From Thioalkalivibrio sp. XN279 (GTDB taxonomy: Bacteria; Pseudomonadota; Gammaproteobacteria; Steroidobacterales; XN24), in contig NZ_JAANBD010000025.1 of NCBI RefSeq assembly GCF_011089885.1, positions 248,001 through 312,000 of the forward strand: a stretch of DNA of 64,000 nucleotides, in the 5' to 3' direction. Below the pieces are notes generated by a model, which searched no databases, had not been told where the DNA came from, and was given only the letters and a program-made list of their open reading frames with translations. Each line of letters begins with the position of its first letter. The stretch's first letter is position 1. The translations under genes and the position numbers were made by a program. This document shows, piece after piece, positions 1 to 64,000 of this stretch.

Positions 1-1284
1 CTCGATATCGGCACTGTCGCCCAGGCCACGGCGCCTTTTGCCAACCCCCTGATCTACCTCTTCATGGGCGGCTTCCTCATCGCCATCGCCATGCAGCGCT
101 GGAACCTGCACCGGCGCATCGCCCTGGGGATCATCGACCGGGTCGGCACGCGGCCGTCGTCGATCATCCTGGGGTTCATGATCGCCTCGGCCTTTCTCAG
201 CATGTGGGTCAGCAACACGGCCACGGCGCTGATGATGCTGCCGATCGGCATGTCCGTCATCAACCTGAGCAAGAAGCTCCCCTCCACCACGGAGGCTGAG
301 AAGCGCGAGTTGACGCACTTCGGCATCGTGCTGGTCCTGAGCATTGCTTACGCCTGCAACGTCGGCGGACTGGGGACGCTGATCGGCACGCCGCCCAACG
401 CCCTGCTGGCCGCGTTCGTGCTCGAGAACTACGGCCTCGAGATCGGGTTTGCGCAGTGGATGATGCTCGGCGTGCCACTCGTGGTGATCGGTATCATCGC
501 CGCCTATTTCGTTCTCACCCGCCTCAGTTTCCCCCTGCACCTGAGGGAGTTGCCCGGGGGGCACGACATCATCCACGCCGAGCGCGAGAAGCTGGGGCCG
601 ATCTCGGCGGAGGAAAAAAAGGTCGCAGCGGTGTTCGTGCTGACGGCCGCGCTGTGGATGTCCCGACCGCTGCTGCAGGATTACGTGCCGGGACTCAGCG
701 ACGCGGGGATCGCCATCGCAGCCGGCCTGTTGTTGTTCCTGGTGCCGGTCGATCTAGCGCGTGGCCAGTTCCTGCTCGACTGGGAGGACGCACGCAAATT
801 GCCGTGGGGCATCCTGGTCCTGTTCGGCGGCGGCCTCAGCCTGGCCTCGGCCGTGACCCGTAGCGGCTTCGATGCCTACATCGGCATGCTGGTGGCCGGC
901 TTCGATGCCTGGCCGACGCTCCTGTTGCTGGCCCTTTGCATCGTCATCATCCTGCTGCTCACGGAGATGACGAGCAACACCGCCACGGCGGCTGCCTTCC
1001 TGCCCATCCTCGCTGCCGCCGCACTCGGCGTCGGCGAGAACCCCTTGCTGTTTGCAGTGCCTGCGGCGCTGGCGGCTTCCTGCGCCTTCATGCTCCCGGT
1101 GGCCACGCCGCCGAACGCCATCGTCTACGGCAGCAAGCTGCTCACCATTCCCATGATGATGCGCGCCGGCCTGTGGCTGAACGTGGTGTTCGTGGGACTG
1201 ATCCTGGCTGCAGCCTACACGGTCATGATGACCGTATTCGACATCGAGCCGGGCGTGGTGCCCGGCTGGGCCGGGTCGAACTGA
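1..1284 (+). CDS. DASS/SLC13-family sodium:anion symporter (5' partial)
   Basis: Inner-membrane carrier of the divalent anion:Na+ symporter family, which imports dicarboxylates, sulfate or related anions with sodium. The frame is already open at the first base, so the N-terminus lies outside the window; 427 residues are visible. The two pseudo-symmetric family signatures are present: SNTATALMMLP near visible residue 71 and TSNTATAAAFLP near residue 325, where SNT motifs bind sodium and substrate. Many hydrophobic segments surround them. It ends three bases before the convergent moaE. The substrate cannot be told from sequence. The family call is secure, the specificity is not. Confidence 0.85.
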   Translation, partial: LDIGTVAQATAPFANPLIYLFMGGFLIAIAMQRWNLHRRIALGIIDRVGTRPSSIILGFMIASAFLSMWVSNTATALMMLPIGMSVINLSKKLPSTTEAEKRELTHFGIVLVLSIAYACNVGGLGTLIGTPPNALLAAFVLENYGLEIGFAQWMMLGVPLVVIGIIAAYFVLTRLSFPLHLRELPGGHDIIHAEREKLGPISAEEKKVAAVFVLTAALWMSRPLLQDYVPGLSDAGIAIAAGLLLFLVPVDLARGQFLLDWEDARKLPWGILVLFGGGLSLASAVTRSGFDAYIGMLVAGFDAWPTLLLLALCIVIILLLTEMTSNTATAAAFLPILAAAALGVGENPLLFAVPAALAASCAFMLPVATPPNAIVYGSKLLTIPMMMRAGLWLNVVFVGLILAAAYTVMMTVFDIEPGVVPGWAGSN

Positions 1285-1287
1285 GGT

Positions 1288-1797
1288 TCAATCGGCGCCG
1301 GCCAGCCCCGGCTCGGTCGTCGCGCCGTGCTGATGCTCGTGGTCGTGGTCGTGGTCGTGCTTGCCATGTCCGGCAGCGCGACAACGCTCGCAGTCCACCC
1401 AGGCCGATTCGCCCTCGATGTAGTGCTCTTTCTTCCAGATCGGCAGCCGCTGCTTCAGTTCGTCGATCACGTAGCGACAGGCCTTGAAGGCTTCGTCGCG
1501 ATGCGGCGCCGCCGCCCCTACCCAGACCGCCAGGTCGCCCACGGCGAGGTCGCCGACGCGGTGCACGCAGGCGAGCCGCACCGGGCCGAACTTCTCCTCC
1601 GCTTCCTGCAGGATCTTCATGCCCTCGGCGCGGGCGAGATCCTCATAGGCTTCGTAGTGCAGGCCGGATACCGCGCGCCCCTGGTGATGGTCGCGCACCC
1701 AGCCCTCGAAGGCCGTATATCCGCCGCAACCGGGACTCATCAGCTCGCGACGCCACGCCCCGATATCGACATCCTGACTGCTGATCTCGAATTTCAC
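1288..1797 (-). CDS. moaE: Molybdopterin synthase catalytic subunit MoaE with histidine-rich tail
   Basis: Large subunit of molybdopterin synthase. With MoaD it inserts two sulfurs into cyclic pyranopterin monophosphate to make molybdopterin in the cytoplasm. The body matches the family, including a conserved Lys pair near residues 122-123 (LPIWKKEHY) in the active site region. The start is GTG, with GGGAGG eight bases upstream. Oddity: residues 143-158 form a tail of alternating His with Asp/Glu (GHGKHDHDHDHEHQHG), which is not part of the catalytic fold and looks like a metal-binding appendage. It is the last gene of moaA-moaC-moaD-moaE, four bases after moaD. Confidence 0.95.
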   Translation of the reverse strand: MKFEISSQDVDIGAWRRELMSPGCGGYTAFEGWVRDHHQGRAVSGLHYEAYEDLARAEGMKILQEAEEKFGPVRLACVHRVGDLAVGDLAVWVGAAAPHRDEAFKACRYVIDELKQRLPIWKKEHYIEGESAWVDCERCRAAGHGKHDHDHDHEHQHGATTEPGLAGAD

Positions 1798-1801
1798 CGT
1801 G

Positions 1802-2041
1802 CTAGCCTCCCGATACCGGCGGGATGAACACTACGCGATCGCCCGGGTTGAGCGCGGCGTCCCACTCGGCAAATGTGTCGTTGACCGCCACGCGCAGGTG
1901 GCGTCGCTCAGTGGCGAAATCGTGCCGCGCGTCCAGCTCGGTCCACAGCTGCGCAGGGGTGGCCGCAGACGTGTCGAGGGTTTCCCCGTCACAGCCGGCC
2001 TTCTCCCGCAACCAGGCAAAATAATTGACCTGTACTTGCAT
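1802..2041 (-). CDS. moaD: Molybdopterin synthase sulfur carrier subunit MoaD
   Basis: Small ubiquitin-like protein of 79 residues. Its C-terminal Gly-Gly (ending PPVSGG) is thiocarboxylated and donates sulfur to MoaE during molybdopterin formation. Length and Gly-Gly end match the family. The chosen ATG start overlaps the moaC stop (TGATG), which implies translational coupling. A longer upstream extension in this frame lies entirely inside moaC and was not used. Confidence 0.95.
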   Translation of the reverse strand: MQVQVNYFAWLREKAGCDGETLDTSAATPAQLWTELDARHDFATERRHLRVAVNDTFAEWDAALNPGDRVVFIPPVSGG

Positions 2042-2526
2042 CAGCCTGCAACCCTCCAGTCTCCGCTCTTGCCGCCGGTCTTTTCCAGCAGTTTCGCTTC
2101 CCGCAACACGATGCCCTTGGAAAGCGACTTGCACATGTCGTAGACGGTCAAGCCGGCCACTGTGGCGCCCGTCATAGCTTCCATTTCCACCCCGGTGCGG
2201 CCGTGCAGGCTGGCGCGACAGTCGATGACTGCCTCGTCTCCCTCCATGGCGATCTCGATGCTGCAGTCCTCGAGGCCGAGGGGGTGGCAAAAAGGTATCA
2301 GCTCGTGCGTGCGCTTCGCGGCAAGCACGCCGGCCACGATCGCGGTGTGGAACACCGGTCCCTTGGCAGTGGCGAAATCCCTGGCAGCCAGCGCGCGCGC
2401 GGCCTCGGGCGGGAAACTCACCCGCATGCGGGCGTGCGCCGTGCGTCGCGTCACCGCCTTGCCGCCGACATCGACCATCCGCGGGCGTCCCGCCTCATCC
2501 AGGTGCGTCAGCTTGTCTTCGGCCAT
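2041..2526 (-). CDS. moaC: Cyclic pyranopterin monophosphate synthase MoaC
   Basis: Second enzyme of molybdenum cofactor synthesis. It converts 3',8-cyclo-7,8-dihydro-GTP, made by MoaA, into cyclic pyranopterin monophosphate. The protein is about 161 residues, normal for MoaC, with the typical opening LTHLDEAGRPRMVDVG and the conserved HPLGLEDCSIEI region. I start it at the ATG six bases downstream of the moaA stop. A GTG at 2535 would overlap the moaA stop as GTGA and add three residues, and the sequence does not settle between them. Confidence 0.95.
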   Translation of the reverse strand: MAEDKLTHLDEAGRPRMVDVGGKAVTRRTAHARMRVSFPPEAARALAARDFATAKGPVFHTAIVAGVLAAKRTHELIPFCHPLGLEDCSIEIAMEGDEAVIDCRASLHGRTGVEMEAMTGATVAGLTVYDMCKSLSKGIVLREAKLLEKTGGKSGDWRVAG

Positions 2527-2531
2527 GACGC

Positions 2532-3590
2532 TCACCCGCCGATGTAATACATCTCGATCTTTTCGACCCGGACCTCGCGGCCGCCTTCGGCGCGCAGCTC
2601 ACTGTAACGATCCGCCCGGTTGGACCAGACGCGATCGATGATCTGCCCGAGCTCGGCATCATCCGCCCCGGCCCGCAGCGGGCCACGCAGGTCGGTGCCG
2701 CGGGCGGCGAACAGGCAAGTGTAGAGACCGCCGTCCGACGACAGGCGTGCACGGGTGCAGTCGCCGCAGAAAGGCTGGGTGACGGAGCTGATGAAACCGA
2801 TTTCGCCGGCGCCGTCCTCGAACTCCCAGCGTTCGGCCACCTCGCCGCGGTATCCCGCCTCCAGCGGCCGGATCGGCCAGCGCTCGGCGATGCGCTCGAC
2901 CAGCTCGGACGAGGGCACGAGCTCCTTTTCGTTCCACTTGTTGAGCGTGCCGACGTCCATGTACTCGATGAAACGCACCACCACGCCCGTGTGGCGGAAG
3001 CGCTCCAGCAGCGCGTATATGCCGCGCTCGTTGATGCCGCGCTGGACCACCGTGTTCACCTTGACCGGATCGAGCCCGGCCTCGATCGCGGCGTCGATGC
3101 CTTCCAGCACGCGCTCCGGCGTGCCGCGCCCGCCGCTCATGCGCCGGAACGTGGCCTCGTCCAGCGCGTCCAGGCTCACGGTGACACGATCCAGCCCGGC
3201 CCCCTTGAGGGCGGCTGCATGCTGCGCCAGCAGGATGCCGTTGGTCGTCAGGGCCAGGTCCTCGACGCCCTCGATCAGGCTGAGCTCGCCGATCAGGTCC
3301 ACCAGTCCGGGGCGCAACAAGGGCTCGCCGCCGGTGAGGCGCAGCTTGGTGACGCCGCGCTCCACGAACAGGCGTGCCACGCGCGAAATCTCGCGGAACG
3401 ACAGGCGCTCGTCGGAATGAAGAAACTGGAAGTCGCGATGATACTGGTCCTCGGGCATGCAGTACGGGCAACGGAAGTTGCACCTGTCCATGACCGAGAT
3501 CCGCAGATCTTTCAGCGGGCGCCCGCGGCGATCTTCGAGCTTGTGGCCCGCCGGTAATTTCGTTTCCGAATTCATGAAGTTGGGATCCAC
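2532..3590 (-). CDS. moaA: GTP 3',8-cyclase MoaA (radical SAM)
   Basis: First enzyme of molybdenum cofactor synthesis, a radical-SAM protein that rearranges GTP. The N-terminal cluster motif CNFRCPYC lies near residues 37-44. The C-terminal cluster that binds substrate is seen as CGDCTRARLSSDGG followed by a third Cys. The start is ambiguous: GTG at 3590 has AGGGGAG at good spacing, ATG at 3575 is five codons later, and GTG at 3596 is less likely. It leads the moaACDE operon. A possible -10 (GATAAT) and two adjacent 12-bp palindromes lie just upstream, between it and the mtrB terminator. Confidence 0.95.
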   Translation of the reverse strand: MDPNFMNSETKLPAGHKLEDRRGRPLKDLRISVMDRCNFRCPYCMPEDQYHRDFQFLHSDERLSFREISRVARLFVERGVTKLRLTGGEPLLRPGLVDLIGELSLIEGVEDLALTTNGILLAQHAAALKGAGLDRVTVSLDALDEATFRRMSGGRGTPERVLEGIDAAIEAGLDPVKVNTVVQRGINERGIYALLERFRHTGVVVRFIEYMDVGTLNKWNEKELVPSSELVERIAERWPIRPLEAGYRGEVAERWEFEDGAGEIGFISSVTQPFCGDCTRARLSSDGGLYTCLFAARGTDLRGPLRAGADDAELGQIIDRVWSNRADRYSELRAEGGREVRVEKIEMYYIGG

Positions 3591-3607
3591 GCCCACTCCC
3601 CTGTTAA

Positions 3608-3656
3608 ATTATCGGGCAAGTATCGCATGCCCTGTACAGGGGGTGCCACCGGTGGC
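3608..3656 (-). promoter_or_regulatory. Upstream region of moaA: -10-like element and two palindromes
   Basis: Reading towards moaA there are two perfect 12-bp palindromes, GCCACCGGTGGC (3645-3656) and CCCTGTACAGGG (3630-3641), followed by GATAAT (3608-3613). No good -35 is seen. With a 17-base spacer the -35 hexamer would fall inside the second palindrome, the usual place for a repressor site. The regulator is unknown. This is an inference from symmetry and position only. Confidence 0.35.
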
Positions 3657-3684
3657 CCGCCCGGGAGGTGTGCTGCAGTGCTGC

Positions 3685-3712
3685 AAAAAAGAGGGCGCCC
3701 GCAGGCGCCCTC
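3685..3712 (-). terminator. Rho-independent terminator after mtrB
   Basis: A perfect 9-bp stem (GAGGGCGCC / GGCGCCCTC) with a 4-base loop is followed on the minus strand by six T. It lies 26 bases after the mtrB stop codon and closes the electron-conduit transcript before moaA. Confidence 0.85.
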
Positions 3713-3737
3713 TTCCCGCGTCACTGCTGCGGCCGGC

Positions 3738-5882
3738 CTATTCCTCGGCCTCCGGGCGAATGAAACGGTAGGTGAAACCGACCAGGAACACGTTGACGTC
3801 GTAGTCGAGCGTGTCGGCACCAAAGGTCAACACGTTGTCGATGGTTCCGGGTCCGACGCCGTCCTTGGCCCAGTCGTCGGCTTCAAATTCCTCCCAGCGC
3901 CAGCCCGCATTCAGGCTCCAGCGCGCGTCGAGATGCCAGTCGGCCATGAGCTGGACGCCGGTGAGCTTCGAATCGAGCGTCGGCAGTGCGTCGCTTGCGC
4001 CGCCCAGCGGATCTTCGATGCGAATGTCCCCGCGCGTGTCGGCGCGGTTGAAGTCCGCCCGCAGGTCCAGCTTGCCGTCCTTCAGCCCCGGCCAGTTGAA
4101 AGCCAGGCCGTAGACATCGTGCCGGTCCTCGCTGACGCCGGCCCAGTTGGGCGGAGCCAGGTTAGGCACCTGGAAGCTCGCCGCCCCGATGGTGCGCGAG
4201 TCGTAGTTTTCGCGGCTGAAGTAGCCCGTAACCCCGAGTTTCTCGCCGATACGGACGCTTGCCTCGGCGCTGTACTGGTCGTAGTCCGCCGAGACCAGGC
4301 CCACCTCGCTCTGGTCGTAGCTGTCGCTGGCCGACTCGAAGCGCATGGCCAGGCTGAAGCGCCCCGCGGGCGTGAAGTCCACGTCCGCCTGCAGGGTGTC
4401 GCGATCACGGTCGGCGAGATAGTACTTGCGCAACAGGGGGTTTTGCTGGCTGCCGGCGCCGACCACGGGCAACACCAGCGCCTGGCGCGCATCGCGCGAA
4501 CTGCTTTCGGCGCGCAGGCCCAGGCTCAGCTGGTCCACCGGACGGAAGCGCACGCGCGCCCAGGTCGCGTCTTCATCGGTTCGCGTCACGTCCTGGTAAT
4601 CCCGGTCGCGGACCTTGTTGTCCCAACCGGCAGCCACCTGCACCATGCGGCTGAAGCGGTAGTCGGTGGCTAGCAGGGTGTCGCGTGTCTCGTAGCTGTA
4701 GACGGGGTTGAATGCCGACTGCGCCTGGAAGGCGTCTGCCTGCACGATCGCCCATTCGTATCGCCCGGACTGGTTGTCCCGCTCGCTGGAGCGGTATTCA
4801 CCGGTCACCCGCAGCTTGTCCAGGGGGCGCATGCTCACGCGCAGGTTGGTGTGCGTCGTGTCGGCCTCGCCGTCGAAACTGGCCACGGGCAGGGGCAGCG
4901 CGGCCACGCCCGGGTTGATGGTGTACTGCAGCAGCGCATCGGATTGCTCCATGCGCCCGACGGCATAGCTTGCGTTGACCGAAGTGTCCCAGGTCTCGAA
5001 GCGGTAGCCGCCCGACAGCATGGCCTGCTGGTAGGTGTTGTCAGGCGCCAGCGCCATGCGTCCCTGGTCCGGCCCGTTAAACGGGTTGTCCCAGGTCAGC
5101 GCGGTGTCCTTGTTGCTGAAGAACGAGCCGTAGTAACTGGCGCGTATGTTCCATCGGTCTGCGGCGTAGACAATGGCGGCGTCCACCTGGTCGGTCTGGT
5201 AATCCAGCGGCTTCACCAGGTCCGCTGCGGTGCCGAGGAAGCTGCCCCAGGTCAGGCCGCGCCCTTCCTTGGTCTGGCTGCTGAAATCGACCTCGTAGCG
5301 CAGGTGCTTCGACTGCACGAACTCGAGCCCGAGCCCCAGCGTCTGGCGGTCCCAGCCGAGCGTGAAATCGCGCAGGCTGTCATCGAGTGCCGTCAGTTCC
5401 GAGGTGAAGTTGCCGCGCACCCACGAGGATGGGAGCGTGAGCCGGCTGCTGCCCAGGCCGCTGTACACCGTGCGCACCGAATCGTCGAGGCGACGCGGGA
5501 TTTCGTCCCAGGACAGGTCCACCATCCAGTGGCCGCGCCGTCCGGCGCTCATCTCGAGGAAACGCGAGTCCAGTCCCAGATCCTGGGCCTGCAGGCCGAC
5601 GGCATAGCCGCCCTCTGCACGGTAAAGCATGTCCGCCTCTGCGTTGACGTAGGCGCCGCTCTCGTCCAGCCCGGTGTAGTCGCCGAAACGCGCCGAATCA
5701 TCCGAGACGTTCAACGCCGACGCCCCGGCAGAGCCTTCCAGGCCCTTCTCGGGGAAGGGGCAGAACTTGCACTTCCACTCCTCGAAATCCGGCATTTCCT
5801 GCGCCAGCGCAGCCTGCCCTCCGAGCGCGCCGGCGCCGAGCAGGGTGGCCACTACGAGCCTGAGGTAAGTCTTTCCTTTCAT
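3738..5882 (-). CDS. mtrB: MtrB/PioB-family decaheme-associated outer-membrane porin
   Basis: Large outer-membrane beta-barrel that sheathes a decaheme cytochrome, so electrons can cross the outer membrane. The protein has 714 residues, in the family range, with a Sec signal peptide (cleavage after about QAALAQ, residue 28) and the N-terminal CKFC pair at residues 38 and 41 that is typical of MtrB. The rest is alternating hydrophobic/polar strand-like sequence rich in Trp, Tyr and Asp. The start at 5882 is preferred over an ATG six codons upstream because AGGAGG sits eight bases before it. It follows mtrA closely and ends in a strong terminator. Confidence 0.92.
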   Translation of the reverse strand: MKGKTYLRLVVATLLGAGALGGQAALAQEMPDFEEWKCKFCPFPEKGLEGSAGASALNVSDDSARFGDYTGLDESGAYVNAEADMLYRAEGGYAVGLQAQDLGLDSRFLEMSAGRRGHWMVDLSWDEIPRRLDDSVRTVYSGLGSSRLTLPSSWVRGNFTSELTALDDSLRDFTLGWDRQTLGLGLEFVQSKHLRYEVDFSSQTKEGRGLTWGSFLGTAADLVKPLDYQTDQVDAAIVYAADRWNIRASYYGSFFSNKDTALTWDNPFNGPDQGRMALAPDNTYQQAMLSGGYRFETWDTSVNASYAVGRMEQSDALLQYTINPGVAALPLPVASFDGEADTTHTNLRVSMRPLDKLRVTGEYRSSERDNQSGRYEWAIVQADAFQAQSAFNPVYSYETRDTLLATDYRFSRMVQVAAGWDNKVRDRDYQDVTRTDEDATWARVRFRPVDQLSLGLRAESSSRDARQALVLPVVGAGSQQNPLLRKYYLADRDRDTLQADVDFTPAGRFSLAMRFESASDSYDQSEVGLVSADYDQYSAEASVRIGEKLGVTGYFSRENYDSRTIGAASFQVPNLAPPNWAGVSEDRHDVYGLAFNWPGLKDGKLDLRADFNRADTRGDIRIEDPLGGASDALPTLDSKLTGVQLMADWHLDARWSLNAGWRWEEFEADDWAKDGVGPGTIDNVLTFGADTLDYDVNVFLVGFTYRFIRPEAEE

Positions 5883-5903
5883 CTCTTGCGCCTCCTGCAT
5901 CGC

Positions 5904-6872
5904 TCAGCGCATCAGCGCCTTGCCGGAAGGATGGTTCGACCCGTGCACCTGCGTATGGCAGCTCAGGCAATTCCCCGAGAGGAGGAACGGGGACGCCGAC
6001 CCGGTGGCCAGGTCGTTGCTGTCGTACGGCACGGAGGGATGGCCGCTGGGCGTGTGGCAGGACTGGCACAGCAGCGGCGGGCGTCGGGTCAGCATGGCCG
6101 GATGCACCGCACCGTGTGGGTCATGGCAGTTGCTGCAATCCTCGACCACCGGCGCATGCTCCCAGACCAGCGGCCCACGCTTCTCCGCATGGCAGGTGAA
6201 GCAGGTCTCATTGACCGTAGAGCGCACCAGCAGCCCGTCGGCATCACTGCCGTGCGGCTTGTGGCAGTCGGTGCAGCCCACCTGCCCCTGGCGCACGGGA
6301 TGCGCCGAGGGCTTCATGAAATGCGCTTCCACGTTCGCGTGGCAGGCGTAACAGGCCTCGGACTGCGTACGCTTGTCCAGCATCGGATCCTTCACGGGAT
6401 GCGAGCTGTGGCAGTCGGCGCAGGCCACGGTGTTGACGTCATGCGCGCTGCCGGCCCACTGCTCGCCGACGTGGCCCTCGTGGCATTGCAGGCACATGGC
6501 GTTCTGCTGCGGGATCGGCGTCCAGGCATCGGAACCGAAATTGATGATCGGCGGGCGCGGATCGCCACGCGCGACGCGGCCACCGTGGGCATCGCCCGGC
6601 CCGTGGCAGGCCTCGCATTGCAACTGCTTTTCACCGAAAGGCGAGCGCGGGTCGTGCGGGTTGCCGTGGGGCGTCTCGAAGATACCCATCAAGGGGACTT
6701 CCCAGCGACGATGACAGCCGATGCAGCCGTCGGCACCGCGACGGCTGTAGCTCGCAGCTTGTTCTTCAGCCTGTTCCGCGGCCTGTTCCTCGGCCTGCGC
6801 GAACGCCGGCGAGGAATGGACCGCGCCGATCAGCAGCAGGGCCAGTGAGAGTACGCTCAGTCTGAACAGCAT
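5904..6872 (-). CDS. mtrA: MtrA/DmsE-family periplasmic decaheme c-type cytochrome
   Basis: Electron carrier that sits inside the MtrB barrel and links periplasmic electrons to the cell surface. I count exactly ten CxxCH haem sites, the first at residue 50 (CIGCH) and the last near 302 (CLSCH). A signal peptide covers about residues 1-25 (ending SPAFAQ) and is followed by a short Glu/Ala-rich linker. The length of 322 fits MtrA, PioA and DmsE. It lies between mtrC and mtrB with short gaps and AGGAAGG upstream of the ATG. MtrA and DmsE cannot be separated by reading alone, and no DMSO reductase gene is visible here. Confidence 0.95.
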   Translation of the reverse strand: MLFRLSVLSLALLLIGAVHSSPAFAQAEEQAAEQAEEQAASYSRRGADGCIGCHRRWEVPLMGIFETPHGNPHDPRSPFGEKQLQCEACHGPGDAHGGRVARGDPRPPIINFGSDAWTPIPQQNAMCLQCHEGHVGEQWAGSAHDVNTVACADCHSSHPVKDPMLDKRTQSEACYACHANVEAHFMKPSAHPVRQGQVGCTDCHKPHGSDADGLLVRSTVNETCFTCHAEKRGPLVWEHAPVVEDCSNCHDPHGAVHPAMLTRRPPLLCQSCHTPSGHPSVPYDSNDLATGSASPFLLSGNCLSCHTQVHGSNHPSGKALMR

Positions 6873-6893
6873 GTTTTCTTCCTTCCTGCTTGC

Positions 6894-9230
6894 TTAGCGC
6901 AAACCGTGCATCACGTCGACGTCGGCGATGCCCCCGGGCCCGTGACAGATGCCGCAGGTCTCGAGGTAGGTCGAGATGGCCTGGGATTCAAGGTCGTCCT
7001 TGGTGATGCTGGCGTCCGTGGCCGACGGCAGGTATCCGCCGGTCTGCATGATGTGCAGCCGCGTGAGGTTCGCGATCTGCTCGGGAGCGCCCTGGTGACA
7101 GGACCAGCAGGCTGCCGCCGTCGGGGTAATGGCCACGTCGTCGCGCCAGTCGGAACGGTCACTCCCGGTGTTGATGGTGACGGAGCGACCCTGGGTCGCA
7201 GTCGGGTAATACGTGCCTTCCAGGTGGCAGGCCTTGCAGTTGGCAACGTCCTGCGGGTAGGTGATGTCGCGGTAGTCGTGCGACCTGTTGCCGAAGCCGT
7301 AGACCACGTTCTGCGCCGCATGGATGGCATGGACCATGTAACGCATGTCCACGCTTTCCTCGCCTTTGCCGTCCAGCGGTGAGGGCGTCGTCCAGTCGAA
7401 ACCGGCGCCGTCGCGCCGCCGCACGTCGGTGGCGTCGGGATTGTGGCAGGTGGCGCACAGCTGGATATTGTCGGCCCGGTTGGCGCCGTGCAGGGACAAT
7501 GCTTCGTGGCAATCGTTGCACTTGTCGATCGACACGATTTCGCGCCGCGGCGGGCCGGCGAAGAACACGGCGCCTGCCACCGGGATGCTCGTGGCGGCGC
7601 CGGTTGACGGCACCTCGACCACCGGATGGCCTTCGAGCGCGACGGCGACGCCCTCCTCGACACTTGCGGGCAGGGGTGCGGGCGCTGTGACCGTGTAGCT
7701 GCCGTCGCCGTTCCTCACCGCATTGGCCTTGAGGTCCGCGAGCGGAATCGTCACCGGCTGGGCCGGCGCGCCTGTGTCGACCGTGGCGCTGCCGCTGCCC
7801 TCGTTGGAGTAATCAGCGGTGTTCCATGCGATGTTCAACGTCAGGCTCGGCGAACCGATGTTGAAGGCAGGGTCGGTGTTGATGTCATAGCGTGTGCCCG
7901 TGGCAGGATTATTCACCGCGAAGGTGATGACGGGCTGTGCGCCGGCTGTTGCGTTCTCCACGGCGAGGATCTCGTAGGCGAAGGACTCTCTGCCGATCAG
8001 CACGGCCTCCTTCACGCCCTTGAGATGATTGACCTCGTTGCCGCCCGCCGAGCTGCCGGGCGCGTGACAGCTCACGCACGTCCCTTCGGCAGCCGGCCCG
8101 AAGCTATGCCCGAAAGCTTGCAGCGCCTGTCCGGTCAGCGGGTCACGCTCGGCCGTCAGCAGGCCCTCGATGTGGCAGCCGCCGCAGTCTGCAGCTGTAG
8201 CCACCGACTTCCAGTTGTCCCCCTCCGGGGCGATCGCGCTGGCCTCGTGGCAGTTCTCGCAAAACAGCGGCGATTGCGGGTAAGTGACATCACTGTAGTC
8301 GTGCGGCGTGCCGCCAAAGCCGTAAACCACGTAGGGCTCTGCGCGGTCGACGCCGAGGTGAATGGCGTGCGTCATGTAGGCCATGTCGACCGACTCGCCG
8401 GAATCCGGGTCGATGGTGCTGGGGTTATGACAGGTCACGCAGTACTCGACCGTGACGCGCGGACCGCCGTGGAGTTCCAGGCGCTCGTGGCAATTGCTGC
8501 AGTTCTCGGTGGCGGCGATGGTGCGCGCGAGGGGCACGGCAGCGCCGGTGGCCGGAACGAAGTCGAACACGGGGTTGTCCGGGAAGACCTGGTTGCCCGG
8601 GGCCTGCATGCGCAGCTCGAACCCGACCCGGTGCACTGCCTGGGGTTCAAAACTCACTGCGACCGGCGTGGTGACAGCGGCTGGATCGGTGGCGAATGTG
8701 TAGCGGTAGGCGCCGCCGCCGAGCTCCTCGAGGGTGCCTGCGGCGCCGGGCTCGGTGGTGGCCTGGAGCGCGCGCTCGAGCACCTGGGGTGTCGTGGCGC
8801 CGGGGGTCTGCACCCGGTTGATGTAACTCACCCACTGCGGTCCGGTCACGCCGGAACCCGGGCTCAGTTTCGCCAGCGTGAAGCTGATGACGGCGGGGTC
8901 CAGGCGGATGATGCCTGCCCCCGACGGTGTCGTCAGGGTGAAATCGACCACCGGGGTACTGTTCATGCTGACGCTCGTGATCTCCGCCACGATGCGGCCG
9001 ATGGCATCCGCCTGGGACTGGGTCAGCCGGCTCCCATTGCCGATGGCGATGTCAGTGGCCGAGCCGGGGGGGCCCTCTTCGCCCGGCGGGCCGCCGGTGC
9101 CCGGATCGCCGCCTGGGCCAGCCGGTCCTGGCGGACCGTCGTCACCGCTGCACGCGGTCAGCGCCAGGGAGAAAAACCCCATGGCGAACAACATCTTGAG
9201 CCCAGAGAAGCGTCCTGAAATCACGCTCAT
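6894..9230 (-). CDS. mtrC: OmcA/MtrC-family outer-membrane decaheme cytochrome lipoprotein
   Basis: Surface-exposed terminal reductase (or oxidase) of an Mtr conduit. The protein is 778 residues from the chosen ATG, with signal peptide and lipobox LTAC (Cys27). About ten Gly-X-Y triplets follow (residues 29-58, collagen-like). Ten CxxCH sites are arranged five plus five (CSNCH, CVTCH, CENCH, CGGCH, CVSCH, then CNDCH, CATCH, CKACH, CWSCH, CGICH), separated by a beta-rich domain, as in MtrC structures. A longer start at 9335 would put 35 non-signal residues in front and is unlikely. It heads mtrC-mtrA-mtrB. A perfect hairpin lies in its leader at 9256-9281. Confidence 0.93.
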   Translation of the reverse strand: MSVISGRFSGLKMLFAMGFFSLALTACSGDDGPPGPAGPGGDPGTGGPPGEEGPPGSATDIAIGNGSRLTQSQADAIGRIVAEITSVSMNSTPVVDFTLTTPSGAGIIRLDPAVISFTLAKLSPGSGVTGPQWVSYINRVQTPGATTPQVLERALQATTEPGAAGTLEELGGGAYRYTFATDPAAVTTPVAVSFEPQAVHRVGFELRMQAPGNQVFPDNPVFDFVPATGAAVPLARTIAATENCSNCHERLELHGGPRVTVEYCVTCHNPSTIDPDSGESVDMAYMTHAIHLGVDRAEPYVVYGFGGTPHDYSDVTYPQSPLFCENCHEASAIAPEGDNWKSVATAADCGGCHIEGLLTAERDPLTGQALQAFGHSFGPAAEGTCVSCHAPGSSAGGNEVNHLKGVKEAVLIGRESFAYEILAVENATAGAQPVITFAVNNPATGTRYDINTDPAFNIGSPSLTLNIAWNTADYSNEGSGSATVDTGAPAQPVTIPLADLKANAVRNGDGSYTVTAPAPLPASVEEGVAVALEGHPVVEVPSTGAATSIPVAGAVFFAGPPRREIVSIDKCNDCHEALSLHGANRADNIQLCATCHNPDATDVRRRDGAGFDWTTPSPLDGKGEESVDMRYMVHAIHAAQNVVYGFGNRSHDYRDITYPQDVANCKACHLEGTYYPTATQGRSVTINTGSDRSDWRDDVAITPTAAACWSCHQGAPEQIANLTRLHIMQTGGYLPSATDASITKDDLESQAISTYLETCGICHGPGGIADVDVMHGLR

Positions 9231-9255
9231 TTGCTTACCCCATCCCCTTGATTCA

Positions 9256-9281
9256 GCTGCGGCGCCATGCGGCGCCGCAGC
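9256..9281 (-). promoter_or_regulatory. Perfect 11-bp hairpin in the mtrC leader
   Basis: The arms GCTGCGGCGCC and GGCGCCGCAGC around a 4-base loop lie 25 bases upstream of the mtrC ATG, so they should be transcribed. No T-run follows, so it is not a simple terminator. A role in mRNA stability or in controlling translation is possible but only inferred. Confidence 0.45.
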
Positions 9282-9395
9282 ACGAAATTGCGCTGGTTTG
9301 GCACGCTTCATTTCACGGGAGAACACCCCGTTCAAGAATCAGGACTTATACCTAAACCACGGAAAATAAAGCATTCCCGGCATTATTCCCGGCGT

Positions 9396-9426
9396 AAAAA
9401 GAAGGGGCCGGGTGATCCCGGCCCCT
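9396..9426 (-). terminator. Rho-independent terminator after the second decaheme gene
   Basis: Perfect 10-bp stem (AGGGGCCGGG / CCCGGCCCCT) with a 4-base loop, followed on the minus strand by TTCTTTTT. It lies about 25 bases after the stop of the gene at 9450-11669, so that gene is probably a separate transcript from mtrCAB. Confidence 0.8.
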
Positions 9427-9449
9427 TGACTTGATGACGTTCCGGCCGA

Positions 9450-11669
9450 CTAGAACTGGCCGTGCGACACCGCCGTATCTGCAACCCGGCCGGGGCCGTG
9501 ACAGATCAGGCAGCTCTCGCTCTGGGACGACGGGATCGGCATGGATCCCTTGGTGCCGCCGAAGACGCCGCCGTTGACCACCATGTGGGCCTTGGCCTGG
9601 TCGCTCGAGTGGCAACCGGCACAGGCCTCGGACGTGGCCGAGTTGGCAATGTCGTCCTTCCAGTTCAGGAGGTCCGGGCCGGCGTCGACGGAGACCGGGC
9701 GGGCGGTGTCACGCGCGGCGTAGAAGGTCCCCTCCGCATGGCACGCCAGGCAGTTGCCCACGCTCTGCGGATAGGTGATCTCCCCGAAGCCGGGATATGC
9801 GGCCGCATGCACCTGGTGCAGCATCGGCCCCAGGGCGATCGTGCCGATGTCCGGATACGCTGCATCCGGGTTATGGCAGGTGACGCACATCTGCGGGTCG
9901 CCGGCGCGGCTGCCGCCATGGAAGGCGAGGAACTGGTGACAGCTGTCGCACTTCTCTTCCTCGATGATCCGCGCCCGCGGCTCGGCGGTATAGAAGATCG
10001 CACTCTCGGGGTAGGCCCGCTCACCATCCGCAAACACCCGGCGGCCCTCGAGGGTCACCATGACGTTCGCAGGCGCGTCCATGGCGTTCACCTCGGGCTG
10101 CGTGTACGTGAAGCTGCCGTCGGCGTTCTCCACCAGGTCGCCAAGCACCTCGAGCAAGTTGAGAGCCACCGGCTGCGCGCGCTCATTGGCCAGGAAGCCC
10201 TCTTCCACGCCGTTGTAGATGTCGCCCGTGTCCCACGCGAAGCGCAGCGTGAATCGCGCCCCTGTGGACAGGAACGTCTCGTCGGTGGTGACGTCGATGG
10301 GGGTTCCGGCTGCGTCCAGCACGCGGAAGGTGATGGATGCCTGCTGGCCGGCCTGGAAGCCGTCCACCCCGAGGATTTCGTAGGTGAAGTCCTGGCCAAG
10401 CGTCTCGCGCAGGCGGTTGGAGCCCGGGATATTGGCATGGATGGCCTGCGCCGTCGGCACGATCTGCCCATTGTGACAGTTGACGCAGAAGCCGTCGTTG
10501 AAGGCCAGCCCGCCGACCGAGGAACCCTCGTTATGCTGGTACTGGTAAACCGGCTTGCCGGTAACCGCGTCGGGCGCATCGAGCAGTAGTCCCTCGACAT
10601 GGCAGCCGCCGCAGGTCGTGGGCGTCACCGTGACGTTGAAATCGTCGCCGTCCGGCGTGGTCTCGGAGGCCGCGTGACAGTTCTCGCACCACAGGATGTC
10701 CTGCGGATAGGTCACGTCGCCATAGTCATGCTGGCTGTCGCCGAAACCATAGACCACGTAGGCCTGGGCACGATCGACCCCCAGGTGAATGGCATGGGCC
10801 ATGAAGCCCATGTCGAGCGACTCGCCCGTGTCCTGGTCGATGGTGTCGGGATTGTGGCAGGCCACGCAATACTCGGTGGTGATGCGCGGGCCGCCGTGGA
10901 ATTCGAGCCGGTCGTGGCAGGCGTTGCAACTTGCGGCGTCGACGACACGCTTGGCCAGCGACACGATCTCGCCCGTGGCCGGGATGAAATCGAGTACGGG
11001 GTTGGCGGGCGCGATTTCGCGCAGCGCGCTGCCGTGGCCGCCGCGGATTTCCAGGCCGACGCGGTGGACGAGTTCGGGCTCGTAGTCCACCGGCACCGGT
11101 GCCGTGACATTGGCCGGGTCCGTGGCGTAGGTGTACTCGTACACGCCGTCGCCCAGCTCGACCAGGGTGCCCGCGCTGCCGGACTCGGTGGTTGCCTGGA
11201 GCGCCTGCTCGAGCACGTTGGGCGTGTCGGCGGCGTTGCTGGACTCGATACGATTGATGTAGCTGACCCAGCTCGAGGGACGGCCATCCCCGGCCGGCTC
11301 GAGCTTGTTCAGGGTAAAGGCCAGCAGGCTCGGGGCGATCTCCAGCGCCGGCCGCCCGTCCGCGGCAGTCACCTTGAAGGTGATGGTCGGCGGGCTGGCG
11401 ATGGTGACGTCGGTGATCTCGGCCACCAGCGTGCCGATCTGCGCCGCCTCGGCCGAGTCGATGGCGCCGGACCCGATGACCACGACCTCGGATGCGGTGG
11501 GTCCCTGCGGGCCCGTGGGGCCTTCCGGCCCTTCGGCTCCCGGCGGCCCTTCCGGACCGACCGGCCCGGGCTCCCCATCATCCCCGCTACAGCCGGCGAG
11601 CATGAGTGAAAGGCAACCAAGCGCCGCCAGTGCGGCAATGCTTCCTGTACGGAATTTTGCAGTATTCAT
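9450..11669 (-). CDS. Second OmcA/MtrC-family decaheme cytochrome lipoprotein
   Basis: A paralogue of the mtrC gene downstream, also predicted on the cell surface. The protein has 739 residues: signal peptide with lipobox LAGC (Cys27), ten Gly-X-Y triplets just after it, and ten CxxCH sites in two groups of five (CNACH, CVACH, CENCH, CGGCH, CVNCH, then CDSCH, CVTCH, CLACH, CAGCH, CLICH). The flanking text is closely similar to the first copy (for example AIHLGVDRA and VVYGFG), so this looks like a duplication that has diverged. It has its own terminator and an inverted repeat upstream. It may partner with MtrAB as OmcA does in Shewanella. Confidence 0.92.
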   Translation of the reverse strand: MNTAKFRTGSIAALAALGCLSLMLAGCSGDDGEPGPVGPEGPPGAEGPEGPTGPQGPTASEVVVIGSGAIDSAEAAQIGTLVAEITDVTIASPPTITFKVTAADGRPALEIAPSLLAFTLNKLEPAGDGRPSSWVSYINRIESSNAADTPNVLEQALQATTESGSAGTLVELGDGVYEYTYATDPANVTAPVPVDYEPELVHRVGLEIRGGHGSALREIAPANPVLDFIPATGEIVSLAKRVVDAASCNACHDRLEFHGGPRITTEYCVACHNPDTIDQDTGESLDMGFMAHAIHLGVDRAQAYVVYGFGDSQHDYGDVTYPQDILWCENCHAASETTPDGDDFNVTVTPTTCGGCHVEGLLLDAPDAVTGKPVYQYQHNEGSSVGGLAFNDGFCVNCHNGQIVPTAQAIHANIPGSNRLRETLGQDFTYEILGVDGFQAGQQASITFRVLDAAGTPIDVTTDETFLSTGARFTLRFAWDTGDIYNGVEEGFLANERAQPVALNLLEVLGDLVENADGSFTYTQPEVNAMDAPANVMVTLEGRRVFADGERAYPESAIFYTAEPRARIIEEEKCDSCHQFLAFHGGSRAGDPQMCVTCHNPDAAYPDIGTIALGPMLHQVHAAAYPGFGEITYPQSVGNCLACHAEGTFYAARDTARPVSVDAGPDLLNWKDDIANSATSEACAGCHSSDQAKAHMVVNGGVFGGTKGSMPIPSSQSESCLICHGPGRVADTAVSHGQF

Positions 11670-11702
11670 GGGTCAGTCAATCCCCCGGGGTGTCGACTCT
11701 TT

Positions 11703-11721
11703 AACGTGCGTCGCGCACGTT
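11703..11721. promoter_or_regulatory. Inverted repeat upstream of the second decaheme gene
   Basis: AACGTGCG-TCG-CGCACGTT, perfect 8-bp arms with a 3-base spacer, centred about 43 bases before the ATG at 11669. It could be an operator or a leader hairpin; no clear -35/-10 pair is visible around it. The gap between the genes runs from 11670 to 11814. Confidence 0.35.
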
Positions 11722-11814
11722 CTTACACCAAGGCATTGCAGCCCAGCCCAGCCGCAAGGACTATCCGTGAATCTACCTAAGGCCTTGCGCTGGAAAGGAA
11801 TTGGCAGCGCGCGG

Positions 11815-12687
11815 CTAGACGTCCAGCGAGGCAAGGTGCCGGCGGAACTCGGTGCCCAGTTCCGGGTGCTTCAGGGCATAGTGCACGGTCGCCTCGAGAT
11901 AGCCGAGCTTGCTCCCGCAATCGAAGCGCAAGCCCTTGAATTCATGACCGAAGACAGGCTCCTCCCGCAACAGGCGCGCAATCGCGTCGGTGAGCTGGAT
12001 TTCGCCCCCGGCGCCGGCGCCGGTGTCGGCCAGCAGGTCGAAGATGCGCGGCGTGAGGATGTAACGCCCCACCACGGCGAGATTCGAGGGCGCATCCGCG
12101 GGATCAGGCTTCTCGACGATGCCCCGCAGCCGTCGCAAGCCTGCGCCCGCGGGCTCCCCATCGATGATGCCGTACTGCCGAGTCTGGGCGTGGGGCACTT
12201 CCTCGACGCCGAGCACGCTGCCGCCATGAGCGGCAAACACCCGCGCCATCTGTGCCAGGCAGGCTTCCTCGGCGTCGATCAGGTCGTCCGCGAGGTGCAC
12301 GAAGAAGGGCTGGTTGCCCACCACCGGCCGCGCGCACAGGACGGCGTGGCCGAGACCCAGCGGCTCGCCCTGGCGCACGTAAATGCAATTGACGTCCGGA
12401 GGCACGGTGTTGCGCACCATCTCGAGCAGGGCTTCCTTGTCCTTGCTCGCCAGCAGGCGTTCCAGCTCCGGCTCGACGTCGAAGTGGTCTTCGATGGCCC
12501 GCTTGTGACGCCCGGTGATGAAGACCAGGTTCTTCGCTCCCGCCTCGATCGCCTCCTCCACCGCATACTGGATCAGCGGCTTGTCGACCACCGGGAGCAT
12601 CTCTTTCGGGCTCGCCTTGGTGGCCGGAAGGAAACGTGTGCCCTTGCCGGCAACCGGGAAGACGGCGTATCGGATCTGCGTGCTCAA
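11815..12687 (-). CDS. galU: UTP-glucose-1-phosphate uridylyltransferase GalU
   Basis: Makes UDP-glucose from UTP and glucose-1-phosphate for polysaccharide and lipopolysaccharide synthesis in the cytoplasm. The nucleotidyltransferase signature [19 protein letters not shown] is near the N-terminus, and the 290-residue length fits the family. The start is a TTG with a perfect AGGAGG six bases upstream. The open frame continues upstream of this point, but the added text has no family character. It lies after the ComEA-like gene on the same strand. Confidence 0.93.
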
Positions 12688-12758
12688 GCTGGGCCTCCTG
12701 CAATGCTCGGTCGCTGCGATGCCGGCATGCTTGCACAAGGCTTGTTGAGGCGCAACGA

Positions 12759-12790
12759 ACGGGGTGGCGCGGTCGGGTGCGCCACCCCGT
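12759..12790 (-). terminator. Hairpin downstream of the ComEA-like gene
   Basis: Perfect 12-bp arms (ACGGGGTGGCGC / GCGCCACCCCGT) around an 8-base loop, starting seven bases after the stop codon at 12798. The T-run on the minus strand is poor (TCGTTG), so termination may be partial, with galU downstream partly read through. Confidence 0.5.
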
Positions 12791-12797
12791 CCCGACT

Positions 12798-13076
12798 TTA
12801 CTCCGGCTTCTCCGGCGCGGACACGATGATGTTGTCGCGATTGTCCTCCAGCACGCGCTCGCCGATGCCCTGCACCAGCACGATGTCCTCCGGCGCCCGG
12901 AACGGACCGTTGGCTTCGCGCCACGCGATGATGGCTTCGGCCCGCGCGGGGCCGATCCCCTTGAGTTCGCGGGCGAGCGTTGCGGCGTCCGCGGTGTTCA
13001 GGTCGACCGGGCCGGCCCACGCCAGCACGGGCATGAGAGCCAGGGCCGCACACAGGTTTCTGGCAATTCGGATCAT
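12798..13076 (-). CDS. ComEA-type helix-hairpin-helix DNA-binding protein
   Basis: Small exported protein of 92 residues. A signal peptide covers about residues 1-21 (ending VLAWAG) and is followed by a helix-hairpin-helix region ([19 protein letters not shown] and the second hairpin [10 protein letters not shown]). ComEA proteins bind incoming double-stranded DNA in the periplasm during natural transformation. Short versions like this are common in gammaproteobacteria and are not always tied to competence. The start at 13076 is supported by GGAGG eight bases upstream; a longer open frame has no signal peptide. Confidence 0.85.
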
Positions 13077-13164
13077 GAGAGTTCCCTCCGTGGCAGTGAT
13101 CACGGCCACCATGGCCGCAAGGGGAATCCTCGCGCGGAAGCCCTTCCGGAACGAGAGGGAAAAT

Positions 13165-14388
13165 TCAGGTCTTGCGCCCGGATTCGCGCGGCACTGCGCG
13201 CGGATCCAGCATGGCCTCGAAACGGAACTTGGTGACCGGCCGCGTAGCGCCCCAGGTACGGCAGCTCGGGCACTGCCAGTAGAGCACGTTGCCGGAGAAG
13301 CCGCAGACGTTGCAGCGGTAACGCGGGCTGGCCTTGGCGATGCGGCGCATGGCACGGCTGATGCGGCGCACCGCGGCGTCCTTGCCGCCCTCCTGTTCCA
13401 GGGTCGGCCGCAGGGTCTCGAGAATCTCCGTCAGGATCGGGTTGCTCTCGACGAAATCGATGATGCACTGGCGTGTGACGGGGTCGTCGAAACCGCCGTC
13501 GGTGATAGCGGCGAACGCCACGCCGGGGCGCCATTCGGGGTGCCGCGACAGCGCGCCCGCCAGCCAGCGCCCGAACTCGCCGGCCTTCCCCAGCTCGGCG
13601 TAGCTGCGCCTTAACTCTGGCAGGACGTCGGCCAGGAACCCGCCGTCTTGCTCCAGTGCCTGCTCGTAAAGCTTCACCGCCAGGCGATGATCCCCCTCGC
13701 GCTGGCCTACTGCGGCCCGCATCATGGCGCCCCGGACGCCGTCGGGATCCGCGCTCTGGGCCCGCTTCAGCCAGTGCTTGGCCGCGCCCAGGTCGCCGCG
13801 GCCGAGCGCATCCTGGGCGAGCTCGCAGCAGTAGTGCGCGACGGTTTCCCCGCCGGCCTGCCCGGCCTGGCTGGCCAGCTGGTCCATCGCGCCGATGGCC
13901 TTGTCCCAGTCGCGTTGCAACTCGTAGATCCGCACCAGCCCGCGCAGGCCGAGATCCCGGTGCGCGCCGCCGCGCGCGACCTGGGCATAGACCTGTTCGG
14001 CGCGGTCGAACAGGCCCGCCTTGAAATAGTCCTCGGCCAGTTCGTTCAGCGCGCGCGCCTTGGCGTCGCGCGGCAGGTCGGGACGCGCGACCAGGTTCTG
14101 GTGCACCTTGATGGCCCGCTCGGTCTCGCCGCGACGGCGGAACAGCGCGCCGAGGGCAAAGTGCGTGTCAACCGTGTCTGCATCCATGTCGACCATGCGG
14201 ATGAAGACTTCAAGGGCCTTGTCGGGCTCCTCGTTGAGCAGGTAGTTCAGTCCCTGGAAGTAGTCGGCGCTCACGTGGCCGCGCGCGGCCGCCTTGCTGC
14301 GCGGCTGGCTGCGCCGCGCGAAATACCAGCCAAGGCCGGCCGCCGCAGCGAACAGCAGCAGCAGCAAGTAGCTGTCAGCCGCGCTCAT
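13165..14388 (-). CDS. lapB: Lipopolysaccharide assembly protein LapB (YciM)
   Basis: Inner-membrane-anchored TPR protein that, with FtsH, adjusts LpxC levels and coordinates lipopolysaccharide synthesis with assembly. It has 407 residues: one N-terminal membrane helix (about 5-22), a run of tetratricopeptide repeats, and a C-terminal rubredoxin-like metal site with two cysteine pairs (CNVCG and CPSC) that pack on the TPRs. The start lies inside the end of lapA, a 14-base overlap. This is the usual ihfB-lapA-lapB arrangement. Confidence 0.93.
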   Translation of the reverse strand: MSAADSYLLLLLFAAAAGLGWYFARRSQPRSKAAARGHVSADYFQGLNYLLNEEPDKALEVFIRMVDMDADTVDTHFALGALFRRRGETERAIKVHQNLVARPDLPRDAKARALNELAEDYFKAGLFDRAEQVYAQVARGGAHRDLGLRGLVRIYELQRDWDKAIGAMDQLASQAGQAGGETVAHYCCELAQDALGRGDLGAAKHWLKRAQSADPDGVRGAMMRAAVGQREGDHRLAVKLYEQALEQDGGFLADVLPELRRSYAELGKAGEFGRWLAGALSRHPEWRPGVAFAAITDGGFDDPVTRQCIIDFVESNPILTEILETLRPTLEQEGGKDAAVRRISRAMRRIAKASPRYRCNVCGFSGNVLYWQCPSCRTWGATRPVTKFRFEAMLDPRAVPRESGRKT

Positions 14389-14662
14389 CCGGCACCGCGA
14401 GTTCGGTGGCCCCTGGTGTCTTGCGCAGCTCGCCACGCAGCCGGCGACGCTCGTTCGCCAGGCGCGCAAGGCGCGGGACTGCCGAAAGGATGCCCAGCAA
14501 CCAGCCGAGGGCGATGGCGAGAATGAACGCGAGGCCGAGCGGCACGCGCAGCACGGTGTACCCGAGTTCGAGCTCGATTTCACCGGGGTTCATGGCAGTG
14601 AACAACACTGCGACCGCGAGCGCGAGGATAAACAGTACGGCTGTGAAGATCCGCTTGATCAT
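14375..14662 (-). CDS. lapA: Lipopolysaccharide assembly protein LapA (YciS)
   Basis: Small inner-membrane protein of 95 residues with two hydrophobic helices (about 5-22 and 43-63) joined by the family text NPGEIELELGYTVLRVPLGL, and a basic C-terminus. It acts with LapB in lipopolysaccharide assembly. The start is the ATG of MIKRIFTAV; the frame is open upstream, but only non-conserved residues would be added. Confidence 0.9.
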   Translation of the reverse strand: MIKRIFTAVLFILALAVAVLFTAMNPGEIELELGYTVLRVPLGLAFILAIALGWLLGILSAVPRLARLANERRRLRGELRKTPGATELAVPDERG

Positions 14663-14754
14663 GGCGAACTGCCCGTGTGGGGCGCCGGGGCGCGTTACAG
14701 GCAGGATTGTATCAGCGGAACCGGATACGCGCGGCCGTGGCCGCGCACCGAGGA

Positions 14755-15057
14755 TCAATCCTTGATCGGGTTGTCCCGTCCGTCATTGACGCGCTCACGC
14801 AGGTCCTTGCCGGGCTTGAAGTGAGGCACGTACTTGCCGGACAGCGCCACGGCCTCCCCGGTCTTCGGGTTGCGCCCGATGCGCGGCGGCCGGAAGTGCA
14901 GGGAAAAACTGCCGAAACCGCGGATCTCGATGCGTTCGCCGCCGGCCAAGCTGTTGCTCATCACCTCGATGAGGTGCTTCACGGCCAGTTCCACGTCCTT
15001 CGAATTGAGGTGATTCTGCCGCCGGGCGATCGCCTCGATCAGTTCAGACTTTGTCAT
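14755..15057 (-). CDS. ihfB: Integration host factor beta subunit
   Basis: Half of the IHF heterodimer, a DNA-bending nucleoid protein used in transcription, replication and recombination. 100 residues, with the DNA-binding arm text [22 protein letters not shown] that is diagnostic of the IHF/HU family. The opening [23 protein letters not shown] and the position next to rpsA identify the beta subunit. A GC-rich hairpin separates it from rpsA. Confidence 0.96.
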
Positions 15058-15106
15058 TGTCTCGACCCGTCCCTTGCCCCAAAACGACCCCGTCCAGGCC
15101 GGAAAC

Positions 15107-15132
15107 GCGGGCCGCCCCGAAGGGCGGCCCGC
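15107..15132 (-). terminator. Hairpin after rpsA
   Basis: Perfect 11-bp stem (GCGGGCCGCCC / GGGCGGCCCGC) with a TTCG loop on the minus strand, 12 bases after the rpsA stop. Only GTTT follows, so it probably lowers read-through into ihfB rather than ending all transcripts. Confidence 0.55.
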
Positions 15133-15143
15133 TGCCGCAGCAA

Positions 15144-16820
15144 TCAGGAGTTTTCCTGGCTGGAGATCTGCTCCTTGAGCAGGTCGCCCAGGCTGGTGCC
15201 CGTGCTGCTGTCCGACTTCTTGTAGCTCTGCACCGCCTCGGCCTCTTCCCAGGCTTCCTTGGCCTTGATGGAGAGAGAGATCTGGCGGCTCTTGCGATCC
15301 AGGCCGATGAAACGCGCCTCGATCTCTTCGCCCTGCTTGAGCACGGCGCGGGCATCCTCGACGCGCTCGCGCGACAGCTCGGAAGCACGCAGGTAGGCCT
15401 CGAGCCCGTCCACGTCCACCGTCGCGCCCTTGGCGTCCACCTCGGTCACCGTGCCGCGCACGATGCTGCCCTTCGGGTGCTCGGCCAGCCAGGCCGACAT
15501 CGGGTCGCGATCGAGCTGCTTGATGCCCAGGGAGATGCGCTCACGCTCCGGGTCGATGGAAAGCACCACGGCCTCCAGCTCTTCGCCCTTGCGGTAGTTG
15601 CGCACGGCTTCCTCGCCCTGCAGTTCCCACGACAGGTCCGACAGGTGGACCAGGCCGTCGATACCGCCGTCCAGGCCGATGAAAATGCCGAAATCGGTGA
15701 TCGACTTGATCACGCCGCGGACGCGGTCGCCCTTGTTGAAGGTCGCAGCGAACTCGTTCCACGGGTTGGGCATGCACTGCTTGATGCCGAGGGACACGCG
15801 GCGGCGCTCCTCGTCGATCTCCAGCACCATGACCTCGATCTCGTCACCGATCTGCACCACCTTCGACGGATTGACGTTCTTGTTCGTCCAGTCCATCTCG
15901 GAGACGTGCACCAGGCCCTCGACACCGTCCTCGATCTCGACGAAGGCGCCGTAGTCGGCCAGGTTGGTGACACGGCCGAACAGGCGGGAGCCCGCCGGGT
16001 AGCGGCGCGCGATATCCTGCCACGGGTCTTCGCCGAGCTGCTTCAGGCCGAGGGAGACGCGGTTGCGCTCACGATCGAACTTCAGCACCTTGACCTGGAT
16101 CTCGTCGCCGACGTTGACCACCTCCGAGGGGTTCTTGACGCGGCGCCAGGCCATGTCGGTGATGTGCAGCAGGCCGTCGATACCGCCGAGGTCGACGAAG
16201 GCGCCGTAGTCGGTGAGGTTCTTCACGATGCCCGGGAGCACTGCGCCCTCGGTGAGGTTCTTCAGCAGTTCCTCGCGCTCGACGCTGTGCTCGGCCTCCA
16301 CCACGGCGCGGCGCGAAACCACGACGTTGTTGCGCTTGCGGTCCAGCTTGATGACCTTGAACTCGAGCATCTTGCCTTCGAGGTAGCTGGGATCGCGCAC
16401 CGGGCGCACGTCCACCAGCGAGCCGGGCAGGAAGGCACGCACCAGTTCGAGTTCGACGGTGAAACCGCCCTTCACGCGACCGGTGATCATGCCCTGGACG
16501 ACTTCTTCCTTCTCGAAGGCTTCTTCGAGGACGGTCCAGGTGCGGGCGCGCTTGGCCTTGTCGCGCGACAGGCGCGTCTCGCCGAAGCCATCCTCGACGG
16601 CATCCAGCGCGACTTCGACCTCGTCGCCGACTGCGACCTCGAACTCGCCCCTTTCATTCTTGAACTGCTCGGCCGGGATGACCGATTCGGACTTCAGCCC
16701 GGCGGAAACGATGACGACGTCATCGTTGATCTCGACCACCGTCCCCTTGAGGATGGCGCCCGGACGAATCTGCTGGCTGGCAAAACTCTGCTCAAAGAGC
16801 TCGGCAAAACTTTCTGACAT
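15144..16820 (-). CDS. rpsA: 30S ribosomal protein S1
   Basis: mRNA-binding ribosomal protein made of six S1 (OB-fold) domains. 558 residues from the ATG at 16820 ([13 protein letters not shown]), the family's usual start and length. Successive S1 repeats are visible, for example [17 protein letters not shown]-like blocks recurring about every 85 residues ([39 protein letters not shown]). No clear Shine-Dalgarno precedes the start, as is usual for the autoregulated S1 message. It lies downstream of cmk, as in most gammaproteobacteria. Confidence 0.97.
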
Positions 16821-16869
16821 GGTTGATTGATCCAACGGCCCGCGGGCCGACCTGTGAGTTAATCCAACG
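16821..16869 (-). promoter_or_regulatory. Structured rpsA leader without Shine-Dalgarno
   Basis: Just before the ATG there is a perfect palindrome GGCCCGCGGGCC (16837-16848), with CGTTGGAT on either side of the leader (16830-16837 and 16862-16869 in reverse). In E. coli the S1 leader lacks a normal ribosome site and is repressed by free S1 through hairpins carrying GGA. The same logic may apply here; this is inference. Confidence 0.4.
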
Positions 16870-16933
16870 CTCGCTCCGTGCTGCGCTGGTCATGCTATAT
16901 AAAGGCCTCCGTGTCCCTGGAGACCGACGTTGC

Positions 16934-17608
16934 TCATGGCCGGGATGCAAGCCCCCGGCGCGCCATTTCCTCCAGCACACACGCCACCACTTCGTCGATG
17001 TCGAGCGTCGTGCTGTCCACCACAACGGCATCAGGCGCCGGGCGCAAAGGCGCCACGGCGCGTTCCGCGTCCCGGCGATCCCGGGCCGCAACCTCCGCCG
17101 AAAGACCGGCAAGGTTAACATCAAACCCCTTTTCCTTCAACTGCTTATAGCGGCGCCGGGCACGTTCCTCCGCGGATGCTGTGAGGAACACCTTGAGCTC
17201 GGCATCGGGGAAGATCACCGTGCCCATGTCGCGGCCGTCGGCGACCAGCCCGGGCGGTCGCCTGAACTCGCGCTGCAGCCCGACCAGCGCGGTTCTCACG
17301 CCGGGCAATGCGGCCACCCTGGAGGCCCGGTTACCGCAGTCCTCGGTGCGAATCTCCTCGCTCACGTCCTCGTCGCCGAGCCACACCTTGCCCCCGGCGA
17401 AGCGCACCGGGAGGTCCCGCGCCAGCCCGGCCAGGCCGGCTTCATCATCGAGACCCGTGCCGGCGCGCGCGGCTGCCGCCGCTACGAGGCGATAAAGAGC
17501 GCCGCTGTCGAGCAGGTGCCAGCCGAGGCGTTCGGCGACCACGCGGCACAGCGTGCCCTTGCCCGCACCCCCCGGGCCGTCAACGGCCAGCACCGGCGCC
17601 GAGCTCAT
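16934..17608 (-). CDS. cmk: Cytidylate kinase
   Basis: Phosphorylates CMP and dCMP to their diphosphates. 224 residues, with the P-loop GPGGAGKGT near residue 11, followed by LDSGALYR (nucleotide binding) and the [13 protein letters not shown] motif in the middle. Its ATG overlaps the aroA stop codon (ATGA), and rpsA follows, a conserved gene order. Confidence 0.96.
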
Positions 17609-18924
17609 GCCGCCCTCCCCGGCGGCACAGCCTCGATCGGCAGCCCGAGCCGCGCCGCGTCCGCGGCGAAGCCGGGGTAAGAGGTGGCGACGTTGGCCAC
17701 GTCGTTGATCCGGATCGGGCCTTCCGCCCGCGCCGCCCCTACGGCGAAAGCCATTGCTACACGGTGGTCGCCGGCGCTGTCTACCGTACCGCTACCCAGG
17801 CGGCCGCCGCGGACGTCGAGCCCGTCCGGATGCTCAGTCACGCGGACATTCGTGGCCTGCAGGGCCCGGGCCATGACCCCGATGCGATCGGATTCCTTCA
17901 CACGTAATTCCTCCGCCCCTCTGACGCGCGTCACGCCCTCGGCCAGCGCCGCGGCGACGAACAGCACGGGAAACTCGTCGATGGCCAGCGGTACCAGCTC
18001 AGGCGGCACGTCGATGCCTTTCAGCTCGCTACGCCACACCCTCAGGTCTGCCACGGGCTCGCCGCAGGCCTCGCGTTCATCCAGCAGCTCGATCCTGCCG
18101 CCCATCAGGCGCAGGATGTCCAGCAGGCCGGTGCGCGTGGGGTTGAGGCCGACGCCCGCCAGCTCCAGCGGCGCGTCGCCTGCGGCCAGCAACCCGGCAA
18201 CGATGAAGAAAGCCGCCGAGGAGAAGTCGCCCGGCACCACGACCCGCCCGCCGCAAGGACGGCACGGCCCGTGGACCGCGGCACCCCAGTCACCGCGCTC
18301 CACCCGGCATCCAAGCGCTGCGAGCATGCGCTCGGTATGGTCCCGCGTCACCGCGGGCTGCCGCACCACGGTGCGCCCCGCAGCCGACAGCCCGGCGAGC
18401 AGGACGGCGGATTTCACCTGCGCGCTCGCCACCGGCATGGCGAAATCGAGCGCCGCAAGACGGCCGCCCGGCGATAGGGTCACCGGCGGGAATCCCCCGC
18501 TGGTTTCGATCTGCGCGCCCATGTCGCGCAGGGGCCTGGCGACGCGCTCCATGGGGCGGCGTCGCAGCGACTCGTCGCCGCTCAGCACGGCCGCGACCTG
18601 GCGCCCGGCGAGCAGCCCCATCATGAGGCGGATCCCGGTGCCCGAGTTGCCGAAATCCAGCGCCGCGGCGGGCGACGCCAGCCGCTCCGGCGGCGTCACG
18701 CGAACGACACCGCCAGGCAGGTCTGCGACCACGGCGCCCAGCATCTCCACCGCGCGGCGCGTCGCCAGGCAATCCTCGCTGCGCAGGAATCCCTCGGCTT
18801 CCAGCGGCGCCGAACCGATGGCGCCGAGCAGCATGACGCGGTGCGAGACCGACTTGTCGCCAGGCACCCGGACCGAGCCCTGCAGGGCATCGCACGGGCC
18901 GACCTGCCAGGAGGCGGCGCTCAC
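17605..18924 (-). CDS. aroA: 5-enolpyruvylshikimate-3-phosphate synthase AroA
   Basis: Sixth step of the shikimate pathway to aromatic amino acids. 439 residues, with the signature PGDKSVSHR (Lys24) and [13 protein letters not shown]. The start is GTG and overlaps the hisC stop as GTGA. In Pseudomonas the equivalent gene is fused to a prephenate dehydrogenase (tyrA); here the protein begins directly with the AroA domain and no tyrA lies beside it. Confidence 0.96.
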
Positions 18925-20045
18925 TGCTGCAGCACCTCGCCCAGCGCCTTGATGAGCCGGTCGTTTTCACTCTCGGTGCCGATACTGATGCGCAGGTGTT
19001 GCGGCAGGCCGTAGTTGCCCACGGGCCGCACGATGACGCCACGACGCAGCAAGGCCTCGAACAGTGGCGCGGCCTGCGTCCCCGTGTCGACGAGGATGAA
19101 ATTGCCGACCGAGGGGATGACGCCGAGGCCGAGTGCGCTGCAGGCGGCGGACACGCGTGCCAGCTCCCGGCGATTGAGCGCCACGCCGCGTGCCAGGTGG
19201 GCGTGATCACCAAGCGCGGCAAGCGCCGCAACCTGGGCCACCAGGCTGCTGTTGAACGGCTGGCGCAGGCGGTTGAGGACGCCGGCCAGCCCGGGGTCGC
19301 TCAGTCCGTAGCCGATACGCAGGCCGGCGAGGCCGTAAGCCTTGGAGAAGGTCCGTGTCACCACCAGGTTCGGATAACGCTGCAGCCACTGGCTGGCGTC
19401 CGGATAGCCCGGCACGTCGACGTATTCGAAGTAGGCTTCATCCACCACGGCGATGACGTGCGCCGGCACGCCGTCGAGGAAGCGTTCCAGCGCCACGGCA
19501 TCAACCCAGGTGCCGGTCGGGTTGTTCGGATTGGCAATGAACACCACGCGCGTGCGGGGCCCGATGAGGGCCGCCATGGCGTCGAGGTCATGACCGAGAG
19601 GCTGGTCCGGATGCGATGCCGGCAGGGCATCGGCAACACGGTGCTCGGCACCCGTGGCCTGCACCGCGAGCCCGTACACGGCGAAGGCGTAGCGCGAATA
19701 CACCGCCTCGAGTCCGGGCGCGAGAAAGCTCTCCGCCAGCAGCACCAGCACGTCGTTGGAGCCGTTGCCCAGGGTGATGCACTCCGGCGGCAGCCCGTGG
19801 CGGCCGGCCAGCGCCGCCTTGAGCTCGAAACCATTGGCATCGGGATAGCGGGCCAGCGCGGGCAGCACAGTGGCGATGGCCGCGTTGACGGCCTCGCCGG
19901 GGCCCAGGGGGTTCTCGTTCGAGGCCAGCTTGACGATATCGGAGATGCCGTACTCGCGCTCGAGTTCGGACACGGGTTTGCCGGGCTGGTACGGATGCAG
20001 GCCCTGGATGCCGGCCACGGCCAGGTCGAGAAACTTGTCAGTCAT
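18921..20045 (-). CDS. hisC: Histidinol-phosphate aminotransferase
   Basis: PLP enzyme that transaminates imidazole acetol phosphate in histidine synthesis; in this position it may also act on aromatic 2-oxo acids. 374 residues, with ANPNNPTGTW, DEAYFEY and the PLP-lysine region TFSKAYGLAGLRIGYGL. A strong AGGAGG precedes the ATG. It sits between pheA and aroA as in other gammaproteobacteria, which fits a broad HisC/AroJ-type role. Confidence 0.93.
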   Translation of the reverse strand: MTDKFLDLAVAGIQGLHPYQPGKPVSELEREYGISDIVKLASNENPLGPGEAVNAAIATVLPALARYPDANGFELKAALAGRHGLPPECITLGNGSNDVLVLLAESFLAPGLEAVYSRYAFAVYGLAVQATGAEHRVADALPASHPDQPLGHDLDAMAALIGPRTRVVFIANPNNPTGTWVDAVALERFLDGVPAHVIAVVDEAYFEYVDVPGYPDASQWLQRYPNLVVTRTFSKAYGLAGLRIGYGLSDPGLAGVLNRLRQPFNSSLVAQVAALAALGDHAHLARGVALNRRELARVSAACSALGLGVIPSVGNFILVDTGTQAAPLFEALLRRGVIVRPVGNYGLPQHLRISIGTESENDRLIKALGEVLQQ

Positions 20046-20072
20046 GAAACCTCCTGCGCGGAGGCGGCAAGT

Positions 20073-21182
20073 TTACAGGATCGCCACGGGGTAGGAGCCG
20101 AGCACACGGCACCATGCCGCGGCGTGCTCGAGCTCGGCCAGCGCGGCGGCGACATCAGGATCGGCGCGGTGCCCCTCGATATCGACGAAGAACACGTAAT
20201 CCCATTTGCGCCGGCGCGACGGGCGGGACTCGATCCGGGTCATGCTCACGCCGTGGCTCGAAAGGGGTTGCAGCAGTCCTTGCAGGGCGCCTGCCTGGTG
20301 CCGCGAGGAGAGCAGCAACGAGGTCTTGTCCCGGCCGCTCGGCCCCGGCATCTCCCGCCCCACGACCACGAAGCGCGTCGTGTTGTCGGGCCGGTCCTCG
20401 ATGTTCTCCATCAGCACGCCCAGGCCGTAGACCTCGGCGGCAGTATCCCCGGCGATCGCCGCGGCGCCCTCTTCGCCTGCCGCGAGCCGCGCCGCCTCCG
20501 CATTCGAAGCCACCGCGACCTGTTCCACGCCGGGCAACCGTTGCTCCAGCCACGCGCGGCACTGGGCCAGCGACTGCTGGTGGGAATAGATCCTGCGCAC
20601 CTCGGCGAGCGTCGCCATCCGCCCCAGCAGGTGCTGGCGTATGCGCAGCTCGACCTCGCCACCGATGTGCAGTGGCGTGTTCATCAGCATGTCGAGGGTG
20701 GTGCTCACGGTGCCTTCCGTGGAGTTCTCGACCGGCACCACGCCGAAATCCGCGACGCCCGACTCGACGTCGTGGAACACTTCCTCGATCGACGGCACGG
20801 CGAGCGTACGCACGGAGTGGCCGAAATGCTTGAGGACGGCGGCCTGTGAGAACGTGCCCTCCGGGCCGAGGAAGGCGATCTTCAGCGGCTCCTGCTGCGC
20901 CAGGCAAGCCGACATGATCTCGCGGAACAGGCGCACGATCTCCTCGTCCTTGAGCGGGCCCTCGTTCCGCGCCACCGCCTGGCGCAGGATCTCGGCCTCG
21001 CGTTCCGGCCGATAGTAGTCGCGCGGACCCTCCGACAAGGCGATGCGCTCGGGGTACTTGGTGGCGCCGACTTCCAGCGCCAGCCGGGCGCGCTCGCTGA
21101 TCAACGCCTGGAGCTGCTGGTCGATGGCGTCGATCTGGCGCCGGATCTCGGCCAGCCGCTCCTTGCTGCCCGCCTCGCTCAT
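20073..21182 (-). CDS. pheA: Bifunctional chorismate mutase/prephenate dehydratase
   Basis: Makes phenylpyruvate from chorismate. It has an N-terminal chorismate mutase domain (about residues 5-90), a prephenate dehydratase domain starting at IAFLGPEGTFSQAA, and a C-terminal ACT domain with the phenylalanine-binding motif ESRPSRR. 369 residues, typical for the P-protein. The start is ATG, seven bases after serA. No attenuator or leader peptide is apparent upstream. Confidence 0.96.
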   Translation of the reverse strand: MSEAGSKERLAEIRRQIDAIDQQLQALISERARLALEVGATKYPERIALSEGPRDYYRPEREAEILRQAVARNEGPLKDEEIVRLFREIMSACLAQQEPLKIAFLGPEGTFSQAAVLKHFGHSVRTLAVPSIEEVFHDVESGVADFGVVPVENSTEGTVSTTLDMLMNTPLHIGGEVELRIRQHLLGRMATLAEVRRIYSHQQSLAQCRAWLEQRLPGVEQVAVASNAEAARLAAGEEGAAAIAGDTAAEVYGLGVLMENIEDRPDNTTRFVVVGREMPGPSGRDKTSLLLSSRHQAGALQGLLQPLSSHGVSMTRIESRPSRRRKWDYVFFVDIEGHRADPDVAAALAELEHAAAWCRVLGSYPVAIL

Positions 21183-21189
21183 GGACGCC

Positions 21190-22371
21190 TCACGCTGCGT
21201 CCGGGATCACCCGCATGGAGAGCACGCCCTCGATGCTGGCGATGCGTTCGACGATGGCGTCCGGGATCGGCCCGTCGACATCGACCAGCGTGTAGGCCAG
21301 CTCGCCGCGCGACTTGTTCAGCAGGTCTGAGATGTTCAGCCCGCCCGAGGCCAGCGCGGTGGAGATCTGGCCGACCATGTTGGGCACGTTGGCGTTGGCG
21401 ATGGCGATGCGCGTGTTGCCTTCCATGCGCGGCAGCAACGCCTCGGGAAAGTTCACGGAGTGGCGGATGTTGCCGTTTTCGAGGAAGTCGCGCAGGTTCT
21501 GCGCCACCATGATGGCGCAATTCTCCTCCGCCTCGCGGGTGGAGGCGCCGAGGTGCGGCAGGGCAATCACCTTGGGGTGGCTCTTGGTCGCGGTGCCGGG
21601 GAAGTCGGTCACATATCGCCCCAGCCTGCCGGCGTCCAGGGAGGCGAGCACCGCGGCGTCGTCCACGATCGGGCCGCGCGCGAAGTTGAGCACGATACCG
21701 CCCGGCTTCATCAGCGCCAGGCGGTCCGCATTGACCAGGGCGCGGGTGGCGTCGCCCAGCGGGACATGGACGGTGACGATCTGGGCGCGGCTGAACAGGT
21801 CGTCGAGGCTGACCGCCTGCCGCACGCCGGAGTCGAGCTGCCAGGCGCGCTCCACCGTGATCTTGGGATCGAATCCCACCACCTGCATGCCGAGGGCCAG
21901 CGCGGCGTTCGCGACCTCGACACCGATGGCGCCGAGGCCGACCACGCCGAGCGTACGTCCGGGCAGCTCCATGCCGACGAAGCGCTTCTTGCCGCTTTCT
22001 ACCGCGCGGTGGAGTTCTTCTTCGTCGCCCTCCAGGGTGCGCACGTAATCCCACGCCTCGCACAGGTTGCGCGCCGCCAGCAGCATGCCGCCGATGACCA
22101 GCTCTTTCACCGCGTTGGCGTTCGCGCCCGGCGCGTTGAACACGGGAACCCCGCGCTTGCTCATGTCCGCCACGGGGATGTTGTTGACGCCCGCGCCGGC
22201 GCGGCCGATCGCCTTGACGCTGGCCGGGATATCGGTCTTGTGCATGTCCGCCGAGCGCACCAGCACCGCGTCCGGGTGGCCGATTTCCGAGGCTACCTCG
22301 TAGCGGTCCCGCGGCAGCCGCTCGAGGCCCGCAAGTGCGATGTTGTTTAGGGTGAGAACCTTGAACGTCAT
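21190..22371 (-). CDS. serA: D-3-phosphoglycerate dehydrogenase
   Basis: First step of serine synthesis. 393 residues, the shorter form: an NAD-binding Rossmann motif GLGAIGVEVANAALALGMQV in the middle, a conserved catalytic histidine in ALPHLGAST, and a C-terminal ACT domain for serine feedback. It is next to serC, which encodes the following enzyme; in Pseudomonas this spot holds only serC and pheA. Confidence 0.95.
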   Translation of the reverse strand: MTFKVLTLNNIALAGLERLPRDRYEVASEIGHPDAVLVRSADMHKTDIPASVKAIGRAGAGVNNIPVADMSKRGVPVFNAPGANANAVKELVIGGMLLAARNLCEAWDYVRTLEGDEEELHRAVESGKKRFVGMELPGRTLGVVGLGAIGVEVANAALALGMQVVGFDPKITVERAWQLDSGVRQAVSLDDLFSRAQIVTVHVPLGDATRALVNADRLALMKPGGIVLNFARGPIVDDAAVLASLDAGRLGRYVTDFPGTATKSHPKVIALPHLGASTREAEENCAIMVAQNLRDFLENGNIRHSVNFPEALLPRMEGNTRIAIANANVPNMVGQISTALASGGLNISDLLNKSRGELAYTLVDVDGPIPDAIVERIASIEGVLSMRVIPDAA

Positions 22372-22440
22372 GGCGATCTCCGTCGGCGGGGCATCATCCG
22401 CCCGATAGTGGCAGATTCATGCGGCAATGCAACACCGGGG

Positions 22441-23520
22441 TTAACCGCAACTCCGCTCGAACTCCTGCATGAAGGCGACCAGCGCATCGACGCCCTCCTG
22501 GGGCATGGCGTTGTAGATGCTGGCGCGCATGCCGCCGACTGAGCGGTGCCCCTTCAAAGTCATCAAGCCGGCCGCTTTCGCCTGCTCCAGGAAGCGCGCG
22601 TCCAGCGCCGGGTCGGCGAGCGTGAACGGCACGTTCATCCACGAGCGGCAGTGCTTCGCCACCGGGTTGGCGTAGAAGTCGGAGCCGTCGATGGCCGCGT
22701 ACAGCGTCTCCGCCTTGCGGCGATTGCGCTCCTCCATGGCCGCCAGCCCGCCCTGCTCGAGCAACCACTGGAATACCAGTCCGGCGATATACCAGCCCCA
22801 GGTCGGCGGCGTATTCAGCATCGAGCCCGCTTCCGCCTGCTGGTGGTAATCCATCATCACCGGCGTGCCTTCGCGGGCCCGACCCACCAGGTCTTCGCGC
22901 ACGATGATGATGGCGAGGCCGGCGGGCCCGATATTCTTCTGTGCGCCGGCGTAGATCAGGCCGAAGCGACTGACGTCCAGCGGCCGCGACAGCAGCGTCG
23001 AGGACATGTCCGCCACCAGTGGGGCGGGCGTTTCGGGAATGAAATGAAACTCCACGCCGCCGATCGTCTCGTTCGGCGTGTAGTGGAGGTAGGCTGCATC
23101 CTGGCTCAGGTTCCAGCCGGCGGGATCCGGGATCTCGGTGTGCTTGTTGTCCGCCGAGTCGGCTGCGACGTTGGCGGCGAGAAAACGGCGGCCCTCGGCC
23201 AGCGCCTTCTTGGACCAGGAGCCCGTGACGACGTAGTCGGCCTTGTCCGCAGGGCCGGCCAGGTTGAACGGCACCGCGCCGAACTGGGCGCTGGCACCGC
23301 CCTGCAGGAACAGCACGCGATAGCCCGCGGGGATGTCCAGCAGGCGACGCAGGTCCGCCTCGGCCCGCTCGGCGATGGACATGAACTCCTTGCCGCGATG
23401 GGACAGTTCCATGACGGACATGCCTGAGCCGCCCCAGCTGGTCATTTCCTCGCGTGCCCGTTCCAGCACCGGCAGGGGAATCGCCGCCGGTCCCGCGCTG
23501 AAGTTGTAAACCCGATCCAT
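22441..23520 (-). CDS. serC: Phosphoserine aminotransferase
   Basis: PLP enzyme of serine and pyridoxine synthesis. 359 residues from the ATG of MDRVYNFSAGPAAIP, which is the family's usual opening. The motifs GTSWSKKAL-like (TGSWSKKALAEG) and the PLP-lysine region YAGAQKNIGPAGLAI are visible. GAGGGAG lies upstream. It sits downstream of gyrA and upstream of serA on the same strand. Confidence 0.96.
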   Translation of the reverse strand: MDRVYNFSAGPAAIPLPVLERAREEMTSWGGSGMSVMELSHRGKEFMSIAERAEADLRRLLDIPAGYRVLFLQGGASAQFGAVPFNLAGPADKADYVVTGSWSKKALAEGRRFLAANVAADSADNKHTEIPDPAGWNLSQDAAYLHYTPNETIGGVEFHFIPETPAPLVADMSSTLLSRPLDVSRFGLIYAGAQKNIGPAGLAIIIVREDLVGRAREGTPVMMDYHQQAEAGSMLNTPPTWGWYIAGLVFQWLLEQGGLAAMEERNRRKAETLYAAIDGSDFYANPVAKHCRSWMNVPFTLADPALDARFLEQAKAAGLMTLKGHRSVGGMRASIYNAMPQEGVDALVAFMQEFERSCG

Positions 23521-23575
23521 TGTGGTGCTCCCTCTGAGCTCAGGAATGGTTTGCCGGCAATCCGCGGCTGCGTCC

Positions 23576-26146
23576 TCAGCCTGCGTCGCCGGCCTCGTCG
23601 CCGTCATCCGCATCGTCGCCCTGCTCGGCGGCCACACGGCCCATGCCGACCAGCCGTCCGCCCTCGTCCAGCTTGATCAGCCGCACGCCCTGTGTATTGC
23701 GGGACAGGACGGGAATGCCTTCCACCGCGGTGCGCACCAGCACGCCGGTGCTGGAAATCATCATCACCTGGTCGTCGGGCTGCACCAGCAGCGCCCCGAC
23801 CATCTCGCCGTTGCGCTCGCTGGTCTGGATGGCAATGACACCCTGGCCGCCGCGGCCGCGCAGCGGAAAGTCCGGAATACGCGTCAGCTTGCCGTAACCA
23901 TTCTCGGTGGCGAGCAGGAGCTGGCCTTCGTCGGCGATGATCAGGGCGATCACGCGCTGGTCCTCGGCCAGGCGGATGCCGCGCACACCGGCTGCGGTGC
24001 GTCCCATGGCCCGCACATCGGCCTCGCGGAAGCGGATGCCCTTGCCGTTCGATGCACACAGCATGATCTCCTGGCGCCCGTCGGTGATGCCGACGTCGAT
24101 CAGGTAGTCGTCCTCGCGCAGGTCGATGGCGATGATGCCGTCGCGCCGCGGGCGCGAGAATGCGATCAGCGGCGTCTTCTTGACCGTGCCTCGGCTGGTG
24201 GCCATGAATACGTACGGCCCCTCGATGAACTCGCGTACCGGGAGCACGGCGTTGATGCGTTCGTCCGCTTCCAGCGGCAGCAGGTTCACGATGGGCTTGC
24301 CGCGGGAGCCGCGCCCGGCGAGCGGCAGTTCATAGACCTTCAGCCAGTAGACCTTGCCGCGACTCGAGAAGCACAGCAGCCAGTCGTGGGTGTTGGCGAT
24401 GAAGAGCTTGTCGACGAAGTCTTCTTCCTTGATCTTGGTCGCGCTCTTGCCGCGCCCGCCGCGACGCTGGGCCTGGTAGTCGGCCACCGGCTGCGCCTTG
24501 GCATAGCCCCCGTGCGACAGCGTGACGATCACGTCCTCCTCGCTGATGAGGTCTTCCATCGAGAGGTCGAGGTGGGTGTGCAGGATTTCGGTGCGACGCC
24601 CGTCGCCGTACTCCTCGCGCACTGCCTGGAGCTCCTCGCGAATGACTTCAGACAGCCGGTCGGGACTTTCGAGAATCAGAGAAAACTCTTGAATTTTCTC
24701 AATTATCTCTTCGTATTCCTTGATTATTTTGTCCTGCTCCAGGCCTGTGAGCCGGTGCAGGCGCAGGTCGAGGATGGCCTGGGCCTGGGCGTCTGACAGC
24801 TGGTAGGCGCCATCCACCAGGCCGATGCCTGCATCCAGCCCGGCGGGCCGCGTGGCTTCCGCTCCGGCCCGCTCCAGCATCCCCGTCACCACCCCGGGTG
24901 CCCAGCCGCGGGCCGTAAGCGCCGCACGGGCCTCGGCCGGCGACGGCGATGCCTTGATCAGGGCGATGACCTCGTCGATGTTCGCCAGGGCCACCGCCAG
25001 GCCTTCGAGGACGTGGGCGCGTTCACGCGCCTTGCGCAGCTCGAAAATGGTACGGCGGGTGACGACCTCGCGGCGATGCCGGAGGAAGGCCTCGAGCATT
25101 TCCTTGAGTGTGAGGAGCTTCGGCTGGCCGTCGACCAGCGCCACCATGTTGATGCCGAACACCGTCTGCAGCGGCGTGTGCTTGTAGAGGTTGTTCAGCA
25201 CCACGTCCGCGTTCTCGCCGCGCTTGAGCTCGATGACGACGCGCAGGCCGTCCTTGTCGGACTCGTCCCGCAGCTCGCTGATGCCCTCGAGTTTCTTCTC
25301 GCGCACCAGCTCGGCGATTTTCTCCACCAGCCGCGCCTTGTTCACCTGGTAGGGCAGCTCGGTGATGATGATGGCCTGCCGGGCCCCGTCACGCAGGTCC
25401 TCGTAATGGCTGCGGGCCCGGATATAGACCCGGCCGCGGCCGGTGCGGTAGGCCTCGACGATGCCGGAAGCGCCGTTGATCAGGCCCGCGGTCGGGAAGT
25501 CCGGGCCCGGCACGTGCGCCATCAGCTCGTCGATGCTCAGCCCGGGCGCGTCGATCAGCGCCACGCAGGCGTTGATGATCTCGCCAAGGTTGTGTGGCGG
25601 AATATTGGTTGCCATGCCCACTGCAATGCCGGCCGAGCCGTTCACCAGCAGGTTCGGCACGCGCGTCGGCAGCACCGACGGCTCGTGTTCGGACTCGTCG
25701 TAGTTGGGGACGAGGTCGACCGTTTCCTTGTCGATGTCGGCCAGCAGCTCGTGCGCGAGCTTCGCCATGCGCACCTCGGTGTAGCGCATGGCCGCGGGGG
25801 AATCACCGTCGACCGAGCCGAAGTTGCCCTGCCCGTCCACCAGCACGTAGCGCATGGAGAAGGGCTGCGCCATGCGGACGATGGTGTCGTAGACGGCCGT
25901 GTCGCCGTGCGGATGGTACTTGCCGATGACGTCGCCGACGACGCGCGCAGACTTCTTGTAAGGCTTGTTCCAGTCGTTACCGAGCTCGCGCATGGCGTAG
26001 AGCACGCGACGGTGCACCGGCTTCAGTCCGTCCCTCACGTCGGGCAGCGCTCGCCCCACGATCACGCTCATGGCGTAATCCAGGTAGGACTGCTTCATCT
26101 CGTCTTCCAGGTTGACCTGGAGAATCTCTTTCGCGACTTCTGTCAT
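23576..26146 (-). CDS. gyrA: DNA gyrase subunit A
   Basis: Cutting and rejoining subunit of gyrase. 856 residues, with the active-site tyrosine in [10 protein letters not shown], the quinolone-resistance region [21 protein letters not shown], the GyrA box QRRGGRG, and six C-terminal beta-pinwheel blades followed by an acidic tail. The position equal to E. coli Ser83 is Thr, which is natural in several genera; Asp87 is kept. The region upstream (26147-26278) holds a small palindrome, GCTTG-TTA-CAAGC, but no clear promoter. Confidence 0.97.
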
Positions 26147-26278
26147 GGAGTGGCCGGCCGTTACCTTTCAATAACTTGAACTACCCCAGCGCGCCACTGC
26201 TGCAGCGCGTCATAGGGGCTTGTTACAAGCTGGTCATGTTACCACAGGGGACCCGGTCCGACCGGGCCGCGGCGCGCC

Positions 26279-27328
26279 TCAGCTGGCCAGCAGGCGCGCC
26301 ACGGAATCGGGCCCCGGGGGTGCCGCCACGCCCTTCTCCGTCACCAGCGCATCGACCAGGCCCGCCGGGGTCACGTCGAACGACGGGTTCGCAGCCGCGG
26401 CGCCCTCGGGCCTGCCGCCGGCAGCGCGCCACAGCTCCTCGGGGTCACGCTGCTCGATGGGTACGGCGTCGCCGTCCGGCGTCGCGGCATCGAGGGTCGA
26501 GCTGGGGGCGACCACCATGAAGCGGACGCCGTGGTGTCGCGCCGCGACCGCGAGCGAATAAGTCCCGATCTTGTTCACCACGTCGCCGTTGGCCGCCACC
26601 CGGTCCGCGCCCACGATCGCCCAAGTGGGTGGATCTCGACGCATCAGTTGCGCCGCCGCCGAGTCGGTGATGACGGTGGCCGGGATCCCCTCGCGCGCCA
26701 GTTCCCACGCAGTGAGACGCGCGCCCTGCAGCCAGGGCCGGGTCTCGTCTACCCAGACGCGGGTCACGCGGCCGCGCCGGAAAGCTTCGCGGATTACGCC
26801 CAGCGCCGTGCCCAGGCCACCGGTGGCGAGGGCGCCGGCATTGCAGTGCGTGATGACGGTGCCGGGCTCGGTGACCAGGTCGGCGCCGAAGCGCGCCATG
26901 GCCTGGTTCATGGCGATGTCTTGTGCGTGAATCCGGCGCGCCTCGGCGAGGAGCTCGGCTTCAGGCGCGTCACCTGCGCGCGCCGCGGTGGCGAGCATGC
27001 GGTCGACGGCCCATCCGAGGTTGACGGCGGTCGGGCGGGCCTGGCGCAGCCGCTCCAGATCCTGTTGGAACCCGGCGCGCCAGTTCGTGCCGTCCCGCCG
27101 CAGGCGTTCGCGCGCCGCGAGCACGGCGCCGTAGGCCGCGCTCACCCCGATCGCCGGAGCGCCGCGCACCACCATGTCGCGGATGCAGAGAATCACCGCG
27201 TCAACGTCTTCGCAGACGACGCGGCGCACATCCTGCGGCAGGCGCCGCTGGTCCAGCAGGTCAAGCCTGCCTTCGGCCCACGCTACGGCGTTGATCCCGG
27301 TGGGATCGACAGGCAGCGCGGCATCCAT
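26279..27328 (-). CDS. mtnA: S-methyl-5-thioribose-1-phosphate isomerase
   Basis: Converts methylthioribose-1-phosphate to methylthioribulose-1-phosphate in methionine salvage. The family text RDMVVRGAPAIGVSAAYG, TVITHCNAGALATGG (catalytic Cys) and IVGADRVAANGDVVNKIGTY is present. I chose the ATG at 27328; GTG codons upstream would add up to 12 residues not typical of the family. It is divergent from mtaD with about 100 bases between them, and together they form a salvage pair. Confidence 0.92.
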   Translation of the reverse strand: MDAALPVDPTGINAVAWAEGRLDLLDQRRLPQDVRRVVCEDVDAVILCIRDMVVRGAPAIGVSAAYGAVLAARERLRRDGTNWRAGFQQDLERLRQARPTAVNLGWAVDRMLATAARAGDAPEAELLAEARRIHAQDIAMNQAMARFGADLVTEPGTVITHCNAGALATGGLGTALGVIREAFRRGRVTRVWVDETRPWLQGARLTAWELAREGIPATVITDSAAAQLMRRDPPTWAIVGADRVAANGDVVNKIGTYSLAVAARHHGVRFMVVAPSSTLDAATPDGDAVPIEQRDPEELWRAAGGRPEGAAAANPSFDVTPAGLVDALVTEKGVAAPPGPDSVARLLAS

Positions 27329-27432
27329 GGAGGTCTCATTCACTGTCACAACTCGTTCGTTCACCCGAGGAACGATAGAATGTCGGACTTCGGCCGCGCC
27401 CGCATCGCGGGGAGCCGCAACGAGTATCGAGC

Positions 27433-28761
27433 ATGGAGAAAGTCGACACCCTGATCAAGGCCCGCTGGGTCGCTCCGGTTGCGCCTGCGGGCGCCCCGCT
27501 CGAGCACCATGCGGTGGCCGTGCGCCAGGGTCGCGTCGTCGATCTCCTGCCGGCAGCCGTGGCCGACAGCCGCTACGAGGCCGACGAGACGCTGGACAAG
27601 CCGACTCACGTGCTGATTCCAGGCCTTGTGAACGCCCACACGCATGCCGCCATGACTCTGCTGCGCGGCCTCGCCGACGACCTGCCGCTGATGGAATGGC
27701 TGCAGGCCCACATCTGGCCGGCCGAGCAGCGCTGGATGAGCGCCGAGTTCGTGGAACACGGGACCGAGCTCGCCATGGCCGAGATGCTGCGCGGCGGCAC
27801 CACTACGTTCAACGACATGTACTTCTTTCCCGAGGTCGTGGCGCGTTCGGCGGCGCGCATCGGCATGCGTGCCTGCGTGGGGATGATCCTGATCAAGTTC
27901 CCCACCGTCTGGGCCAGCGAGATGTCGGAATACCTGCGCAAGGGACTGGCGCTGCGTGACGAGTACAAGGGCCACCCCCTCGTGAGCGCGGCCTTTGCCC
28001 CGCACGCGCCCTACACGGTGGACGACGAGTACCTGGTGAAGATCCGCAAGCTGGCCGACGAACTCGAAGTGCCGGTGCACACCCATGTGCACGAGACCGC
28101 GGACGAGGTCCTCGGCAGCGTGGTGGACTGCGGCGAGCGGCCGCTGGCGCGGCTGGACCGCCTGGGGCTCGTTTCGCCCATGCTCATGGCGGTGCACATG
28201 ACCCAGCTGGAGGACGACGAGATCGCGCGCATGGCCGCGGCGGGCGCCAGCGTCGTGCACTGTCCTGAATCCAATCTCAAGCTCGCCAGCGGATTCTGTC
28301 CCGTGGCCCGCCTGCTCGAAGCCGGGGTGAATGTCTGCCTCGGCACCGACGGCGCGGCCAGCAACAACGACCTCGACATGCTGGGCGAGATGCGCAGCGC
28401 GGCCCTGCTGGCCAAGGGCGTGGCGGGCCGGGCCGACGCGCTGCCGGCGTCGCAGGTGCTGGAGATGGCGACGCTGAATGGCGCCAGGGCACTGGGACTG
28501 GCTGAAGAAACCGGCTCCATCGAGGCCGGCAAGTGGGCTGACCTGTGCTGTGTGGACCTCGCCCAGCCCGCCACGTGGCCGGTGTACGACCCGGTGGCGC
28601 AGCTGGTCTATGCCGCCGGGCGCGACCAGGTCAGCGACGTCTGGGTTGCCGGCCGGCGCATGGTGGCCGAGGGCCGCCTCACCCGTCTCGATCCGGCTGT
28701 GAGCATGCGTCATGCCGAGGACTGGCGTTCACGAATTGCCGGAGCAGAAGCGAATGACTGA
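27433..28761 (+). CDS. mtaD: 5-methylthioadenosine/S-adenosylhomocysteine deaminase (TRZ/ATZ family)
   Basis: Amidohydrolase that deaminates methylthioadenosine, feeding the methylthioinosine route used by Pseudomonas. 442 residues. Metal ligands are visible in [21 protein letters not shown] and [13 protein letters not shown], and the substrate motif FNDMYFF is present. Head-to-head with mtnA, it begins a plus-strand operon running into ubiG, mupP, rmuC and beyond. Its last 8 bases overlap ubiG. Confidence 0.9.
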
Positions 28762-29473
28762 AAACCACACAGCCAACGTCGACACCGCTGAGATCGCGCG
28801 TTTCGAGGCACTGGCGGACCGGTGGTGGGACAGCGAGGGCGACTTCAAGCCGCTGCACGACATCAACCCTGCGCGCCTCGAGTACATCGACCAGCGGGTC
28901 GGGCTCGATGCCAAGCGGGTTCTGGACATCGGCTGCGGCGGCGGCATCCTCGCCGAGTCGATGGCCCGTCGCGGCGCCACGGTCACGGCCATCGACATGG
29001 CCGCGGCGCCGCTTGCCGTGGCGCAACTCCACCTGCGCGAGTCCGGACTGGAGGTCGAGTACCTGAAATCGACGGCCGAGGACCATGCCGCGGCGCGCCC
29101 CGCCAGTTATGACGTGGTGACCTGCCTGGAGATGCTCGAGCACGTGCCGGACCCGTCGCAGGTGGTCGCCGCCTGTCGCAGCCTCGTCAAGCCGGGCGGC
29201 CACGTGTTTTTCTCCACCATCAACCGCAACGCGAAGGCCTGGGTCATGGCGATCTTCGGCGCCGAGTACGTGCTGCGGCTGCTGCCGCGCGGCACGCACG
29301 AGTACGCCAAGCTCATCCGGCCGTCCGAGCTGGCGGACTGGATGCGGCACGCCGGCCTGGAATTGAACGAGTTCACCGGCATGCACTACAACCCGTTCAC
29401 GCGCGAATGCACGCTGGGCGGCAACGTGCACGTCAATTACCTCGCCCATGGCCGCCGGCCGGAGGATGCATGA
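28754..29473 (+). CDS. ubiG: Ubiquinone biosynthesis O-methyltransferase UbiG
   Basis: SAM-dependent enzyme that performs both O-methylations in ubiquinone synthesis. 239 residues. The opening [30 protein letters not shown] is characteristic, with the SAM site [16 protein letters not shown] use the ATG at 28754, which has GGAG nine bases upstream; an earlier ATG at 28712 would extend far into mtaD. It overlaps mupP by ATGA. Confidence 0.95.
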
Positions 29474-30153
29474 GGCGCCACGCGGCAGTCCTGTTCGATC
29501 TCGACGGCACGCTGGCCGACACTGCGCCCGACCTGGCTGCAGCGCTGAACCAGATGCTGCAGGAGGACGGTCGCTCGCCCCTGCCTTTCGCCCAGCTGCG
29601 CCCCTGGGTGTCGTGGGGGGCGATGCGCATGATCCGGGTGGGTTACGGTGACGCGTTGGGCGAGGTCGAGTTGCAGGCCCTTCGCGGGCGCTTCCTGTCC
29701 TGTTACGAGGCCGGCCTGTGCCGTGAGTCGCGCCTGTTTCCCGGCGTCGCGGAATTGCTGGCAGCGCTTGAATCCGCCGGTGTCCCGTGGGGCATCGTCA
29801 CCAACAAGCCGGGCTGGCTCACCGAGCCCCTGCTCGGCGCACTCGGTCTCGGCGGTCGCGCCGGCACCGTGATCAGCGGCGATACACTGCCCCACGCCAA
29901 GCCGCATCCCATGCCGCTGCTGCATGCGGCCCGCGAGCTCGAAGTAGAGCCGCGCGGCTGCACCTACGTGGGCGACAACATTCGTGACATCGAGGCGGGA
30001 CGGGCCGCCGGCATGCGCACCGTCGCCGCGGCCTGGGGTTACATCCCGCACGACGACGACCCCGCGGCCTGGCTGGCCGATGCGCTGCTCGAGGATGCCT
30101 GGGCCCTGGCACGCTGGCTCGACCAGGCCGACGCGCTGCCGGGGGTGGCATGA
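29470..30153 (+). CDS. mupP: HAD phosphatase, probable MupP (N-acetylmuramic acid 6-phosphate phosphatase)
   Basis: HAD hydrolase with motif [10 protein letters not shown] near residue 9, motif II around VTNKPG and motif [17 protein letters not shown]. 227 residues. By sequence it could be called phosphoglycolate phosphatase. The conserved location right after ubiG, with yciK nearby, matches the Pseudomonas mupP locus, where the enzyme works in the AmgK-MurU peptidoglycan recycling path. GGAGG precedes the ATG, which overlaps the ubiG stop. The function rests on synteny. Confidence 0.8.
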
Positions 30154-31484
30154 ACCAGCTGGATCTCCAGGCGCTGCTGCCCTACCTGCTGTTTGCCGGG
30201 GGCCTGCTGGTCGGCATCGTCGCCACAATTCTTGCCCTGCAACCGCGTGCCGCCCGCTTGCGCGAGAAGCTGGCGGTGGCGCAGAGTCGCCTCGAAGCGC
30301 AGGCGCGCACCGAGGAAGAGCTGAACAGCTCCATCAACATGCTGGAGCAGCGCCTGGCACGCATTTTCGACGATCTTGCCAAGCGCTCGCTGCAAGACAA
30401 CAGCCGCCAGTTCCTCGAACTGGCGCAACAGAACCTGGAAGTCCACCGCACTCGTGCCCAGGGCGATCTCAAGGCACGCGAGCAGGCCGTCGAGGCCATG
30501 GTGAAGCCGATCCGCGAGGCGCTGGAGAAAACCGAAAGGCAGATTTCCCAGATCGAGCGCGAACGCAACGAGGCCTTCGGCAACATCCGCGGCCTGCTCG
30601 AGGCGATCAATGTCAGCCAGCAGACGCTGAGCTCCGAGACCCGGAACCTGGTGACCGCGCTGCGCCGTCCCGAGGTGCGCGGACAGTGGGGCGAAATGAC
30701 GCTGCGCCGCCTGGTCGAGCTGGCCGGCATGGTCGAGCACTGCGACTTCACCGAGCAGGAGCACACCGTGTCTTCCGAGGGCGTCCTGCGGCCGGACATG
30801 ATCGTCCACCTCGCGGAAGGCCGCCAGTTGGTAGTGGACGTCAAGACCCCGCTCGACGCCTACCTGGCGGCGGTCGAAGCGAGCGACGACGCGACCCGCG
30901 AGGCCGCCCTGCAGCGGCATGCGCGCAAGGTGCGCGAACGCGTGCGCGAGCTGGCCGCGAAGCGTTACTGGGCGCAGTTCGAGCGCAGCCCGGAGTTCGT
31001 GATCCTGTTCATACCCGGCGACCAGTTCCTCAGCGCCGCCCTGGCACGCGATCCCGGCCTGCTGGACGAGGCGCTCAACCAGCACGTCATACTCGCGACG
31101 CCTACCAGCCTCGTCGCCCTGCTCAAGGCCGTCGCCTACGGCTGGCGCCAGGTGGCGCTGGCCGAGAACGCGCGGCAGATCCGTGATCTCGCGGCGGAGC
31201 TGCATCGACGGCTTGCCACCTTCACCGGGCACCTCGCTCGCGTCGGCCGCGCGCTGTCCAGCAGCGTCGACGCCTACAACAGCGCGGTCGGGTCGCTGGA
31301 ACGCCAGGTGATGCCCGGGGCGCGGAAGTTCGTGGAGCTCGGCGTGCAGGCGCAGAAACCCCTCGACTCGGCGCCGGAGGTCGATCTCATTGCGCGCACG
31401 CCCCGCGGCGACCCCGGCGACAGCGCTGCCGATGCGGCAGACGACGACGGCGCGGGCGAAGCAGCCAAGGGCCCCGACGCGTGA
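30150..31484 (+). CDS. rmuC: DNA recombination protein RmuC
   Basis: Protein of 444 residues: an N-terminal membrane helix (about 12-30), a long coiled coil, then the RmuC nuclease-like domain with VVDVKTPLDAYLAAVE. RmuC limits rearrangements at short inverted repeats in E. coli; the mechanism is poorly known. It overlaps mupP by ATGA, and its stop overlaps the next gene as GTGA. Confidence 0.92.
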   Translation: MNQLDLQALLPYLLFAGGLLVGIVATILALQPRAARLREKLAVAQSRLEAQARTEEELNSSINMLEQRLARIFDDLAKRSLQDNSRQFLELAQQNLEVHRTRAQGDLKAREQAVEAMVKPIREALEKTERQISQIERERNEAFGNIRGLLEAINVSQQTLSSETRNLVTALRRPEVRGQWGEMTLRRLVELAGMVEHCDFTEQEHTVSSEGVLRPDMIVHLAEGRQLVVDVKTPLDAYLAAVEASDDATREAALQRHARKVRERVRELAAKRYWAQFERSPEFVILFIPGDQFLSAALARDPGLLDEALNQHVILATPTSLVALLKAVAYGWRQVALAENARQIRDLAAELHRRLATFTGHLARVGRALSSSVDAYNSAVGSLERQVMPGARKFVELGVQAQKPLDSAPEVDLIARTPRGDPGDSAADAADDDGAGEAAKGPDA

Positions 31485-32326
31485 CCCCCGTGGATCCCGG
31501 AACCAGCAAGGCGGCGCCCCCGGGCTCGCCGACCTGGTACGCCCTCCTCTTCACCCCGCACGCCAGGCGCGATGCGATCGGCGCCCTGTTCGAGGTGCGC
31601 GCAGAGATCATGGACTCCGTGCGCACGCCCGCAGAACCGGCGGTCGCACAGGCCCGGCTGGAGTGGTGGCGCGCCGAGATCGCCGGCTTCGGCGCCGGAC
31701 GTGCGCAACATCCCGCGCTGCGCCGCGTGCAGGCGGCAGGGCTGTCCGGCGTGGTGCAGCCGGAGTACCTGCTGGAGATCGTCGATGCTTTCGCGAGCGA
31801 ACTGGCCGAGGCACCGTGCAGCACTTACGCGGAACTCGCTCTCTACTGCTATCGCAGCGGAGGCGTCCTTCACGAGATGGTAGCCGGGGCGCTGGGGCTC
31901 GCTGATTCCCGGAACGAGCGGGCCGTGGTGCGCTATGCCCAGCGGCTCGGTACCGGCGCGCGCCTGGTGGAACTGCTGGCGAACCTGCGCGGCGACATGG
32001 CTGCTGGCCGCCACCTGTTGCCGCGCGACTGGATTGCCGAGACCGGCGCCGCGGAACGATTCGACGGCACGCAAATCGACCCGGCGTTGGCCGCATGCGC
32101 CGACCGCCTGGCCGGCGAGGCGCGCGTCGCCCTGGACGATGCCGAGTCGCTGTTGCCGCCCGCCGAACGGCCACGCCAGCGCACCGGCCTGGTGCTGGCC
32201 GCTCTGTATCGCCGGCACCTGGACCGGTTGCACCGGCGCGGGTTCGACCCGGCGGGCCTGCCAGGGAACCTGGACAACCTGTGGACCTGCTGGCGTGCGG
32301 CGCGCAAGGCGCGCGCCGCCGGCTGA
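31481..32326 (+). CDS. Squalene/phytoene synthase-like protein (NDUFAF6-like group)
   Basis: A 281-residue all-helical protein of the squalene/phytoene synthase superfamily. The two aspartate-rich motifs that bind prenyl diphosphate are degraded: the first reads EIMDSVRTPAEP and the second NLRGDMAAGRHLLP. The text DSV...RLEWWRAEI recalls the mitochondrial complex I assembly factor NDUFAF6, a catalytically dead relative. It is therefore probably not a terpene synthase. No carotenoid or hopanoid genes are near. The GTG start overlaps the rmuC stop. Function is unknown. Confidence 0.75.
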   Translation: MTPVDPGTSKAAPPGSPTWYALLFTPHARRDAIGALFEVRAEIMDSVRTPAEPAVAQARLEWWRAEIAGFGAGRAQHPALRRVQAAGLSGVVQPEYLLEIVDAFASELAEAPCSTYAELALYCYRSGGVLHEMVAGALGLADSRNERAVVRYAQRLGTGARLVELLANLRGDMAAGRHLLPRDWIAETGAAERFDGTQIDPALAACADRLAGEARVALDDAESLLPPAERPRQRTGLVLAALYRRHLDRLHRRGFDPAGLPGNLDNLWTCWRAARKARAAG

Positions 32327-32344
32327 CGAACGAGGGACAGCAAA

Positions 32345-33100
32345 ATGGATGCACGGAAATTCACCCGGTACACGGCGCCCGAAGGGCTGCTGCGCGACCG
32401 GGTCATTCTCATCACCGGTGCCGGCAGCGGCATCGGCCAAGCCCTGGCCAGGGCGGCCGCGGGCCTGGGCGCCACGGTCATCCTGCATGGGCGGTCGGTG
32501 CGCAAGCTCGAGGCCCTGTACGACGAGATCCGCGCTGCCGGCCACCCCGAGCCCGCCATCTTCCCGCTCGATCTCGCCCGCGCCAGGGGCGAGGATTACG
32601 ACCGTCTCAGCGGCGCCATCGAAGAACAGTGGGGCCGGCTCGACGGCCTGGTGCAGAACGCCGGCATCCTGGGCTCGCGCACACCGATCGAGCACCACGA
32701 CGTCGCGGAGTGGCAACGCGTGCTGCACGTGAACCTGACGGCGCCATTCATCCTGTGTCGCTGCCTGCTGCCCCTGATGTTCAAGTCCGACGACGCGTCC
32801 GTGATCTTCGCTTCCAGCGGCGTCGGTCGCCGCGGCAAGGCTTACTGGGGCGCTTACGCAGTGTCCAAGTTCGGCGTCGAGGGTCTCAACCAGGTGCTCG
32901 CTGACGAACTGGAAAACAAGCCAGGCATCCGGGTGAACGCGGTCAATCCGGGCCCTACGCGCACTGCCATGCGGGCCGCCGCTTACCCTGCCGAGGATCC
33001 CATGCAGCTCAAGACGCCGGAAGAGATCCTGGGCGTCTACCTGTACCTGCTCGGGCCCGAGAGCCGCGGCACCAGCGGCGCCAGTTTCGACGCCCAGTGA
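32345..33100 (+). CDS. yciK: Short-chain dehydrogenase YciK
   Basis: Cytoplasmic NAD(P)-dependent oxidoreductase of the SDR family, 251 residues. The cofactor motif TGAGSGIGQALA, NAGILGS, and the catalytic pair in YAVSK are present, and the opening RDRVILITGAG fits YciK. Its substrate is not known in any organism I can name. It is the last gene of the plus-strand run from mtaD and converges on rluB. Confidence 0.9.
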   Translation: MDARKFTRYTAPEGLLRDRVILITGAGSGIGQALARAAAGLGATVILHGRSVRKLEALYDEIRAAGHPEPAIFPLDLARARGEDYDRLSGAIEEQWGRLDGLVQNAGILGSRTPIEHHDVAEWQRVLHVNLTAPFILCRCLLPLMFKSDDASVIFASSGVGRRGKAYWGAYAVSKFGVEGLNQVLADELENKPGIRVNAVNPGPTRTAMRAAAYPAEDPMQLKTPEEILGVYLYLLGPESRGTSGASFDAQ

Positions 33101-33122
33101 GCCGGCCGCCGCCGCGTTTGGC

Positions 33123-33983
33123 TCATTCCTTGCGGGATGAGGCGAAGCGCTTGCGCCGCGGCTTGAGGGCCCTGCGGTCCGGCACCGCGAGGGCCGGAGG
33201 CGCGAGGCCCACGCATTCGTAGAGCGCGCGCACTTCGTCGGCCTCGAGGTCACGGAAGCGGCCGCGACGCAGCTGGCGCTCCAACGCCACCGGCCCGTAG
33301 GCGACTCGTGTCAGGCGGCTCACCGTGAGCCCGACGGCTTCCCACAGCCGCCGGACTTCGCGGTTCCTTCCCTCGCGCAGGGTCACCCGGTACCAACGGT
33401 TGCGCCCTTCGCCGCCTGCGGCTTCGACCGACTCGAATGCGGCCATGCCGTCTTCGAGTTCCACGCCCTCGCGCAAGCGCCGCAGGGCCTCTTCATCGGG
33501 CTCACCGAGCACCCTGACGGCGTATTCCCGCAACACCTCCGAGGACGGGTGCATCAACCCGTTGGCGAGACTGCCGTCCGTGGTGAACAGCAGGAGGCCG
33601 GTGGTGCTGATGTCCAGGCGGCCGACGGCGATCCAGCGTTGGCCACGCAGTCGTGGCAGCGACTCGAACACCGTGCGGCGGCCCTCGGGATCGCTGCGTG
33701 TACAGACCTCGTCCGCAGGCTTGTGATAAGCCAGGTAGCGATGGCGGGAGGGCTCGGCGAGCCGCAACGGGCGGCCGTCCAGCGTGATGCGCTCGTTGCC
33801 GGAGAGGCGCTCGCCGATTTCAGCCGGCCGGCCGTCCACGGTGAGCCGTCCCTCGGCGATCCATCGCTCGATCTCGCGGCGCGAACCAAGGCCGGCGTCT
33901 GCCAGCAGCTTGTGGATGCGGACGGGCTCCCGCTCAGGCGCGCGGGGCGTCTGGCGTCGACTCAGTGTCGGTCTCTTCTTCAT
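33123..33983 (-). CDS. rluB: 23S rRNA pseudouridine synthase RluB
   Basis: Modifies uridine 2605 of 23S rRNA (E. coli numbering). 286 residues: an N-terminal S4 RNA-binding domain ([20 protein letters not shown]), then the RsuA-type catalytic domain with the active Asp in [18 protein letters not shown], and [12 protein letters not shown]. The C-terminal tail is basic. It begins inside the end of scpB (50-base overlap), as part of trpS-scpA-scpB-rluB. Confidence 0.93.
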
Positions 33984-34590
33984 ACGCTTCGGCCTCCTCC
34001 TGCGGCGGCTCGGATGCGGATTCGGCGAGGTCGAGGCCGAGGTCGAGCTCTACGTTGATGCTGTCCAGATCGCGAATCTCCGCCAGCGGCGGGAGATCCT
34101 CGAGTCGCTTGAGCCCGAAATAGTCGAGGAATTCCCGCGTGGTCGCATACATGCCCGGGCGGCCCGGCACGTCGCGGTGCCCGACGATACGCACCCAGCC
34201 ACGCTCCATCAGGGTACGCATGATGTTCGAGCTCACCGACACGCCGCGGATGTCCTCGATCTCGCCGCGCGTGATGGGCTGGCGATAGGCGATGAGCGCG
34301 AGCGTCTCCAGCAGGGCGCGGGAATAACGCGCGGGACGGTCCTGCCACAGGCGTGAAAGCCAGGGCGCCATCTCTTCCCGGACCTGGATACGCCAGCCGC
34401 TGGCCACCTCGCGCAGCTGGATACCGCGCTCGGCGTACTCGGCCTCGAGCGTTTCCAACGCCGCCCGGACGTCCTGGCGCTCGGGCGCTTCGTTCTCCGG
34501 GAAAAGGTTGAGCACCTGCTCGATGCTCATCGGACGACCCGCCGCCAGCAGCGCGGCCTCGACGATGTTCTTCAGTTTTTGGGAATCCAT
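33934..34590 (-). CDS. scpB: Segregation and condensation protein ScpB
   Basis: Winged-helix partner of the SMC-ScpAB condensin, 218 residues. Typical text is seen in [41 protein letters not shown] and [18 protein letters not shown]. An acidic tail of about 45 residues follows. It is 14 bases after scpA. The smc gene lies about 11 kb away at 45640-49143. Confidence 0.95.
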
Positions 34591-34604
34591 ACGGTCTCTC
34601 GTCC

Positions 34605-35462
34605 TCAGGCCCCGGTCGCCGGCCGGGGCTCGGCTTCATCCGCGGCGCCGTGGTTGCCGCGAGCCTTGATGTGGATAGGCGCGAAAGGCTCGGACTGAAC
34701 GATGTCCAGCAGGCTCTCGCGGATCAGCTCGAGTATGGACAGGAAGGTCACGACCACGCCCATCCGGCCTTCCTCCGGCGTGAACAGGCTGGTGAACGCC
34801 ACGAACTGCCCGCCCTGCACCCGCTCCAGGACGTCCGACATCCGCTGGCGCACCGACAACGGCTCGCGTTGCACCTGGTGGTGCGCAAACATGTCCGCTC
34901 GCACCAGCACTTCCTGGAAGCTGAGCAGAAGCTCGCGCAGGCTCACGTCCGGCTGAATCTCCACCACCTTGCGCTCGCACATCTCCGCGCTGGCCTGGAA
35001 CACGTCGCGTTCCAGCCGGGGCAGTGCATCGACGTCCTGCGCCGCCTGCTTGTAGCGCTCGTATTCCTGCAGCCGCCTGACCAGCTCTGCGCGCGGGTCC
35101 TCGCCATCCTCCTCCTGGGCGGCGGGTCGCGGCAACAACATGCGCGACTTGATCTCGGCGAGCATGGCCGCCATTACCAGGTATTCCGCCGCCAGCTCCA
35201 GCTGCAGTTCCTGCATCAGCTCGATGTAATGCATGTACTGGTGCGTGATCTTGGCGATCGGGATATTGAGGATGTCGATGTTCTGCCGCTTGATCAGGTA
35301 CAGGAGCAGGTCCAGCGGTCCCTCGAAGGCGTCGAGGATCACCTCCAGCGCATGCGGCGGGATGTACAGGTCCATGGGCAGCTGGGTCAGCGGCTCGCCC
35401 TCGACGATCGCGAAAGGCATCTCGGCCTGGCCCGCGCCCATGGTCTCCGGCTGGTCGCTCAT
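34605..35462 (-). CDS. scpA: Segregation and condensation protein ScpA
   Basis: Kleisin subunit that bridges the heads of SMC. 285 residues, with the family's FEGPLDLLLYLIKRQNIDIL near the N-terminus and AAEYLVMAAMLAEIKSRMLLP. The N-terminal 35 residues before this are non-conserved. Its ATG overlaps the trpS stop. Having SMC-ScpAB means MukBEF is probably not used in this organism. Confidence 0.95.
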   Translation of the reverse strand: MSDQPETMGAGQAEMPFAIVEGEPLTQLPMDLYIPPHALEVILDAFEGPLDLLLYLIKRQNIDILNIPIAKITHQYMHYIELMQELQLELAAEYLVMAAMLAEIKSRMLLPRPAAQEEDGEDPRAELVRRLQEYERYKQAAQDVDALPRLERDVFQASAEMCERKVVEIQPDVSLRELLLSFQEVLVRADMFAHHQVQREPLSVRQRMSDVLERVQGGQFVAFTSLFTPEEGRMGVVVTFLSILELIRESLLDIVQSEPFAPIHIKARGNHGAADEAEPRPATGA

Positions 35463-36676
35463 CGGTACTCCAATCCCATCGACTCGCGCACCTCCTCCAT
35501 GGTCTCGCGGGCCGCATCGCGCGCCCTTTCCCGTCCTTCCGCGAGGATGATATCCACGGTATCAGGGCTGGCGTTGTATTCGTCGATCTTCTCACGGATC
35601 GGCTTGAGCTCGGCCTGCACGGCGTCGATCACCGGCTGCTTGCACTCCACGCAACCGATGCCGGCGCTGCGACAGCCTTCCTGCACCCAGGCCTGGGTAC
35701 GCTCGTCCGAGTACATGCGGTGAAACTGCCATACCGGGCATTTGCCGGGATCGCCGGGGTCCGTGCGCCGCACCCGCGCGGGATCCGTCTGCATGGTGCG
35801 CAGCTTCTTCTCCACGGCTTCGGGGTCCTCGGCCAGGCCGATGGTGTTGCCGTAGGACTTGGACATCTTCTGCCCGTCCAGCCCGGGCACCCGCGGCGTC
35901 GGCGTCAGCAAGGCGTCGGGCTCGACCAGGATAGTGCGCCCGATGCCCTCCAGGTAACCGAGCAGGCGCTCGCGATCGGCAAGGGTGAGGCGCGGGTGAT
36001 TTTCCACCAGCGCACGGCCGGACTCGAGGGCGGTCTCGTCACCGCGTTCCTGGTAGCTCCTGCGGAACTCGAGATAGAGCTTGCTCTGCTTGCCGCCCAG
36101 GTGCCGCACCGCACGCTCGGCGCGTTGCTCGAAATCGGCCTCGCGCCCGTAAAGATGGTTGAAGCGGCGCGCGATCTCCCGCGTGATCTCCACGTGCGCG
36201 ACCTGGTCCTCGCCCACGGGGACGTGGCCGGCGCGATAGATCAGGATGTCTGCGCTCTGCAGCAGCGGATAGCCGAGAAAACCATAGGTGCTGAGGTCGC
36301 GTTCCTTCAGCTTCTCCTGCTGGTCCTTGTAGGTCGGCACGCGCTCCAGCCAGCCGAGCGGCGTGATCATGGAGAGCAACAGGTGCAATTCCGCATGTTC
36401 GGGGACGTCCGACTGCACGAACACCGTGGCCGCCGCCGGGTTGATGCCCACGGCCAGCCACTCCACGAGCATCTGGCGCACGCTCGGGCCGATCCCGGAC
36501 GGGTCTTCGTAATGCGTAGTCAGGGCATGCCAGTCGGCAACGAAGAAAAAGCACTCGTACTCGTACTGCAGCCTGAGCCAGTTGTTCAGTGCGCCGTGTA
36601 GGTGCCCGAGGTGCAGCGGCCCCGTAGGACGCATGCCAGACAGGACTCGCCGGTTTGGACCGGTGGTATTGCTCAC
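35459..36676 (-). CDS. trpS: Tryptophan-tRNA ligase
   Basis: Class I aminoacyl-tRNA synthetase. 405 residues, the longer bacterial form with an insertion of about 60 residues in the middle. The HIGH-type motif is GPLHLGHLHG, and KMSKS appears as GQKMSKSYGN. The start is GTG with GGAG at normal spacing. The order site-2 protease, trpS, scpA, scpB, rluB is shared with Pseudomonas and relatives. Confidence 0.95.
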   Translation of the reverse strand: MSNTTGPNRRVLSGMRPTGPLHLGHLHGALNNWLRLQYEYECFFFVADWHALTTHYEDPSGIGPSVRQMLVEWLAVGINPAAATVFVQSDVPEHAELHLLLSMITPLGWLERVPTYKDQQEKLKERDLSTYGFLGYPLLQSADILIYRAGHVPVGEDQVAHVEITREIARRFNHLYGREADFEQRAERAVRHLGGKQSKLYLEFRRSYQERGDETALESGRALVENHPRLTLADRERLLGYLEGIGRTILVEPDALLTPTPRVPGLDGQKMSKSYGNTIGLAEDPEAVEKKLRTMQTDPARVRRTDPGDPGKCPVWQFHRMYSDERTQAWVQEGCRSAGIGCVECKQPVIDAVQAELKPIREKIDEYNASPDTVDIILAEGRERARDAARETMEEVRESMGLEYR

Positions 36677-36699
36677 TATTTGCTCCGTGCCGGCCCCGC

Positions 36700-37344
36700 C
36701 TAGAGACCCGCGATGCTCATGAAAAAGTTGGTGACCGTTGCAATGACGGGGCGCAAGTAGCCCCAGGCAAAAAAGATGAACGCCAGGACGATGATCAGGC
36801 CGTAAGGCTCAAGCGCGTCCAGGCGCGTGGACGCGCGTGGCGGCAACAGCCCGCTGAGGACGCGCCCGCCATCGAGCGGCGGGATGGGCAGCATGTTGAA
36901 CACGGCGAGAATCACGTTGATGAAGACACCGATCTGGCCCATCGTCAGGAAGAATTGTGCAGTCATCCCGTCGAGGCCGCTGACCGCCACCAGCTTGGTA
37001 AAGAAAGCCCAGAACAGCGCCATGACGAGGTTGGCGCCCGGACCTGCGGCGGCGACAAACATCATGTCGCGGCGCGGGTTGCGCAGGTTGCGCATCGCCA
37101 CGGGCACCGGCTTGGCCCAGCCAAAGAGGAATCCCGTGGTCATCAGGGCGATCGCCGGGACGATGACCGTGCCGATAGGGTCGATATGCTTGAGCGGATT
37201 GACCGAGAGACGCCCCAGCATCTCTGCCGTCCGGTCCCCGAAGCGCCGTGCCACCCACCCATGGGCGACCTCGTGCAAGGTGATGGCGAACAGCACTGGA
37301 ATGGCCGCGACCGCAAGGACCTGGAGCATGGAAAGCTGTTGCAT
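36700..37344 (-). CDS. Site-2 protease family membrane metalloprotease
   Basis: Polytopic membrane protease of the M50B family, 214 residues. The zinc site HEVAH near residue 24 and the second ligand motif NMLPIPPLDGGR near 160 are both intact, so it should be active. There is no PDZ domain, unlike RseP. The substrate is unknown; the location between the YciO-like gene and trpS is conserved in gammaproteobacteria. Confidence 0.9.
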   Translation of the reverse strand: MQQLSMLQVLAVAAIPVLFAITLHEVAHGWVARRFGDRTAEMLGRLSVNPLKHIDPIGTVIVPAIALMTTGFLFGWAKPVPVAMRNLRNPRRDMMFVAAAGPGANLVMALFWAFFTKLVAVSGLDGMTAQFFLTMGQIGVFINVILAVFNMLPIPPLDGGRVLSGLLPPRASTRLDALEPYGLIIVLAFIFFAWGYLRPVIATVTNFFMSIAGL

Positions 37345-37377
37345 CGGCGTATTATAGAGAAGCCGGGGCCGCCTGAG

Positions 37378-38004
37378 TCAGGCCACTTCAAGGTGGCTGA
37401 CGTCCCCCAGCCCGACCCGCGTCACGAGCGGCACCGGCCCGGTCAGGTCAATGACAGAGGTCGACTCGAGCGCGCACGGTCCGCCGTCGACAACCGCCGC
37501 GAGTTCATGATCGAGCAGTTCCCTGATCTCCCAGGCCGCGTTCATGGGATGGATTTGCCCCGGCAACTGCAGCGTGGTGCTCAGCAGCGGCTCTGGCAGT
37601 GCCTCCAATAGCGCCAGCGCGATCGGGTTGGCCGGCACCCTGATGCCGATGGTCTTGCGCTTCGGGTGCTGAAGCCGGTTCGGCACCTGTCGGGTCGCGG
37701 GCAGGATGAACGTGTAAGGTCCCGGCGTGAGCGCGCGAAGCAAGCGATAGGCCTGGTTGTCGACCCGCGCGTAGCTGGACAGCTCCGAGAGCCCCTCGCA
37801 TACCAGGGTGAAATGGTGCTGCTTGTCCAGGTGTTTCAGGCGCCGAATACGCTCCTGCGCACTCTTGTCGCCCATGGCCCACCCGAAGGCATATGAAGAG
37901 TCGGTCGGGTACGCGACAATACCCCCGGCCTCGACGAGCGACGCCACTTCCCGCACCAGTCTCGGCTGCGGGTTATCAGGGTGAATCTCGAAGAATTCGG
38001 CCAT
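37378..38004 (-). CDS. YrdC/Sua5-family protein, YciO type
   Basis: 208-residue protein of the family that makes threonylcarbamoyl-AMP for the t6A base of tRNA. The nucleotide-binding text GGIVAYPTDSSYAFGWA, KRKTIGIRVP and STSVIDLTG is visible. The missing C-terminal Sua5 domain and the overall text fit YciO, whose role in t6A is doubtful, so the reaction is not assured. It is divergent from the bolA-like gene with 47 bases between. Confidence 0.85.
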   Translation of the reverse strand: MAEFFEIHPDNPQPRLVREVASLVEAGGIVAYPTDSSYAFGWAMGDKSAQERIRRLKHLDKQHHFTLVCEGLSELSSYARVDNQAYRLLRALTPGPYTFILPATRQVPNRLQHPKRKTIGIRVPANPIALALLEALPEPLLSTTLQLPGQIHPMNAAWEIRELLDHELAAVVDGGPCALESTSVIDLTGPVPLVTRVGLGDVSHLEVA

Positions 38005-38051
38005 GGCCGCAATTCTATCCCGAGAGCCCTTTACAGCATGAGGATTTCGGC

Positions 38052-38324
38052 ATGACCCAAGCCCGCACGGAAATGATTCGCCGCTGCCTCGCGGAAGCGC
38101 TGGCGCCGGAGATGCTCGAAATCGAGGATGAGAGCCACCTCCACGCCGGGCATGCCGGGGCGCGGGACGGCCGCGGACACTTTCGCGTCACTGTTGTCTC
38201 GCCACGCTTTGCCGGCCTGTCCCGGATCGCCCGGCATCGCCTGGTGTTCGCGGCCCTCGAGGACCTGATGCATACGGACATTCACGCCCTGACCCTGCAG
38301 GCATTCAGCCCTGAAGAAGTGTGA
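38052..38324 (+). CDS. BolA-family protein
   Basis: 90-residue protein of the BolA/IbaG family, which works with monothiol glutaredoxins in iron-sulfur cluster handling. The conserved fold text is HFRVTVVSPRFAGLSRIARHR, with His residues in SHLHAGH that could ligate a cluster. AGGA lies upstream of the ATG at 38052. A longer open frame upstream runs into the divergent gene and is not used. BolA and IbaG cannot be told apart with certainty. Confidence 0.9.
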   Translation: MTQARTEMIRRCLAEALAPEMLEIEDESHLHAGHAGARDGRGHFRVTVVSPRFAGLSRIARHRLVFAALEDLMHTDIHALTLQAFSPEEV

Positions 38325-38918
38325 GAGGGCTGCGCAAATTTTCGTGCTGCGCCGCAACAAATATCCCGCTGACCTCGCCACGCTCTCCTCCCCTGAGCGC
38401 AAACGGATCGTAAAACTGTGATGGAATCCAGATGTTTGCGAACGAAACTGTGAGCGAGTTCGTAGTTTGACTTAATCCGCGGCTGATATAGCGCGGCTCG
38501 GCGCCGGCCAGCTCCCGGCCGGGACGCCCCGATCCGGGCGCTGGGCCCGATACGGGTAAAGCCGGCATCGACCACTCCCCAGGGATCCACGGAGCTGCAG
38601 TCGACCCCGGATATTGTTAAACGACGCGGCGTGTAACGCGAAGTCTTGGGTCCGGGATCACGCGGAGCCTCGGGCCTTCCCCAGACCGCATCCAGAGCCC
38701 CGACCCCGGCGCTTCAGCGTAGCTATGACCTCATGGATGCCGCGTTTCGTGTTTAACATAATCTTCCGCCCGCATCGGGACTGAGGAGCCGCACTCCAGG
38801 TTTAGGTTTCTCACATTAGCACCTGAAACATTGAGAGTTTCCTTCCGGGCCACCCCCCTCTTCCGAGCCCCGCGTACCACCCGTCTTACGGAAAGTACAG
38901 CTGCAATATGTTGAATCG
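38325..38918. other. Gene-free stretch before the DUF6502 island
   Basis: About 590 bases without a convincing gene on either strand. It contains GC-rich inverted text around 38505-38535 and becomes lower in G+C towards its right end. A minus-strand frame of about 100 codons (38731-39036) overlaps the promoter and the start of the next gene, and its product has no recognisable feature. I see no tRNA, terminator with a T-run, or mobile-element end here. The length suggests a remnant or a regulatory leader. Confidence 0.5.
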
Positions 38919-38946
38919 TTGACCAGATTACGAGGCTGGTTATAGT
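38919..38946 (+). promoter_or_regulatory. Sigma-70 promoter for the DUF6502-repeat operon
   Basis: TTGACC (38919-38924), 16 bases, TATAGT (38941-38946): five of six consensus bases in each hexamer. Transcription would start near 38953, about 50 bases before the ATG at 39002, which has GAGGG just upstream. This is the best-looking promoter in the window. Confidence 0.65.
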
Positions 38947-39001
38947 CAAATTCACCACGCCGCTGTGGTCTTTTCCCATCTCATGCAACGACCGAGGGCG
39001 A

Positions 39002-39907
39002 ATGAACCTGGCTCCCCGCACATCGCGATTCGACACATTAGTCAGCTCAGTTGGTGACCACGTTCGGGCGGTCTACGTAGCTGCCTTCCGGAACCTGATG
39101 TTGCCCATTGTCAGAATGGCAATGCGGCATGGCCTGTCGCACGACGACCTTCATGAAGCCCTTAGACGATCCATCGCCGAGTGCGCAAAGGATTTGCATC
39201 CATCGGCTGCAACCTCGGATTCGCAACTCGCGATCCTCACGGGCCTGTCAAGGCCCCAAGCGGCACGTATACGGGCAACCATCGACGTAGGTGCCGCAGA
39301 GGAGTTGAGCAACTTGACGCTGATCGGACGTCTCATAGCCGGTTGGCAAAGAGACTTCTCCGGGCCTTATGGGGTACCGAAAGAACTCCCCCTCACCCCC
39401 GGTGAACACACCTTTCCAGACCTGGTCCGGAGGATCGCCGGACGCAGGCCTCCTAGTGATGTCTTAGAGGAGCTTAAAAAAGTTGGCGTGGTTGAGCTAA
39501 CGAAGTCGGGCCGGGCCAAGCTTACCAACCGACCATATATCACTGGCCGACTTCGCCCGGAAAGTGTCGAGCGAATGAGCTGGGTCATTCGCGACCTTGC
39601 AGAGACACTGGATTACAACCTCAACCCTGATCGAGAAGGCCCTGCCCGATTTGAGCGGCGCATGTACACGCACGAGCCTCTCTCAGGCCAACTTCTGGCT
39701 GGTTTCCGTTTGTTAGCGAAGGATGAAGGCCAGGCATTTCTTGCGCGCTTGGACAGCTGGCTCAACGAACAGCTCAAAGAAATTCGAAAACGCCGCAGGC
39801 AATCCGGCGCTCCCTATCAACCGCTCTCAGACCTCCCCGATGCCAAACACGTAGGTGTTGGCGTCTATTGGTTTGAAAAAGACACTCTCGACGCCGAGGA
39901 AAGTTAG
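39002..39907 (+). CDS. DUF6502-like protein A (putative HTH regulator)
   Basis: 301-residue soluble protein. It is clearly homologous to the convergent gene at 41991-42830: both have an N-terminal helical part (LPIVRMAMRHGLSHDDL), the helix-turn-helix-like text LTGLSRPQAARIR, ERRMYTHEP, LDSWLNEQ and the end GVGVYWFEKD. I recall this pattern as DUF6502, a family of unknown function; the assignment is from memory. No signal peptide. It ends two bases before the exported repeat protein, so the two are almost certainly co-translated. A role as regulator of that gene is inferred only. G+C is lower than in flanking genes. Confidence 0.75.
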   Translation: MNLAPRTSRFDTLVSSVGDHVRAVYVAAFRNLMLPIVRMAMRHGLSHDDLHEALRRSIAECAKDLHPSAATSDSQLAILTGLSRPQAARIRATIDVGAAEELSNLTLIGRLIAGWQRDFSGPYGVPKELPLTPGEHTFPDLVRRIAGRRPPSDVLEELKKVGVVELTKSGRAKLTNRPYITGRLRPESVERMSWVIRDLAETLDYNLNPDREGPARFERRMYTHEPLSGQLLAGFRLLAKDEGQAFLARLDSWLNEQLKEIRKRRRQSGAPYQPLSDLPDAKHVGVGVYWFEKDTLDAEES

Positions 39908-39909
39908 AA

Positions 39910-41832
39910 ATGGTTATCACGCGGAATCCAAAACAAGTGAAAGTTGCGATCTTGGCGTTATCTTCGGCGCTAACTCTTTGTTCCGGCTCAGCAATAGGTG
40001 AACAACCGCGTCATGTGGAGCTGTCTCGAGCAATCGCCGCCGAGTTTCAGCAAGGAGTGACCCTCAAAGGCATCCTCTTTTTGGGCCCCGTCGAGCGAAT
40101 CAGTTCTGACGGCCACCAAATTGAAATCTTAGGGAATCAGATCCCAAACCTGGAGCTTGCGCAGAGCCTTCTGCCAGCACAGTACGTTGCAGTCTACGGA
40201 GCTTTTGATAATGACGGTTCGATGGAGATCTCAAGGATCGAACTGCTCGATGAAGTCTATGCTCCCGGCTCCTCACCGGTCATTGCCGTTGGCACTCTCC
40301 TTCCATCGGGTTTTGGGCCAGGGTATGCCTCACTCGGCAGGACAGAAATAAATGCGGTCGCATTAGAAGGCTTTGGAGATTGGTCTACTGACCAGTTTGG
40401 CAAGGCCGGAGTCGTTTTCGGTACTCAGCCAATTGCCGGCGCTTCCATCGATGTTGTTGGGCTCGCGACTTTTGACCACAGTTCAGAACTTCTGTTTGAC
40501 GAATCTATGGTCCGCGACAGAGGGGTTGATAGACCAAGCATTTCTGTACGTGGCCGTGGAATAGATGGATCCGGCATGGTGACGTTGGGTAGAGGCATCG
40601 ACGGCTCGGGTGCCTTCACCAAGGGTATCGACGGATCGGGTGCTTCCACCAAGGGCATCGACGGCTCGGGCGCCTCCACCAAGGGTATCGACGGTTCGGG
40701 TGCTTCCACCAAGGGGATTGACGGCTCCGGTGCCTCCACCAAGGGTATCGACGGTTCCGGCGCCTCCACCAAGGGCATCGACGGTTCCGGTGCCTCCACC
40801 AAGGGCATCGACGGTTCCGGTGCCTCCACCAAGGGTATCGACGGTTCCGGCGCCTCCACCAAGGGTATCGATGGATCGGGCGCCTCCACCAAGGGTATCG
40901 ATGGATCGGGTGCCTCCACCAAGGGCATCGACGGCTCGGGTGCTTCCACCAAGGGCATCGACGGCTCGGGCGCCTCCACCAGGGGTATCGATGGATCGGG
41001 TGCCTCCACCAAGGGCATCGACGGCTCGGGTGCTTCCACCAAGGGGATTGACGGTTCCGGTGCCTCCACCAAGGGCATCGACGGCTCGGGTGCTTCCACC
41101 AAGGGTATCGACGGCTCGGGCGCTTCCACCAAGGGTATCGACGGTTCCGGCGCCTCCACCAAGGGGATTGACGGTCCCGGTGCCTCCACCAAGGGCATCG
41201 ACGGCTCGGGTGCTTCCACCAAGGGTATCGACGGTTCCGGTGCCTCCACCAAGGGTATCGACGGCTCGGGTGCTTCCACCAAGGGGATTGACGGTTCCGG
41301 TGCTTCCACCAAGGGGATTGACGGTTCCGGTGCCTCCACCAAGGGCATCGACGGCTCGGGTGCTTCCACCAAGGGGATTGACGGCTCCGGTGCCTCCACC
41401 AAGGGTATCGACGGTTCCGGCGCCTCCACCAAGGGGATTGACGGTTCCGGTGCCTCCACCAAGGGTATCGACGGCTCGGGTGCTTCCACCAAGGGTATCG
41501 ACGGCTCGGGTGCTTCCACCAAGGGTATCGACGGCTCGGGTGCTTCCACCAAGGGCATCGACGGCTCGGGTGCTTCCACCAAGGGCATCGACGGCTCGGG
41601 TGCTTCCACCAAGGGTATCGACGGCTCGGGTGCTTCCACCAAGGGCATCGACGGCTCGGGTGCTTCCACCAAGGGGATTGACGGTTCCGGTGCCTCCACC
41701 AAGGGCATCGATGGCTCGGGTGCTTCCACCAAGGGCATCGACGGCTCGGGTGCTTCCACCAAGGGTATCGACGGCTCGGGTGCTTCCACCAGGGGAATTG
41801 ACGGTTCCGGCGCCTCAACCAAGGGGTATTGA
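39910..41832 (+). CDS. Exported protein with OB-like domain and 40 decapeptide repeats
   Basis: 640 residues. A hydrophobic signal peptide (about 10-28, before EQPRHVEL) is followed by a domain of about 190 residues with text like GPVERISSDGHQIEILGN and YVAVYGAFDNDGSMEISRIEL, which resembles the DUF5666 beta-barrel (inference). Residues 238-637 are 40 copies of KGIDGSGAST, preceded by two weaker copies. Substitutions are two Lys-to-Arg and one Ser-to-Pro. The frame stops at KGY* two codons into unit 41, while the +1 frame restores GIDGS and a 30-residue tail ending at 41917, so this is probably a recently truncated protein. Location: periplasm, surface or secreted. Function unknown. Confidence 0.8.
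   Translation: MVITRNPKQVKVAILALSSALTLCSGSAIGEQPRHVELSRAIAAEFQQGVTLKGILFLGPVERISSDGHQIEILGNQIPNLELAQSLLPAQYVAVYGAFDNDGSMEISRIELLDEVYAPGSSPVIAVGTLLPSGFGPGYASLGRTEINAVALEGFGDWSTDQFGKAGVVFGTQPIAGASIDVVGLATFDHSSELLFDESMVRDRGVDRPSISVRGRGIDGSGMVTLGRGIDGSGAFTKGIDGSGASTKGIDGSGASTKGIDGSGASTKGIDGSGASTKGIDGSGASTKGIDGSGASTKGIDGSGASTKGIDGSGASTKGIDGSGASTKGIDGSGASTKGIDGSGASTKGIDGSGASTRGIDGSGASTKGIDGSGASTKGIDGSGASTKGIDGSGASTKGIDGSGASTKGIDGSGASTKGIDGPGASTKGIDGSGASTKGIDGSGASTKGIDGSGASTKGIDGSGASTKGIDGSGASTKGIDGSGASTKGIDGSGASTKGIDGSGASTKGIDGSGASTKGIDGSGASTKGIDGSGASTKGIDGSGASTKGIDGSGASTKGIDGSGASTKGIDGSGASTKGIDGSGASTKGIDGSGASTKGIDGSGASTKGIDGSGASTKGIDGSGASTRGIDGSGASTKGY
40561..41820 (+). repeat. 30-bp tandem repeat array (42 units, 40 near-perfect)
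   Basis: Contiguous 30-base units of the form AAGGGTATCGACGGTTCCGG plus TGCCTCCACC, with no spacers, all in frame with the host gene. The two units at 40561-40620 are degenerate and the 40 from 40621 onward are near-identical. Variation sits at third codon positions of Gly, Ile, Asp, Ser and Ala, while AAG, TCC and ACC hardly change. Subtypes (for example AAGGGGATTGACGG) recur at separated sites, as expected from unequal crossing-over or slippage. Confidence 0.97.
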
Positions 41833-41917
41833 TGGTTCTGTTACGTCTGCCCAGAGCAGCATTGAGCAGAATGGGAGGATGAACGAAGCCTGCGAACCCG
41901 ACCCGGGCAAAGCCTAG
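41825..41917 (+). other. Out-of-frame C-terminal remnant of the repeat protein
   Basis: Reading from GGT at 41825 gives GIDGSVTSAQSSIEQN and then a further 14 residues to a TAG at 41915-41917. It starts exactly as the next repeat unit would. The upstream frame reads AAGGGG TAT TGA where units normally read AAGGGT ATC GAC, so one extra G in a G run explains the break. Slippage, real mutation or a sequencing error are all possible. Confidence 0.7.
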
Positions 41918-41942
41918 AAGAAGCTATAGAACAGTCGACCGT

Positions 41943-41976
41943 GAAAGAGGGGTGTAAAGCACCCCTCTTTCGTTTT
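41943..41976 (+). terminator. Terminator between the repeat gene and the convergent DUF6502 gene
   Basis: Perfect 12-bp stem (GAAAGAGGGGTG / CACCCCTCTTTC) with a 5-base loop, followed by GTTTT on the plus strand. It lies just after the out-of-frame tail, so the transcript originally covered that tail. It may also work weakly in the other direction. Confidence 0.85.
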
Positions 41977-41990
41977 CCGAGTTGCAGTTC

Positions 41991-42830
41991 CTAGATAACT
42001 TCCTCTGGCTGTTCTCCGGCAACGGAGTCATCGAAGAAATAGACTCCTACACCAATTCGCCTGATAACCCCTTCACCATCGAGTTGAGGTGTACTGGATT
42101 CGCGCTCGCTTAACCAAGTATGCAAGTCCTGAAGCAGAAGCTCAGATTTATCTCGAGCGAGCTTCTTGAAACGCGAGCGTTGTGACACCGCTAACCTGTC
42201 AGAATAAACCCGGCGCTCCACGAACCTTACTTCGGGATCTTCACATTCCAAATTATGGACAATCGTAGAAGCCAGATCGCGTAGCGCCCCTCCAGCAAAG
42301 AGAATCCGCAGTGGATCATGTGGCTCTGGGATATAAGAACGCGAGACTACCCGCAGGTTCTCGCCCTCTTTAACCACAGACCCAGCCCGCAATAACTCAT
42401 TGAGCATTGCCATAGGAGGGATATCTCCACCGGCACGGGACACTAAGTTGCGGAATGATATTTTGGAACCGTCGAACTCGAGAATCTTGGGTTGCCCTTG
42501 AGAATCTTGAAAGTCGGGATCTGTATGCCAGATGGTGAGCACTAACTCTGGACGCCGAGTACGACTTGGGATCTTAAGCGTTCCGCCGGAGATCAACTCG
42601 CGGACCCTTTTAATCTCCTTACGCGATAGTCCGGTCATCACGGCGACACGTGACATATTCGTTTTGCGGCCACGGATACCGTAATCCTCGCTGGCCACCT
42701 CCACAAACGCATTTTTCGCGATTTCGGCAAACTCTTGATACCCAACACCGTTCTTAATAAGAAGGCGGGCTATCGGCCGAAGAAATGCATAACAGGCGCT
42801 TAAGACAGCTGATTGGATGCCAGTCGGCAT
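41991..42830 (-). CDS. DUF6502-like protein B (putative HTH regulator)
   Basis: 279 residues, paralogous to the protein at 39002-39907: an N-terminal helical segment (LRPIARLLIKNGVGYQEFAEI), a helix-turn-helix-like MTGLSRKEIKRVREL, then FVERRVYSD, LHTWLSER and the end GVGVYFFDDS. Identity between the two is moderate, so they are old paralogues rather than a fresh copy. No signal peptide; probably a cytoplasmic DNA-binding or adaptor protein. It points towards the repeat gene and lies 63 bases after ligA on the same strand, and I see no clear terminator between. Its lower G+C matches the island. Confidence 0.75.
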   Translation of the reverse strand: MPTGIQSAVLSACYAFLRPIARLLIKNGVGYQEFAEIAKNAFVEVASEDYGIRGRKTNMSRVAVMTGLSRKEIKRVRELISGGTLKIPSRTRRPELVLTIWHTDPDFQDSQGQPKILEFDGSKISFRNLVSRAGGDIPPMAMLNELLRAGSVVKEGENLRVVSRSYIPEPHDPLRILFAGGALRDLASTIVHNLECEDPEVRFVERRVYSDRLAVSQRSRFKKLARDKSELLLQDLHTWLSERESSTPQLDGEGVIRRIGVGVYFFDDSVAGEQPEEVI

Positions 42831-42893
42831 TTGGTCAACCTCACATGAACAAGAGGGGTTGGGGCTGCCCCAAAAAGTAAATACGAGCGACTA

Positions 42894-45622
<2,729 letters not shown>

Positions 45623-45639
45623 CTGACCCTGCTCCTGCT

Positions 45640-48600
45640 TCAGCCCGCCGCCATCCGCACGGCTTCCTCGATGTCCACGGCGACAAGCCGCGAGACACCG
45701 GGCTCATGCATGGTCACGCCGGTCAACTGGTTAACCATCTCCATCGTGGTCTTGTTGTGCGTGATGATGATGAACTGCACCTTGTCCGACATCGACCTGA
45801 CTATATCGCAGAAGCGACCGACATTCGCGTCATCCAGCGGGGCGTCCACCTCGTCGAGCATGCAGAAAGGCGCCGGGTTGAGCTGGAAGATCGCGAACAC
45901 CAGCGCCACGGCCGTCAGGGCTTTCTCGCCGCCCGACATGAGGTGAATCGTGCTGATGCGCTTGCCGGGGGGCCGAGCCATGACGGTGACGCCGGCCTCG
46001 AGCAGGTCGTCAGACTCCAGCTGCAGGTAGGCGTGACCGCCCCCGAACAGGCGTGGAAACAGCTCCTGTATGCCCACGTTGACCTGGTCGAAGGTTTCCT
46101 TGAAGCGCGTGCGGGTCTCGCGGTCGATGCGCCGAATCGCGGTCTCGAGCGTTTCCAGGGCGTCGTTCAGGTCAGCCAGCTGGGCATCGAGATAACCCTT
46201 GCGCTCGGTCTGCTCTTTAAGTTCGTCGATAGAGGCCAGGTTGATCGGCCCGAGCCGCTCGATACGCGCCGCCAGCTGGCCGAGCCGCTCGTCCCAGGCG
46301 GGGATGGCCGCATCTTCCGGCAACTCGGTGCGAACAGTCTCGAGGTCGAAGCCGGTGGCAGCGAACTGCTCCGCGGCGGTTTGCAGCCTGACACGGGTTT
46401 CACCCGCCGCCAGGCGCGCCGCCTCGAGCGTTTCCCGCACCTCGCCCACGGCGCTGTCACGCAGCGAGCGCTGCTCCTGCAGTTCCCTCAATCCGGCCTC
46501 GAGTTCCTGCACCTTGCGGCGTGCAGCACCGAGGCGCTCCTCGGTTTCGACGCGCGCGGCCAGGAGCGACTCGAGCTGGCTCTCACGCTCGGCGAGCGGC
46601 GCCACGCTGTCCTCGAGCTGCCGTTCGAGCTCCTGTTTCCTTGCGCTGAAGCGGGCCACCTGGTCCTGGAAACGCTGCATGCTCACGCCGGCGGAGTCCA
46701 GGCTGGAGCGACGTGACTCCACCCGGATCTCGATCTCCTGGGCCGCTGCGCGATCGGCGCGCGCCTGTTCACGGGCGCTCTCGAGACCATTGCGCAGCCG
46801 CTGGCGCTCTTCCTCCAGACCCTGGCGGCGAGTCTCGAAACCGCTCATGGATTCGATGCCCTGCTGCAGCTTGTTGCGGCTCTGGCGCAGCGACTCCTCG
46901 GCCTCCCCCACCTGGGTATCGATCTCCTGCCGCTCTTGCTCGAGGGTCAGCAGTCGAGTGCGTGTCTGCTCCATCCGGGAACGGGCGGTTTGCAGGCTGG
47001 CCTGCAGCCCGGCCGCGTTACGATGCGCCTCCGCTGCCTCTTGGCGCACTTCCTCGCGGGAGGATTCCAGCATCGCCAGCCGGGAGCGGATCTCTTCGTG
47101 CCGCGCGGCGAGCTCCTCGACTTCGAAAGCAGTGCCGCCGATCGAGGCCCGCAGCTCCCGGATTTCCTGCTCGCGCGCGAGCACGCCCGCATGCGGGTCC
47201 TCCGCCCGGTTCACGCGGAGCCAGTTCGGCCCGAGCCAGACACCATCGCGGGTAATGACCGATTCCCCCGGTCCCAGCCGGGGGCGCATGGACAGTGCGG
47301 CGCCGAGATCCTCGACCGCATGCACGCCCTCCACCAGGGTCGCGGCACCGGGGCCACCCTGCAGCTTTTCCGCGAGCATGCCCGCAGCGGCCTGCCGCCC
47401 CGCCCCGACATTCAGCGCGACGAAACTCGCCGCGCCCTGCGTCAAGCGGTCCAGGGCCGAGGAGACTTCGTCCAGGCCCTCCACGCAGACCGCTTCCAGG
47501 TAGTCGCCCAGCACCGTTTCCACGGCACGCTCCCAGCCCGGCTGGACCGAGAGTTTCTCCGCCAGTCGGGGGCGGTCGCCCAATCCCTGCCCGTCCAGCC
47601 ACTCGATCAGCTTGCCACCATCGCGGCCCAGCGCGGCCTGCTGCAATGCCTCGAGTGACGCCAGGGTGCCGCGCAGCGTCTGCAGGGCGTTGCGGCCCTC
47701 GTCGAGCTGCACGACCAGTGCCCCGTCTTCCTCGCGCAAGGCCAGGATCTCGTCCCGCACCTCGACGTCGCGCTGCTGGGCGCTCTGCTCCCGCTCCCGG
47801 GCCTGGTCCAGCTCGAGCGCCATCGCATCCAGGTCCACGGTGCCGGAATCCGTATCGAGCCGCTCACGCTCTTCCTGCAGCCGGCGCCTGCGCTCGGCCA
47901 GGCGCGACAATTGCCCGTCGAGCTGCTCGATGCGCGCACGCTCCACCTCGACGATCTCGCGCGCGTTGGCGGCCTCGCGGTTGAACTCGTCCCAGCCAGA
48001 CTGCCAGTCCTGCATCGCCTGCTCGGCGCTGCGCAGGGCTTCCGCCGAAGCGGCTTCCGCGTTCCGCGCCTTCTCGAGCTCAGGACCAAGCTCGCCCAGC
48101 ACGCGATTCAACTCCTCCAACAGCCCGCGATCGCGATCGATGTGCTGGTGTACTTCGAGCAGCCCCTGCTGGGCCTGCTCGAGCTCCTGGGCCTGGCGCT
48201 GGCGCAGGTCCCGGGCATGCTGGATGGCTTGCTCGAGGCGCGCGATCTCGGCGCCGACCCGGTAATACTCGCCCTGGACCTGGTTCAGGCTCTCGCCATC
48301 CTCCCGGTGCCGCTCCCGTGCGGCCTCGAGCTCGGCCTCGATGCGGCGCAACTCTGCCACCGCCTCCTGCAGGCGCGTCTCGCGCTCGTCGAGGGCGCCC
48401 TTGTGACGCGCTTCCTCGCCTTCAAGCTGGCCCAGCCGCAAGGCGAGCAGCTCTGCCTCGAGGCGCCTCTCCTCGGCCTTCATCTCGCGATAGCGCTCTG
48501 CCGTCCTGGCCTGGCGTTGCAGGTGCCGGATCTGCTTTTCGACCTCCTCGCGCAGGTCGTTGAGGCGCTCCAGGTTCTCGCGCGTGTGGCGGATCCGGGT

Positions 48601-49143
48601 CTCGGTCTCGCGCCGCCGTTCCTTGTATTTCGAGATCCCGGCGGCCTCTTCGAGATAGGTGCGCAGTTCCTCGGGCTTCGCCTCGATCAGCCGGGAGATC
48701 ATGCCCTGCTCAATGATGGCGTAGCTGCGCGGCCCGAGCCCGGTACCCAGGAACAGGTGGGTGATGTCCTTGCGGCGACAGCGGGCGCCGTTGAGGAAGT
48801 AGCTCGAGGTGCCGTCACGCGACAGGACCCGCCGGGCTGCGATCTCGCCGAAGCTGGCGAACTGCCCCCCCGCGGAGCCGTCCGAATTGTCGAACACCAG
48901 CTCGATCGAGGCCGTGCCGACGGGCTTCCGCCCGGTGGAACCGTTGAAAATCACGTCCGTCATCGAGTCGCCGCGCAGGTGCTTGGCAGAGCTCTCGCCC
49001 ATGACCCAGCGCACGGCATCGATGACATTCGACTTGCCGCAACCATTCGGACCGACGACCCCGACGAGGTTGCCGGGGAACCGGATGGTCGTGGGGTCTA
49101 CAAAGGACTTGAAGCCGGCCAGCTTGATCTTGCTGAGACGCAT
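45640..49143 (-). CDS. smc: Chromosome partition protein SMC
   Basis: Condensin ATPase of 1167 residues. Walker A is GPNGCGKSN (residues 31-39). Two long coiled coils flank a hinge near residues 510-650. The ABC signature LMSGGEKALTAVALVFAIF and Walker B FCMLDEVDAPLDD lie near the C-terminus. It forms a complex with ScpA and ScpB encoded at 33934-35462. It is divergent from queF. Confidence 0.97.
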   Translation of the reverse strand: MRLSKIKLAGFKSFVDPTTIRFPGNLVGVVGPNGCGKSNVIDAVRWVMGESSAKHLRGDSMTDVIFNGSTGRKPVGTASIELVFDNSDGSAGGQFASFGEIAARRVLSRDGTSSYFLNGARCRRKDITHLFLGTGLGPRSYAIIEQGMISRLIEAKPEELRTYLEEAAGISKYKERRRETETRIRHTRENLERLNDLREEVEKQIRHLQRQARTAERYREMKAEERRLEAELLALRLGQLEGEEARHKGALDERETRLQEAVAELRRIEAELEAARERHREDGESLNQVQGEYYRVGAEIARLEQAIQHARDLRQRQAQELEQAQQGLLEVHQHIDRDRGLLEELNRVLGELGPELEKARNAEAASAEALRSAEQAMQDWQSGWDEFNREAANAREIVEVERARIEQLDGQLSRLAERRRRLQEERERLDTDSGTVDLDAMALELDQAREREQSAQQRDVEVRDEILALREEDGALVVQLDEGRNALQTLRGTLASLEALQQAALGRDGGKLIEWLDGQGLGDRPRLAEKLSVQPGWERAVETVLGDYLEAVCVEGLDEVSSALDRLTQGAASFVALNVGAGRQAAAGMLAEKLQGGPGAATLVEGVHAVEDLGAALSMRPRLGPGESVITRDGVWLGPNWLRVNRAEDPHAGVLAREQEIRELRASIGGTAFEVEELAARHEEIRSRLAMLESSREEVRQEAAEAHRNAAGLQASLQTARSRMEQTRTRLLTLEQERQEIDTQVGEAEESLRQSRNKLQQGIESMSGFETRRQGLEEERQRLRNGLESAREQARADRAAAQEIEIRVESRRSSLDSAGVSMQRFQDQVARFSARKQELERQLEDSVAPLAERESQLESLLAARVETEERLGAARRKVQELEAGLRELQEQRSLRDSAVGEVRETLEAARLAAGETRVRLQTAAEQFAATGFDLETVRTELPEDAAIPAWDERLGQLAARIERLGPINLASIDELKEQTERKGYLDAQLADLNDALETLETAIRRIDRETRTRFKETFDQVNVGIQELFPRLFGGGHAYLQLESDDLLEAGVTVMARPPGKRISTIHLMSGGEKALTAVALVFAIFQLNPAPFCMLDEVDAPLDDANVGRFCDIVRSMSDKVQFIIITHNKTTMEMVNQLTGVTMHEPGVSRLVAVDIEEAVRMAAG

Positions 49144-49177
49144 GCAGAGGGATTTCCGGGAGGCTCGACACGGGTGA

Positions 49178-49206
49178 TTAACAGAACCGGGCTAGTGTAA
49201 AGTAAT
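49178..49206 (+). promoter_or_regulatory. Possible queF promoter
   Basis: TTAACA (49178-49183), 17 bases, AGTAAT (49201-49206) in the gap between divergent smc and queF. The -35 is good, the -10 only partly matches. No preQ1 riboswitch-like structure is evident in the short leader. Confidence 0.35.
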
Positions 49207-49275
49207 TCGCCTTCATTTCCAGTCGCGGCAGGAGGCCGAGGGCGCCGCCGCGGCATCCTGCAAAGGAGTGTCGAA

Positions 49276-49689
49276 TTGTCAGACCTGCACGCCCTGGGCG
49301 GTCAATCCGTGCCCAATCGGGATCTCGAGACTTTCCCCAACCCGACTCCCGAGAACGACTACACCATCCGCATCAGGATCCCGGAATTCACCTGCCTGTG
49401 CCCGAAGACGGGACAGCCGGATTTCGCCGAGATCCTGCTCGAATACGTCCCGGATGCTCGTTGCATAGAGCTCAAGTCGCTGAAGCTTTACGTGTGGAGT
49501 TTTCGCGACGAGGGCGCGTTTCACGAGGCCGTGACCAACCGGATCCTCGGGGAATTGCGCGACCGGCTCGCACCGCGCTTCATGCGGGTCACGGCCAACT
49601 TCAACGTGCGCGGCGGGATCTACACCACGGTCGTCGCAGAGCACCGCAAGGACGGCTGGACCCCGCCGCCCCGGGTCGAACTGCCGTGA
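49276..49689 (+). CDS. queF: NADPH-dependent 7-cyano-7-deazaguanine reductase QueF (short type)
   Basis: Reduces preQ0 to preQ1 in queuosine synthesis. 137 residues, the unimodular form. The catalytic cysteine lies in [13 protein letters not shown], and the NADPH motif [20 protein letters not shown] is complete. The start is TTG with AAGGAG eight bases upstream. No other queuosine genes are in the window. Confidence 0.95.
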
Positions 49690-49846
49690 ACCGGTGGTGG
49701 TCTCCCGGCCGGCCGCCTGCAGGGCTGGACTCGGGAGCCGAAACGGGCTAAAAAAGGCAGTTTGTATCGCCCGCCCTGGCCGTCCCGGACGGACGCGCCA
49801 GGCTTAATCCAGACAAACAGAATTCGCCATCCGCCGGGAGGCCATG

Positions 49847-50734
49847 ATGCCCGCGAGCAAGAGCAGCAAGAAGAAGTCAGCGAGCGCGAAGAGCGCGTCC
49901 GCCAAGGCCGTTTCCCGCAAGAAGCCGGCCGCGAAGAAGACTTCTGCCAAGAACGCCACGACCAGCAAGCCGGCCGCGAAGAAGGCGACGGCGAAGAAGC
50001 CCGTGAGCAAGAAGAAGCCGGCGGCGAAGAAAGCGGTCGCCAAGAAGGCTCCAGCGAAGAAAGCCCCGGCCAAGAAGACTGCGGCGAAGAAGACTGTGAG
50101 CAAGAAGAAGCCGGCAGCAAAGAAAGCGCCTGCCAGGAAGGCTCCAGCCAAGAAGACCGTGGCGAAGAAAAAGCCGGCCGCCAGCAAGGCCCCGGCGAGG
50201 AAGGCGGCCCCAGCCAAGGCGCCGGCGAAGGCGCGGGCAAGCGACGCGCGCGCCAAGAAGGCGCTGGCGCTGCAGCCGGAGCGGCCGGAGCCGAGCTTCG
50301 CCTTTTCCGGCCCGCTCAAGTCCTTCAAGCCCTACCAGCCGAAGCCCGGCGAAGAGTACATGAGCGACCGCATGCTGGATCATTTCCGGCAGATCCTCAC
50401 GGCCTGGAAGCAGGAACTGATGGAAGAGGTGGATCGCACCGTCCATCACATGAAGGACGAGGCCGCGAACTTCCCCGACCCGAATGACCGCGCCACGCAG
50501 GAATCGGAGTTCGGCCTCGAGCTGAGGACGCGGGATCGTGAGCGCAAGCTGCTGAAGAAAATCGAGCAGGCACTGCTGCGGATCGAAGACGGGACTTACG
50601 GTTTCTGCTCGGAGACCGGCGAGGAGATCGGCCTGCGGCGCCTCGAGGCGCGTCCGGTCGCCACCCTGACGGTCGAGGCGCAGGAGCGCCGGGAACTTGC
50701 CGAGAAGCAGTACCGGGATCGCGACGAGCGCTGA
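49847..50734 (+). CDS. dksA: DksA-family RNA polymerase-binding factor with lysine/alanine-rich N-terminus
   Basis: 295 residues. The C-terminal 150 are DksA: the coiled-coil tip carries the acidic [11 protein letters not shown], and the globular part [20 protein letters not shown] is present. The zinc finger is gone: the four cysteine positions read Cys, Thr, Thr, Ala. About 130 N-terminal residues are AKKxPAKK-type repeats, like histone H1-like bacterial tails, which should bind nucleic acid. The second of two adjacent ATGs has the better distance from GGAGG. It is followed by gluQ, the classical dksA partner. Confidence 0.92.
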
Positions 50735-51680
50735 CGGGCCTGACCGCCCCGGTACGCCCGCCGCGTCGGCCGCGGGCGTTTACCGCGGGCGTTTCGCACC
50801 CTCCCCGACCGGCCCCCTTCATTTCGGCTCGCTCCTGGCCGCGGCCGGGAGCTGGCTCGATGCGCGCGCCGCAGGGGGACGCTGGCTGCTGCGCATAGAG
50901 GACATCGACCCACCCCGGGAACCACCGGGCGCCGCCGACGAGATCCTGCGCACGCTCGAGGCATTCGAGCTCCACTGGGATGAAACCGTGCTCTACCAGG
51001 GCCGACGCAGGGAAGCCTTCGACGCTGCGCTGCTGGCCCTGCGCGACGCCGGATGGGTCTATCCTTGCGGCTGCAGCCGGAAAGACATCGAGGCTGCCAA
51101 CAGGGCGCTGGGCCGCACCGGCGCGCGCACGTACCCGGGCACCTGCCGCAGCGGTGTGCAGGCGCCGCGCCGCAGCCGTGTCCTGCGGGTGCGCACAACC
51201 CCGGAGCCCACGGGCATGCACGACCGCCTCCAGGGCGCGTTTCAACAGCAACTGGAACTGGAAGTGGGGGACTTCGTCGTACGGCGGCGCGAGGGATACA
51301 TCGCCTACCAGCTGGCTGTCGTGGTTGACGACGCGGCCCAGGGCGTCACCGACGTCGTGCGTGGCGTCGACCTCCTGGATTCCACCCCGCGCCAGCTTTG
51401 GCTGCAGCGGCTGCTCGGCTTGCCCGTGCCCCGCTACATGCACCTGCCCGTGGTGGCCGCCCCGGATGGCCAGAAACTGAGTAAACAGACCGGCGCCGAG
51501 GCGCTGGATCCGCGCCGCGCCGGCGTGCTGGCCTGGCGCGTGCTGCAGTGCCTGGCGCAAGCCCCGCCGCCTGAACTCAAGGGCGCTCCGCCCGGGGAGC
51601 TGTGGGCCTGGGGCGCGGCGCACTGGCGGCCGCAGCAACTGGCCGGGAGCCGCAGCATCCCGTTGCCGCCGCGGCTTTAG
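50697..51680 (+). CDS. gluQ: Glutamyl-Q tRNA(Asp) synthetase
   Basis: Attaches glutamate to queuosine in tRNA-Asp. 327 residues with a shortened GluRS core: [21 protein letters not shown] (HIGH region), a zinc site (YPCGCSRKD and GTCRSG) and KLSK in place of KMSKS. No anticodon domain. The only possible start in frame is TTG at 50697, which overlaps the dksA end by 38 bases. It depends on queuosine, for which queF lies just upstream. Confidence 0.92.
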
Positions 51681-51691
51681 CTGCAGTGCAA
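51681..51691 (+). promoter_or_regulatory. Possible PhaR autoregulatory site
   Basis: CTGC-AGT-GCAA lies 76 bases before phaR. PhaR of other bacteria binds motifs of the type CTGC-N3-GCA. A further 14-bp palindrome, GGGCTGATCAGCCC, follows at 51709-51722 and could be an operator or the end of the gluQ transcript. Weak evidence. Confidence 0.3.
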
Positions 51692-51766
51692 AATGGATTA
51701 TCTTTAGGGGGCTGATCAGCCCTCCACCCCGGCCGTGTCCGCGGCCGCCAAAGAACGGAAGTCGTC

Positions 51767-52267
51767 ATGAGCGATCCACGGATTATCAAGAAGTACCCCA
51801 ACCGGCGTCTTTATGACACCGAGGAAAGCCGGTACATCACGCTGTCTGACATCAAGCGCCTGGTGGTCGACAAGGTCGACTTCGTGGTGGTGGAAAAGAA
51901 GACCGGCAAGGACATCACGCGGAGCATCATGCTCCAGGTCATCAGTGAGCAGGAGCAGAGCGGCGAGCCGATCATGAGCCGCGATTTCTTGTCGCAGATC
52001 ATCCGTTCCTACGGCAGCGCCATGCAGGGCATGGTCGGTGGTTACCTGGACCAGAGCCTGCGGCTGTTCATGAACCAGCAGCAGCAGCTGCGCGAGCGCG
52101 TCAAGGAAGTCGTCGGCCTGGATCCGGTCGGCATGGTGGCCGGGATCGCGCAGAAGAACTACCAGCGCTGGAAAGCGCTGCAGGAAGAGATTTTCCGGAA
52201 TTTCGCGTCGTCGCGGCACGACGATGACGACAAGCCGGCCTCCGGGGGCCGCAGTTCGAAGCGTTAG
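51767..52267 (+). CDS. phaR: Polyhydroxyalkanoate synthesis repressor PhaR
   Basis: 166 residues. The N-terminal DNA-binding domain has the signature IIKKYPNRRLYDTEESRYITL (residues 6-26) and a PHB-granule-associated domain follows. It represses phasin and its own gene and is released by binding polyhydroxybutyrate granules. No phaC or phaP is in the window. A candidate small RNA gene lies directly downstream. Confidence 0.95.
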   Translation: MSDPRIIKKYPNRRLYDTEESRYITLSDIKRLVVDKVDFVVVEKKTGKDITRSIMLQVISEQEQSGEPIMSRDFLSQIIRSYGSAMQGMVGGYLDQSLRLFMNQQQQLRERVKEVVGLDPVGMVAGIAQKNYQRWKALQEEIFRNFASSRHDDDDKPASGGRSSKR

Positions 52268-52286
52268 ACGGCTCCGGTTCGACCTG

Positions 52287-52315
52287 TTGACAGCCCTGCG
52301 GCGCGCTGATATTGT
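52287..52315 (+). promoter_or_regulatory. Promoter-like element after phaR
   Basis: TTGACA (52287-52292), perfect consensus, 17 bases, then TATTGT (52310-52315), four of six. It starts 20 bases after the phaR stop and points to a short gene-free stretch that ends in a strong terminator. Confidence 0.55.
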
Positions 52316-52321
52316 GCATCG

Positions 52322-52416
52322 CGTCAATTGATGCAACGCATCATCCCTGACGACTCCTCCATTTGGTCGCTTCAAAAGCGTCCGTTTAAGCCCCCTCCTC
52401 GCGAGGGGGCTTTTTT
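52322..52416 (+). ncRNA. Candidate small RNA between phaR and pnp
   Basis: Predicted transcript of about 95 nt from the promoter at 52287 to the T-run at 52416. It would fold into a hairpin TGATGC-AAC-GCATCA (52329-52343), an open stretch with CTCCTCC (52354-52360), a hairpin CGCTT-CAA-AAGCG (52368-52380) and the terminator stem. The CTCCTCC is complementary to the Shine-Dalgarno GGAGG, as in several known sRNAs that block translation. It could instead be only the 3' end of the phaR message. Confidence 0.5.
52390..52416 (+). terminator. Rho-independent terminator, plus strand
   Basis: 8-bp stem GCCCCCTC / GAGGGGGC with a 5-base loop, followed by six T. It ends phaR or the candidate small RNA, or both. 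Confidence 0.9.
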
Positions 52417-52425
52417 ATGTGCGCC

Positions 52426-52454
52426 AAAGAAAACGGGCACCCGAAGGTGCCCGT
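52426..52454 (-). terminator. Rho-independent terminator after pnp
   Basis: 9-bp stem ACGGGCACC / GGTGCCCGT with a TTCG tetraloop on the minus strand, followed by TTTTCTTT. It lies about 30 bases after the pnp stop and ends the long metY-to-pnp block. Confidence 0.9.
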
Positions 52455-52485
52455 CTTGTCTCGTCGCGCAGAGACGGGAACAGGC

Positions 52486-54579
52486 CTAGTTGCCGTCCAC
52501 GTTGCGCATGCTGAGGCGGATGCGACCCTGGCGGTCAACCTCGAGTACCTTGACGCGGACGCTGTCGCCTTCCTTCAGCTTGTCGCTGACGCGCTCCACG
52601 CGCTCGTCGGAGATCTGCGAGATGTGCACCAGGCCGTCCTTGCCCGGCAGGATGGTGACGAAGGCGCCGAAGTCCATCAGGCGGGCCACCTTGCCATCGT
52701 AGACCTGCCCCACCTCGACCTCGGCGGTGATGAGGTCGATGCGACGCCGGGCCTCGCGCCCGGATTCGCCGTCCACGGAGGCGATGCGCACAGTGCCGTC
52801 ATTGTCGATGTCGATGGTGGCACCGGTCTCCTCGGTGATCTGGCGGATGACCGAGCCACCCTTGCCGATGACCTCGCGGATCTTCTCGGGGTCGATCTTG
52901 AAGGCGATGATGGTGGGCGCCCAGTCGGACATCTTCTCGCGCGGCTTGTCGATGACCTTGTTCATCTCGCCGAGGATGTGCAGGCGCGCGTCGCGGGCCT
53001 GGGCCAGCGCGTCCGCCATGATTTCCTTGGTGATGCCGTCGATCTTGATGTCCATCTGCAGCGCGGTGACGCCATCCGACGTACCGGCCACCTTGAAGTC
53101 CATGTCCCCGAGGTGGTCTTCATCGCCCAGGATGTCGGTGAGCACGGCGTAGCCGTCGCCCTCCTTCACCAGGCCCATGGCCACGCCGGCCACCGGTGCC
53201 GAGACCGGCACGCCGGCATCCATCAGTGCCAGGCTGGCGCCGCAGACGCTTGCCATGGAACTGGACCCGTTGGACTCGGTGACCTCGGAGACCACGCGCA
53301 GGACATAGGGGAAGTCTTCCAGGTTCGGCAGCACAGCCTGCACGGCGCGGCGCGCCAGCTTGCCATGGCCGATCTCGCGCCGCTTCGGCCCCAGCATGAA
53401 ACTGGTCTCGCCGACGCAGAACGGCGGGAAGTTGTAATGCAGCATGAAGGGCTCGCGGAACTCGCCCGACAAGGCATCGATGATCTGCGCATCCCGGCCG
53501 GTGCCGAGCGTCGTGACCACGAGCGCCTGGGTCTCGCCACGCGTGAACAGGGCGGAGCCGTGGGTGCGCGGCAACACGCCGGTGCGCACCTGGATCGGTC
53601 GCACGGTGCGGGTGTCGCGCCCGTCGATACGGGGCTCGCCGCGGATCACGCGGCCGCGCACGATGCGGCTCTCGAGGCTGCTGAGTGCGTCCTTGACCTC
53701 GTCGGTGCTCCAGGCCGGCTCGTCGCCCCCGCAGAGCTTTTCCTTCACCGCGGTCTTGATCTCGTCGACCTTGGCGTAGCGGTCCTGCTTGACGGTGATG
53801 CGGTAGGCCTCGTTGAGCGCAGCCTCGGCCTCGGCGGCAACCGCGGCGTCGAGGTCGTCATTGCCCGCCGGCGGCGTCCAGTCCCAGGCAGGCTTGCCCG
53901 CCTCGGCCTTCAGTTCGTTGATGGCGTTGATCACCACCTGCATCTGCTCGTGCCCGAACACCACGGACCCGAGCATCACGTCCTCGGGCAGCACCTTGGC
54001 TTCCGACTCGACCATCAGCACCGCATGGGCGGTACCCGCAACCACCAGGTCGAGCTTCGACTCGGCCAGCTGCGTGTTGGTCGGATTGAGCACGTACTCC
54101 CCGTTGATGTAACCCACGCGCGCGGCCCCGATCGGCCCGGCGAAAGGGAGACCCGACAGCGACAGCGCCGCGGAAGCGCCGATCAGGGACGGGATATCGG
54201 GGTCGACATCGGGATTCGCCGACATGACGGTGGAGATGACCTGGACTTCGTTGAGGAAGCCCTTGGGAAACAGGGGACGGATGGGCCGATCGATGAGACG
54301 CGAGGTCAGCGTCTCCTTCTCCGTCGGCCGCCCCTCGCGCTTGAAGAACCCGCCGGGAATACGCCCCGCCGCGTAGGTCTTTTCCTGGTAATTGCAGGTC
54401 AGGGGGAAAAACTTCTGGTTCTCCGCCGCCTGCTTGCGGCCCACCGCGGTGACGAGCACCACCGTGTCGCCCATGTTGACCATGACCGCGGCATCCGCCT
54501 GTCGCGCAATCTCGCCGGTCTCGATAGTGACCGTATGGGCACCGTACTGGAAGGTTTTCTTGATAGGAGTCAGATTCAC
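52486..54579 (-). CDS. pnp: Polyribonucleotide nucleotidyltransferase (PNPase)
   Basis: Phosphorolytic 3'-5' exoribonuclease of the degradosome. 697 residues from the GTG at 54579 ([13 protein letters not shown]), which matches the family start; an ATG ten codons upstream (54609) lacks a ribosome site. Two RNase PH domains with a helical linker, the KH text [19 protein letters not shown] and a C-terminal S1 domain ([19 protein letters not shown]) are all present. It follows rpsO, the usual order. Confidence 0.96.
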
Positions 54580-54628
54580 TTTCTTCGCCTGTATTCTGCC
54601 GGTCCCCATGACCGGACTTGGGATTTGC

Positions 54629-54898
54629 TCAGCGACGCAGGCCGAGACGGGAAATGAGGTCCTGGTAGCGGCCGATGTCCTTCCGCTTCAGGTAGTCCAG
54701 CAGCTGGCGCCGCTGGTTGACCAGCTTCAGCAGCCCGCGCCGCGAATGATGGTCTTTCTTGTGGCTGCTGAAATGCTCAGTCAGCTCGCTGATGCGCGCA
54801 GACAGCAAGGCCACCTGCACTTCCGGGGAACCGGTATCCGCGTTGCCGCGGCCGTACTCCTTGATGATCTCTTGCTTCTGCTCTACCGACAGGGGCAT
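54629..54898 (-). CDS. rpsO: 30S ribosomal protein S15
   Basis: 89 residues, standard length. The text [20 protein letters not shown] and the rRNA-contact region [26 protein letters not shown] are typical. AGGAG precedes the ATG. It has a likely promoter of its own upstream, as in E. coli. Confidence 0.97.
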
Positions 54899-54949
54899 CT
54901 GATATCTCCTGAAAACCTTTTATGCTGTTGACCGTCTGAAAAGCAGGCC

Positions 54950-54979
54950 ATTGTAGCCCGTCCACAAGGAACGGAACAA
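54950..54979 (-). promoter_or_regulatory. Possible rpsO promoter
   Basis: On the minus strand: TTGTTC (54974-54979), 18 bases, TACAAT (54950-54955). The -10 is good (five of six), the -35 is weak. It lies in the gap between truB and rpsO, where E. coli also has a promoter. Confidence 0.4.
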
Positions 54980-55016
54980 GCCTGCACGCTGTAAAAACCC
55001 TTTAATCTTCGTTGCC

Positions 55017-55955
55017 TTAGCTCAATCTCGAAGTATCCAGCAAGCGTTTCGCCCGCACGTGCCCGGCGCCGTCGCGCTCCACCAGCCCGAGGAAGCCCGT
55101 CGGCCCGTAAGCCCGCAGGAGCCCGCCGGCACTGCCGGGCGCCGCGTCGACCACCTGGCCGCGGACCAGCCTGAGCACGTCCTCCTCTGACAGCGACACC
55201 GCTGGCAGGGCGGACAAAGCGGTATCCGCGCTCAACACCACGCCACCCAGCTCATCCGGGCCGCGTGCCGCAAGCGCTTCCAGCTCGGCAAGCGAATGCA
55301 TGGCCTCGGCCGTGAACGGCCCGGCCCCGACCCGGCGCAGCGCGGTCACGTGGGCGCAACTTCCCGCCGCCCGCGCGATGTCTTCGACCAGCGTGCGCAC
55401 GTAGGTACCCTTGGAACAGCTCACCTCGAGGGTGAACGCCGGCGGGTCCCAGGACACGAGCTCCAGCGCGTGGATCTCGACTGGCCGCGGCGGCCGTTCG
55501 ACTTCCTCACCACGGCGCGCCTTGCGATAGAGCCGTTCACCGCCCTGCTTCAGCGCGGAATACATGGGCGGCACCTGGCTGATACGTCCGCGGAATCCCT
55601 CCAGCACGCTGCGCAAGGCATCGGCATCGATGCCTTCCCAGGGACACTGCTCCACCACGTCGCCTTCCGTGTCGCCCGTGGCGGTGCGGGTGCCGAGACG
55701 AGCGCCGACCTGGTAGGCCTTGGCCGCATCGAGCAGGAACCCGGAGAAGCGCGTGGCCTGGCCGAGGCAGATCGGCAGCAGCCCGCTGGCGAGGGGATCC
55801 AGGCTCCCGGTATGCCCCGCCTTGCGCGCGCCGAACAGGCGCTTCACTTTCTGCAGTGCGATGTTGGAGGAGAGCCCACGCGGCTTGTCGAGCAGCACCA
55901 CACCGTCCACGGCCGTCGCGGGCCGTGCGGGAGCGGCCGGGAGGGCCTCAGTCAT
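55017..55955 (-). CDS. truB: tRNA pseudouridine-55 synthase TruB
   Basis: Makes pseudouridine 55 in the T-loop of tRNAs. 312 residues. The text GVVLLDKPRGLSSN and the catalytic Asp in GHTGSLDPLASGLLP are present, followed by the conserved SCSKGTYVRTLVEDI and a C-terminal PUA-like domain. The start overlaps the end of rbfA by 8 bases. Confidence 0.96.
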   Translation of the reverse strand: MTEALPAAPARPATAVDGVVLLDKPRGLSSNIALQKVKRLFGARKAGHTGSLDPLASGLLPICLGQATRFSGFLLDAAKAYQVGARLGTRTATGDTEGDVVEQCPWEGIDADALRSVLEGFRGRISQVPPMYSALKQGGERLYRKARRGEEVERPPRPVEIHALELVSWDPPAFTLEVSCSKGTYVRTLVEDIARAAGSCAHVTALRRVGAGPFTAEAMHSLAELEALAARGPDELGGVVLSADTALSALPAVSLSEEDVLRLVRGQVVDAAPGSAGGLLRAYGPTGFLGLVERDGAGHVRAKRLLDTSRLS

Positions 55956-56325
55956 CGTTGTCGGGCCTGTCCTTGTCCGCCGCTACGGCCCGGTCGATCA
56001 ACTCGGACAAGCGCGCCCCGCGCTCTACACTCTCGTCGTGGCGGAAATGCAGGGCCGGCACATGGCGGATGTACATGGCGCGGCCGAGCTTGCCACGGAT
56101 CAGGCCGGCGGCCCGGGCCAGCGCCTCGCCGGCGGGCGCCGGATCGGCAGCGGGGTCCAACAGGCTGTACCACACGGTCGCATGCGACAGGTCGCGGGAC
56201 ACTTCCACGGCGGTGATGCTCACGCCCTCCACCCTCGGGTCCTTCACATCCCGCAGCAGCACCTCGCCGAGGAGGCGCTGCATCTGTTCGCCGACCCTGC
56301 GGCTACGGGCGTAGTCCTTGGGCAT
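55948..56325 (-). CDS. rbfA: Ribosome-binding factor A
   Basis: Small KH-fold protein of 125 residues needed for late 30S maturation. Family text: SRRVGEQMQRLLGEVLLRDVKDPRV and LSHATVWYSLL. Six bases after infB, in the standard infB-rbfA-truB order. The C-terminus is acidic. Confidence 0.95.
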   Translation of the reverse strand: MPKDYARSRRVGEQMQRLLGEVLLRDVKDPRVEGVSITAVEVSRDLSHATVWYSLLDPAADPAPAGEALARAAGLIRGKLGRAMYIRHVPALHFRHDESVERGARLSELIDRAVAADKDRPDNDD

Positions 56326-56331
56326 CCTGGC

Positions 56332-58866
<2,535 letters not shown>

Positions 58867-58885
58867 AGATCTTGGAACCTCGTGT

Positions 58886-60394
58886 TCAGCCGTTCTCTTC
58901 GGTGCTCTCGAACCAGTGCGCGCGGGCGGCCATGATCAGCTTCCCGGCCCGCTCCTGGTCCAGCCCCTCGATATCCTCGAGGTCGTCGGTGGCCTGCTCC
59001 GCCAGGTCCTCGCGCGTGCGGATGCCGCGCGCGGCGAGCGCGAAAGCCAGGCCCTTGTCCATGCCGTCGAGCTCCAGCAGGTCGTCTGCCGGCTCGGACT
59101 GGTCGAGCTTCTCTTCCTTGACGATCGCCTGGGTGATGAGCACGTCACGCGCGCGGTTGCGCAGCTCCTCGACGATGTCCTCGTCAAACTCCTCGATGGA
59201 CAGCAGTTCGGAGGTGGGCACGTAGGCGATCTCCTCGATGCTGGAGAAGCCTTCCTGCACCAGGATGACGGCAACCTCCTCGTCCACGTCGAGCTGCGTC
59301 TTGAAATTATCGATCAGCGTGCGGGACTCGGACTCGCTCTTTTCCTCAGCCTCCGTCGCGGTCATGACGTTCAGCTCCCAGCCGCTCAGCTCGCTGGCGA
59401 GGCGCACGTTCTGGCCGCCGCGGCCAATGGCCTGCGACAGCTTTTCCTCTTCCACCGCCACGTCCATGCTGTGGGCTTCCTCGTCCACGACAATGGACAC
59501 CACCTCGGCAGGCGACATGGCGTTGATCACGAACTGGGCCGGGTTGTCGTCCCAGGGGATGATGTCCACGCGCTCGCCGGCCAGCTCGTTGGAAACGGCC
59601 TGCACGCGCGAGCCGCGCATGCCGACGCAGGCGCCGATCGGGTCGATGCGCTGGTCGAGGCTCTTGACCGCGATCTTGGCGCGGTGACCCGGATCGCGCG
59701 CAGCGCCCAGGATCTGGATCAGCCCCTGGCCCACCTCGGGCACCTCCAGCTTGAACAGCTCGATGATGAACTGCGGCGCCGTGCGCGAGAGGAAAATCTG
59801 CGGTCCGCGCGGCTCGGAGCGCACCTCGCGCAGGTACCCCTTGATGCGGTCCTGGGTGCGCACAGCCTCGCGCGGGATCATCTCCTCGCGGGCGATGAAA
59901 CCTTCAGCGTTGCCGCCGAGGTCCACGAACACGCCATTGCGATCGACCCGCTTGACGATACCGCCGATGAGCGTGCCGACGCGGTCCCGGAACTCCTCGA
60001 CCACCTGGGCGCGCTCGGCCTCGCGGACTTTCTGCACCACGACCTGCTTGGCCGTCTGGGCAACGATCCGGCCGGAAGGCGTGACGTCCAGGGGCTCCTC
60101 GACATAGCCGCCCACTTCCGCGTTCGGGTCCATGTCGAGCGCGTCCTCGAGGCGCAGCTCCTTGCTCGGGGTCTCCAGCTCGGTGGAATCGTCCGCGAAC
60201 ACCTTCCAGCGACGGAAGGTCGACAGGGCACCGGTCTTGCGGTCCATGGAGACGCGCGTGTCGATGTCCTCGCCCACGAACTGCTTGCGCGCGGCCGTCG
60301 CCAGCGCGCTCTCCAGGGCCTCGAAAATGATCTCTTTATCGAGCTCTTTTTCGGCCGACACCTGTTCGATAACCTGCAGGATTTCCTTGTTCAT
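58886..60394 (-). CDS. nusA: Transcription termination/antitermination protein NusA
   Basis: RNA polymerase elongation factor, 502 residues from the ATG of [18 protein letters not shown]. It has an N-terminal polymerase-binding domain, an S1 domain (about 135-200), two KH domains with [15 protein letters not shown] and [12 protein letters not shown], and two C-terminal acidic helix-hairpin-helix repeats ([15 protein letters not shown] and [15 protein letters not shown]). The frame is open further upstream but only into rimP. Confidence 0.96.
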
Positions 60395-60416
60395 TTCAGT
60401 TGATCCGATTCCCGCG

Positions 60417-60866
60417 TCAGAACTCCGGCACCAGCCGGGCGGATTCAATGTCGGACAGCGAGAGGGCAACCCGCTCGCCGTCCACCTCTAATTCGATCAC
60501 ACCGTCCGCGGCCGCCTCGATGCGGCCCTTGTAACGGCGCCGCCCCGGGCTTCCCGGTGCCAGCACCACCTTCACCAGGTGCCCGAGCTGGCGCTGGTAA
60601 TGCGCCTCGGTCCGCAGCGGGCGGTCCAGCCCCGGCGACGACACCTCCAGCACGTAGTGCCCCGGAATCGGGTCTTCCACGTCCAGCACGCCGCTGACCC
60701 GATGGCTGACCCGTTCGCAGTCGTCGACCGTAATGCCCTCGTCCCGGTCGATGTAAATTCTCAACGTGCCGGAACCACCGGCCCCCGGCGCGTCGAGCTC
60801 GACCAGCTCGTAACCCAGCGCCTCGACTTCCGGCGCCAGCAACTCCAGCAACTTTTCTTTCAGCAC
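60417..60866 (-). CDS. rimP: Ribosome maturation factor RimP
   Basis: About 149 residues. Family text: LRIYIDRDEGITVDDCERVSH, VLDVEDPIPGHYVLEVSSPG and LDRPL. It helps assemble the 30S subunit. The start is uncertain: GTG at 60866 (MLKEKLLELL) fits the family best, a TTG lies one codon earlier, and GTG at 60905 would add 13 odd residues; none has a strong ribosome site. It follows metY after a terminator-like hairpin. Confidence 0.92.
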   Translation of the reverse strand: MLKEKLLELLAPEVEALGYELVELDAPGAGGSGTLRIYIDRDEGITVDDCERVSHRVSGVLDVEDPIPGHYVLEVSSPGLDRPLRTEAHYQRQLGHLVKVVLAPGSPGRRRYKGRIEAAADGVIELEVDGERVALSLSDIESARLVPEF

Positions 60867-60953
60867 CAATTTCTTGCCAAACAAAAAATGGGCCCTGCGG
60901 CCCACCTGTTCGCCCCGCCTTTCGGGGCCCGCCGGACCCCTCCGGGGCCCGGA

Positions 60954-60980
60954 TAAAGAAAAAGCCCCAGCGGGGCCTTT
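60954..60980 (-). terminator. Terminator or attenuator between metY and rimP
   Basis: Minus strand AAAGGCCCC-GCT-GGGGCTTT (one G-T pair) runs into TTTTCTTT. It lies 14 bases after the tRNA 3' end. rimP and nusA downstream must be reached by read-through or another promoter, as known for the E. coli metY operon. Confidence 0.65.
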
Positions 60981-60994
60981 TCCGGCGAAAAGCT

Positions 60995-61071
60995 TGGTAG
61001 CGGGGGCAGGATTCGAACCTGCGACCTTCGGGTTATGAGCCCGACGAGCTGCCAGACTGCTCCACCCCGCA
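60995..61071 (-). tRNA. metY: Initiator tRNA-fMet (CAT)
   Basis: 77 nt including the encoded CCA. The anticodon is CAT in the loop CTCATAA, and the anticodon stem has the three G-C pairs (CGGG/CCCG) that mark initiator tRNAs. The D-stem has A11 opposite T24, also an initiator feature. The first and 72nd bases are T and T, so the pair is open, but not the usual C-A mismatch. The T-loop is TTCGAAT. It lies upstream of rimP-nusA-infB, the classical metY position. Confidence 0.95.
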
Positions 61072-61085
61072 TCCGCAGACCCGGT

Positions 61086-61114
61086 ATTCTATGGAACCCT
61101 ATGCCGCAGTGCAA
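61086..61114 (-). promoter_or_regulatory. metY: metY operon promoter
   Basis: On the minus strand: TTGCAC (61109-61114), 17 bases, TAGAAT (61086-61091). Good hexamers with ideal spacing. Transcription would start about 7 bases before the tRNA 5' end at 61071. It lies in the short gap after nuoN. Confidence 0.65.
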
Positions 61115-61136
61115 GGCCGGCAGGGAAGAGCCGCGA

Positions 61137-62567
61137 TCAGAGCACCAGCGCGACGGCCCCGATCAACGCCTGGGGGAAGAGCCCGAGCGCCAGCACCAGC
61201 AGCCCGTTGAAGCTCAGCACGATACGCAGGTCGCTCCCGGCGGCCAGCGGCGCCTGCTCCACCGGCTCGTCGAAATACATCAGCTTGACCACGCGCAGGT
61301 AATAGAAAGCCCCGATCACCGAGAACAGAACGCCGGCCACGGCGAGCCACGTCCGCCCCACCTCGATTGCCGCCGCGAGCACGGCGAACTTGGCGTAGAA
61401 ACCGAGCAGCGGCGGCACGCCGGCCATGCTGAACATCACTACCAGCATCACGCCCGCGAACCATGGGCTGCGCGCGTTCAGGCCACGGAAGTCGGCCAGC
61501 TCCTCGGCCTCGAAACCTTCGCGGCTGAGGAGAATGATCATGCCGAAGGCGGCCCCCGCCATGATCACGTAGGCCAGCGTGTAATAGACAGCCGCCTCGA
61601 TCCCGGCCGGCGTGCCGGCGAGGATGCCGAGCAAAATGAAGCCCACGTGAGAGATGGTCGAGTACGCCAGCATGCGCTTCAGGTTCGTCTGGGCGATCGC
61701 CACCACGTTGCCGATGGCCATCGACAGGAGCGCGAGAACCGCGAGCATGTCGGCCCAGCTGCCGTGCAGGGGTCCGAGACCCTCCACCAGCACGCGGAAG
61801 ATCATCGCCAGGGACCCGATCTTGGCGGCCGTGCCGATGAACAGCGTGACCGGCGTCGGCGCGCCCTGGTAGACATCCGGCAACCACATGTGGAACGGCA
61901 CGGCGCCGAACTTGAAGGCCACCCCCACGAGAATGAAGGACAGCGCCACCAACAGGTGGATGTCGTTGCCGTCGAGCTCCGCGGCGCGCCGGGCGATTTC
62001 GCCCAGGTCCAGCGAGCCGGTGACGCCATAAAGGATCGAGGTGCCATAGAGAAAGCAGCCGGTCGCGATGCCGCCAAGGATGAAGTACTTCATCGCGGCC
62101 TCCGCCGCCATCGGGCTCTCCCGGTTGAACGCCACCATCGCGTACAGGGACAGCGACATCAGCTCGAGGCCGATGTACAGGCTGAGCATGCTGTGCGCCG
62201 AGATCATGACGAAGATGCCCAGGGTCGCGAACAGGCCGAGCACGTAGTACTCGCCCTTGAGCAACCCCCGAACCGCCAGGTAGTCGCGCGCGTAAAGGAA
62301 CGTCACGGCGACCACGATGCAGGTGAAAAGCTTGAGCAGGTGCGACAGCGGGTCGATGACATAGGCGCCGTGCAGGACCACCATGCGGGCATCGGGGGCG
62401 GTTGCCGTGAGCACGGTCGAGGTGCCGAGGATGGCGGCCAGCGCAAGGATATAGCTGGCCCCGCGGTAGCGCTGGGGCAGGAACAGGTCAGCCAGCAACA
62501 CCACGCAGGCCGCACAGGCCAGGAAAATCTCGGCGCTCGCCGGCGCGAATTGGCTCAGGTCGTTCAT
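61137..62567 (-). CDS. nuoN: NADH-quinone oxidoreductase subunit N
   Basis: Proton-pumping antiporter-like subunit of complex I, 476 residues, with about 14 membrane helices. Family text: ILGGIATGCFLYGTSILYG and LMSLSLYAMVAFNRESP, with conserved lysines and glutamates within helices. Last gene of the nuo operon; its ATG overlaps the nuoM stop (ATGA). Confidence 0.95.
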   Translation of the reverse strand: MNDLSQFAPASAEIFLACAACVVLLADLFLPQRYRGASYILALAAILGTSTVLTATAPDARMVVLHGAYVIDPLSHLLKLFTCIVVAVTFLYARDYLAVRGLLKGEYYVLGLFATLGIFVMISAHSMLSLYIGLELMSLSLYAMVAFNRESPMAAEAAMKYFILGGIATGCFLYGTSILYGVTGSLDLGEIARRAAELDGNDIHLLVALSFILVGVAFKFGAVPFHMWLPDVYQGAPTPVTLFIGTAAKIGSLAMIFRVLVEGLGPLHGSWADMLAVLALLSMAIGNVVAIAQTNLKRMLAYSTISHVGFILLGILAGTPAGIEAAVYYTLAYVIMAGAAFGMIILLSREGFEAEELADFRGLNARSPWFAGVMLVVMFSMAGVPPLLGFYAKFAVLAAAIEVGRTWLAVAGVLFSVIGAFYYLRVVKLMYFDEPVEQAPLAAGSDLRIVLSFNGLLVLALGLFPQALIGAVALVL

Positions 62568-64000
62568 AGCTTCGACTGCACCACGTGATCGGCAAGCCCC
62601 TGCAGGGTGGTCGCCATGACATCAATGAGCGGAGCGGGCCACAGCCCGAGCAGCAGGACAGCCACCGCGAGCACGGCAAGCACCAGGAACTCGCGCCTGC
62701 CGATGTCCCTGAGCGCTGCCACCTGGGCATTCGCGACCTCGCCGTAGAGCACTCGCTTCACCATCCACAGCGTATAGGCCGCGCCGAGGACCAGCGTCGT
62801 ACCCGCCAGCAATGCGTACCAGAAACTGGCCTTGAAGCTGGCGAGGATGACGAGGAACTCGCCGACGAAGCCGGAAGTGCCGGGCAGGCCGGCGTTGGCC
62901 ATGGCGAACAGCACCATGAATGCGGCGAACTTGGGCATGACATTCGCCACGCCGCCGTAAGCGGCGATGTCCCGGCTGTGCATGCGGTCGTACAGCACGC
63001 CGACGCAGAGGAACAGTGCCCCGGAAATGAGCCCGTGCGAGATCATCTGCACCATGCCGCCCTGCAGGCCCATGACGATCCCGTCCATGGCACCGGTGTT
63101 GTCGATGATCCGCCAGGCGAGGAAGAAGCCGAGCGTGACGAAGCCCATGTGCGCGATGGAGGAATAGGCGATCAGCTTCTTCATGTCCTGCTGCACCAGG
63201 GCGACGAAGCCGATGTAGACGATGGCGATGAGCGAGAGGCCGATCAGCAGCCAGTCCAGGGATTGCGACGCATCGGGCGTGATGGGCAGGCTGAAGCGCA
63301 GGAAGCCGTAGCCGCCCATCTTCAGCATGATCGCCGCCAGGATCACGGAACCGCCCGTCGGCGCCTCCACGTGCGCGTCCGGCAACCAGGTGTGCACCGG
63401 CCACATCGGCACCTTGACGGCGAAAGCCGCGAGGAAGGCCAGGAAAATCAGGGTCTGCGCCGTCATCCCCAGCGGCTGCTGGTGCAGCACGAAAATATCG
63501 TAGCTCCCGGCTTCGAGGCGCAGGTAGATCAGGGCCACCAGCATGAACACCGAGCCGAGAAACGTGTAGAGGAAGAACTTCAGCGTGGCGTAGACCCGCC
63601 GCGCGCCGCCCCAGATGCCGATGATGATGAACATCGGGATCAGCATGGCTTCCCAGAACACGTAGAACAGCAGCGCATCCACGGCCGCGAAGACGCCGAT
63701 CATCATGCCCTCGAGCACCAGGAAGGCGGCCATGTACTGTGCCGGTCGCTTCTGGATCACCTCCCAGCCCGCAATGACCACCAGCACGGTGATGAAGGTG
63801 GTGAGCAGGATGAGCGGCATGGAGATGCCGTCGACCCCGAGGTGGTACCAGGCGTCGAAGGCCGGGATCCATGCGGCCCGCTCGGTGAACTGCATCGCCG
63901 TGGTGTGCGGATCGAAACCGCGCCACAAAGGCAGGCTGGCGATGAACGTGGCCAGGGCCACGAGCAGCGCCACGACGCGAGCCACGGCAGCGCGCGCGTC
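62564..64000 (-). CDS. nuoM: NADH-quinone oxidoreductase subunit M (5' partial)
   Basis: Proton-pumping subunit of complex I. 478 residues are visible and the frame runs off the end of the window, so the first helix is missing. Family text: FYVFWEAMLIPMFIIIGIWGG, KVPMWPVHTWLPDAHVEAPT and IAYSSIAHMGF. Several conserved Lys and Glu residues for proton transfer are present. It overlaps nuoN by four bases. Confidence 0.96.
   Translation of the reverse strand, partial: DARAAVARVVALLVALATFIASLPLWRGFDPHTTAMQFTERAAWIPAFDAWYHLGVDGISMPLILLTTFITVLVVIAGWEVIQKRPAQYMAAFLVLEGMMIGVFAAVDALLFYVFWEAMLIPMFIIIGIWGGARRVYATLKFFLYTFLGSVFMLVALIYLRLEAGSYDIFVLHQQPLGMTAQTLIFLAFLAAFAVKVPMWPVHTWLPDAHVEAPTGGSVILAAIMLKMGGYGFLRFSLPITPDASQSLDWLLIGLSLIAIVYIGFVALVQQDMKKLIAYSSIAHMGFVTLGFFLAWRIIDNTGAMDGIVMGLQGGMVQMISHGLISGALFLCVGVLYDRMHSRDIAAYGGVANVMPKFAAFMVLFAMANAGLPGTSGFVGEFLVILASFKASFWYALLAGTTLVLGAAYTLWMVKRVLYGEVANAQVAALRDIGRREFLVLAVLAVAVLLLGLWPAPLIDVMATTLQGLADHVVQSKL

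Follow-up and report, generated by a model that had tools for sequence, protein, structure and literature searches.

A DUF6502 regulator and its exported hexapeptide-bearing partner: a candidate peptide-receptor module resembling HetR/PatX

The locus studied here, part of a stretch of 64,000 nucleotides (the window), combines two regulators of the DUF6502 family with one exported repeat protein. It is read, with a probability of roughly 0.55, as a HetR/PatX-like peptide-receptor regulatory module in which the exported protein of the window is a multi-copy peptide precursor. This reading builds on direct observations: the pairing of DUF6502 with an exported partner recurs, a hexamer of the partner is conserved as a peptide, this hexamer co-varies with the C-terminal hood region of the regulator, and arginine at one hexamer position excludes arginine at one receptor position. 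The coordinates of the features are collected in Table 1.

Table 1. Features of the locus and its flanks, in window positions
Feature	Position	Strand	Evidence
bolA ORF (flank)	37893..38324	+	PF01722 4e-24, last 64 residues
Promoter TTGACC-16-TATAGT with CCAG-N9-CTGG dyad; candidate autoregulatory operator	38919..38949	+	consensus, conserved block
DUF6502-A, putative HetR-like regulator, same operon as the repeat protein	39002..39907	+	PF20112 82 bits; AF2 pLDDT 85.9
Arg219 of DUF6502-A (RFER motif), predicted ligand contact	39656..39658	+	co-variation
Exported repeat protein, 640 aa, putative multi-copy peptide precursor	39910..41832	+	
DUF5666-like domain of the repeat protein	40042..40545	+	hhalign; Pfam in homologues
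Array of 42 GIDG[SP]G units	40558..41829	+	period mostly 10 aa; K/R before each unit
Terminator hairpin between the convergent genes	41943..41971	.	-23.1 kcal/mol, z -5.7
DUF6502-B, second putative HetR-like regulator	41991..42830	-	PF20112 158 bits; AF2 pLDDT 90.7
Residues 163-212 of DUF6502-B, hood-like helix and strand co-varying with the partner hexamer	42195..42344	-	
ligA (flank)	42894..45077	-	profile match

The two genes flanking the repeat-protein gene had been described as homologous in the first-pass annotation. Both belong to the same family, DUF6502 (PF20112), with scores above the gathering cut-off of 27 bits. The annotation was also right about the gap of 2 bases between DUF6502-A and the repeat gene, the strong terminator between the convergent genes and the position of the set between bolA and ligA, which profile matches identify; DUF6502-B lies 63 bp downstream of ligA. 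The terminator hairpin was left unlisted by a simple scan. The lower G+C content claimed for the set holds for both DUF6502 genes and for the N-terminal domain of the repeat protein (about 51-58%, with about 61-70% in the surroundings); the array, at 60-66%, does not share it. Among relatives in the order, ligA lies within about 210 bp of 20 of the 21 two-copy DUF6502 loci and bolA within 2.6 kb of 16 of them, which marks the two-copy locus as old and stable in its position. A recent horizontal island is ruled out, since the set stays beside ligA across the order.

Judged by consensus alone, the sigma-70-like site at 38919-38946, at the place of the one good promoter of the first-pass annotation, is no better than chance, because shuffles contain 1.5 such sites on average versus the one found. 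The surrounding block, however, is near-identical in two further members of the genus (L034, L035). The CCAG-N9-CTGG dyad alone was discarded as a DNA operator: with 7 occurrences in the window versus 1.8 expected it is unspecific, whereas the long conserved block is specific, the window holding no second match even when 3 mismatches are allowed. The helix-turn-helix and winged-helix matches of both predicted models and the conserved promoter dyad suggest that DUF6502 proteins bind DNA.

The repeat protein has a hydrophobic N-terminus and its array occupies residues 217-640 of 640, in line with its earlier description as an exported protein made up of about two-thirds repeats. Tandem Repeats Finder reports a 30-bp unit in 41 copies at 40597-41825; exact GIDGSG occurs 41 times and GIDGPG once. 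The reading frame of the array stops at 41832, and another frame stays in repeat register to 41917. The protein has no Pfam match of its own, PF18914 (DUF5666) included; DUF5666 is matched in 6 of 15 homologues, and hhalign aligns the window protein with DUF5666 (probability 70, E 4e-5). The array is partly homogenised, its commonest 30-mer type being present in 9 identical copies. In the 16 arrays compared, the hexamer has a pN of 0-0.032, a value biased low because the counted copies were limited to those within one mismatch, versus a pS of 0.2-1.2. Every spacer is different in L037, L038 and L045 (8/8, 11/11 and 8/8) while the hexamer is constant; in some arrays (L039, L040) the spacers vary no more than the hexamer does. 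A signal at the DNA level was ruled out because the arrays hold the peptide despite synonymous change. A literature search on a glycosylated proteoglycan (D-G-S-G) gave no result and the idea was abandoned.

The sample comprised 120 loci and the window. An exported partner with [IVLME]-x-G-[ST]-G, sought up to 700 nt downstream, follows DUF6502 at 35 of 40 loci of the class versus 4 of 123 control genes. Among the loci counted as negative, L142 ends 133 bp after the DUF6502 gene, L143 carries a TIGTG variant, and L147 has a motif lipoprotein upstream and is itself one of the four 'positive' controls; at L113 and L152 no motif partner was found. Fresh class loci, searched with a slightly wider pattern (after seeing the data, F, E and T were admitted at position 2, and position 1 was widened as well), have a motif partner after 54 of 60 DUF6502 ORFs, and so do 4/4 plasmid loci. 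The stricter G[IL]xG[ST]G is present in 25/34 class partners (shuffles: mean 0.42, maximum 3) and in 0/227 other signal-bearing ORFs; the looser [IVLM]xG[ST]G is present in 28/34 versus 4.3 in shuffles and in 6/227 other signal-bearing ORFs. The motif carriers vary, from DUF5666 proteins and one protein at the edge of SdrD_B to proteins of 93 aa and 386 aa devoid of Pfam match and lipoprotein-like ORFs of about 56-60 aa. Those DUF5666 proteins that bear the motif once seem to have a role beyond that of a peptide precursor. The DUF6502 and partner genes often overlap by 4 bases. DUF6502 and the exported motif protein almost certainly form a dedicated pair. These counts strongly support the system proposed in the first-pass annotation, one in which putative regulators recurrently go with an exported partner, and the check it suggested, on repeated pairing with signal-peptide or DUF5666 proteins, was positive.

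The 'display' part of that proposal was not supported. The conserved part is a hexapeptide on varied carriers, with variable spacers in several arrays, co-varying with the C-terminal region of the regulator; being conserved across carriers and co-varying with this region, the hexapeptide is better taken as a regulator ligand than as a surface scaffold. Hexamer distance correlates with distance in residues 163-212, a hood boundary chosen from sliding windows after seeing the data, at r 0.431 given the rest of the protein (89 pairs) and at r 0.606 when the partners are limited to the 43 with a single motif. For four control hexamers taken from these partners, r with this region is -0.159 to 0.067, and three of them correlate instead with the DNA-binding part (0.151 to 0.265). 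The co-variation with the motif hexamer sits in the region equivalent to the HetR hood, to the exclusion of the DNA-binding part. At the same 19 loci the coupling is 0.348 for copy B and 0.221 for copy A. It amounts to 0.165 within the first class set, 0.418 within the order and 0.442 in all 147 pairs pooled, and is absent from the class replication set, in which the motif hardly varies (r 0.059, p 0.23). Permutation p values assume exchangeable sequences and kinship inflates them; kinship was controlled by comparing different regions within the same protein and different hexamers within the same partner. The 89 pairs derive from 101 exported partners after removal of five wrong ORFs (by hand), one outside the alignment and six lacking a motif by the patterns used (L067, L075, L108, L111, L143, L152), of which L067 and L111 actually carry AIDRGG.

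The column of Arg219 in DUF6502-A is the equivalent of position 206 in DUF6502-B. Arginine at motif position 4 coincides with R/K206 of the receptor in 0/18 first-set pairs and, among 39 fresh pairs, in 0/6, while 31 of the 33 fresh pairs with another residue at position 4 have R206. The position-4 rule is broken by 6/89 pairs and 6/39 fresh pairs. The fresh pairs come from 46 fresh ORFs, seven of which were dropped for want of an identifiable partner; their motifs and those of 28 training loci were entered by hand. In the class replication set, from which two fragment ORFs lacking the 206 region were left out, all 54 motifs have G at position 4 (receptor 206: R in 49, L/M in 5), so this set bears on the position-4 rule for motifs with G only. 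A tree-based sign test gave 3 same, 0 opposite and 1 none (p 0.25, low power), and the arginine exclusion was not significant in the fresh set reduced to 13 dissimilar sequences. A contrast between D-ending and G-ending motifs was set aside: its best columns cluster at 196-226 but also elsewhere, and it is confounded with lineage. Taken together, the co-variation makes it quite probable that the hood recognises the hexamer, presumably by physical binding.

The resemblance to HetR comes from predicted structures. HetR occupies rows 1-4 of VIA-align for the DUF6502-B AF2 model (Z 8.1-7.5, 212-224 aligned) and rank 1 in Foldseek (E 0.013). For the DUF6502-A model it occupies VIA row 1 (Z 8.1, 224 aligned, rmsd 7.9), the next rows (Z 7.2) being tied with it by the rule of the tool, and is missing among the best 50 Foldseek matches listed. 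The structural match is weak, with TM 0.28, rmsd of about 8-10 A and Z at the level that the tool typically reaches at best for models that have no clear match. The C-terminal helix order agrees with the HetR hood as described in the available part of PMC4649674, and DSSP assigns none of the hood strands in the monomer models. From these models there is a fairly good chance that DUF6502 has a HetR-like fold. A link by sequence was not supported: a DUF6502 profile search of PDB sequences returned no HetR at E<=1, hhalign with two HetR sequences gave nothing, and with 65 sequences it gave a weak in-register alignment (score 22.0) equalled by 4 of 150 column shuffles. The DUF6502 profile has no match in 8 HetR-bearing cyanobacterial genomes. 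Conversely, PF03574 (Peptidase_S48, HetR) matches no window protein at E<=1 and nothing in the genome of the window at E<=10, and is absent among the best 25 of 40 families listed for 57 DUF6502 members; a HetR search in plasmids and viral contigs found nothing. Sequence comparison therefore fails to establish a relation between DUF6502 and HetR. A defence system was also considered and rejected, the three proteins having no PADLOC match at E<=1, the phage collection no match to one DUF6502 query, and PHROGs weak matches and nothing stronger.

In the proposed mechanism, DUF6502 would be a three-part DNA-binding regulator with an N-terminal helix-turn-helix, a middle winged-helix/flap and a C-terminal helix-strand-helix-strand hood, and the gene following it would provide an exported protein carrying an x-I-x-G-[ST]-G hexapeptide. 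In the window, amplification of the hexapeptide would have placed about 40 GIDGSG units after the DUF5666-like domain, so that one precursor could yield many peptides. Freed by proteolysis outside the cell or in the periplasm, the peptides would re-enter the cell, bind the DUF6502 hood and change how the regulator binds DNA, at the shared promoter and probably at other sites too. DUF6502-B would read the same peptide as DUF6502-A; the sign of the regulation and the target genes are presumed in the same way as release and re-import. That the hexamer acts as a released peptide signal falls just short of an even bet.

The same co-variation would be accounted for equally well if DUF6502 bound the hexamer of the unexported precursor in the cytoplasm and so sensed synthesis or export of its partner, with neither free peptide nor cell-cell signal. 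Operon coupling, often with overlapping genes, would bring both products together, and in many partners with one copy the motif comes soon after the signal peptide. Such a sensor leaves unexplained why the loci beside ligA have tens of copies at a great distance from the N-terminus, as well as the tiny partners consisting of little beyond signal peptide and motif, and it is considered unlikely. Still less probable is an ordinary regulator controlling a surface or matrix protein whose Gly-rich repeats act outside, in adhesion or in metal or glycan attachment. Low-complexity arrays are common in surface proteins and some partners have SdrD_B-like or Calx-beta/fn3 domains, but one hexamer common to different carriers would be unexpected, as would its co-variation with the C-terminal region of the regulator where control hexamers are negative. 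Finally, the partners are Gly-rich and the window array is partly homogenised, as if repeats and motif merely reflected composition and local duplication; this reading is hardly credible, being already contradicted by the shuffled partners, by the fresh loci and by the arrays with constant hexamers amid variable spacers.

Of 369 sampled genomes in the class of the window, 99 have DUF6502, as do 201 of 296 in its order, and one DUF6502 query found 74 plasmid records, 66 of them from Rhizobium, including R. etli CFN 42, whose pair is RHE_RS27340/RHE_RS27345 on plasmid p42f. A literature search found no paper on DUF6502, on GIGGTG or on HetR 'outside cyanobacteria'. Firmicutes provide the best-known cases of peptide pheromones that a cytoplasmic transcription factor reads. 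More tentatively still than the released signal, the peptide-receptor reading may extend to a widespread form of intracellular signalling that exists outside the cyanobacteria and that either is a distant relative of HetR/PatX or converged on it. Its exported precursors would bear a hexapeptide pheromone in anything from one copy to about forty, and ligand and receptor would diverge together by lineage into pherotypes, one such change being an arginine swap that involves position 4 of the ligand and the binding strand of the receptor. If true, DUF6502, a large family so far unstudied, would be provided with a ligand, a mechanism and a code open to direct testing, and one could look outside cyanobacteria for the beginnings of HetR-type patterning.

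The HetR C-terminal hood binds ERGSGR beside beta3 (PMC4649674, available in part). PatX is exported and processed, HRGTGR binds HetR, and filamentous cyanobacterial clades are described as the place where the HetR/PatX module evolved and to which it is confined (PMC12756182, available in part). Like HetR with PatX, PatS and HetN, DUF6502 would be a DNA-binding regulator with a putative C-terminal peptide-reading domain and a predicted near-full-length structural resemblance. The partner is exported in both cases, as is PatX, a precursor found to be active only when exported, the putative ligand is a Gly-Ser/Thr-Gly hexapeptide, carried by the window partner as by PatX-type precursors, and very small partners exist for DUF6502 too (L141, L265). 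The two differ in that no significant sequence similarity links the receptors, and the motif context is I-x-G-[ST]-G in DUF6502 partners versus R-G-[ST]-G-R in HetR ligands; the PatX-type RG[ST]GR is absent from the partners, whose motifs are GIDGSG or GIGGTG. Unlike in the HetR system, the gene immediately after DUF6502 encodes the partner, a good number of partners are large or contain arrays, the order of the window has two receptors for one precursor, and the named carriers are Pseudomonadota (rhizobia and others). The DUF5666 exported proteins (PF18914) are the commonest recognisable carriers of the motif; the window protein shares a DUF5666-like domain with them, and the array is its own addition. 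In the literature searched, DUF5666 is mentioned once or twice in each of four papers. The RNPP/Rgg peptide receptors of Firmicutes, in which a short peptide from an exported precursor is read by a cytoplasmic transcription factor, resemble the DUF6502 reading in the outline of their working and differ in their fold, which consists of TPR repeats.

At this locus, an exported repeat protein of 640 residues is encoded between two PF20112 proteins, DUF6502-A and DUF6502-B, the latter convergent on it; the exported protein encoded after a DUF6502 is here called its partner.

Features of the DUF6502 locus (window coordinates)
Feature	Position	Strand
bolA (flank of the DUF6502 set)		
DUF6502-A	39002-39907	+
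Exported repeat protein gene	39910-41832	+
Strong hairpin terminator	41943-41971	
DUF6502-B	41991-42830	-
ligA	42894-45077	-

At its N-terminus the repeat protein looks signal-like; it then has a region that is DUF5666-like in its homologues (hhalign probability 70, E 4e-5) and an array of 41 exact GIDGSG units and one GIDGPG, spaced by 10 residues nearly throughout, K or R preceding each of the 42. It had no Pfam match itself, and DUF5666 was matched by Pfam in six of its 15 homologues. The array frame stops at 41832 and another frame keeps the repeat register (GIDGSVTSAQSS..., window 41820-41917) to 41917, so that a frame change, either real or a sequencing artefact, seems to have truncated the C-terminus. 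The long open frames that run antisense to the array and in a further forward frame (40425-41822) are a mechanical result of the 30-bp period. A third DUF6502 lies on contig C7 of the same genome, and the product of the next gene has six DUF5666 stretches along with the motif GIDRGG.

The DUF6502 locus is ancient. PF20112 was present in 42 of 59 relatives inside the order, in 201/296 genomes sampled from the order and in 99/369 sampled from the class. Two copies occurred in 21 of 80 loci from relatives (L033-L112), 12 convergent and nine tandem, with ligA at most about 210 bp away in 20 and bolA at most 2.6 kb away in 16. Given this fixed setting across the order, the fact that the DUF6502 genes are low in G+C is no sign of recent arrival. 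The promoter block is almost invariant in three members of the genus, a CCAG-N9-CTGG-type dyad spanning its -35/-10 (window 38919-38949); CCAG-N9-CTGG is also found at six further window positions.

A hexapeptide motif recurs on the partners. In 35 of 40 class loci outside the order, [IVLME]-x-G-[ST]-G follows a hydrophobic segment at most 700 nt downstream of DUF6502, versus 4 of 123 control genes from the same loci. Among 34 exported class partners chosen by a simple rule, 25 bear G[IL]xG[ST]G within their first 100 residues (shuffled partners: mean 0.42, maximum 3), and this pattern was absent from all 227 other signal-bearing ORFs. The motif accompanied 54/60 fresh DUF6502 ORFs, by a pattern loosened at its first two positions after the data were seen, and all four plasmid loci checked (R. 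etli, Rhizobium sp. C104, Methylocystis, Azospirillum) have it in two copies each. Its carriers are small lipoprotein-like ORFs, DUF5666 proteins, SdrD_B-like proteins and arrays, besides proteins of 93 and 386 residues with no Pfam match. Motif-bearing lipoprotein-like ORFs of about 56-60 residues in two loci (L141, L265) hold hardly anything beyond a signal peptide and EGGIVGSGT or EGGITGTGH; in L143, whose partner contains Calx-beta and fn3 domains, only the variant TIGTG is present. On R. etli CFN 42 p42f (L241, 1-7801), a DUF6502-DUF5666 pair has flagellar hook genes on one side and a gene for a methyl-accepting chemotaxis protein on the other; its partner has two motif copies and a signal resembling the twin-arginine type.

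Within the order of the window organism the motif is diversified. The strict class pattern was found in 6 of 67 order partners (first 100 residues) or 11 (whole protein), and a broad pattern in 39/67, versus 22 in shuffles (maximum 31) and 39/227 controls. In L062, L066 and L100, the protein after DUF6502 has ~600 residues and begins with AEISGSG close to where the signal peptide ends; in L076 and L079, short relatives begin with AEITGSG, and that of L076 matches SdrD_B slightly under the cut-off. A single genus holds the motifs KIIKNG, KIIVNG and KITGPG (L065, L103, L104), with V, A and R at receptor position 206.

Selection appears to act on the six-residue peptide, as judged from array sequences, and not on DNA or through tandem copying alone. 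Hexamer copies in 16 arrays differ almost only by synonymous changes, which speaks against DNA-level selection (pS 0.2-1.2; pN 0-0.032, biased downward because the count was limited to copies with at most one changed residue). The clearest cases are three loci whose spacers all differ (L037, 8/8; L038, 11/11; L045, 8/8) while AIVGTG, GLGGSG and IDGSGI are retained, since that variation is independent of the counting bias. Spacers are also constant in L039, L040 and, for the most part, the window array.

Structure prediction offered a lead on the receptor. The AlphaFold2 models were confident for DUF6502-B (pLDDT 90.7) and good for DUF6502-A (85.9). HetR, a cyanobacterial peptide-receptor regulator, was the top Foldseek match of DUF6502-B (E 0.013, probability 0.84, TM 0.28), and was not among the best 50 matches listed for DUF6502-A. 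In VIA alignments it took rows 1-4 for DUF6502-B (Z 8.1-7.5, 212-224 residues, rmsd 9.6-10.3) and row 1 for DUF6502-A (Z 8.1, 224 residues, rmsd 7.9; tied, under the VIA rule, with rows at Z 7.2), Z values close to the typical range of the tool for models without clear match. Among the 50 VIA entries listed per model, HetR alone was nearly full-length for both, the others being mostly single HTH or winged-helix domains. The match is thus a lead with supporting context rather than proof. Sequence profiles give a hint and no more: the top hhalign alignment keeps register across the junction of flap and hood (the C-terminal HetR-type domain), and 4/150 column shuffles score equally. A profile search of PDB sequences with DUF6502 listed no HetR, the DUF6502 profile had no match in 8 HetR-bearing genomes, and DUF6502 lacks the HetR sequence-profile feature; with the fold match weak as well, membership of the HetR family is not claimed.

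Were the hood to read the hexamer, the two should diverge in step, to a degree beyond what the rest of the same protein explains. Over 89 pairs, the partial correlation with the hexamer was 0.381 for the C-terminal part (p 0.001; co-variation and fresh-pair p values are optimistic owing to sequence kinship) and -0.043 and -0.094 for the DNA-binding and middle parts. C-terminal coupling was 0.271 (p 0.001) in 40 dissimilar sequences, 0.418 in the order alone and 0.165 in the class set alone. Sliding windows placed it at residues 163-228 (peak 163-212), with lesser positive coupling around 4-28 and 68-100. In 43 single-motif partners, residues 163-212 gave 0.606 with the hexamer and -0.159 to 0.067 with four control hexamers from these partners; for three of the controls the value for the DNA-binding part was 0.151 to 0.265. 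In 19 loci DUF6502-B tracked the motif of its own locus (0.348, p 0.002), as did the operon copy, DUF6502-A (0.221, p 0.014). No hood coupling was seen in the class replication set (0.059, p 0.23), where motifs are almost all GIGGTG-like. A fresh order set (39 pairs; median best identity to the training set 51%) showed coupling in each of the two halves of the hood (0.164, p 0.011; 0.179, p 0.014) and none in other DUF6502 parts; in its 13 dissimilar sequences hood coupling was not significant.

Motif position 4 has its strongest association with position 206 of the receptor, which lies in the RF[EQ]R segment, by order equivalent to HetR strand beta3. Position 206 is R or K with 62/66 G4 motifs and G or A with 18/18 R4 motifs. 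A hood-free tree required no fewer than 8 changes of the motif trait and 10 of the receptor trait; its supported branches gave four independent pairs, in which the receptor moved in the same direction three times, in the opposite direction never and stayed unchanged once (p 0.25, too few). The prediction was recorded before further loci were fetched. The 60 class ORFs held no swap case, all 54 motifs having G at position 4. In the fresh pairs, G4 occurred with R 25 times and without it 0 times, and non-G4 with R six times and without it eight times (Fisher 4.9e-5), the six exceptions being five A4 motifs and one S4. R stood on both sides in 0/6 R4 pairs, R206 occurring in 31/33 others (p 8.6e-6). 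The two positions are predicted to form a specific ligand-receptor contact.

Most likely, DUF6502 acts as receptor for a ligand carried by its exported partner, in the manner of HetR and PatX. The window partner would have turned into a polyprotein-like array, in which K or R before each unit suggests the release of many near-identical short peptides; these may re-enter the cell, or unexported precursor may be sensed in the cytoplasm. We found no paper on DUF6502, GIGGTG or HetR outside cyanobacteria in the literature searched, and DUF5666 is named once or twice in each of four papers there. HetR is described as built from three parts (DNA-binding domain, flap and a C-terminal hood of alpha-beta-alpha-beta topology); the PatS hexapeptide ERGSGR runs along hood strand beta3, contacts Glu253 and other residues, and frees HetR from DNA (PMC4649674). 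PatX is described as exported and processed by PatP, its hexapeptide HRGTGR binding and inhibiting HetR (PMC12756182). In the models, the last 100 residues of DUF6502 have a helix order like that of the HetR hood, the conserved segments RF[EQ]R and GxGxY standing at the places of the hood strands, and the partner, like PatX, is exported and bears a Gly-[Ser/Thr]-Gly hexamer. Mechanisms of this kind are already known; what would be new is to find one outside cyanobacteria with array-type precursors.
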